Source: a virus. Taken from it: a stretch of 31,615 nt of DNA. Each line of letters begins with the position of its first letter. Within the stretch, counting starts at the first letter, position 1. Under the pieces are notes generated by a model. The model saw only the letters and a program-made list of their open reading frames with translations, was not told the origin of the DNA and ran no database searches. Positions 1 to 31,615 of the stretch are shown piece by piece. The DNA is taken from positions 1-31,615 of IMG/VR virus record IMGVR_UViG_3300030389_000568; one strand, written 5' to 3'. The position numbers and the translations under genes are program-made.

Positions 1-1
1 T

Positions 2-133
2 ACAGTTGCGGGAAGCGACATTGTATTAATAGGCGACGCTGATGACAGTAATAATTTAAAAAAAACAACCGCTCAAGATATTGCAAATCTTGGCGATTTT
101 GCTGATATTGGTTTAGTAATCGCTTTAGGTTAG
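2..133 (+). CDS. Tail fibre / virion N-terminal gene, 3' fragment (partial)
   Basis: Only the last 43 codons are present; the 5' end lies outside the window. The fragment reads in frame to a TAG at 131-133 and is homologous to the C-terminus of the complete gene at 28730-29179. Both contain DSNNLKKTTAQ and end in DIGLVIALG. DS-NNLKK-type segments are common in phage fibre proteins just before the variable tip. Several residues differ from the right-hand copy (for example AGSDIVLIGDADD against AGGDEILFGDIND), so this is a second allele and not an exact duplicate. Confidence 0.8.
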   Translation, partial: TVAGSDIVLIGDADDSNNLKKTTAQDIANLGDFADIGLVIALG

Positions 134-145
134 GAAGGATAATAA

Positions 146-475
146 ATGGCTAATACGTTTAAAAATGCTTATTTAGACATTACAAACTCTGCTCAAACTG
201 TTTATACATGCCCTGGCTCTACTACGGCAATAGTTCTAACTCTTAGAATTACAAACGTAGATGGATCAAACAATGACACTATTACAGCAGATGTAATTGA
301 CGCTTCATCTGGTAACTCTAGAATTGCTTTTACAATTTCTGTTCCAGCTGATACATCTCTTGAATTAGCCGGAGAATCAAAAATTGTTTTAGAAGCTGGA
401 GACAAAATTGATTTAACTGGTGGAAACTCGTCAGGAGATTTAGAAGCATTTGTTTCAGTCCTGCAAATAACTTAA
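146..475 (+). CDS. Conserved 109-aa virion/tail-tip protein, copy 1
   Basis: A small beta-rich protein with no signal peptide or membrane segment. It is full of Thr, Ser and hydrophobic alternation, as in a phage beta-sandwich, and begins MANTFKNAYLDITNS. It starts 12 bases after the fibre gene with an AGGA-type ribosome binding site. Eight bases separate it from the Gly-rich adhesin. The protein is identical at all 109 residues to that of 29192-29521, although the DNA differs at about 23 positions by my count, all synonymous. This shows strong selection on the protein. A structural or adaptor role in the tail tip is inferred from position. I cannot name a biochemical function. Confidence 0.75.
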   Translation: MANTFKNAYLDITNSAQTVYTCPGSTTAIVLTLRITNVDGSNNDTITADVIDASSGNSRIAFTISVPADTSLELAGESKIVLEAGDKIDLTGGNSSGDLEAFVSVLQIT

Positions 476-483
476 GGACTGCT

Positions 484-1371
484 ATGGCAAAGTTTGGATA
501 TATCGGAGCAAATGCTCCTACGCAATCAAGTTCAGCAAATACAGGCGTCTTTAATATGAAAGACATAAGAGAACTTGTTGATCAAGACAAATGGGCAAAA
601 CAAGGTTTTGATATTGAGTATCTTGTTCTTGCTGGCGGCGGAGGCGGCGGAAGAGACACTGGATCGGGAACTGGTTCCGGAGGCGGTGGAGGAGGTTATA
701 GAAACTCTTTTGCCTCAGAAACATCAGGAGCAAACTCATCAACAGAAACTCCATTTTTTGCTTTGCCAGGTACTTCATACACAGTTACTGTTGGAAGCGG
801 CGGAGGCGGCGGAACTGGTGTAGGTACTGGGGGCCGCGGTGGATCATCTGTCTTTGCAACTGTTTCAACTACTGGAGGCGGCGGAGGCGGATCAAACGGC
901 CAATCAGGGCAATCTGGTGGCTCTGGCGGTGGACAAGGTGGCGCTGGAACATCTAATGAAGGTTTTGCTGGAAATACAGGAACAGGCTCAACTGGAGCTG
1001 GCGGAGGAGGTGCTGGAGAAGATACTGGGTCTGGGCAGCAAAGAGGCTCCGATGGTTTAACTTCATCAATTACTGGCTCATCTGTAAAAAGAGCAGGTGG
1101 TGGTAATGGTGGAGATGATCTTTCTGGAAACAATAACTTTGGTGGTGGAAATGGAAACGCAGATGGTGGAGACACCAATAAAGGCGGTGGAGCTGGAGGA
1201 GGAAAATCTGGCGTTAATGGCGGAGTTGGTGGGTCTGGAATAGTTATTTTAAGATTTCCAAACACTGTTTCAATAAGTATTGGCTCAGGTTTATCAAGCT
1301 CAACGGGATCAGATGGATCAGATACAGTTGTTTCTTTTACTTCTGGCTCAGGAACGGTATCATTTTCGTAA
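484..1371 (+). CDS. Glycine-rich tail-fibre adhesin, copy 1
   Basis: A 295-aa protein. An N-terminal segment of about 40 residues (FGYI..APTQSSS.NTGVF...DI..L.D.DKW) is shared with the next-but-one gene and probably anchors it to the virion. The rest is glycine runs (YLVLAGGGGGG, GAGGGGAG) closed by GGSGIVILRFPN, the signature ending of phage Gly-rich domains thought to form polyglycine-sandwich adhesin tips. It ends with a Ser/Gly/Asp tail. The likely role is host receptor recognition. Its right-hand copy at 29530 differs at only about five residues. The long Pro-rich reading frame on the opposite strand is a by-product of GGN codons. Confidence 0.8.
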   Translation: MAKFGYIGANAPTQSSSANTGVFNMKDIRELVDQDKWAKQGFDIEYLVLAGGGGGGRDTGSGTGSGGGGGGYRNSFASETSGANSSTETPFFALPGTSYTVTVGSGGGGGTGVGTGGRGGSSVFATVSTTGGGGGGSNGQSGQSGGSGGGQGGAGTSNEGFAGNTGTGSTGAGGGGAGEDTGSGQQRGSDGLTSSITGSSVKRAGGGNGGDDLSGNNNFGGGNGNADGGDTNKGGGAGGGKSGVNGGVGGSGIVILRFPNTVSISIGSGLSSSTGSDGSDTVVSFTSGSGTVSFS

Positions 1372-1380
1372 AGGATTAAT

Positions 1381-1773
1381 ATGGCAAACTATGCATTATT
1401 AAATGAAAACAATGAAGTAATTAATGTTATAACAGGAATTGATGAAAATAATCTTGAAACACTTCCAGAAGGTTTTTCATCGTGGGAAGAGTTTTATGGT
1501 AATTTGCATAATTTAACTTGTAAAAGAACTTCAAGAAATACAGTAGAAAACACACACACTGACGGCGGCGTTGCTTTCAGAGGCAACTATGCAATTATTG
1601 GCGGTTTATATGATTCAAATAATGATGTTTTTTATTTGAAAAAACCTTATCCTAGTTGGACACTAAATGAATCAAATTGGAAATGGGAGCCTCCGGTTGC
1701 CTATCCAGATGATGAAGAAAATACTTATATTTGGAACGAATCAAATCAAGAATGGGAGTTATTAAATGAGTGA
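1381..1773 (+). CDS. WEPP-type tail-associated protein, copy 1
   Basis: A 130-aa protein beginning MANYALLNENNEVINVI, with CKRTS, RGNYAIIGGLYD, PSWTLNE, WEPPVAYPDDEE and a tryptophan-rich end. I recognise this as a small protein found beside tail fibres in marine cyanophages and pelagiphages, where its exact role (fibre accessory or chaperone) is unsettled. An aaaggatt site lies just before ATG. Its 3' end overlaps the next gene by 8 bases, so the two are probably translationally coupled. The copy at 30427 differs at about 13 of 130 residues, more than the neighbouring 109-aa protein. This suggests relaxed or diversifying selection. Confidence 0.7.
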   Translation: MANYALLNENNEVINVITGIDENNLETLPEGFSSWEEFYGNLHNLTCKRTSRNTVENTHTDGGVAFRGNYAIIGGLYDSNNDVFYLKKPYPSWTLNESNWKWEPPVAYPDDEENTYIWNESNQEWELLNE

Positions 1774-2401
1774 TTTTGGTTATATACCTTCAGCCCCAAC
1801 GCAAGCTGGTGGCAGCAATACCGGCGTTTTTAGTGCAGGTGATATTTACAATCTTGCTGATGAAGACAAATGGACAAACACTGATGGACTTGTATTGATT
1901 CAATATCAGTCTTTCACAGATGTCACAGAGGTTTTGTTTACAAGCATTAGAGAGTCTGAGTTTAGAGTTCACATGGCAGTTGCCAACAGAATTCAAGCAA
2001 TTAATTCATCACATAGATTTCAAGCAAGATTGTCAAATGATGGTGGATCATCTTATATAAGCACAAACTATGATTTTTCTTATGAGGGAAATCGTGATGA
2101 TGGTGATTCTTTAAGTGTTAGAACAACTGCTGGTGGCGATTTTGGTTATATAACTAATAATCAAAAGCTAGATCATCAAGCTGGTGCAATATGTTATTTT
2201 TATGATTTAGGCAATTCAGCTAAGTATTCAAAAACAACTTCGGAATCAACTTGGTTTGATAACAGTTCAAACGCTAGCGGGTTTGCTTATGGAATTGGCG
2301 TTCTTCATGTTGCTGAGACACATAATGCAATTAGATTTTCACAGTCTGGTGGAATGACGGGCTCTATTGCTCTTTATGGATTAAAGGAGAATTTATTTTG
2401 A
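1766..2401 (+). CDS. Putative receptor-binding / tail-tip protein with shared anchor, copy 1
   Basis: A 211-aa protein. Residues 1-36 (FGYIPSAPTQAGGSNTGVF..DI..L.DEDKW) repeat the N-terminal anchor of the Gly-rich adhesin at 484. The remainder is a beta-rich domain (LVLIQYQSF.D.TEV.F, RFQARLSNDGGSSYISTNYD), related in pattern to the next two genes. It overlaps the upstream gene by 8 bases and the downstream TTG start by 4. A tail-tip or fibre component is inferred from position and the shared anchor. The copy at 30812 differs at about ten residues. Confidence 0.65.
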   Translation: MSDFGYIPSAPTQAGGSNTGVFSAGDIYNLADEDKWTNTDGLVLIQYQSFTDVTEVLFTSIRESEFRVHMAVANRIQAINSSHRFQARLSNDGGSSYISTNYDFSYEGNRDDGDSLSVRTTAGGDFGYITNNQKLDHQAGAICYFYDLGNSAKYSKTTSESTWFDNSSNASGFAYGIGVLHVAETHNAIRFSQSGGMTGSIALYGLKENLF

Positions 2402-2928
2402 TCGGATCAGATAGATTAGTTTTATTAAATAGAACAGATATAACAACATCAACAAATCAAGTTTCAGTTACAAATGTATTTAATGCAGAATACGATCATT
2501 ATAAGATTGTTGTTGCAAACTTAACTAGCGTTGATACATCTGCATCACAAGTAAGTTTAAGATTTCATGATGGATCTTCAACTATCACTGCTTCTGATTA
2601 TCATTATTGTAGATTTAGACAATACAACAATCAAGCCGCTGATACCGGGCACAGTGCTGCATCAAGTATCATTCAATTCTTTTTCGGAGAAATTGATGGA
2701 AATACCGGTTTCAATACTGCTAATGTTGGTTATATTTTTAATCCATTTCAAACAGGATATACATTCGCAACCTCTGAAAGTGTTATGTCAGCATCAAGTC
2801 ATACAGCGAAAGGACATCTTGTTGCAGGTATGTTAAGACAAACAATATCAGTTACGGGCTATACACTAAACAATCCAGATAGAAATTATGATGAGGGAAC
2901 GATTTTGACTTATGGGATTGCAAACTAA
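2398..2928 (+). CDS. Tail-tip beta-sandwich protein (TTG start)
   Basis: A 176-aa protein. Its start is a TTG overlapping the TGA of the previous gene, with AAAGGAG 8 bases upstream. It shares a pattern with its neighbours: a leading LVLLNRT strand, then YDHYKIVVANL and SLRFHDGSS, typical of small beta-sandwich virion proteins in marine phages. No catalytic residues are evident. The stop overlaps the next ATG (TAATG). From here on the two contig ends are almost identical, so this gene marks the edge of the variable receptor-binding block. Confidence 0.6.
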   Translation: MIGSDRLVLLNRTDITTSTNQVSVTNVFNAEYDHYKIVVANLTSVDTSASQVSLRFHDGSSTITASDYHYCRFRQYNNQAADTGHSAASSIIQFFFGEIDGNTGFNTANVGYIFNPFQTGYTFATSESVMSASSHTAKGHLVAGMLRQTISVTGYTLNNPDRNYDEGTILTYGIAN

Positions 2929-3452
2929 TGTTAGAAAAAATATTAGAATCAAACATTACTTCTGGCGTCTCAACTGTTGATCTCGATAATGTATTTACAG
3001 ATACTTATGATGTCTATATGATAAAAGGTTATAATATTGGATCATCTTCAGATGGGGTTACTGTACAGATGAGAGTTAGACAAGAAGATGGAACATTGGA
3101 AGATACTAATGCAGCCTATAATACAGCAAGATTACACATGAATGATTTTACTAACTCAATGTCAAGACTTGAAACTGTGGATCAGACAAAATTTTTTATT
3201 ACTAGAACAGAAATAGGAACAGGAGAAAGTGAGTTTTGTAATTTTGAAGTCTATGTATTCAACACAAGAATTTCAAGCAAAACAAATATTATAATCAATG
3301 AAGTCGCTGTTGATTCAAACGCTGATTTTAAATTTGGACGAGGACAGGGTTATCACGAAAGAACAGAAATAATTAGAGGAGTACAATTCTTCTCTAGTTC
3401 GGGAGACTTAGACAATGGCAAGCTCGTTGTTTATGGATTTAGAAAAAGCTAA
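2928..3452 (+). CDS. Tail-tip beta-sandwich protein, paralogue
   Basis: A 174-aa protein. It follows the same plan as the previous gene: a leading strand, then TYDVYMIKGYNIG, VQMRVRQEDGT and a closing LVVYGFRKS strand. That ending parallels IALYGLKENLF of 1766-2401 and ILTYGIAN of 2398-2928. I infer three tandem paralogues of one fold. It is the last of a run of overlapping genes and probably belongs to the receptor-binding tip. No enzyme motif is visible, and function beyond virion structure is unknown. Confidence 0.6.
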   Translation: MLEKILESNITSGVSTVDLDNVFTDTYDVYMIKGYNIGSSSDGVTVQMRVRQEDGTLEDTNAAYNTARLHMNDFTNSMSRLETVDQTKFFITRTEIGTGESEFCNFEVYVFNTRISSKTNIIINEVAVDSNADFKFGRGQGYHERTEIIRGVQFFSSSGDLDNGKLVVYGFRKS

Positions 3453-3466
3453 ATGAAAGGAGTAAA

Positions 3467-3787
3467 ATGGCAACGTTAGAAGAAATAACAGCAGAAGTAA
3501 CAGCGGAAGTAGAAGCTAGAAAACCTATTAACAGTCAAACTGCTGATGCAGCTTCAGGAACAGTTGAAGTTAAAGAATTAACAGAAAAACAATATGAACA
3601 ACTTATAACTGATATGTCTGCTGATAGATATGAAGAACAACAAAACGGCTACAAACAAGCCAGAAAATCTGCTTATGGATCTGTTGAAGATCAATTAGAT
3701 ATGCAGTATTGGGATGCTGTTAATGAAACTACAACTTGGAAAGATCACATTACACAAGTTAAAGACGATAATCCAAAACCAAGCTAG
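3467..3787 (+). CDS. Small tail-accessory protein (QLDM/TTWKDH type)
   Basis: A 106-aa protein with a strong AAAGGAG site before ATG. The N-terminus is a charged helix (LEEITAEVTAEVEA). The C-terminus holds YKQARKSAYGSVEDQLDMQ, then TTWKDHITQVK and a PKP end. I recognise the AY.S..DQLDM.Y and W..H...VK pattern from small proteins next to tail fibres in marine phages. Its role there is not established. It is the last gene of the tail-tip cassette, before a new promoter-like sequence. Confidence 0.6.
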   Translation: MATLEEITAEVTAEVEARKPINSQTADAASGTVEVKELTEKQYEQLITDMSADRYEEQQNGYKQARKSAYGSVEDQLDMQYWDAVNETTTWKDHITQVKDDNPKPS

Positions 3788-3807
3788 AATATACAAAATT
3801 AAGGGTA

Positions 3808-3824
3808 TATACTACATATAGTAT
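3808..3824 (+). promoter_or_regulatory. Putative leaderless promoter with inverted repeat
   Basis: A TATACT hexamer at 3808-3813 ends 9 bases before the ATG at 3823, so transcription would begin at or next to the start codon. No Shine-Dalgarno sequence sits at useful distance; the only purine run, AAGGG, is about 17 bases away. An inverted repeat ATACTA-CATA-TAGTAT (3809-3824) overlaps both the hexamer and the start codon and could bind a regulator. No convincing -35 box is visible. Confidence 0.4.
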
Positions 3825-4074
3825 GGATTCTTTAGAAGAATTTCAAAATAAACATGGGCGAAATACAGGGCAATTCGCATCTCAACGCTATATCCTAGAT
3901 AATTCTGAAGCTCGATCTATTTTTATTGAAATAGCAGAAGAAGCTAAAGAAAAGTTTATATCAGATACTATTGCTGCTCAATACTTAGTGTTACACTTTG
4001 AACACTTTAAACATCTAAGTTACAACACAGTCAGACGATATTTCAGGGATTATAGAGATGGACTCCTCAAATAA
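3823..4074 (+). CDS. Small putative HTH protein upstream of metallophosphoesterase
   Basis: An 83-aa helical protein ending LSYNTVRRYFRDYRDGLLK, which looks like the recognition helix and tail of a helix-turn-helix. Its end overlaps the metallophosphoesterase gene by 17 bases in another frame. In actinophages, related phosphoesterases often carry an N-terminal DNA-binding segment in the same polypeptide. The pair may be a split form of that protein; this is inference. It is the first gene of its operon and appears to lack a ribosome binding site. Confidence 0.5.
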   Translation: MDSLEEFQNKHGRNTGQFASQRYILDNSEARSIFIEIAEEAKEKFISDTIAAQYLVLHFEHFKHLSYNTVRRYFRDYRDGLLK

Positions 4075-5278
4075 CTTAGAAAACTTCAAAGAGTCTGTTT
4101 ATGACAGGTCTCCTTATAAAAAGAAAAAACGTTTACATCCACAGGGATTTGAGCCATCAGGTTACTTTTCAGAGGAAAAACAAACAGGAGAGATCGTATC
4201 TTCTCCACAAAAATCAAACAATATTGATTGGAATGAACAATTAGAATCATACTTTGGTAAAGATGCACATAAATATCAAGTTGTTCCAGGCACTGCAGAA
4301 ATACGCTTTTGGGATAATAATATGGGCTCAGGCAACGTAGAAAGATTCTATTATTTTAAAGCAAAGATCGTATCTTCTAAGAAATTCATGGAAGATGAAG
4401 ATTTTAGGAAACTTCTCAATCAAACAAAGAAAATAAAGATTCCTAAGAAAAAAACTAAATTAAAAAAAGGTAAAGTCTATACAGTATGTATCTCTGATCT
4501 TCAGATTGGTAAAGAGGGTACGGAACAAACAGTAGAAAGATGGATGGACTCTATTCCTAAGATTAAAGATGAAATAAGAGAGATTAGAAAGACTGAGCCA
4601 ATAAATCAGTTATTGTTAGCAGGATTAGGCGATATAGTCGAGGGTTGCACAGGATTTTATCCTATGCAAGAATCATCAATTATCTTGGATCACAGGCAAC
4701 AACAAAAGGTAGCTAGAAGAATGGTTTATACTCTAATCAAAGAGTTAGTTCCTATGTTTGATAAAACAATAGCAGCTTTTATAGCCGGTAACCATGGCGA
4801 ATATCGTAAGAACGGTAAAGCTTATACCTCATTCGGCGATAATAAAGACGTGATGTTACTAGAAGAGCTTGCAGAAATATTTAAAGAATCTCCGGATTAT
4901 AAAAAGAAGATAGACTTTCTTGTACCTGAAAACGATCTAAGTATGACGTTTGAACTACAAGATACGATCATAACTCTTGCACATGGACATCAAATGCGTA
5001 GCGGTGGTACAAATCATCAAGCTAAATCTAAGAATTGGTTAGCTAATCAATCACTTGCAAGATCTATGGTTGCAGATACAGATGTACTACTTATGGGGCA
5101 TTTTCATTCATTTTCAGTATTTGACGCAGGAGGATCAAGACTAATTGCAACTGCACCTAGTTTAGACTCAGGATCACAATGGTTTGACAATGTTTACGGT
5201 GGTAATTCTAGTTCAGGAATTATGACTCTAGTTTTGGGTGGAAAAGAAAAATGGAGTAAAATTAACGTTATCAGGTAA
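4058..5278 (+). CDS. Calcineurin-like metallophosphoesterase
   Basis: A 406-aa protein. The metal-binding motifs appear in the right order: ISDLQIGKEG (D147, Q149; a Gln where many relatives have His), LGDIVEG (D192), GNHGE (N245, H246), AHGHQ (H309, H311) and GHFHS (H348, H350). Residues 1-135 form a lysine-rich N-terminal region with the DxxxYQVVPGTAEIRFW-type segment seen in actinophage phosphoesterases. The family hydrolyses phosphodiesters using two metal ions. Possible substrates are DNA ends or nucleotides, and the sequence does not decide. It lies directly upstream of the lysis genes, 3 bases from the DUF5675 gene. Family is confident; substrate unknown. Confidence 0.85.
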   Translation: MDSSNNLENFKESVYDRSPYKKKKRLHPQGFEPSGYFSEEKQTGEIVSSPQKSNNIDWNEQLESYFGKDAHKYQVVPGTAEIRFWDNNMGSGNVERFYYFKAKIVSSKKFMEDEDFRKLLNQTKKIKIPKKKTKLKKGKVYTVCISDLQIGKEGTEQTVERWMDSIPKIKDEIREIRKTEPINQLLLAGLGDIVEGCTGFYPMQESSIILDHRQQQKVARRMVYTLIKELVPMFDKTIAAFIAGNHGEYRKNGKAYTSFGDNKDVMLLEELAEIFKESPDYKKKIDFLVPENDLSMTFELQDTIITLAHGHQMRSGGTNHQAKSKNWLANQSLARSMVADTDVLLMGHFHSFSVFDAGGSRLIATAPSLDSGSQWFDNVYGGNSSSGIMTLVLGGKEKWSKINVIR

Positions 5279-5281
5279 ATT

Positions 5282-5863
5282 ATGAAACTTGAAGTATTAA
5301 GATTTAACAGTTCTGATGATTTCACAAATGGAATCCTCTTTGATGTGTCCAACAACAAACGAGAATTTCTTGCATATACCTTAGAAGATCAGGAACAAAC
5401 AACAAAAGTATGGGGCGAAACAAGAATCCCATCAGGCAAGTACAACTTATCATTAAGAAAAGAAGGCGGCTTTCACACACGTTACTCGAAAAAATTTAGT
5501 GATCATATCGGCATGATTCATGTAGATAATGTCAATGGATTCAAATACGTGCTTTGGCACATTGGCAATGACTCGGATGACACGGCAGGGTGCCTTTTGA
5601 TCGGAAAAACTTCACAAGATAATTTTATCGGTAGAAGTACGGATGCTTATAAGGAAGTTTACAAACGTGTAGCTCCTGTTATTGAATCCGGAGAGGAAGT
5701 AACAGTTACTTATATTGATTATGATGGAGACATGGTATCTAATAAATCAACTGATTATATTCCTCCGTCTGATAATTCTGTACTTGAAGAACTACAACAG
5801 GTAAAAGCAGAAATGAGTGCTCTCAGAAAAGCTTTAATCTTAAAAGGACTTCAAGCTCAATAA
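5282..5863 (+). CDS. DUF5675-type protein, possible peptidoglycan-active enzyme
   Basis: A 193-aa protein. Residues about 1-148 match the DUF5675 pattern: LE.TLEDQEQ, IPSGKYNLSLR, then YVLWHIGNDSDDTAGCLLIG (H93, C104) and a Y..V...I.SGEEV end. The His and GC arrangement resembles the H...GC active site of YkuD-type L,D-transpeptidases. The C-terminal residues 160-193 are a probable coiled coil (VLEELQQVKAEMSALRKAL). It is immediately followed by the holin, so a lysis or cell-wall role is likely, but the chemistry is not proven. AATT precedes the ATG and no strong RBS is visible, so coupling to the upstream stop 3 bases away is likely. Confidence 0.75.
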   Translation: MKLEVLRFNSSDDFTNGILFDVSNNKREFLAYTLEDQEQTTKVWGETRIPSGKYNLSLRKEGGFHTRYSKKFSDHIGMIHVDNVNGFKYVLWHIGNDSDDTAGCLLIGKTSQDNFIGRSTDAYKEVYKRVAPVIESGEEVTVTYIDYDGDMVSNKSTDYIPPSDNSVLEELQQVKAEMSALRKALILKGLQAQ

Positions 5864-5880
5864 ATCAATAGGAGAAATCT

Positions 5881-6093
5881 ATGAAAAATAAACAATATTG
5901 GTTGTTCGTTTTGAATAAGGCGTTTAGAACAGGTTTACAATCTGCTATCAGTTTGTATCTTGCAAATTCCACAGGAATAATAGACGCACAAGTTATGGAG
6001 CTGGTAGGCGTTGCATTTTTAACAAGTGCCCTTAGCGTTCTTCAAAATGGGCTCGAACAATATAAACCTAAGCAAACCTTTGAGGATGCTTGA
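5881..6093 (+). CDS. Holin, r1t-like
   Basis: A 70-aa protein with an AGGAGA site. FVLNKAFRTGLQSAISLYLA and then a long hydrophobic stretch VGVAFLTSALSVLQNGLE match the class seen in actinophage and lactococcal r1t holins, where an ER/KA.RT.LQ.. start is followed by two short membrane helices and an S-L ending. It would permeabilise the inner membrane and time lysis. It sits between the DUF5675 gene and a 48-aa ORF that overlaps its stop codon. Confidence 0.75.
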   Translation: MKNKQYWLFVLNKAFRTGLQSAISLYLANSTGIIDAQVMELVGVAFLTSALSVLQNGLEQYKPKQTFEDA

Positions 6094-6236
6094 GTAAAAC
6101 TTGGTTACAACTCAAACTAGATCTACGTAATTTGTTAAAGATCTTCTATTACGAGATGTTTGATTTCATCAAGTATATGAATAGTAAAAATAATAAACTT
6201 TTACTAGAATTAGAGGAAGAACTTAAAGAGATCTAG
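6090..6236 (+). CDS. 48-aa small ORF overlapping holin stop
   Basis: TTG at 6090-6092 overlaps the holin TGA (TTGA). GAGGA lies just upstream and the frame stays open to TAG at 6234-6236. The product is amphipathic: a basic, aromatic middle (LLKIFYYEMFDFIKYM) and an acidic C-terminus (LLLELEEELKEI). It is the last gene before the terminator. It could be a lysis accessory, but there is no family match I can name. The start overlap, near RBS and fit between holin and terminator make it plausible. Confidence 0.5.
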   Translation: MSKTWLQLKLDLRNLLKIFYYEMFDFIKYMNSKNNKLLLELEEELKEI

Positions 6237-6262
6237 CAATAGACTTTTTAGGATCTTTAATT

Positions 6263-6294
6263 AAAAAGAGGAGATTTTGAAATCTCCTCTTTTT
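6263..6294 (+). terminator. Strong Rho-independent terminator
   Basis: A perfect 15-bp inverted repeat, AAAAAGAGGAGATTT / AAATCTCCTCTTTTT, with a TG centre and a T-rich exit. The A-tract on the left arm means it may work in both directions. It closes the metallophosphoesterase-lysis operon and insulates the early region. Confidence 0.9.
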
Positions 6295-6304
6295 GTGTTT
6301 CTGA

Positions 6305-6359
6305 AAGGTATTGGAGGTTGAAACCAATCGCACGTACACGATAAGGGAGCCGATACCTT
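6305..6359 (+). ncRNA. Structured intergenic element carrying a GGAGGTTGAA motif
   Basis: AAGGT (6305-6309) can pair with ACCTT (6355-6359). Stacked on it, ATTGG (6310-6314) pairs with CCAAT (6324-6328) around a 9-base loop, AGGTTGAAA. ATCG (6327-6330) could alternatively pair with CGAT at 6339 or 6351. The GGAGGTTGAA at 6313-6322 is identical to the initiation element in front of early genes, but here it is followed by ACC and no start codon. It lies between the terminator and the early promoter. It may be a small RNA, an RNA decoy, or a DNA site. It is too short and wrongly arranged for a tRNA. Confidence 0.35.
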
Positions 6360-6389
6360 AAAAAAACACTTATATTATATAACATACCT

Positions 6390-6442
6390 TTGACAAAATT
6401 TTTCTTAAATCAATGACAAAATTTTAATTTTCTGTTTATAAT
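6390..6442 (+). promoter_or_regulatory. Early-region promoter
   Basis: TATAAT at 6437-6442, with ATGACA at 6413-6418 as a -35-like box and an 18-base spacer. A second box, TTGACA, lies at 6390-6395. The predicted start falls near 6449. It is the only good promoter between the terminator at 6263 and the first early gene. TATAAT is followed by TCATGG after 4 bases, an arrangement also seen (after 3 bases) before the small terminase gene. Confidence 0.7.
6391..6426 (+). repeat. Direct repeat TGACAAAATTTT in promoter
   Basis: The 12-mer TGACAAAATTTT occurs at 6391-6402 and again at 6415-6426, 24 bases apart. The second copy spans the -35 position of the promoter. Two copies on nearly the same helical face suggest an operator for a repressor or activator. 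Confidence 0.6.
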
Positions 6443-6460
6443 TATGTCATGGAGGTTGAA

Positions 6461-6787
6461 ATGAATATAAAATCTAGGTCTTTTGTTAAGACTGCAATTG
6501 TCATGTATAAAGGATCAGAAGAAATCAATAATAATTTTGATATGATTTGGGGGCAAAAAAAATATGTTGAAGATTTTATTGGTGGAAAGGCAAAGTTTAG
6601 AATTGAGTTTTTTGGAAAACTTAATATTGAAACTTTCTTAACTGATCCTCGTACTAATTGTTATGTAGATTTTTTCTTTCCTAAAGGATGGACAAGAAGA
6701 AAAATGTTGTTAACAGGTTTAGATAAGATTGGTTTTGACGTTGAATATGATGACTTTGGAGAAGTTGTTATCAAAGGTATAAAGTAG
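6461..6787 (+). CDS. Hypothetical early protein, 108 aa
   Basis: I chose ATG 6461 because GGAGG at 6451-6455 is 5 bases upstream. An in-frame ATG at 6449 falls on the predicted transcription start and would give 4 extra residues from a leaderless message; both could be used. The protein alternates hydrophobic and charged residues (NCYVDFFFPKGWTRRKMLLTGLDKIGFDVEYDDFGEV shown here in outline), a compact alpha/beta fold ending in a strand pair. It has no motif I recognise. It is the first gene of the early operon, so a host-takeover role is possible. Confidence 0.6.
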   Translation: MNIKSRSFVKTAIVMYKGSEEINNNFDMIWGQKKYVEDFIGGKAKFRIEFFGKLNIETFLTDPRTNCYVDFFFPKGWTRRKMLLTGLDKIGFDVEYDDFGEVVIKGIK

Positions 6788-6796
6788 GAGGTTGAT

Positions 6797-7063
6797 ATGA
6801 GTAGTTTTTACGATAACAGAAAACGAACTGATGAATCTGATAGGAGAACTGAACAGATTAGAAAAGAGATAGATAGACTTCTAAGAGATCGTTTTCAATA
6901 CACAACACAAACAGAAAGAAACGATCATGTATTTGGGGAGATTTCTTCAGATATGTGGTCTATTTTTAATTTAATCATGGAAAGTACTTTACTTTCTGAT
7001 AGAGACAAAATTAGAATTAAAAATATAGTAAATAAAGAGGTAAGAAGAAGAATTAAATTCTAA
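6797..7063 (+). CDS. Hypothetical early protein, 88 aa, charged
   Basis: Preceded by GGAGGTTGAT and ATG. The N-terminal half is a basic/acidic helix (DESDRRTEQIRKEIDRLLRDR) and the C-terminal half is helical, ending KEVRRRIKF. The net positive charge and lack of Cys or membrane segments suit a small nucleic-acid- or protein-binding factor, but no family is recognised. It is in line with the preceding gene, 9 bases away. Confidence 0.6.
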   Translation: MSSFYDNRKRTDESDRRTEQIRKEIDRLLRDRFQYTTQTERNDHVFGEISSDMWSIFNLIMESTLLSDRDKIRIKNIVNKEVRRRIKF

Positions 7064-7074
7064 AGGAGGTTGAA

Positions 7075-7248
7075 ATGATGATTCAAGAATGGTTTTATCT
7101 ATTTCTTGTAATGTATGGATTCATTAGTTTGATATTTACATTTTGTTATATATCTTTATGGATCACAGAAAAAAGACTAGAGGATAAATCTGATTTTGTA
7201 ACTAGGTTACAAAAAGGAGAGATTCTCGACAAAAACAATATCTTCTGA
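7075..7248 (+). CDS. 57-aa single-pass membrane protein
   Basis: The start follows a perfect GGAGGTTGAA. It reads MMIQEWFYLFLVMYGFISLI, one long hydrophobic helix of about 23 residues (residues 6-29), then a charged cytoplasmic tail. Its TGA overlaps the next ATG (TGATG). Function is unknown; position in an early operon fits small membrane modulators. The ideal initiation element and tight coupling support it being real. Confidence 0.65.
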   Translation: MMIQEWFYLFLVMYGFISLIFTFCYISLWITEKRLEDKSDFVTRLQKGEILDKNNIF

Positions 7249-7421
7249 TGTGTATTTATTGTCAATCAAACAAAAGTATTGAAACACATAATACAAACTC
7301 AGGACTTTACACAATAGAAATTAAGGTTTGTAAAGATTGTTCTATAAGAAAAGGGTTTAGATCTGTTAATTGGTATAAAAACCATGAACACGAATTAGAC
7401 TTTGATTGGACAGATTTGTAA
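7248..7421 (+). CDS. 57-aa zinc-ribbon-like protein
   Basis: ATG overlaps the upstream stop. Two CxxC pairs, CIYC at the N-terminus and CKDC at about residues 28-31, form a small zinc ribbon. The acidic, aromatic C-terminus (HEHELDFDWTDL) ends in TAA that overlaps the next ATG (TAATG). Zinc-ribbon microproteins in phages often bind nucleic acid or host transcription proteins. The target here is not known. Confidence 0.65.
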   Translation: MCIYCQSNKSIETHNTNSGLYTIEIKVCKDCSIRKGFRSVNWYKNHEHELDFDWTDL

Positions 7422-7630
7422 TGTTTGAGAACAAAATACCAAATAAATTTATTTGGACGTATAAGTTCTTATATTGGAATGTGGAACACAGTTATATCCA
7501 TTTCTATACAATAGACACAAACAGAGGATTCAAATACGCGGAGAATATCGCGTGGGGTAATGCAACCTTTGATGGTTGTACGACTATGAAATATCTAGGA
7601 AAAAATAAGGAGGTAAAGAATGGATCTTAA
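7421..7630 (+). CDS. Hypothetical 69-aa protein
   Basis: I use ATG 7421, which overlaps the upstream stop, over a TTG 15 bases earlier. The product is rich in aromatic residues (FIWTYKFLYWNVEHSYIHFY), then a GFKYAENIAWG segment, and has no Cys pairs. It overlaps the next gene by 11 bases; that gene has its own AAGGAGG site. No family recognised. Confidence 0.55.
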   Translation: MFENKIPNKFIWTYKFLYWNVEHSYIHFYTIDTNRGFKYAENIAWGNATFDGCTTMKYLGKNKEVKNGS

Positions 7631-8261
7631 AGACTACGTAAAAGTAGATGATCTAATTAAAAGAATGAATGAAGAATATCCGGAGGGGAGACTAATAACA
7701 GAATTAGTAAATCAAATGGGAGATCTAGTTGTTTTTAAGGCAACTTTCTACAATGGAGATTCTGATCCTATCTGTACAGGACACGGTGCAGAAAAGATAG
7801 TAAGAGATAAAAAACTAGAAAAGGCAGAATCAGTTGCAAGAGGACGTTGTTTAAGGGTTTTATTCTCTGAAAAACCATTATACGAAGAGATGGAGGATAT
7901 TGTACAAAACAACTCAGAAACGTCTAAAAAGCCGCAAAATACTGCAAATAAACCGCGTAATGACGTTAAATACAAGTATGAGGGGTACACAAACGAGAAA
8001 ACTCCACTAGATCAAAAGTTGGAAGATGCAGGAGTACAGGTAAATGATGTGTCAGAATCAAAACAGCACATTATGAACAATATAAAAGATTATGCACTTA
8101 CCGTTACCGGTAATAATATTGACAAAGCTAGAATGTTTACCGCAGAGGCTCTTGGAGAAATGGGTATAAATAAACATGATGTTTCAATAAATAACATGCA
8201 AAGTATCAAGAATAAAATATCTGATCTTGTAAACTTATCAAAAATAGATAAGGGAGAGTGA
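7620..8261 (+). CDS. Probable ssDNA-annealing / Erf-like recombination protein
   Basis: 213 aa. The N-terminal 80 residues follow the pattern of phage annealing proteins: a beta core with VVFKATFYNGD and TGHGAEKIV, then EKAESVARGRCLRVL, matching the EkAET.A.GRAL motif. A low-complexity linker (NNSETSKKPQNTANKPRND) leads to a helical C-terminus. Such proteins coat and anneal ssDNA during recombination and replication. An AAGGAGG site precedes ATG. The stop overlaps the following replication gene (TGATG), supporting a replication/recombination pair. Subfamily (Erf, DUF1071, Rad52-like) is uncertain. Confidence 0.55.
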   Translation: MDLKDYVKVDDLIKRMNEEYPEGRLITELVNQMGDLVVFKATFYNGDSDPICTGHGAEKIVRDKKLEKAESVARGRCLRVLFSEKPLYEEMEDIVQNNSETSKKPQNTANKPRNDVKYKYEGYTNEKTPLDQKLEDAGVQVNDVSESKQHIMNNIKDYALTVTGNNIDKARMFTAEALGEMGINKHDVSINNMQSIKNKISDLVNLSKIDKGE

Positions 8262-8680
8262 TGTCGTGGATACAAGTTGATGTATCTTTGTTGAGGAATC
8301 CTAAATTAGTTCAATTCGCTAAGATGAATAAATTATCTCAAATGGAATCAATAGGAGCATTAGTAAAACTTTGGGCATATTCTTTTGAATATGGAAAAAA
8401 ACCGGGCTTTATTCCTCATCCTGAACTATGTAAAGACTTAGTTTGGGATGGTAAGGATCTCCTAAAGAGTATGGTTGATTCAGGTTTCATAGATAAAAAA
8501 AAATCGGGATATTATGTTCACGATTGGGAGGATAAGTATTCACAACTTGATAAATATAGAAAGATGAATGCACAAAGACAAAAAGAATACAGACAAAGAA
8601 AAAAAATGGATGAATCTAATAAGAAGTACAAAGAACTTCAAAAAAAGTTACATCCTGAAATAAAAGATGAGATTAAGTAA
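8261..8680 (+). CDS. Replisome organiser-like protein (DnaD-type N-terminus)
   Basis: 139 aa, ATG chosen over GTG 8258 because it gives the TGATG overlap. MSWIQVDVSLLRNPKLVQ, GALVKLWAYSFEY and SGYYVHDWEDKY match the winged-helix N-terminal domain of phage replication initiators, where the line usually reads V.DW..Y......K. The C-terminus is very basic (RKMNAQRQKEYRQRKK), suited to DNA binding. No helicase or primase domain follows. The gene is followed directly by repeats that resemble an origin. Likely role is opening the origin and recruiting host helicase. Confidence 0.65.
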   Translation: MSWIQVDVSLLRNPKLVQFAKMNKLSQMESIGALVKLWAYSFEYGKKPGFIPHPELCKDLVWDGKDLLKSMVDSGFIDKKKSGYYVHDWEDKYSQLDKYRKMNAQRQKEYRQRKKMDESNKKYKELQKKLHPEIKDEIK

Positions 8681-8784
8681 TGTTACGTGTTACAACGGTG
8701 TTACAACACTTGATATTACAAAGTAGAGTAGAGAAGAGTAGAGTAAAGTAAAGAATATAATATATAAAAATAGGAGGTTGAAAA
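8681..8784. other. Candidate replication origin (iterons, pentamers, AT-rich tract)
   Basis: The region downstream of the replication gene has GTGTTACAAC at 8687-8696 and 8698-8707, with a partial TGTTAC at 8681-8686 (11-bp spacing for the full copies). The second lies in a palindrome GTGTT-AC-AACAC (8698-8709). Seven purine-rich pentamers (AGTAG/AGAAG/AGTAA/AGAAT) run from 8722 to 8756. An AT-rich stretch with TATAAT at 8756-8761 follows, then GGAGGTTGAA. Iterons, a strand bias and an easily melted tract are typical of origins. There is no function test. Confidence 0.5.
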
Positions 8785-9036
8785 TTGTTAGTTTTGTATA
8801 AAGAGTTAACAAATTTACAGAAAGTAAGAGCGGTTTTAGAAATGGAGGGAGAAATTTGTTCTCTTGATCCGTCTGTAACTCGTGTAAGACAACAAGTCTA
8901 TTTATTACAAAAAGAAGAAAATTTTGTTGTTTACAAAGAAAATTGTAATTGTGTCGAGGGAATGATGAAAGCTACATTAAATAATGATGGAACTCCACGT
9001 AAACATCTAAAATATGTGTACGAGTGGGCACTATGA
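8785..9036 (+). CDS. Hypothetical 83-aa protein (TTG start)
   Basis: TTG at 8785 is 7 bases after the GGAGG of a GGAGGTTGAAAA element; I see no ATG option upstream. TATAAT at 8756-8761 may be its promoter. The sequence has helices (LQKVRAVLEMEGEI), a V..VRQQVYLLQK stretch and a Cys pair (NCNC). There is no recognised family. It overlaps the next ATG by 4 bases (ATGA). Confidence 0.55.
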   Translation: MLVLYKELTNLQKVRAVLEMEGEICSLDPSVTRVRQQVYLLQKEENFVVYKENCNCVEGMMKATLNNDGTPRKHLKYVYEWAL

Positions 9037-9308
9037 AACAGTTTACATTTAAAGACACAACAACAACTTTTTACACAATAAATGCAGATAATCAAGAAAA
9101 AGCTATAGAAATATTAGATCGTATTTGGTGGATAAAACAACTAAGTATTCGTAAATTTATTGAAAATAAAATTTTAAAAGTGTCTCAAAAAATATGGATT
9201 GAATTTGAAAGTAATGTACATGAATGTAAGGAATTTATTTTTGGAGATGACATGGATAAAAAATATTGTGTAGATTGTTGGAAATTTATAGAAAGTGATT
9301 TTGGATAA
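9033..9308 (+). CDS. Hypothetical 91-aa protein with C-terminal HxC/CxxC
   Basis: ATG overlaps the upstream TGA. The N-terminal half has a beta-alpha pattern (FYTINADNQEKAIEIL). The C-terminus has HECKEF and YCVDCW, giving a possible zinc site from one His and three Cys. A metal-stabilised small regulator is possible, but no family is recognised. It is the second gene of a coupled pair. Confidence 0.55.
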   Translation: MKQFTFKDTTTTFYTINADNQEKAIEILDRIWWIKQLSIRKFIENKILKVSQKIWIEFESNVHECKEFIFGDDMDKKYCVDCWKFIESDFG

Positions 9309-9316
9309 AAATAAAA

Positions 9317-9736
9317 ATGATAGAACTTTTATTAACATGTAGTTTATTATCTGATGTTCATTTTACGCTTAACAGTATAAACGACATTCCGCTAGTCGTT
9401 GAACAATGTCAGATAGTAGAGGAGGTGCAAGAGTGGATTCCTTTGGTTGTTCCACATTTCAAAGATGAAACTGCTCTTGCACTTACCGTAATTTATTGTG
9501 AAAGTTCAGGGTTTTCAAAAGCAACAGGAGTTAATAAAGATGGATCATACGATCAGGGTTTATTTCAATTCAATGAACGTACAGAACGTTGGTTAGAAAA
9601 AGATATATATAAACGAGATCTTGATATGTATGATCCTGAAACAAATGTAAAAGCAGCTAGATGGTTATCTTTTTATGATGGTTGGCATCATTGGAATAGT
9701 TCTAAACATTGTTGGGGAAGATATGAGTCTTACTAG
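9317..9736 (+). CDS. Lytic transglycosylase / lysozyme-like protein
   Basis: 139 aa. TVIYCESSGF places a catalytic-type Glu at 62, followed by GSYDQGLFQFN and a MYDPETNVKAARWL / GWHHWNSSKHCW end. This is the order of phage and actinobacterial SLT-type domains (glutamate in the first helix, then GLFQ, then N..AA..L). The first 30 residues contain a short hydrophobic run (LLLTCSLLSDV) that may be an export or anchor signal; no clear cleavage site. The gene is in the early region, away from the holin, so it may act in virion entry or superinfection, or be a second endolysin. No good RBS; start not certain. Confidence 0.75.
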   Translation: MIELLLTCSLLSDVHFTLNSINDIPLVVEQCQIVEEVQEWIPLVVPHFKDETALALTVIYCESSGFSKATGVNKDGSYDQGLFQFNERTERWLEKDIYKRDLDMYDPETNVKAARWLSFYDGWHHWNSSKHCWGRYESY

Positions 9737-9911
9737 ATATTTATGTTTAGAGTGCGATATGTTCAAGAAAAGAGGAACAATATTTAGAGGTTTTAGATTT
9801 GTTTGTTCGGATTGTGATTTTACTTATTGGAGAGAACAGAAAAAATGGTCTAATGATGGGAGAGTTTATTATGCAAATATCAGTACAGAAAGTACCGAAG
9901 AATGTTTATAG
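9723..9911 (+). CDS. 62-aa zinc-ribbon protein overlapping mom-like gene (Com-like)
   Basis: ATG 9723 lies 14 bases inside the transglycosylase gene, with GGGGAAG upstream. Two CxxC pairs, CLEC (8-11) and CSDC (28-31), form a zinc ribbon. An aromatic/basic segment and an acidic Ser/Thr tail follow. Its last 41 bases overlap the start of the Mom-like gene in another frame. In phage Mu, com encodes a 62-residue zinc finger that binds mom mRNA and turns on its translation, and the two genes also overlap. Size, cysteines, order and overlap match; direct sequence similarity to Mu Com is slight. I call it an analogue. Confidence 0.65.
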   Translation: MSLTRYLCLECDMFKKRGTIFRGFRFVCSDCDFTYWREQKKWSNDGRVYYANISTESTEECL

Positions 9912-10575
9912 TGATTGGATTTTAAACAAACACTACGCGAAAAGAATGTGTCAAGTATCACATGCTTTTGGTTTGTATATTGATGGAATAATATCAGGTG
10001 TTGTTACTTATGGAATGTCTCCATCCGCTACACTATCTGCATCAATAGCAGGAGAGGAATATAAATCTATTGTTTATGAACTTAACAGATTAATTACAGA
10101 AAATAACCTACCAAAAAACATTTTATCTACTTTTGTATCTAAAACATTTAGGTTATTACCAAAACCATTAATTATTGTTAGTTTCGCCGATCCAAACAGC
10201 GGCCATCATGGATATATTTATCAAGCAACTAATTTTATTTACACAGGAATTTCATCCAACACAACTCAATATCGTTATCCTGATGGAAAAGAGTTTCATT
10301 TTAAAAATTTTAGACATAAGAAACATAGTTCATCTTTTAAAAGACAACTAGGTAAACCTGATATAACTAATCAAGACATAATAGATTTTTATGATCTACA
10401 AAAAGTAAACATACAGGGTAAACATAGATATATATACATTATTGGATCTAAAACAGAAAAAAAGAACATTATGAAAAATTTTCGTTTAGAGATACTAAAA
10501 TATCCAAAAGGAGAAAATAAGAATTACGAGGTTGATTTTGACAAAATGGATAAACAACTAAATTTATTCGGATAG
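9871..10575 (+). CDS. mom: Mom-like adenine modification protein (GNAT fold)
   Basis: 234 aa from ATG 9871, where GGGAGAG is 6 bases upstream; ATG 9855 is a weaker alternative. Mu Mom is of similar length. Motifs in order: KHYAKR (20-25), FGLYIDGIISGVVTYG (33-48), YELNRL (69-74), VSFADP (103-108) and GHHGYIYQATNFIYTG (111-126), then a RYIYIIG segment and a K/R..L.....YPK end. Mom converts adenine in DNA to an N6-carbamoylmethyl-type form and shields phage DNA from restriction. The gene probably does so here. It has a short upstream partner and may be translationally controlled. Confidence 0.75.
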   Translation: MQISVQKVPKNVYSDWILNKHYAKRMCQVSHAFGLYIDGIISGVVTYGMSPSATLSASIAGEEYKSIVYELNRLITENNLPKNILSTFVSKTFRLLPKPLIIVSFADPNSGHHGYIYQATNFIYTGISSNTTQYRYPDGKEFHFKNFRHKKHSSSFKRQLGKPDITNQDIIDFYDLQKVNIQGKHRYIYIIGSKTEKKNIMKNFRLEILKYPKGENKNYEVDFDKMDKQLNLFG

Positions 10576-10585
10576 GGAGGTTGAA

Positions 10586-10834
10586 ATGTCGGATAGAAGT
10601 AAAATTAGAGAAATATTGATAAGAAATCAAGATACTTGGGTATGTAGTTCTGTGTTCTTACGTGAACACTTTATAAAGGACTATGCACAAAGGATCTCAG
10701 AGATTAAAACTGAAAAAGTAAATGGTTTTAATGTTGATATACAGGGCAAGACTTGTGATATACACAATCACAAACAACACATGTATAAATTATCAATAAT
10801 CGCACCAAATTATGAACGCAGTACCTTATTCTGA
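10586..10834 (+). CDS. Helix-turn-helix protein, 82 aa
   Basis: ATG follows a perfect GGAGGTTGAA. The sequence reads KIREILIRNQDTWVCSSVFL, then YAQRISEIK and C-terminal TCDIHNHKQHMYKL. This is the pattern of a small actinophage HTH domain (L..G.WV......L...I...A.RI..L), usually finished with C..H.H and a YrL strand. It probably binds DNA and regulates transcription. The next gene begins inside its last codons in another frame (23 bases). Confidence 0.6.
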   Translation: MSDRSKIREILIRNQDTWVCSSVFLREHFIKDYAQRISEIKTEKVNGFNVDIQGKTCDIHNHKQHMYKLSIIAPNYERSTLF

Positions 10835-11228
10835 TGATATAAACAGAGGATTTGAAGTTGTAAAAACACATCTTACAAATCGAGGATTATGGAACAGAAT
10901 TACACAAAAAAAAGAGTTAGATCCTATAAGAGATCATCATATATTTTTTGATCATTATGGAGGAATAGAGTTTACTCTACATGTAAAAAACATAGAATCT
11001 AAATGGTCGATAGTTTATACAAGAAGAGATCTATTTAACGTTTTAACTGAAACTCCGGTTTCTAATCAAGTTTTATGGGGAATTAGTTATGATGATCTAC
11101 TAAATATTTTATTTAGTGTTTATGAAGAACTTATAAAAGAAGAAGATAAGTTATTAGCTCAAGCTATAAGGGAATCGGAATACAGAAAAGCTGCAAAAAA
11201 AATGCATTACGATTCCTATGAAGATTAA
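10812..11228 (+). CDS. Hypothetical 138-aa protein
   Basis: Starts at ATG 10812, 23 bases before the upstream stop, with no obvious RBS. The sequence has a helical N-terminus, IEFTLHVKNIESKWSIVYT-type strands and an amphipathic C-terminal helix (LIKEEDKLLAQAIRESEYRKAAKK). The last 11 bases overlap the next gene. Function unknown; alpha/beta fold likely. Confidence 0.55.
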   Translation: MNAVPYSDDINRGFEVVKTHLTNRGLWNRITQKKELDPIRDHHIFFDHYGGIEFTLHVKNIESKWSIVYTRRDLFNVLTETPVSNQVLWGISYDDLLNILFSVYEELIKEEDKLLAQAIRESEYRKAAKKMHYDSYED

Positions 11229-11409
11229 ACCTAATCAAAAAGTAAGATTTGTCGAAGCTGGTACAGATTTTTTAATTCCTGAATCACAAGATATTATATG
11301 GAGATACGGAGTAGTTCATATCGTATTAAAAAGAAGTTGTATCATAATTGAAGATGAAACAAAAGATAGACTCAAAATTTCAAAATATCTGATCTTTCCT
11401 GTACATTAG
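11218..11409 (+). CDS. Hypothetical 63-aa beta-barrel-like protein
   Basis: The product is mostly short strands (KPNQKVRFVEAGT, YGVVHIVLKRSCIIIED, RLKISKYLIFPV), like an SH3/KOW-type barrel. Position in the operon and overlap with the upstream gene support it; the RBS is weak and no family is recognised. Confidence 0.5.
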   Translation: MKIKPNQKVRFVEAGTDFLIPESQDIIWRYGVVHIVLKRSCIIIEDETKDRLKISKYLIFPVH

Positions 11410-11413
11410 AAAC

Positions 11414-11599
11414 ATGGCAGAAAATAATGGAATGACAACAAAAGAATTAATTTTAATGGTAATTGATGGCCAACAAGAAATTAACAGGCGTATTGATGAA
11501 TTACATGAAAAAACAAATTCAAAATTATCAAAAACAGAGTTTTTTAGTTATATGGGTATAATCATTTCCTTTTCTGTTTTATTACAAGCGATGATGTAG
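11414..11599 (+). CDS. XhlA-like small membrane protein
   Basis: 61 aa. A coiled-coil segment (LILMVIDGQQEINRRIDELHEK) is followed by a single C-terminal membrane helix (FFSYMGIIISFSVLLQAMM). This is the layout of XhlA-type haemolysin/holin-accessory proteins and of many small phage membrane proteins. It precedes the secreted Thr/Glu-rich protein by under 20 bases. A lysis or envelope role is only suggested. Confidence 0.5.
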   Translation: MAENNGMTTKELILMVIDGQQEINRRIDELHEKTNSKLSKTEFFSYMGIIISFSVLLQAMM

Positions 11600-11610
11600 T
11601 GGAGGATTTT

Positions 11611-11649
11611 ATGGACTGTTGTGGACAGGGCTGTTGCTCAGGAGGTTAA
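11611..11649 (+). CDS. 12-aa Cys-rich leader ORF (MDCCGQGCCSGG)
   Basis: GGAGG at 11601-11605 is ideally placed for ATG 11611, which opens only 12 codons. The product contains two Cys pairs separated by a short Gly/Gln. It ends at TAA 11647-11649, inside the coding region of the large secreted protein in another frame, and an AGGAGG lies just before this stop. It may be a leader peptide that couples or regulates the big gene, or the sign of a one-base indel at the true start. Confidence 0.4.
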   Translation: MDCCGQGCCSGG

Positions 11650-13772
11650 GTAGATTAGTATTTGTATTATGTTTGATATGCCCACAAATAGCTTATGCAG
11701 ATCACGTTCCTACACAACCACCATATAATCAATCAATAGAATTAGATACATCCACAGGAGATTTAACAATAGGAATATATTCTTCTGATGGTTTTGAAGA
11801 TAGTCCACCTGAAAAATATACAATATTTTTTACTATTGGAGATAACTCTATAAACACAACTACATCATTTTGTGTTTCTACATCTTTTGGACACGGTAAT
11901 AATTTATCGTGGCAGTACCATGTTTTTTCTTTAGAAGATTTACAGTATTATTTTGAAAATCCTTATGGAACTTTTAGAACACAGATAAGATCTGATAATG
12001 ATACAGATAACAGTTATAGTACATTAACAACCGAACAAACAATAAATATTCCAAATCAACTTCCATTCGTAAATTTAGGAAATTGGTCTGCTCCGTCTAG
12101 TACTTGTAACGATACAAGCACAACTACAACTACAACTACAACTTCTTCAACAACTACAACTTCTTCAACAACTACAACTTCTTCAACAACTACAACAAGT
12201 TCTACTACCACAACTACAACTACTACCTTGCCTCCTACTACTACAACTTCTTCAACTACTACTACAACTTCGACTACTACTACAACTACAACGTTGCCTC
12301 CAACAGAAGAAGAACTAAATTTTATTGAAACAGGTATTTATGAAACTAACGAAGAAAGATCTAATAGAGAAGAAAATGAAAGAGTTGTTGCTGCACAGAA
12401 TTGGGAAAGAGATAAAAATGAACAAGAAACAGGATATTGGGAACTAGATTCAGAAAGAAGAGAAAGAGAACAAAGAGAAAAAGAACTAGAAGAAACAAAA
12501 ATTCGTAATGAACAAAGATTAAATAATGAGGAGAACTATGGCTGTTACATGACAGATGAACAAATAGAACGCGGAGATTGTATAATAGAAATAGATGAAG
12601 AAGAATACGATACCGAAGAAGAGTTTTTTGAGGATGATTCTATGGTATCTGAATTGGAGTTGGATGATGAAGATAAAGATTTGGAAGATGAATTTGAAGA
12701 ACTTACAGAAGAAGAGGTCATTGAACTTGAAAAACAAATGGAGATCAATGCTAAAATACTTGAACTTGAAGAAGAGATTGAAATACTTGAATTTGAAACT
12801 GAAGAGGATTTTGAGGAATTTGTCGAAACAATACTCGAAGTAGAAGAGTTTTTAGAAGAATTTGACGATTTTGAGGAAGAAATCATCATAATTGAAGTTC
12901 CTGAAGATATTGAAATAATTATTGAAGATGAGGAAATTCAGGAAGAAATAGTCATAGTTGAGGATATAGAAGAGGAGATCCTAGAAGTAATACTTCCGGA
13001 AGAGATAACAAAAGAAGAATTTAAAGAGATTAAAGAAAAAGATATAGAGGATCTTACTGAAGAAGAACAAGAAATAATAGTTGATGTTGTAGAAGAAATC
13101 ATTGAAGAAGTCGTCAATATTAAGGTTTTAGAAGAAGAAATAGAGATACTTGAAGAAGAAGAGTTAGAAGAACTAACAGTAGAAGAACAAGAGATCTACG
13201 AAGAAGAGTTAGAAGAAAAAGTAGAAGAGTTTGTTGAAACATTGGAAACTGAGGAACTTGTAACAGTTGTTGAACAGGTATCAGAGATTGGAGTTCAATC
13301 ATTAGAATCCGCTGATATACAAACAATAAAGGTTGTTCAGGCAGTAGTTACTGAGATCACAGACACAGAAACAGTTGAAGAATTGACAGAGGAACAAGTA
13401 GAAACAGTCGCAGAGGTTTTAGGTTTTGAAGAAACTGAAGATGTAAAAATAATATCAGAGATCTTGGAGAATGAAGATAATATTGTTGTGAAAGAAGCAG
13501 TTGAAGAATATGTTGAAAGAAGTATAGAGAACGGAAAAGATTCTTTGATGCCATACACTTTGGCAGATAGTATCGTGGAAGTTCAAGTAGAACAATTCTT
13601 GGAAAATCCTATTCAAAGTTTGGTAAATGTAGATATATCCGATATAACTATTAAGGATATTAATACAGGAATGACACAGGATCAGAGAGAGAAATCTCAG
13701 GAGGTTGTGATTCCCACAATTTTGGTAAGAATAGCATCTATGTTTAGTATGGCTTACAGGAGAGAGATTTGA
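11619..13772 (+). CDS. Large secreted Thr-rich / Glu-rich protein
   Basis: 717 aa from TTG 11619; the start is uncertain since the nearby ideal site serves ATG 11611 in another frame. A signal peptide is clear: RR charged start, LVFVLCLICPQI core and AYA|D cleavage near residue 27. A 140-aa globular beta-like part follows, then a Thr/Ser tract with TLPPT breaks (about 166-228), and a long stretch dominated by Glu, Ile and Val (about 300-620). That is a highly acidic, helix-prone domain. Similar Thr-linkers occur in secreted actinobacterial proteins. It probably acts at or outside the cell envelope, though the role is unknown. A membrane protein overlaps its stop. Confidence 0.65.
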   Translation: MWTGLLLRRLSRLVFVLCLICPQIAYADHVPTQPPYNQSIELDTSTGDLTIGIYSSDGFEDSPPEKYTIFFTIGDNSINTTTSFCVSTSFGHGNNLSWQYHVFSLEDLQYYFENPYGTFRTQIRSDNDTDNSYSTLTTEQTINIPNQLPFVNLGNWSAPSSTCNDTSTTTTTTTTSSTTTTSSTTTTSSTTTTSSTTTTTTTTLPPTTTTSSTTTTTSTTTTTTTLPPTEEELNFIETGIYETNEERSNREENERVVAAQNWERDKNEQETGYWELDSERREREQREKELEETKIRNEQRLNNEENYGCYMTDEQIERGDCIIEIDEEEYDTEEEFFEDDSMVSELELDDEDKDLEDEFEELTEEEVIELEKQMEINAKILELEEEIEILEFETEEDFEEFVETILEVEEFLEEFDDFEEEIIIIEVPEDIEIIIEDEEIQEEIVIVEDIEEEILEVILPEEITKEEFKEIKEKDIEDLTEEEQEIIVDVVEEIIEEVVNIKVLEEEIEILEEEELEELTVEEQEIYEEELEEKVEEFVETLETEELVTVVEQVSEIGVQSLESADIQTIKVVQAVVTEITDTETVEELTEEQVETVAEVLGFEETEDVKIISEILENEDNIVVKEAVEEYVERSIENGKDSLMPYTLADSIVEVQVEQFLENPIQSLVNVDISDITIKDINTGMTQDQREKSQEVVIPTILVRIASMFSMAYRREI
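12141..12194 (+). repeat. Three perfect 18-bp tandem repeats
   Basis: The unit ACTTCTTCAACAACTACA occurs three times in a row without change and encodes TSSTTT. It lies in a longer ACA/ACT microsatellite that builds the Thr tract. Copy number could vary by slippage, changing the linker length by six residues per unit. Confidence 0.9.
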
Positions 13773-13957
13773 TAGAAAAGATATGGAAATGGTTTATTGA
13801 GGCCATAAGAGAGACAGTAGGTCTTAGCTGGACGCTCGTTGGTCTAATTATTTCCTATTTTACTTTAACAGGGGCTGCACAAAGAATTACAGGATTAGGT
13901 ATTGTAATTACATTAGCTATATGGTTACTTACGATAAACTTCAGAAAGAATGCCTAA
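13769..13957 (+). CDS. 62-aa two-helix membrane protein
   Basis: TTG 13769 overlaps the stop of the secreted protein (TTGA); GGAGAGA is just upstream. The sequence has an amphipathic Trp-rich start (IWKWFIEAIRETVG), then two hydrophobic helices (SWTLVGLIISYFTLTG and LGIVITLAIWLLTI) and a basic end. Translational coupling to the secreted protein suggests a joint envelope function. Holin-like size, but no family recognised. Confidence 0.6.
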   Translation: MIEKIWKWFIEAIRETVGLSWTLVGLIISYFTLTGAAQRITGLGIVITLAIWLLTINFRKNA

Positions 13958-14042
13958 TTGTACAATCTTTCTAAAAGAGGACGGATCTTTCGTTCAGATA
14001 TGTAACTGCAAATACGGTAGTGAACATTGTAAAAAAAGATAA
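13950..14042 (+). CDS. 30-aa Cys-rich mini ORF
   Basis: ATG 13950 overlaps the end of the membrane-protein gene. The product has four Cys (positions 4, 18, 20, 27) in a charged context, with sequence FLKEDGSFVQICNC in the middle, which looks like a tiny zinc knuckle. It stops 16 bases before the terminase ATG, and its last bases run up to the TATAAT. RBS is poor. It is kept because of the overlap and Cys spacing. Confidence 0.35.
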   Translation: MPNCTIFLKEDGSFVQICNCKYGSEHCKKR

Positions 14043-14047
14043 TACGA

Positions 14048-14059
14048 TATAATAAATCA
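14048..14059 (+). promoter_or_regulatory. Leaderless-looking promoter of the structural operon
   Basis: A consensus TATAAT (14048-14053) is followed by AAATC and then ATG (14059). Transcription would begin at the start codon. The small terminase has no Shine-Dalgarno sequence. Leaderless mRNAs are common in Actinobacteria. The -35 area is poor (a TTGTAA is 15 bases upstream). Confidence 0.55.
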
Positions 14060-14559
14060 TGGATTATTTAGATAACTTACATATCCCATTTCCTCATCAA
14101 CAACAGATAGGAGAATCTAACATTGACTATAAAAGATTTGTTTATTACAAAGATTTAGGAGCTAAAAGATCTCTTAAAAAGGTTTCGGAGTTCTTCGGAG
14201 TTACGGATAGAAGAATAGAACAGATTTCATCTAAAAATCATTGGGTTGATCGTATTCATGCAATAAATAAAGTAGAGAACGAACAGATCATAAGTACAGT
14301 TTTATCCTATGTTGGAGAAACCGCTAGAGATTTAGCAGAAGAGATAAAACCTGTAATTTTTAATATAATCTCCGAAATATCCGAAAAGGATCTAAGACAA
14401 ATGAATCCTACTGAGTTGAAAGGTTTACTTGACGTTTGTTATAAAATAATTGCACAAATTTATGGAATTGGATCTCCACAGGTACAAGTTACCAATGTGG
14501 AATATCCTCAGATCAACTTTAAATGGGATTGGGAACAGGATGGCGATACGGACTATTGA
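14059..14559 (+). CDS. Terminase small subunit-like protein
   Basis: 166 aa. An HTH runs about residues 37-72 (RSLKKVSEFFGVTDRRIEQI, ending KNHWVDRI), the DNA-binding form typical of small terminases. A helical oligomerisation region (LSYVGETARDLAEEI) and a short acidic end follow. It directly precedes and overlaps the large terminase by 20 bases. It would recognise phage DNA and hand it to the motor. No RBS; leaderless start is likely. Confidence 0.75.
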   Translation: MDYLDNLHIPFPHQQQIGESNIDYKRFVYYKDLGAKRSLKKVSEFFGVTDRRIEQISSKNHWVDRIHAINKVENEQIISTVLSYVGETARDLAEEIKPVIFNIISEISEKDLRQMNPTELKGLLDVCYKIIAQIYGIGSPQVQVTNVEYPQINFKWDWEQDGDTDY

Positions 14560-15760
14560 AGCAACTCCTCCTGATCTACATGTAGGTCAGATAGATGTAA
14601 TAAAATCGTTAGATGAGAACAGATATACAATAGTTTGTGCTGGACGTAGATGGGGTAAATCAACTCTTTCTCTTGTAAGTTCCGTAGATCAAGCTTTAAA
14701 AGGATTAAAAGTATGGTTAATCTTTCCTGTATATCCTCAGTCTTTAGAAGCTTGGTTGAATCTAAAATCATTGATTAGACAGTTACCGGAAGAATATGCA
14801 GAGATCAGAGAAGTAGAAAAAAGAATTGTATTACAAAACGGAGGATCTATACAAATAAAATCAGCTAATAAACCTGAATCATTAAGAGGTGCAGGTGGTA
14901 TTTCATTAGTCATCTTTGATGAGGCAGCTTACATGGATCAAGAAACATGGCATACAGTTCGTCCAATACTTGCAGATAGTTTTGGTAAAGCATTATTTAT
15001 TTCTACTCCTAATTCAGTTAATTGGTTTTTTGATCTGTTTGAATCTGCTAAAAGAAGAAAAGATTGGAAAGTATTTCATTTTCAAACGTCAGATAATCCA
15101 CGTATTAATCCTGAAGAGTTAGTTCAAGCTCGTGAAGAATTAGGATCACTTGTTTACGCACAAGAGTTTTTAGCAGAGTTCACAGAAGTTGGAAACATGT
15201 TTAAAAGAGAGTGGTTTAAGTATTATGAAGAAACTAAGAACGGATATTTAGTTGATGGTAAATTGTACGATAAAGAAGATCTATCAATATATGCAACTAT
15301 GGACACTGCATTATCAGTAAAAGAAACTGCAGATTATTCAGTAATCATGGTTGTTGGTACGACTGAGGATGGTAAATTATTAGTTCTTGATGTATTTAGA
15401 AAAAGACTAGAAGCTCCTGAGTTACTTCCTGTTATTGAAAAAACTATCAATGATTGGAATGTAGCATGGTTTGGAGTAGAAGATTCGTCATTCGGATTAG
15501 GTATTATTCAAATGGCTAGACGACAGGGATTACCAATAAGGAATCTAAAAGCAGATAAATCTAAAACAGCAAGAGCAGTTCCTGCTGCAGCTGGAGTTGA
15601 AAATGGTACGATTTACTTTTTGAAAAATGCAGATTGGTTGATAGAATTTGAAAAGGAATTAGTTAGTTTTCCGTCTGGTACACATGACGATCAGATCGAT
15701 GCATTAGCTTATGCTGCAAGACATGGGATAGTGAGAAAGACAAAATGGGAAGTAACCTAA
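14540..15760 (+). CDS. Terminase large subunit
   Basis: 406 aa from ATG 14540; an upstream in-frame ATG at 14450 would overlap the small subunit by 110 bases and has no RBS. Walker A is GRRWGKST (35-42) and Walker B is LVIFDEAA (123-130); STPN (156-159) is the coupling motif. The RNase H-like nuclease part has ATMDTAL (near 255), GVEDSSFG (near 314) and HDDQIDALAYA (near 381). It pumps DNA into the procapsid and cuts it. The nuclease D residues are all present. Compact for the family but complete. Confidence 0.92.
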   Translation: MAIRTIEATPPDLHVGQIDVIKSLDENRYTIVCAGRRWGKSTLSLVSSVDQALKGLKVWLIFPVYPQSLEAWLNLKSLIRQLPEEYAEIREVEKRIVLQNGGSIQIKSANKPESLRGAGGISLVIFDEAAYMDQETWHTVRPILADSFGKALFISTPNSVNWFFDLFESAKRRKDWKVFHFQTSDNPRINPEELVQAREELGSLVYAQEFLAEFTEVGNMFKREWFKYYEETKNGYLVDGKLYDKEDLSIYATMDTALSVKETADYSVIMVVGTTEDGKLLVLDVFRKRLEAPELLPVIEKTINDWNVAWFGVEDSSFGLGIIQMARRQGLPIRNLKADKSKTARAVPAAAGVENGTIYFLKNADWLIEFEKELVSFPSGTHDDQIDALAYAARHGIVRKTKWEVT

Positions 15761-18700
15761 ATGGGTTTGACAGATAATATAAGAGATTTTTTTAGACAAC
15801 AGGGAGATCAACAAACAAAAGGATATGGAAATTTTCCTAACAATCAAGTAGTTTTTCCATTCAATAGTGATATAGGATTTTTTAGTGGAGTCGATCAAGT
15901 AAGTCCGGAGGGAAACTCTGCAGCTCTTGCCTGTCTTAATGTTTTAGGTACTGCTTTTTCTGAAGCCCCGATTCAAGTATATGAGATGTCTGATGATGGG
16001 GAACAAATGATAATTAATCATCCTGCCAGTCAGTTACTCAGAAAACCTAGTCCATACATGTCAGGTAACCTACTTAATCAATACATTATTACTTCTATGA
16101 GTGTTGCTGGAGATGCATTTATATTAAAACTTCGTAATGAGGCAGGTGGGGTTGTTCAGTTATATCCTTTGATTCCGGATCAAGTAGATGTAAAGGGTAC
16201 AAGTGAAGAACTCATCACACATTACGAATACAAACAAAAAGGACAAAGATTACATATTCCTCGTGAAGATATGATCCATATTAGAGAAAAGATAGATCCT
16301 AGAAATCACAGAAGAGGTTTATCTCCTTTGAGATCAGTAATGGTAGAAATACTTGGAGACGCAGCAGCATCACAGATGGCATCTGCTCTTGTGAAAAATA
16401 TGGGTGTTCCGGGCGTAGTTATATCTCCAAAAAATGATTTATCTATGACGAAAGAAGAATCAGAGAATATAGCAGAAGTATTTGGAAGAAGATTTGGAGG
16501 AGAGAATAGAGGTCGTCCATTAGTTATATCCGGTGGCGAAGTCGATATTCAAACTCTTTCTTTTTCTCCGAAAGATTTAGAGATAGGAAAACTAAGACAC
16601 GTAAACGAAGAAAGAATATCCGCCGTACTTGGTGTACCGTCAATTCTTGCTGGTCTTGGATCAGGTCTTTCATCTAGTACCTATAATAATGTATCAGAAC
16701 TGAGAAACTTCTTCACAGAACAAAAACTAATACCTATGTGGAAAAATGTTGCAGCAGATTTTACCAATCAATTATTATTAGAAGATTTTACAGATGACGA
16801 GGGTTTAGTTATGAAGTATGATTTATCAGACGTAAGAGCTTTACAATCTGATGAACAGTTAGAAATGGATAAGATTGTTAAGGGTTTACAAGCAGGTTTT
16901 ATCACAGTAGCAGAAGCAAGAAAAGCAACAGGTTTTAATGCAGATGATCCTAGTATGGATGTTTATTTAAGAGGTATTCAACAAGTTGAAGTGCCAACAG
17001 ACGGCTCAGATGTAAGAGTATTTACAGGACAAATACCAACGGGATCTCCTGATTTTGATCGTTTAATGGAAGATAATAAGTCTAAAAAAAAAGACGAAGA
17101 AGAGTTTGACGATACATTTTTAATTTTAGAGGACGGAGAGAGAGTTCATATCTCTTGGATTGAAGCTAAAAAAATAAAAAAAGAAGATGGTAAGTATTGT
17201 GTTTACTCAAAGAATGGTAAAAGAAAATTTGGTTGTTACGCAACAAGAGCTGAAGCTCAACGAAGATTAAGACAGATAGAACGATATAAGGCAATGTTTT
17301 CAGATCTCAAAGTAGGAGATTCTGTTTCATGGAGTATAAATAAAGATCCTGATCCTCCATCAACAATACATGGTGTAATAGAGTCATTAAATCAAAACGA
17401 AGAGACTGCAAACATAAGAGTATGGGCTATTTTAGAAGATGGATCACACGAAAGAACAGATCGATCAGTAACAGTTGAAGTATCTAAGTTACAAGTAATT
17501 AAACCAATAGATCAAGAAGAAAAACAACTATCTAATCGGATAGAAAAGATCTTAAAAGACAAAGTAAAAGAACATAATGATTCAGATCCAAAGTACAGAG
17601 TTACGATAGGAATGTTGAGAGAGGTTTTTAAAAGAGGAGTAGGTGCTTATAGAACTAATCCAGGCTCAGTTAGAGGTAATGTAAGATCCGCTGATCAATG
17701 GGCATTGGCTAGATGTAACGCTTTCTTAAAAGCATTAAAGACAGGTAAGTTTCCTAGATCTCCGTTTGATACAGATTTACTTCCTGATAATCATCCAAAC
17801 GCAAGTGATAAGAAGTATGGAAAACCAAAGAAACCTAAGAAACCAAAAAAGAAACCTAAGAAGAAACCAAAATACACAAAACAAATAGATCAAGTTCCTG
17901 ATTACATACAAAGGAATGCACAAAGAGGATTAGATAATTTAGAGTTCGCAGGAGACGGACTACAAGACGCAACAATATCTTCAGCTAGAAGAATGGCTAA
18001 TGGAGAAATATCTGAAAGAAAAGTTCGCTTGATGTCTGCATGGTTTCAACGACATGAATCAGATTTAGATTCACAAGCAGCAGATGACTTCCTATCAGGA
18101 GAGGGAGACATGACAGGTGGTCAGGTTGCATGGTTATTGTGGGGCGGAGACATCACAAAAGAAAACAGAATGAGAGCACAAGAATGGGCTCAAAGACAAG
18201 TAGATAAATTAGAAGCAGAGAAAGATCTTAGTTTTGAGTTTTATGGATGGCAAGATCCAACAGTAAAGTTTCTAGGTTTACCAAACATAAAGAAGATAGA
18301 AACAGAAGAAGAAAAACAAATGTATTGGAAAGAAATAGATAATCTTAGACGTAGATGGGAACAAACATTAGAAACTCTTTATGCGAAAGAATTGAATAGA
18401 CAGAAAAGAGAAATTGCTAAAGAGATAAGAAAGAGTTCTGATCTTAATAATATGGAATCAAGAATCGAAAAAGTAATAGATAGTACAAATTTTGAAAGAC
18501 AGTTCTTACCATTGTATTACTCTTTGAGTGATGATTTCTCTGTAAGAACTTACGATAGTTTATTTCCAAAAAGAGAAGATCGTAAGGCAGCTGATCCTGT
18601 AGATCTTGGTGTCTCAATAGATGAAGAAGAGACAGTAAGAACAGTATTTACTACATTAGGAACATTGTTGCCAACACAAGGCAGAACAATAAACAATATC

Positions 18701-19270
18701 ATCGCAGAGGGTTTTTATAGACGACAAAGAGAAGTACCTCCTGCAGTAGGCTCTTTATTTCAAGATGGACAAGCAGCAGGATTTTTACAAGATAATGCTA
18801 AGTCTGTAATGAAAGATCTAAACAATACTACAAAGAGAAGAATATCAACTATTGTTGAAAAAAGTTTGAAAGAGTTAGAGGATCTAGGAATAGTAAATCC
18901 TGTTGCAGGCACAGCTCAGGGAGATAAATTCTTTGATAATTTAGCAAGAAAGATAAATGTTGAGTTAGGTGGACAATCACTTAAAAGATCAAGAACAATA
19001 GCTAGAACAGAGGTTTTGAAAGCTAGTAGTTGGTCTCAACAAAGAGCAGCTAAATCAACAGGTAAAGTATTAGAAAAAGAATGGGTTTCACAAAGAGATG
19101 GACTTGTGAGGGAATCACATTTTGAATTAGACAATCAAAGAGTTCCGGCTGATAGTTTTTATCTGTATAATGGAATCAAGTTAGACTTTCCGGGCGATCC
19201 AAAAGCTCCGGCTGGTCTTGTAGTAAATTGTAGATGCACAGAGGCATTTGTAGAGGTAATAGATGAATAA
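15761..19270 (+). CDS. Portal protein fused to MuF-type minor capsid protein with inserted modules
   Basis: 1169 aa, starting directly after the terminase stop. Residues 1 to about 430 are a HK97-type portal (N-terminal NSAALACLNVLGTAF, VPSILAG, SSSTYNNVSEL). Then come, in order: a YCVYSKNGKRKFGCYATR module (about 476-510), a KVGDSVSW beta module (about 515-583), a LREVFKRGVGAYRTNPGS module (about 614-670), a Lys/Pro linker (about 686-706), a RRMANGEISERKVRLMSAWF...VAWLLWGGD module (about 738-797), a helical region, and a C-terminal MuF-like domain (RTIARTEV, then GLVVNCRCTEAF, about 1073-1169). Portals usually end near 400-500 aa and MuF is usually separate. The fused parts may be delivered or serve in head maturation. 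Confidence 0.85.
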   Translation: MGLTDNIRDFFRQQGDQQTKGYGNFPNNQVVFPFNSDIGFFSGVDQVSPEGNSAALACLNVLGTAFSEAPIQVYEMSDDGEQMIINHPASQLLRKPSPYMSGNLLNQYIITSMSVAGDAFILKLRNEAGGVVQLYPLIPDQVDVKGTSEELITHYEYKQKGQRLHIPREDMIHIREKIDPRNHRRGLSPLRSVMVEILGDAAASQMASALVKNMGVPGVVISPKNDLSMTKEESENIAEVFGRRFGGENRGRPLVISGGEVDIQTLSFSPKDLEIGKLRHVNEERISAVLGVPSILAGLGSGLSSSTYNNVSELRNFFTEQKLIPMWKNVAADFTNQLLLEDFTDDEGLVMKYDLSDVRALQSDEQLEMDKIVKGLQAGFITVAEARKATGFNADDPSMDVYLRGIQQVEVPTDGSDVRVFTGQIPTGSPDFDRLMEDNKSKKKDEEEFDDTFLILEDGERVHISWIEAKKIKKEDGKYCVYSKNGKRKFGCYATRAEAQRRLRQIERYKAMFSDLKVGDSVSWSINKDPDPPSTIHGVIESLNQNEETANIRVWAILEDGSHERTDRSVTVEVSKLQVIKPIDQEEKQLSNRIEKILKDKVKEHNDSDPKYRVTIGMLREVFKRGVGAYRTNPGSVRGNVRSADQWALARCNAFLKALKTGKFPRSPFDTDLLPDNHPNASDKKYGKPKKPKKPKKKPKKKPKYTKQIDQVPDYIQRNAQRGLDNLEFAGDGLQDATISSARRMANGEISERKVRLMSAWFQRHESDLDSQAADDFLSGEGDMTGGQVAWLLWGGDITKENRMRAQEWAQRQVDKLEAEKDLSFEFYGWQDPTVKFLGLPNIKKIETEEEKQMYWKEIDNLRRRWEQTLETLYAKELNRQKREIAKEIRKSSDLNNMESRIEKVIDSTNFERQFLPLYYSLSDDFSVRTYDSLFPKREDRKAADPVDLGVSIDEEETVRTVFTTLGTLLPTQGRTINNIIAEGFYRRQREVPPAVGSLFQDGQAAGFLQDNAKSVMKDLNNTTKRRISTIVEKSLKELEDLGIVNPVAGTAQGDKFFDNLARKINVELGGQSLKRSRTIARTEVLKASSWSQQRAAKSTGKVLEKEWVSQRDGLVRESHFELDNQRVPADSFYLYNGIKLDFPGDPKAPAGLVVNCRCTEAFVEVIDE

Positions 19271-20363
19271 TGAAATGAAGAAACCGAAAGACTTGGTTTA
19301 CAAGAAATCTCCTATTGAATTAAAAGAGGATGGAGATAAAAGATACTTAGAAGCTGTTTTTTCTTTATTTGATACAATTGATTCGGATAATGATATAACA
19401 AAAGCAGGAGCTCTAAAGTCCGGATATGGAGGGAATAAAGTTCCTTTAGTTTGGAATCACGAATGGAGTAAGGTTATTGGTCGAGGTGTCATTGAGTCAG
19501 ATAATCAAAAAGCAGTATTTAAAGGATATTTTTTAGACACACAAGCGGGTAAAGAAGCTTATGAAACAGTAAAACAGATGCAAGATATGCAGCAGTTTTC
19601 TTACGGGTTTCAAGTTATGGATTCAGATACATCAACTGCAGTTGATTCAAAGGGAGATGAAGTTCCTGTAAGAGTTCTCAAAGATGTAAAAGTATGGGAG
19701 GTTTCTCCTGTATTAGTTGGATCTCAACAAAATTCATTCGTACAAGCTCTTAAATCAGGTTTAGATTCAATGGAATCAGATCCGGAAGAAGATGAAAATA
19801 TAGATGACTATGATACAGAGTTTGAAGAAGTTAAAGAACAAAAAGAAGCTTTAGGAGACGATTTATATACAACAATAGAAGAAGCTGAAAAAAGAGCTGA
19901 AGAATTAGGATGTTCAGGACATCACGAACATCAAGTAGATGGACAAACACTTTATATGCCATGTGCATCAATGAGTGATTATACAAATTTAACAGGTCAA
20001 GAACATACGTCAGATGAGGACACGACTTTGGTGTATAGAGACAAAATTTCAAGTGAATCTGATGCAAGTATCGGTAAAACAGCCCAGCAGGGTATGAGAC
20101 TTGAAGAACATGCTATAACTTCCTTAGAGGAGATTAAAGCATTTATAGAGAGAATAGAAGATCTTGCACTTCTAAGAAACTCAGAAAAAAAGACATTGAG
20201 TTCAAAATCTACTGATCTAATTACTAAGTATCAAGAGGGATTGACTTCAATTTTTAATAGATTGGATGATGTTATCGAGACACATGGTTACGATCAAATA
20301 AATGATGATGAACTCTTTTTGGAAGTTCAAAAGAACATTTTTAACAACATAAAAGGAGACTAA
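19263..20363 (+). CDS. Prohead protease (S78-like) with C-terminal scaffold-like region
   Basis: 366 aa. The protease part (to about 170) has VWNHEW (H66), FSYGF (S113) and the SPVLVG... pattern seen in HK97-type proteases. An inserted cysteine module with LGCSGHHEHQVDG and LYMPCASMSDY (about 207-250) follows. The C-terminus is long acidic and helical, like a scaffold. The ATG overlaps the portal stop by 8 bases. It would cut capsid delta domains during maturation; the fused tail may guide assembly. Confidence 0.85.
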   Translation: MNNEMKKPKDLVYKKSPIELKEDGDKRYLEAVFSLFDTIDSDNDITKAGALKSGYGGNKVPLVWNHEWSKVIGRGVIESDNQKAVFKGYFLDTQAGKEAYETVKQMQDMQQFSYGFQVMDSDTSTAVDSKGDEVPVRVLKDVKVWEVSPVLVGSQQNSFVQALKSGLDSMESDPEEDENIDDYDTEFEEVKEQKEALGDDLYTTIEEAEKRAEELGCSGHHEHQVDGQTLYMPCASMSDYTNLTGQEHTSDEDTTLVYRDKISSESDASIGKTAQQGMRLEEHAITSLEEIKAFIERIEDLALLRNSEKKTLSSKSTDLITKYQEGLTSIFNRLDDVIETHGYDQINDDELFLEVQKNIFNNIKGD

Positions 20364-20365
20364 TA

Positions 20366-21592
20366 ATGTCAAAGACATTAAAAGAACTTAGGAGCGAAAA
20401 GAACATTAAATCTGATGAATTAATGGAAATTTTTGACTCCGTTGAAGAAATGTCCGAATTATCTTCCGATCAAAAAGAAGAGATCAAAAGAAGAAACAAT
20501 GAACTAGCTGAACTTGGAGACTCAATTACAGAACTTCAATCATTAGAAGAAATTAAAGCTTCTAATAAAAAGGTAGAAGAGAAAGTTGCTAAAACTGCTC
20601 CTATCTATCAAGAAGAAGTAGAAGAAGCTCCTAAAACACTAGGGCAACAATTCTTAGAATCACAAGCTTATAAGAGTTTTATGGATCATGGATTAAAAAA
20701 TATTCCATTCGAGTCAAAAACAACTGTAACAACTTCTGTATGGGAAAGAGATACAATCTATCAACAGGTTATACCTGCAATAGAGCCAAATCCTAATCCA
20801 GCATTAGATCTTGTTGATTCAATTAATACAGATCAAACAACTTACTACTTCTTACAAGAGGGTGCTACAAATAACGCTGCTGAAAAAGCAGAGGGAGCAG
20901 CTTCAGGAGAAGATGCATTCACATATACCGCAGTAACTGCACCTGTGAGAAAATTCATCACAACCTTGCCTATTACAGCAGAGTTGCTTGAAGATCAAGC
21001 AGGAGCGCAAGCATATTTTGATGGCAGACTTGCTAATCACGTTATGCAGAGATTAGAAAAACAATTCCTAATCGGCGGTGGTGTAGCACCTGAAATAAAA
21101 GGTCTTACACAACAAACAGGCATAAATACAATCACTTACACTGCTGGAGCATTTCCTGCAACTGCTGGTGGTAAGTTAAGAACTGTTTTGGATGGTATCA
21201 AAGATGTAGAAGTTAATGGTAAATTAGCTCCGGACGCAGTATTAATGAGTCCAGCAGCTTATAACGCATTAGTAGCACAAGTTGATGGAAACAACAACTT
21301 CATGCTCGGTGCATCTGCATTAGCTGGTACTCCTACAATATGGGGATTACCTGTAACTAAATCATCTCAGATCGGTGGAGCAGTATCTACAACAATTGAT
21401 GTTGTCGTAGGTGCATTCGGTGGTGGCTTAGCAGCTAATCACGTATTTAGAAGAGGAATGGAAATTTCCATCTCTGATTCAAATGCTGATGGAGACTTTG
21501 CTAAAGATATACTTACAGTTAAAGCATCATTACGTTATGCATTAGCCGTGTATAAACCCCAAGCATTCACAAGAATCAACGATATAGAATAA
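20366..21592 (+). CDS. Major capsid protein, HK97 fold
   Basis: 408 aa with AAAGGAG before ATG. The first about 95 residues are a charged coiled coil (delta-like domain) that the protease probably removes. The rest has TVWERDTIYQQVIP, GATNNAAEKAEG, APVRKFITTLPITAELLED, FLIGGGVAPEIKGL and the MSPAAYNALVAQVDGNN loop, all usual in HK97-type capsids. It assembles the icosahedral shell. A possible structured RNA sits just after its stop and could give it a separate expression level. Confidence 0.9.
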   Translation: MSKTLKELRSEKNIKSDELMEIFDSVEEMSELSSDQKEEIKRRNNELAELGDSITELQSLEEIKASNKKVEEKVAKTAPIYQEEVEEAPKTLGQQFLESQAYKSFMDHGLKNIPFESKTTVTTSVWERDTIYQQVIPAIEPNPNPALDLVDSINTDQTTYYFLQEGATNNAAEKAEGAASGEDAFTYTAVTAPVRKFITTLPITAELLEDQAGAQAYFDGRLANHVMQRLEKQFLIGGGVAPEIKGLTQQTGINTITYTAGAFPATAGGKLRTVLDGIKDVEVNGKLAPDAVLMSPAAYNALVAQVDGNNNFMLGASALAGTPTIWGLPVTKSSQIGGAVSTTIDVVVGAFGGGLAANHVFRRGMEISISDSNADGDFAKDILTVKASLRYALAVYKPQAFTRINDIE

Positions 21593-21602
21593 AATTATGG
21601 AT

Positions 21603-21651
21603 AAGCAGAGTCATAGCTTCGTTATGAGTAATGAAATTATTGACTCTGCTT
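21603..21651 (+). ncRNA. Possible three-way-junction RNA after capsid gene
   Basis: AAGCAGAGTCA (21603-21613) pairs perfectly with TGACTCTGCTT (21641-21651), 11 bp. Inside are two hairpins: ATAGC-TTC-GTTAT (21613-21625, one G-U, sharing one base with the outer stem) and TAAT-GAA-ATTA (21629-21639). The U run after it is short, so it is not a clear terminator. It may be an mRNA stability element, attenuator or processing site for high capsid expression. Confidence 0.55.
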
Positions 21652-21674
21652 TACCACAAGAAAAGGAGAAAAAC

Positions 21675-21860
21675 ATGAAACTTATCGAAAAAGAAAACGA
21701 CAAAGTTTGGAAAGATAACAAAACAGGTAAATTACAAAAAGGTAAAGAATGTCCATTTACTTCAGGAGTTCTTGTAGCAGGTATCGGAGATCCTGTTCCT
21801 GATATGCCAAAAGCTAAAAAACCTGAAACAAAAGCAGTAAAACCAAAAGAAAATAAATAA
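21675..21860 (+). CDS. Small head-tail region protein, 61 aa
   Basis: ATG 21675 has AAAGGAG 6 bases upstream. An in-frame ATG at 21597 lies before the hairpin and has no RBS, so I start here. The sequence is KEKDNKVW-type charged with KGKECPFTSG and a Lys/Pro-rich tail (PKAKKPETKAVKPKENK). Such basic tails suit DNA or capsid contact. The family is not recognised. Confidence 0.5.
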   Translation: MKLIEKENDKVWKDNKTGKLQKGKECPFTSGVLVAGIGDPVPDMPKAKKPETKAVKPKENK

Positions 21861-21910
21861 TCTTTTGTGGTTTGACGAAATAATATTAGACGATTTAGAC
21901 GAGGAATTAG

Positions 21911-22606
21911 ATGAGTCATCAATACGTAGATAAAACTGAGTTAAAAACATTCTTAGGAATGTCCGGATCAGGACAGGATAATAACTTAGATTTTGCATTA
22001 GATGCAGCATCTGCTGCTATTGATGACTTCTGTGGTAGAGTTTTTTACGCTACTTCTTCTACTGAGGATCGTCATTATGACTGTGAGTTTACTGATTTTG
22101 CTTATGTTGATGATATAGCAACAACAACAGGATTAGTTGTAAAGACTCTAAACGTTGATGGTACAGATCACGAAACATTGACACTTGGAACTGATTTTTA
22201 TTTATATCCTCATAATGCAGATAAATTAGATCCAAAGATGCCATTCGATAAGATCGTTATGGCAATAAAAAATGGAGGTAAGATACTTCCTACCTCATAT
22301 CCAAAAAGCTTAAAAGTAACTGCTAAATTTGGTTTTCCTGTACAGACAGGATCAGAAACAGTTCCAGCAGCAATATTACAAGCAACACTTATTCAAGCGT
22401 CTAGGTTTTTTCAAAGAAAGAATAGTCCAATGGGATTCTCAGGTAATCCGGAAACAGGCCAAGCTCCTGTAATATTTCTTTCTGAATTAGATCCTGATGT
22501 TCAAACTTTATGTAAAAAATTTAAAAAATCTACCATAACTCTTGCTAGTGGAAGGCCTTACGTTGGCATAACACAAGTAAATAGGAATAGGGTTTATGGA
22601 GCATGA
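21911..22606 (+). CDS. Head-tail connector protein
   Basis: 231 aa with GAGGAA before ATG. ALDAASAAIDDFCGRVFY is the recognisable first-helix pattern of connector proteins in actinophages, followed by a DIATTTGLVVKTLNVDG strand set and VPAAILQATLIQASRFFQRK helix. It would join portal to the tail. Overlaps the next gene by 4 bases (GCATGA). Confidence 0.75.
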   Translation: MSHQYVDKTELKTFLGMSGSGQDNNLDFALDAASAAIDDFCGRVFYATSSTEDRHYDCEFTDFAYVDDIATTTGLVVKTLNVDGTDHETLTLGTDFYLYPHNADKLDPKMPFDKIVMAIKNGGKILPTSYPKSLKVTAKFGFPVQTGSETVPAAILQATLIQASRFFQRKNSPMGFSGNPETGQAPVIFLSELDPDVQTLCKKFKKSTITLASGRPYVGITQVNRNRVYGA

Positions 22607-23157
22607 AATTAACTCTTAACGGTGCTTTAGATCTAAGTAAATCTATAAATAGTCAAACTATCTTTAACAAGAGATCATTAGAAACTTTCAATGAATTAGG
22701 AAGATTTTTAAAACAAGACTCAAAAGATAGATTAAGACTTCCTCCATCTCCTAGATCTAAATCATCAAAATCAACAGGTAAAACAAGAGATTCTATATTT
22801 GTAGCTAAATTAGGTAATACCAATAGACTAAGAATGAGTCAGGGTATAAAACTTGCATCAAGTTCTAAAACAGCACCGTTTATACACGGTAAACCTATTT
22901 TCAGAAGTTTTAAACCAATAAAAAGAACAAAACCATTCTTTCCTCCATATAAGAAAGGATCTTCATTAGCACAATGGGCAGCAAGAGGAACTCCAAAACT
23001 AAATGCTTTCTTAGTAGCTAGAGCAATATCTCAAAGAGGTTTGAAAATGAAACCATTCATTGGCGGTGCGGTCTTTGAGAATCAGGACAAAATAAAAAAG
23101 GAACTAGATGACATGATGGAAAATATAGCTAGAGATATAGCAAGATCGGTTAAGTAA
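22603..23157 (+). CDS. HK97 gp10-like tail completion / neck protein
   Basis: 184 aa, with a high Lys/Arg content. An early helix (LETFNELGRFLKQDSKDRLRL) is followed by basic segments with proline (KPIKRTKPFFPPYKKGSS), and FLVARAISQRGLKMKPFIGGAV is typical of this family. It sits between connector and tail terminator, where gp10-like proteins usually lie. The ATG overlaps the connector stop and its TAA overlaps the next ATG. Confidence 0.65.
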   Translation: MKLTLNGALDLSKSINSQTIFNKRSLETFNELGRFLKQDSKDRLRLPPSPRSKSSKSTGKTRDSIFVAKLGNTNRLRMSQGIKLASSSKTAPFIHGKPIFRSFKPIKRTKPFFPPYKKGSSLAQWAARGTPKLNAFLVARAISQRGLKMKPFIGGAVFENQDKIKKELDDMMENIARDIARSVK

Positions 23158-23567
23158 TGGCTACTTTTACAAGTATTAGGGATGGATTAAAAACAAGATT
23201 AGAGACTATATCAAGTCTTACTGTATATGATATTGTTCCTGATTTTCTTGATCCTCCAGCAGTAATAATCGCTCCATTCAATACATTGAACTTTGATTCA
23301 ACAATGCAACGTGGTAGTGATACTTATGAAATACCGGTAATTCTTTATATACAAAAAGTAGATGCACAATCTGCTCAAGATTCCTTAGACGCATTTTTAG
23401 CAAGTTCAGGATCAGACAGTATAAAGGCAGCAATCGAGGGAGATATAACTTTGGGAGGTGCAGCAATGTCTGTTAGAGTAGTAAGTGCAACTGATTATGG
23501 AGAATATGAAGTGTCTCAGGGTACTTCTTTTCTCGGAGTAACATTTATAGTTGAGGTTATAGGATGA
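23157..23567 (+). CDS. Tail terminator protein
   Basis: 136 aa, helix at the start (IRDGLKTRLETIS), then a beta region with VIIAPF, TYEIPVILYIQ and a late TFIVEVIG strand. The order between neck and tail-tube genes and the fold pattern match tail terminators that cap the tail tube. Starts at the overlap with the preceding stop (TAATG). Ends with a 4-base overlap. Confidence 0.7.
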   Translation: MATFTSIRDGLKTRLETISSLTVYDIVPDFLDPPAVIIAPFNTLNFDSTMQRGSDTYEIPVILYIQKVDAQSAQDSLDAFLASSGSDSIKAAIEGDITLGGAAMSVRVVSATDYGEYEVSQGTSFLGVTFIVEVIG

Positions 23568-23812
23568 AAATTAAAATATTAATCGGAAGTAACTTTCCGG
23601 ATGGAAAAGAAGAAAAGAGAGTAGAGGCAGGAGACGTTCTTGAAGTTGATGACAAAATCGCTAAAAGTTTGATAAAGAATAAAGCTGCAGTAAAATTTGA
23701 TAATGATAAAAAATCTAAAAAAACTAAAAAAAGAGCTAGAAATAAAGATGGGAGTTTTAAAGCAGATGATCCTACAACTCCTGAAAACGAAGCTTGGGAG
23801 GTAACTGAATAA
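23564..23812 (+). CDS. Small tail-region protein (82 aa)
   Basis: Begins KIKILIGSNFPDGKEEKRVE and AGDVLEVDDKIAKSLIKN, a beta strand plus short helix, then a Lys-rich middle and KDGSFKADDPTTPENEAWE end. I recognise the RVEAGDV.E...K...L...AA pattern from small proteins beside tail tube genes in actinophages; the role is not known. Both ends overlap neighbours by a few bases. Confidence 0.6.
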   Translation: MKIKILIGSNFPDGKEEKRVEAGDVLEVDDKIAKSLIKNKAAVKFDNDKKSKKTKKRARNKDGSFKADDPTTPENEAWEVTE

Positions 23813-24531
23813 TGCCAACATTTAATCATGGTAAAGATGCAGTTGTTATTCTTGATAATACTAATTTGAGTACAACTCTTACGGATCTTTCTGTTTCACT
23901 TACAGCTGATGTAAGCGAAACAAGTACGTTTTCAAGTTCTTCTAAAAGCTATGTAAGTGGCTTAAAGGACGGAAATGCTACGGCGAGTGGCTTCTTTGAA
24001 ACATCAAGCCCCGACTCAGATGCAGAGTACTTAGCTCAATTAGGTGGATCGGGATCTGCTTTCTCAATTGCTCCGAGCGGATATACAAGAGGAAATCCTA
24101 CTACTCTAGGATCTGTACTTGAAACATCATACGACAGATCAGCGGATATAGCAGGAATAGTTGCTGTAGCCGTAGCTTTCCAATTTGATGAAGATACTTT
24201 TGATGGTAAAAGTTTGGTTGCTCCAGCAGCTTTTACTACTACTTCAACTGAAACCTCAGTTGATTTTGGAGCAGCAGGTACAAATGGAGGTGGAGCAGCT
24301 ATTCATGTAACAGCGGCTAGTGGTACTTCTCCTACATTAGATGCCAAAATACAAACAAGTGCAGATAATGTTTCGTTTTCTGATTACATTACATTTAGTC
24401 AATTAACAACAACAGGATCTGAATTTAAAACAAATACAAGTAATCCAGCAAGATACGCAAGAGCGGTACTAACAATAGGAGGATCTTCTCCTAGTTTTAC
24501 TGTTGCGATTAGTTTTGGACATGGAAGATAA
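23812..24531 (+). CDS. Major tail tube protein A with extra C-terminal domain
   Basis: 239 aa. Residues 1 to about 125 are closely parallel to the next gene (PTFNHGKDAVV, LTDLSVSLTADVSETSTFS, YVSGLKDG, GNPTTLGSVLETSYDRSADIAG). After a Thr-rich joint, a domain of about 100 residues (NGGGAAIHVTAASGTSPTLD, SSPSFTVAISFGHGR) resembles a beta-sandwich added to many actinophage tail proteins. It probably forms the tail tube or decorates it. Confidence 0.8.
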   Translation: MPTFNHGKDAVVILDNTNLSTTLTDLSVSLTADVSETSTFSSSSKSYVSGLKDGNATASGFFETSSPDSDAEYLAQLGGSGSAFSIAPSGYTRGNPTTLGSVLETSYDRSADIAGIVAVAVAFQFDEDTFDGKSLVAPAAFTTTSTETSVDFGAAGTNGGGAAIHVTAASGTSPTLDAKIQTSADNVSFSDYITFSQLTTTGSEFKTNTSNPARYARAVLTIGGSSPSFTVAISFGHGR

Positions 24532-24540
24532 AGGAGAATA

Positions 24541-24948
24541 ATGCCAACATTTACACACGGAAAGAATGCAGCATTCAAGTTTGATGATTCAGGTGGTACA
24601 ATTAGAGACGTATCAAATGTTCTTACTGATGTAGCAGTATCAAGAACAGCTGATGTTAGCGAAGTAAGCGCTTTCAGTAATTCTAGTAAAGCGTTCGTGA
24701 GTGGCTTAAAGGATGGCACAATAACATTAACAGGCACATTCGATGCAACTGTTAATGGTTATTTAACAGGTATTCTTGGATCTGAAGTCGATTTCGAGTT
24801 CTATCCAATAGGAACTACCGGAGGTAATCCAAAAGCTAGTGGAAAAGCAATATTGACTTCTTACGATAGAACTCCGGATATTGCCGGAGCCGTAGGATTC
24901 AGCGCGGCTTTTCAAATTACAGGCGACGTTACTGAGGGTACAGCTTAG
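24541..24948 (+). CDS. Major tail tube protein B (paralogue without the extra domain)
   Basis: 135 aa with AAAGGAG. PTFTHGKNAAF, VLTDVAVSRTADVSEVSAFS, FVSGLKDGTITLTG, GNPKASGKAILTSYDRTPDIAG and an A/V-rich end match protein A over its whole length. The two are tandem paralogues. B may be the main tube subunit and A the decorated minor one, as in phages with two tube forms, though ratios cannot be seen here. Confidence 0.8.
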   Translation: MPTFTHGKNAAFKFDDSGGTIRDVSNVLTDVAVSRTADVSEVSAFSNSSKAFVSGLKDGTITLTGTFDATVNGYLTGILGSEVDFEFYPIGTTGGNPKASGKAILTSYDRTPDIAGAVGFSAAFQITGDVTEGTA

Positions 24949-24978
24949 AATATAGATTAACAAATAAAGGAGATCTAT

Positions 24979-25335
24979 ATGAAAAGATTAAAACTTGAAG
25001 ATATATCTAATCCTCCTGCATTAAAAACTCAGGAGGTAGAATTAGAACAATGGAATAAATCTGTTGTTGTTCAGGGATTAACTAAAGCAGATACCGTAGA
25101 AATAAACGAACTATCTGAAAATGAAGATGGTATAAGAGATGATGTTCTTTTTGAGAAATATCTACTCTTAAAAGGATTAAAAGATCCTGAATTAGAATCA
25201 TTAGAAGATGTTGAAAAATTCTACTCTAAAGCGACTCCACAAATAATTGATCAGATTCTTTTAGGTGTCTATAAGTGTATGGCATGGACAAAGGAGGATC
25301 AAGCTAATATAGCGGATCAATTTCGAGAAGAATGA
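24979..25335 (+). CDS. Tail assembly chaperone, unshifted product (gpG-like)
   Basis: 118 aa with AAAGGAG site. The acidic helical sequence (ELEQWNKSVVVQGLTKADTVE, VEKFYSKATPQIIDQILLGV, TKEDQANIADQFREE) lies exactly between tail tube and tape measure, where chaperone genes sit. It ends at TGA 25333. A second open frame begins at 25313 and continues to the next gene start, as in gpG/gpGT pairs. Confidence 0.75.
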   Translation: MKRLKLEDISNPPALKTQEVELEQWNKSVVVQGLTKADTVEINELSENEDGIRDDVLFEKYLLLKGLKDPELESLEDVEKFYSKATPQIIDQILLGVYKCMAWTKEDQANIADQFREE

Positions 25336-25513
25336 TGAAATCGCTTTTGAGTTCAGATTAGCTTTAGATCTAGGGATGACGGTAGATCAACTAAGAAAAC
25401 AGATGTCCGTTAAGGAGTTTGAGTCTTGGAAGTTATACTATATAGATAAAAATAAAAAGGAAGCTAAAGCAATGACAGAAGCTCAAGCAAGAGGAAAGTT
25501 AGGGAGGAGATAA
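24979..25513 (+). CDS. Tail assembly chaperone, +1 frameshifted product (gpGT-like)
   Basis: The second frame from 25313 (TAG before it) to TAA 25511-25513 encodes EFRLALDLGMTVDQLRK, then SVKEFESWKLYY and a basic end KLGRR. This is the T-type half found after gpG (A.DLGMT...L... .EF..W..Y). No start codon or RBS serves it alone. A +1 slip at UUU-CGA (25321-25324) would join 115 residues of the first frame to 62 of the second, giving 177 aa. It should guide the tape measure during tail assembly. Confidence 0.7.
25321..25324 (+). other. Likely +1 frameshift site UUU_C
   Basis: In the first frame the codons read CAA UUU CGA GAA GAA UGA. A peptidyl tRNA-Phe on UUU can slip one base to UUC with full pairing, while CGA (rare here) waits in the A site. 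This gives continued reading as GAG AAG AAU GAU GAA. The window for any shift is only 25313-25335. A -2 slip would also connect the frames, but I see no good repeat for it. Confidence 0.6.
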
Positions 25514-27469
25514 ATGGCTAGTGCAACACTAGAGATGATCCTGAAACTTTCGGGAGTAGATAAAACTTCAAGAGGTCTTGATAAGGTTTCTAAATCCGCT
25601 AAAGACTTAGACGATACTGTAAATCATTCAACTAAATCTAATCAAAGATTCGGTCAAAGTATGTCCGGTCTCGGTAAAGTTGCAGTAGCAGGTGGTGCTA
25701 TATTTGCAGGTAAAGTTCTTTTTGATTTCTCTAAACAAGCAGTAAACGCAGCGGTTGCAGCAGATGAGGCAGCAGCAGCTTTTGGAACTACATTCGGATC
25801 TGCAGCAGAAAGAGCAACACAATTCTTAGAGGGTTTTGCTAATAAAGCAGGTTTAACTGTTGGAGAGGCACAACAACTTCAAGCTACTTTAGGTGCGGTT
25901 GCACAGGGTATAGGTTTTACACAAGAAGAATCCGCAGATCTTTCTATTGAACTTACAAAAATAGCAGCAGACGTTGCATCTTTCTCAAACATCTCTGCAG
26001 GTGCAGAGCCCGTTCTTCAGGCATTTCGCTCCGCGCTTGTCGGCGAGCGGGAGGCACTTAAGACTTATGGCATCGCGATTACCGAAGCTGAGGTACAAAC
26101 TAAAGCTTTTGAACAAACAGGAAAACTAAACGCTGATCAACTTACACGACAAGAGAAAGCATTTGCTACATTAGCACTTATTCAACAAAAAGCTGCAGTT
26201 CAGATAGGGGATCTTGATAGAACTTTAGAATCTTTCGCCAACCAATCAAGAGCAGCAGGTGCAGAACTAAGAGAACTCAAAGAGGAGATTGGTGCAGAAC
26301 TTATTCCAGCATTACAAGAAATGTTACCAGCATTTAGAGAGTTGGTAGATGATGTATCTCCTAGTGTTGTAAATGCTTTTAGAATTATAGCTGAGGGTGT
26401 AACTAATCTATTCTTAGCATTAGATCGTTTAGGAGATACAGATGAGGGTGTAATATTTTTAATACGTAATTTTTCAAAGTTAGCAGATGAACAAAGAGAA
26501 CTTAATGAAGTACAAAAGTTTCTTAATAGAACTACAACAGAAACTATTGTAAAAGCTGCTTTATTATCTAAAAGATCACAACAACTTAGACAACAAACAT
26601 TATTACAAAGAGTTGAGTTTGAAAAAAATGCAGTGGTATTAAAGAAACAAGCAATTCCAGCTTTACAAAAATATTTAGAGTTTGTTCAATTATTAACAGG
26701 AGATGAGGATGATTTAACAGATTCAGAATTAGGATTACAAGACGCTAAAGATAGAGTTTCTGAAGCTACAAGAAAAGAGGCATTAGCTACAGCAGAAGAA
26801 AGATTACAAAAGAAAGAATTACAAGCACAAATTCAAGAACTCTTATTCTTTCAAGAAAAAGGAGTAAACGTCAGTGAAGAACTAGCAGTAGCACAAGAGA
26901 AATTAAGACTTGTAGAATTTGAACTTACAAGAGAATCTCAGGAACTTAGAGACGCTAAAAATGAGTTAGCAGACATAGAAGAACAATTAAAAGAAAAAGT
27001 AGATAGTTCCACTGATAAATTAGCAGATCAAGCAGAAACATATCTTAAATTAAATGAAAGAGTTGAGATATTTAAGGAGTTAGCGGCAGATAAAGAGTTT
27101 ATGAAAATAGCTCAGGAATCTGATACGTCAAATGGTTTTCTAGCTATTGGTCTTGATCTTTTGAGTCAATTAGCTGGTGTTCAGGGTTTAGATCAAAGAG
27201 CAACAGAATTAGAAAGATTCGCAGATGCTGCTCAAAGGTTACAAGATGGTGCTCCAAATGTTCCTAGAGTAACTGTACCTACTCCTAGTATTGTTACTGA
27301 TTCTTCAACTCTAAGAGCCGATCAAGCTTTAAGAGATATTGCTAACAACATTGAAGTAAATGTACAAATAGGAGATGAATCAATAGAAGATCTTGTAGTA
27401 ACAACATCTAAGAAAGCAGAGGATAAATCTGCATTCTTTTCAAGATTAGTTGCATCAGGAGCTGAATAA
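25514..27469 (+). CDS. Tape measure protein
   Basis: 651 aa with GGAGGAG before ATG. An N-terminal MASATLEMILKLSGVDKTSR is followed by alternating Ala-rich helices, a conserved SALVGEREALKTYGIAI segment (about 175-191), and long coiled coils to the C-terminus. These are typical of siphovirus tape measures, which set tail length and help DNA ejection. 651 residues would imply a tail of roughly 100 nm by the usual rule. A short GC-rich patch covers the conserved segment. Confidence 0.88.
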   Translation: MASATLEMILKLSGVDKTSRGLDKVSKSAKDLDDTVNHSTKSNQRFGQSMSGLGKVAVAGGAIFAGKVLFDFSKQAVNAAVAADEAAAAFGTTFGSAAERATQFLEGFANKAGLTVGEAQQLQATLGAVAQGIGFTQEESADLSIELTKIAADVASFSNISAGAEPVLQAFRSALVGEREALKTYGIAITEAEVQTKAFEQTGKLNADQLTRQEKAFATLALIQQKAAVQIGDLDRTLESFANQSRAAGAELRELKEEIGAELIPALQEMLPAFRELVDDVSPSVVNAFRIIAEGVTNLFLALDRLGDTDEGVIFLIRNFSKLADEQRELNEVQKFLNRTTTETIVKAALLSKRSQQLRQQTLLQRVEFEKNAVVLKKQAIPALQKYLEFVQLLTGDEDDLTDSELGLQDAKDRVSEATRKEALATAEERLQKKELQAQIQELLFFQEKGVNVSEELAVAQEKLRLVEFELTRESQELRDAKNELADIEEQLKEKVDSSTDKLADQAETYLKLNERVEIFKELAADKEFMKIAQESDTSNGFLAIGLDLLSQLAGVQGLDQRATELERFADAAQRLQDGAPNVPRVTVPTPSIVTDSSTLRADQALRDIANNIEVNVQIGDESIEDLVVTTSKKAEDKSAFFSRLVASGAE

Positions 27470-28713
27470 TGTCAGTAGCTTTTGATTCAGATGTAACCTT
27501 AACTTGTGAAATAGCTTTTGATTCAGATCCTTTAGATTCTTCACAATCATACACAGATGTTTCATCTTTTTTACGTGGTTTTAAGACCACAAGAGGAAGA
27601 GCATCAAACTTAACACAGTTCCAGCCCGGATCTGCATTAATTCAATTAGATAATTCAGATAATAGATTTTCTCCGAATCAAACAACACATTTTTACGATT
27701 CAACTAATAATAGATCTAAAGTACAACCATTAAAAAGGATTAGGATAAAAGCTGCATATTCAGGTACAACATATACAATATTTACAGGTTTTGTAGAAAG
27801 TTTTCCTGTAAGTTATGGAGGACAGGGTGCAGACTCAGTAACAAATATAAGAGCAGTAGATTTATTTAAATTGTTAAATAATGCTACTTTAGACTCGGTT
27901 GGGTGGAAACTTGGAACATCTTTACTTGGACAAACTACAAGACTTGCATTCGAACAACAACAAGAATTATCCTCTGTAAGAGTTGCTAATATTCTTAATT
28001 CTTTTGGATATACAGATCAATCGATCTCAACAGGTCAATTACAAGTACAAACTCAATCAACAACAGATACATTACTTGCTGCATTACAAGCAGTAGAAAG
28101 AGCAGAAAACGGTACTTTTTTTATAGCAGCTAATGGAAATGCAACTTTTAGAGATAGAAACTTTCGTTTAACTAATACAACTACTTCACAAGCTACATTC
28201 GGACAGGGATCAGGAGAACTTAATTATTCTGATATAGTTTCATCCTTTGACGATACTAAAATTCGTAATACTATTCTTATGACAAGAACAGGTGGATCAC
28301 AACAGTCTGCAGTATCAGATGATTCAGTACAAAGGTTTGGAACACATTCAAGATCAGAAACAGGAAGATTAAACATACAGGATTCAGATGTTTTATCAAT
28401 AGCTAAACAAAAGGTAGTAGAAAATGATATACCTCAAACGACTGTAAGACAGTTAAAGTTTCGTCCACAAACTAACACATCAATTTGGCCGAAAGCTTTG
28501 GGTTTAGATATTGGATCTTTTGTAGAAACAAAAGTTACAACTCCGTCAGGTACTATTGAAACTTATGAATTGTTCATAGAAAACATTATTCATAGTGTTG
28601 ATTCAAAAACTAAAACGTGGACATGGCAAATCGGTCTATCTCCAGCAGAAACAGGTGCTTGGATTTTGGGAGTTTCAAAGTTGGGAATTGATACAAACAT
28701 AAGTTATACTTAA
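27469..28713 (+). CDS. Distal tail / tail-tip protein
   Basis: 414 aa, overlapping the tape measure stop (TAATG). Features include VSSFLRGFKTTRGR and then SALIQLDNSDNRFSP in the N-terminal third, which is the familiar minor tail protein pattern in actinophages, and VTNIRAVDLFKLLNNAT, ALQAVERAENGTFFIAANGN, then a C-terminal TWTWQIGLSP strand. It would be the tail-tip hub downstream of the tape measure. A run of ten A's lies between its stop and the next RBS. Confidence 0.75.
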   Translation: MSVAFDSDVTLTCEIAFDSDPLDSSQSYTDVSSFLRGFKTTRGRASNLTQFQPGSALIQLDNSDNRFSPNQTTHFYDSTNNRSKVQPLKRIRIKAAYSGTTYTIFTGFVESFPVSYGGQGADSVTNIRAVDLFKLLNNATLDSVGWKLGTSLLGQTTRLAFEQQQELSSVRVANILNSFGYTDQSISTGQLQVQTQSTTDTLLAALQAVERAENGTFFIAANGNATFRDRNFRLTNTTTSQATFGQGSGELNYSDIVSSFDDTKIRNTILMTRTGGSQQSAVSDDSVQRFGTHSRSETGRLNIQDSDVLSIAKQKVVENDIPQTTVRQLKFRPQTNTSIWPKALGLDIGSFVETKVTTPSGTIETYELFIENIIHSVDSKTKTWTWQIGLSPAETGAWILGVSKLGIDTNISYT

Positions 28714-28729
28714 AAAAAAAAGGAGAATT

Positions 28730-29179
28730 ATGGCAGCAGGTGGATGGTTTGATTGGACTACCGGAGATCTTGTAACCGAATCAAGATTTCAAGACATACA
28801 AGATAGTTTAGTTTTTATATTCGCATCAGAAAGTGCAGCTAATACCGCTTTAACAAATAAAGTTGAAGGCACCGTGTTTTTCGACACGGGGGAAAATTTA
28901 TTGAAGGCTTGGAGTGGTACGGCGTGGATAACAGCAGAAAAAGGAGATATTGAGGGTATTACTACATCTTCCACGTCAGGATTAGACGGCGGTGCAACAA
29001 CAGGTACTCCTAGTTTAAGTGTAAAACCAAACTCAGCTACTTCAGGTACTATCGCAGGTGGAGATGAAATTTTGTTTGGAGATATAAATGACAGTAATAA
29101 CCTTAAAAAAACAACAGCACAAGAAATTGCAAATCTTGGCGATTTCGCCGACATTGGTTTGGTAATCGCTTTAGGTTAG
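28730..29179 (+). CDS. Tail fibre N-terminal / adaptor protein
   Basis: 149 aa with AAAGGAG. WFDWTTGDLVTESRFQDIQD at the start, then GTVFFDTGENLLKAWSGTAW and GDIEGITTSSTSGLDGG, followed by DSNNLKKTTAQEIANL. These segments are frequent in phage tail fibre connectors, where the C-terminal sections join the adhesin. It precedes the conserved 109-aa protein and the Gly-rich adhesin. A fragment of a second allele lies at the window start. A CCGTGT-ACACGG hairpin lies in the coding region at 28872-28889. Confidence 0.7.
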   Translation: MAAGGWFDWTTGDLVTESRFQDIQDSLVFIFASESAANTALTNKVEGTVFFDTGENLLKAWSGTAWITAEKGDIEGITTSSTSGLDGGATTGTPSLSVKPNSATSGTIAGGDEILFGDINDSNNLKKTTAQEIANLGDFADIGLVIALG

Positions 29180-29191
29180 AAAGGATAATTA

Positions 29192-29521
29192 ATGGCTAAC
29201 ACGTTTAAAAATGCTTATTTAGACATAACAAACTCTGCTCAAACTGTTTATACATGTCCAGGCTCTACTACAGCAATAGTTCTAACTCTTAGAATTACAA
29301 ATGTAGATGGATCAAACAATGACACTATTACAGCAGATGTAATTGACGCATCGTCTGGAAATTCAAGAATTGCTTTCACAATCTCTGTTCCAGCTGATAC
29401 ATCTCTTGAACTAGCTGGAGAATCAAAAATTGTTTTAGAAGCTGGAGACAAAATTGATCTTACCGGTGGAAACTCGTCTGGCGATTTAGAAGCATTTGTT
29501 TCAGTCTTACAAATAACCTAA
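29192..29521 (+). CDS. Conserved 109-aa virion/tail-tip protein, copy 2
   Basis: The amino-acid sequence is identical to the protein of 146-475. DNA differs by about 23 synonymous changes, including Leu codons changed at two positions. It lies 12 bases after the complete fibre adaptor gene and 8 bases before the Gly-rich adhesin. The total absence of amino-acid change at this synonymous distance argues for strong functional constraint. Confidence 0.75.
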   Translation: MANTFKNAYLDITNSAQTVYTCPGSTTAIVLTLRITNVDGSNNDTITADVIDASSGNSRIAFTISVPADTSLELAGESKIVLEAGDKIDLTGGNSSGDLEAFVSVLQIT

Positions 29522-29529
29522 GGACTTTT

Positions 29530-30417
29530 ATGGCGAAGTTTGGATATATCGGAGCAAATGCTCCAACTCAATCAAGTTCATCAAACACAGGTGTATTTAA
29601 TATGAAAGACATAAGAGAACTTGTAGATCAAGACAAATGGGCAAAACAAGGTTTTGACATTGAATATCTTGTTCTTGCTGGAGGCGGAGGCGGAGGGCGA
29701 GACACGGGCTCTGGCACAGGCTCCGGAGGTGGTGCAGGAGGTTATAGAAATTCTTTCGCGTCAGAAACGTCAGGAGCAAATTCTTCAACAGAAACTCCAT
29801 TTTTCGCTTTACCATCTACTTCATATACAGTTACTGTTGGAAGTGGCGGTGGCGGTGGCACAGGTGTTGGAACAGGAGGTCGTGGGGGATCGTCTGTTTT
29901 CGCAACTGTTTCAACTACCGGAGGCGGCGGAGGCGGATCAAACGGCCAATCAGGACAATCAGGTGGCTCGGGTGGCGGTCAGGGTGGTGCAGGCACATCA
30001 AACGAGGGTTTCGCAGGAAACACAGGAACAGGCTCAACAGGAGCTGGCGGTGGTGGTGCTGGCGAAGATACAGGCTCAGGCCAACAGAGAGGATCTGATG
30101 GTTTGACTTCCTCAATAACTGGCTCTGCAGTAAAAAGAGCAGGCGGAGGAAATGGTGGCGATGATCTATCTGGCAATAATAACTTTGGTGGTGGAAATGG
30201 AAACGCTGATGGCGGAGATACTAACAAAGGTGGCGGAGCCGGAGGAGGAAAATCCGGAGTTAATGGTGGAGTTGGTGGATCTGGAATAGTGATTCTTAGA
30301 TTTCCAAACACTGTTTCAATAACTATTGGATCAGGATTATCTAGTTCAACCGGATCAGATGGATCAGATACAGTTGTTTCATTTACTTCTGGCTCTGGAA
30401 CGGTATCATTTTCATAG
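29530..30417 (+). CDS. Glycine-rich tail-fibre adhesin, copy 2
   Basis: 295 aa, same length and order as 484-1371: N-terminal FGYI..APTQ anchor, glycine-run adhesin, GGSGIVILRFPN closure. I see five substitutions (A/S near 19, G/A in the first glycine run, G/S before TSYTV, S/A in TGS.VKRAG, S/T in SI.IGSG). Changes fall partly in glycine loops that could contact receptors. Opposite-strand Pro-rich frames are artefacts. Confidence 0.8.
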   Translation: MAKFGYIGANAPTQSSSSNTGVFNMKDIRELVDQDKWAKQGFDIEYLVLAGGGGGGRDTGSGTGSGGGAGGYRNSFASETSGANSSTETPFFALPSTSYTVTVGSGGGGGTGVGTGGRGGSSVFATVSTTGGGGGGSNGQSGQSGGSGGGQGGAGTSNEGFAGNTGTGSTGAGGGGAGEDTGSGQQRGSDGLTSSITGSAVKRAGGGNGGDDLSGNNNFGGGNGNADGGDTNKGGGAGGGKSGVNGGVGGSGIVILRFPNTVSITIGSGLSSSTGSDGSDTVVSFTSGSGTVSFS

Positions 30418-30426
30418 GAGGATTAA

Positions 30427-30819
30427 ATGGCAAATTATGCATTACTTAATGAAAACAATGAAGTAATCAACGTTATAACAGGGATTGATGAAAATAATCT
30501 TGAAACACTTCCGGAGGGTTTTTCTTCATGGGAAGAGTTTTACGGCGATTTACATAAGCTTACTTGTAAAAGAACTTCAAGAAATACCGTAGAAAACACA
30601 CATGTTGAGGGAGGTACAGCTTTTAGAGGTAATTATGCAATTATTGGTGGATTATATGATCCAAACAATGATGTTTTCTATTTAAAACAACCTTTTTCAA
30701 GTTGGACACTAAATAAATCTAATTGGAAATGGGAAGCTCCTGTTGCATATCCGGATGACGAAGAAAACAATTATATTTGGAATGAATCTAATCAAGAATG
30801 GGAGTTATTTAATGAGTGA
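30427..30819 (+). CDS. WEPP-type tail-associated protein, copy 2
   Basis: 130 aa with AGGAGGATTA before ATG, a better site than copy 1. About 13 residues differ from 1381-1773, several as pairs (THTDGGVAF against THVEGGTAF; KKPYPSW against KQPFSSW; WEPP becomes WEAP). It overlaps the next gene by 8 bases as in copy 1. Confidence 0.7.
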   Translation: MANYALLNENNEVINVITGIDENNLETLPEGFSSWEEFYGDLHKLTCKRTSRNTVENTHVEGGTAFRGNYAIIGGLYDPNNDVFYLKQPFSSWTLNKSNWKWEAPVAYPDDEENNYIWNESNQEWELFNE

Positions 30820-31447
30820 TTTTGGTTATATACCATCAGCACCAACTCAAGCCGGAGGAAGTAACGCTGGAGTCTTTAATGCTAGCGATGTTTATAATCT
30901 TGCTGATGAAGATAAATGGACAAATACTGATGGACTTGTATTAATACAATATCAATCTTTTACAGATGTTACAGAAGTTTTTTTCACAAACATTAGAGAG
31001 TCTGAGTTTCGTGTTCACATGGCAGTTGCTAACAGAATTCAAGCAATTAATTCATCACATAGATTTCAAGCAAGATTGTCAAATGATGGTGGATCTTCGT
31101 ATATAAGCACAAACTATGACTTCTCTTATGAGGGAAATCGTGATGATGGGGATTCTTTAAGTGTTAGAACAACTGCTGGCGGCGATTTTGGTTATATAAC
31201 TAATAATCAAAAATTAGATCATCAAGCAGGTGCAATTTGTTATTTTTATGATCTAGGCAATTCAGCTAAGTTTTCAAAAACAACTTCTGAATCTACATGG
31301 TTTGATAACAGTTCAAACGCTAGCGGGTTTGTTTTTGGCATTGGTGTTCTACATGTAGCTGAAGTACATAATGCAATTAGATTTTCACAATCAGGCGGAA
31401 TGACGGGCTCTATTGCTCTTTATGGATTAAAGGAGAATTTATTTTGA
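30812..31447 (+). CDS. Putative receptor-binding / tail-tip protein with shared anchor, copy 2
   Basis: 211 aa from ATG 30812; an in-frame upstream ATG at 30743 would run over the previous gene and is ignored. The N-terminal anchor (FGYIPSAPTQAGGSN.GVF..DVYNLADEDKW) and beta-rich body match 1766-2401 with about ten differences, mostly conservative (L/F, Y/F, S/N). The overlap with the next gene (TTGA) is kept. Confidence 0.65.
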   Translation: MSDFGYIPSAPTQAGGSNAGVFNASDVYNLADEDKWTNTDGLVLIQYQSFTDVTEVFFTNIRESEFRVHMAVANRIQAINSSHRFQARLSNDGGSSYISTNYDFSYEGNRDDGDSLSVRTTAGGDFGYITNNQKLDHQAGAICYFYDLGNSAKFSKTTSESTWFDNSSNASGFVFGIGVLHVAEVHNAIRFSQSGGMTGSIALYGLKENLF

Positions 31448-31615
31448 TTGGATCAGATAGATTAGTTTTATTAAATAGAACAGATATAACAACATCAACA
31501 AATCAAGTTTCAGTTACAAATGTATTTAATGCAGAATACGATCATTATAAGATTGTTGTTGCAAACTTAACTAGCGTTGATACATCTGCATCACAAGTAA
31601 GTTTAAGATTCCATG
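31444..31615 (+). CDS. Tail-tip beta-sandwich protein, copy 2 (cut by window end)
   Basis: The first 57 codons are present. The TTG start overlaps the previous stop and AAAGGAG lies upstream, exactly as in 2398-2928. The residues seen are identical to copy 1 (IGSDRLVLLNRTD, then YDHYKIVVANL, SLRFH). The gene continues past the end of the window. Confidence 0.7.
   Translation, partial: MIGSDRLVLLNRTDITTSTNQVSVTNVFNAEYDHYKIVVANLTSVDTSASQVSLRFH

Follow-up and report, generated by a model that had tools for sequence, protein, structure and literature searches.

In a 31,615-nt stretch of DNA from an uncultured virus (IMG/VR record IMGVR_UViG_3300030389_000568; hereafter the window), a gene for a Mom-type DNA modification enzyme begins inside the end of a small ORF encoding a double-CxxC protein. 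The gene order is lysozyme-like gene, slot, mom and an 82-aa gene, the small ORF occupying the slot in this phage:

9317-9736, + strand: SLT transglycosylase/lysozyme-like gene, the constant neighbor that borders the slot upstream (Pfam SLT, 2.8e-9)
9723-9911, + strand: 62-aa putative zinc-knuckle protein (CxxC-x16-CxxC), 'com-like' by position only; cysteines invariant in 10 distinct relatives
9858-9864, + strand: Shine-Dalgarno-like GGGAGAG of mom, inside the small ORF (anti-SD duplex, predicted unpaired)
9871-9911, + strand: overlap of the small ORF and mom frames, 41 nt
9871-10575, + strand: Mom, DNA-adenine modification enzyme of the GNAT-like acyltransferase family (Pfam, PHROG and PDB matches, motifs)
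10586-10834, + strand: 82-aa gene, function unassigned, fixed downstream border of the slot (syntenic in 13/14 loci)

The phage is AT-rich (G+C 0.29-0.41) and carries ordinary tailed-phage head genes (portal, terminase and major head protein); no close cultured relative of it was found. The two ends of the window (42-2569 and 29088-31615) form a direct repeat of ~2.5 kb with 89% identity. Since the resulting unit length, ~29.05 kb, is near that of sister contigs (29.5-30.7 kb), this may reflect an over-wrapped circular genome with a strain variant; alternatively, it may be a true tandem duplication of tail-end genes. Downstream of the locus lies a 717-aa ORF (11619-13772) that contains a Thr/Ser repeat and a very long tract rich in Glu. 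Close relatives match this ORF only in part, and it had no PHROG match.

The ORF at 9871-10575 is, judging from its homologs, a true Mom gene. Its 234-aa product was matched by Pfam Mom PF25680 with an E-value of 7.4e-38 (130.7 bits, against a curated cut-off of 27.1), by PHROG 1384, 'Mom-like DNA modification protein' (5.8e-56, 190.7 bits), and by the solved structure of Mu Mom (8bv8; 5e-9 using phmmer on the PDB). The KHY, ELNR and S-ADxxxGxxGxxYQA / GxxYQASNF motifs align with Mu Mom, with K20 H21 Y22, E70-R73, S104 A106 D107, Y117 Q118 A119 and N121 invariant between the two proteins, so the main Mom motifs that an earlier, sequence-only reading of this DNA had noticed here were borne out. 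The ATG at 9871 is the best candidate for the start, because it is found in all small-ORF relatives while the ATG 15 nt upstream is absent in L017 and L018. Mom protects DNA from cleavage by many restriction enzymes. The same enzyme family includes Mom-like proteins of Listeria, Proteus, Bacillus and Acinetobacter, as well as those of many uncultured viral contigs. Some Mom relatives (L099, L100, L102, L104, L113 and L114) have much longer frames (411-424 codons) and may be fusions similar to those of Mom with an endonuclease that have been reported from jumbo phages (PMC7824862). A literature search for Mom in pelagiphages found no paper.

The ORF at 9723-9911 encodes exactly 62 residues, MSLTRYLCLECDMFKKRGTIFRGFRFVCSDCDFTYWREQKKWSNDGRVYYANISTESTEECL, with cysteine pairs at C8xxC11 and C28xxC31, and runs into mom over 41 nt in a different frame (29 nt in most relatives), just as had been described from the letters alone. 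It occurs in 16 IMG/VR contigs, with mom directly downstream in 16/16. These comprise 10 distinct versions, all of which keep the four cysteines, together with C-D, RGT and FR residues. The frame contains no stops in the 10 distinct relatives, while the two shifted frames hold 10 and 60, and pN/pS in the part outside the overlap is 0.38, as compared to 1.42 and 0.92 in the shifted frames. By this pattern of substitution the small ORF is a real coding gene under purifying selection, and the 62-aa frame is kept in relatives within the clade, which on this point favors the sequence-only reading. That it is no gene at all, a suspicion that the lack of a family match in any library might raise, is next to inconceivable given ten distinct open frames with invariant cysteines.

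No Pfam, PHROG or NCBIfam family matched the small protein above cut-off. A search for distant relatives gave none in 50,697 phage records and none that could be confirmed among genome contigs, and looser zinc-knuckle DNA patterns returned chance matches in short frames, with no genuine copies elsewhere; in these data the small ORF appears confined to one viral clade. The AlphaFold2 model of the protein (mean pLDDT 47) was unusable. Its C-terminus (WSNDGRVYYANISTEST, window 9837-9905) resembles the middle of a WW domain, with an E-value of 3.2e-4 in one member; we dismissed this WW-like segment (GRVYYANISTEST) as a coincidence, since that best Pfam WW E-value is below cut-off and the match is shortened and half inside the overlap. 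Another small ORF, at 7248-7421, encodes a 57-aa protein that also has two CxxC pairs and for which no family match rose above chance.

The mom gene of phage Mu is under tight translational control by Com, the product of the gene that precedes it. In the Mu record com spans 35768-35956 (62 aa) and mom is annotated from 35877; counting from the GUG that is the mom start in Mu (PMC6483171), read off the sequence at L033:1408, the two overlap by 50 nt. The window has the same layout: a 62-aa CxxC-x16-CxxC gene comes first and its 3' end lies over the start of a true Mom gene, on the same strand and with the same order and size. The x16 spacing is that of Mu Com, and Chuche Com has x15. Such an exact match in cysteine spacing and gene position would be expected if the small protein were a true Com that shares ancestry with Mu Com but has diverged beyond sequence recognition, yet the sequence comparisons spoke against it. 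Pfam Zn_ribbon_Com PF10122 was silent at E 10 for all 10 small-ORF members, as it was in a family search of the window (Mu Com itself: 2.7e-9), and hhalign gave the family a probability of 1.6% when compared to Com. When scored against a profile made from the Com proteins of Mu, Chuche, JD024, UMP151, Mcat3 and B3, the small protein fell behind 245 of 297 cysteine-fixed shuffles, and two motifs common to these six Coms, LL[AF]-[KR]A and I[KR]CPRC, are absent from it. We consider such hidden homology highly improbable. Of the com-mom-like pair proposed from the sequence, therefore, order, size, cysteine spacing and overlap stand, while kinship to Com does not: the small protein looks com-mom by layout but, at the level of sequence, is not a detectable Com.

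In sequence terms, the closest zinc knuckle lies elsewhere. Among 177,635 PDB sequences, the best match of the small protein was the anti-sigma-G factor Gin (E 0.015), with the pattern C..CD..K.RG.I...KFIC.DC and a score of 18.5 bits, higher than that of any of 299 cysteine-fixed shuffles. The zinc finger of Gin is of the treble-clef type (PMC5890618). The Bacillus subtilis protein, Gin/CsfB (5N7Y, PF10764), has zinc-knuckle residues beyond the cysteines in common with the small protein (C..CD..K.RG....FIC.DC), with 15 residues between the CxxC pairs against 16, but has no known relation to DNA modification. The small protein could then be a Gin/CsfB-like treble-clef knuckle binding a host or phage protein, of the anti-sigma type or for host takeover, in which case it would stand beside mom only through synteny and the overlap would be routine packing of a compact genome. 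Overlap alone is indeed ordinary in the window, since 22/46 adjacent gene pairs overlap, the small ORF/mom overlap being among the longest. However, an E-value of 0.015 that is the best of 177,635 sequences falls short of any confident threshold, and PF10764 matched 1/10 small-ORF members, at 0.28 and below cut-off, leaving the window's protein unmatched. Moreover, Gin is known from spore formers. We take this weak likeness as a lead rather than an assignment, and the explanation built on it as unlikely, albeit the least unlikely of the alternatives.

The mom start was said in the sequence-only reading to have a strong internal GGGAGAG site, such that any regulator would have to act through RNA structure or competition. 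The site is there: its anti-SD duplex is computed at -7.3 kcal/mol against a median of -5.8 for 35 window genes, which is ordinary to good, and the region is predicted mostly unpaired (0.82), with the start codon partly paired (0.13 unpaired). GGGAG precedes the ATG at 9871, and relatives keep varied forms of it (GGGAGG, AGGAG and GGAAG). In Mu, Com binds a hairpin beside a translation-inhibition structure in which the GUG start of mom is enclosed (PMC6483171). Folding tests found no hairpin burying the mom start here, and 9 relatives likewise showed no strong structure, although these tests have modest power on AT-rich segments of 50-90 nt. The mfe z for the start region was +1.16 here, compared to -1.84 in Mu, -2.17 in Chuche and -1.46 in JD024, where the start codon has unpaired probabilities of 0.00, 0.00 and 0.06, respectively. 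The Com-bearing controls UMP151, Mcat3 and B3 also gave z near 0 over the 50-nt segment, so the folding result is suggestive, not decisive. A consensus over the junction reached only -2.6 kcal/mol, with no conserved structure at the mom start. The Com RNA motif (GAG(N)2CC or CC(N)2-3GAG), found at -15 in Mu, is absent from -160 to +80 of the window's mom. Synonymous constraint just upstream of mom is not raised either (0.36 at -58 to -16 vs 0.35 and 0.28 further up). With no hairpin, no Com motif and an open SD, a Mu-type RNA switch at this mom start is not supported by the modelling.

The neighborhood of the pair varies between relatives. The SLT gene, which overlaps the small ORF by 14 nt, is syntenic in 14/14 loci compared, including loci that lack the small ORF. 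Among the latter, L004-L007 have the same flanking genes and a mom 82-86% identical to that of the window, with the small ORF absent. The slot is filled by a PHROG 757-type DNA methyltransferase in L004 (1485-2126), L005 and L007 (2340-2999), an assignment tested on L004 and extended to the other two by sequence resemblance. In L006 (2337-3029) it is filled by an N6/N4 methyltransferase unrelated to the PHROG 757-type one. L006 carries a further, PHROG 111 methyltransferase at 912-1430. The Mom tree places L004-L007 together in a single subclade (support 100/98) inside the small-ORF clade, from which it follows that the small ORF was replaced. No copy was found elsewhere in these contigs, which may be incomplete. 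Unlike the Mu system, then, the window's has a first cistron that seems dispensable in a nested subclade. Throughout the clade, mom begins either immediately downstream of the preceding cistron or within the end of it, so that coupling to the upstream gene would be the common feature. The constant neighborhood with mom may be mere synteny in one lineage, as the lysozyme gene is equally constant.

Beyond the clade, different genes precede mom in the viral contigs surveyed, and zinc-knuckle ORFs are rare among them: one was found upstream of mom in 3/47 non-redundant loci, in none of them overlapping. A wide association between zinc knuckles and Mom was rejected as well (3/47 upstream vs 1/42 downstream). 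Mom relatives thus mostly lack the small ORF, and it has been lost in close relatives whose Mom is 82-86% identical, which on this point counts against the sequence-only reading.

True Com precedes mom in Mu and JD024, and precedes dam/methyltransferase genes in B3, UMP151 (both Pseudomonas) and Chuche (Escherichia). The latter three resemble the window in having a zinc-ribbon ORF that runs into the start of a DNA-modification gene, and in the exchangeability of the partner. The roles are reversed, however: those phages keep Com and vary the enzyme downstream of it, while the window's clade keeps Mom and varies the cistron upstream. Three of the Com ORFs that we encountered are unannotated: one in Pseudomonas phage JD024 (L130:1201-1419), overlapping mom; one in Pseudomonas phage UMP151 (L131:1201-1392), overlapping a DNA adenine methylase gene; and one in Moraxella phage Mcat3 (L132:1201-1446), overlapping a gene of unknown product.

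By analogy with these systems, the small protein might be a convergent counterpart of Com, which would bind RNA at the overlap and thereby switch on, or lower, the translation of mom by some means other than opening a start-codon hairpin. Its length, position, cysteine spacing and overlap would fit, as would the strict linkage to mom in all 16 contigs and the fact that known Coms too sit on exchangeable modification genes, be it mom or dam/methyltransferase. Against this stand the lack of Com similarity past the cysteines, the missing inhibition hairpin and Com motif, the unremarkable synonymous constraint, the open SD and the loss of the small ORF with mom kept in L004-L007. On balance we find it doubtful, and slightly less probable than a Gin-like protein binder.

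The reading we prefer, tentatively and at a probability of about 0.45, is that the small ORF is a zinc-knuckle cistron coupled to mom in an exchangeable modification slot, where it would play an accessory or a regulatory part; the pair resembles com-mom without belonging to that family. Under this reading, a small uncultured tailed phage would express its Mom-type gene for DNA-adenine modification from the second place in a tightly overlapping pair, behind a clade-specific cistron housed between the lysozyme-like gene and mom. We infer that mom output would be set mainly by ordinary initiation and by translational coupling with the upstream cistron. The zinc-knuckle protein would probably serve the modification module as an accessory factor or regulator, through binding of nucleic acid or protein, and not as the opener of a Mu-type RNA lock.

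What is new here, as far as homology can tell, is a zinc-knuckle family in the position of Com. The presence of a non-Com zinc-knuckle gene in some phages and of methyltransferases in their sisters shows that the cistron in front of mom can be exchanged in the course of evolution. Near-identical mom genes with the small ORF either present or replaced offer a natural comparison between a regulatory overlap and plain translational coupling. Were the convergent-switch explanation to be true, an unrelated zinc-knuckle protein would have taken the place of Com, and an uncultured phage clade would have evolved a com-mom switch of its own.
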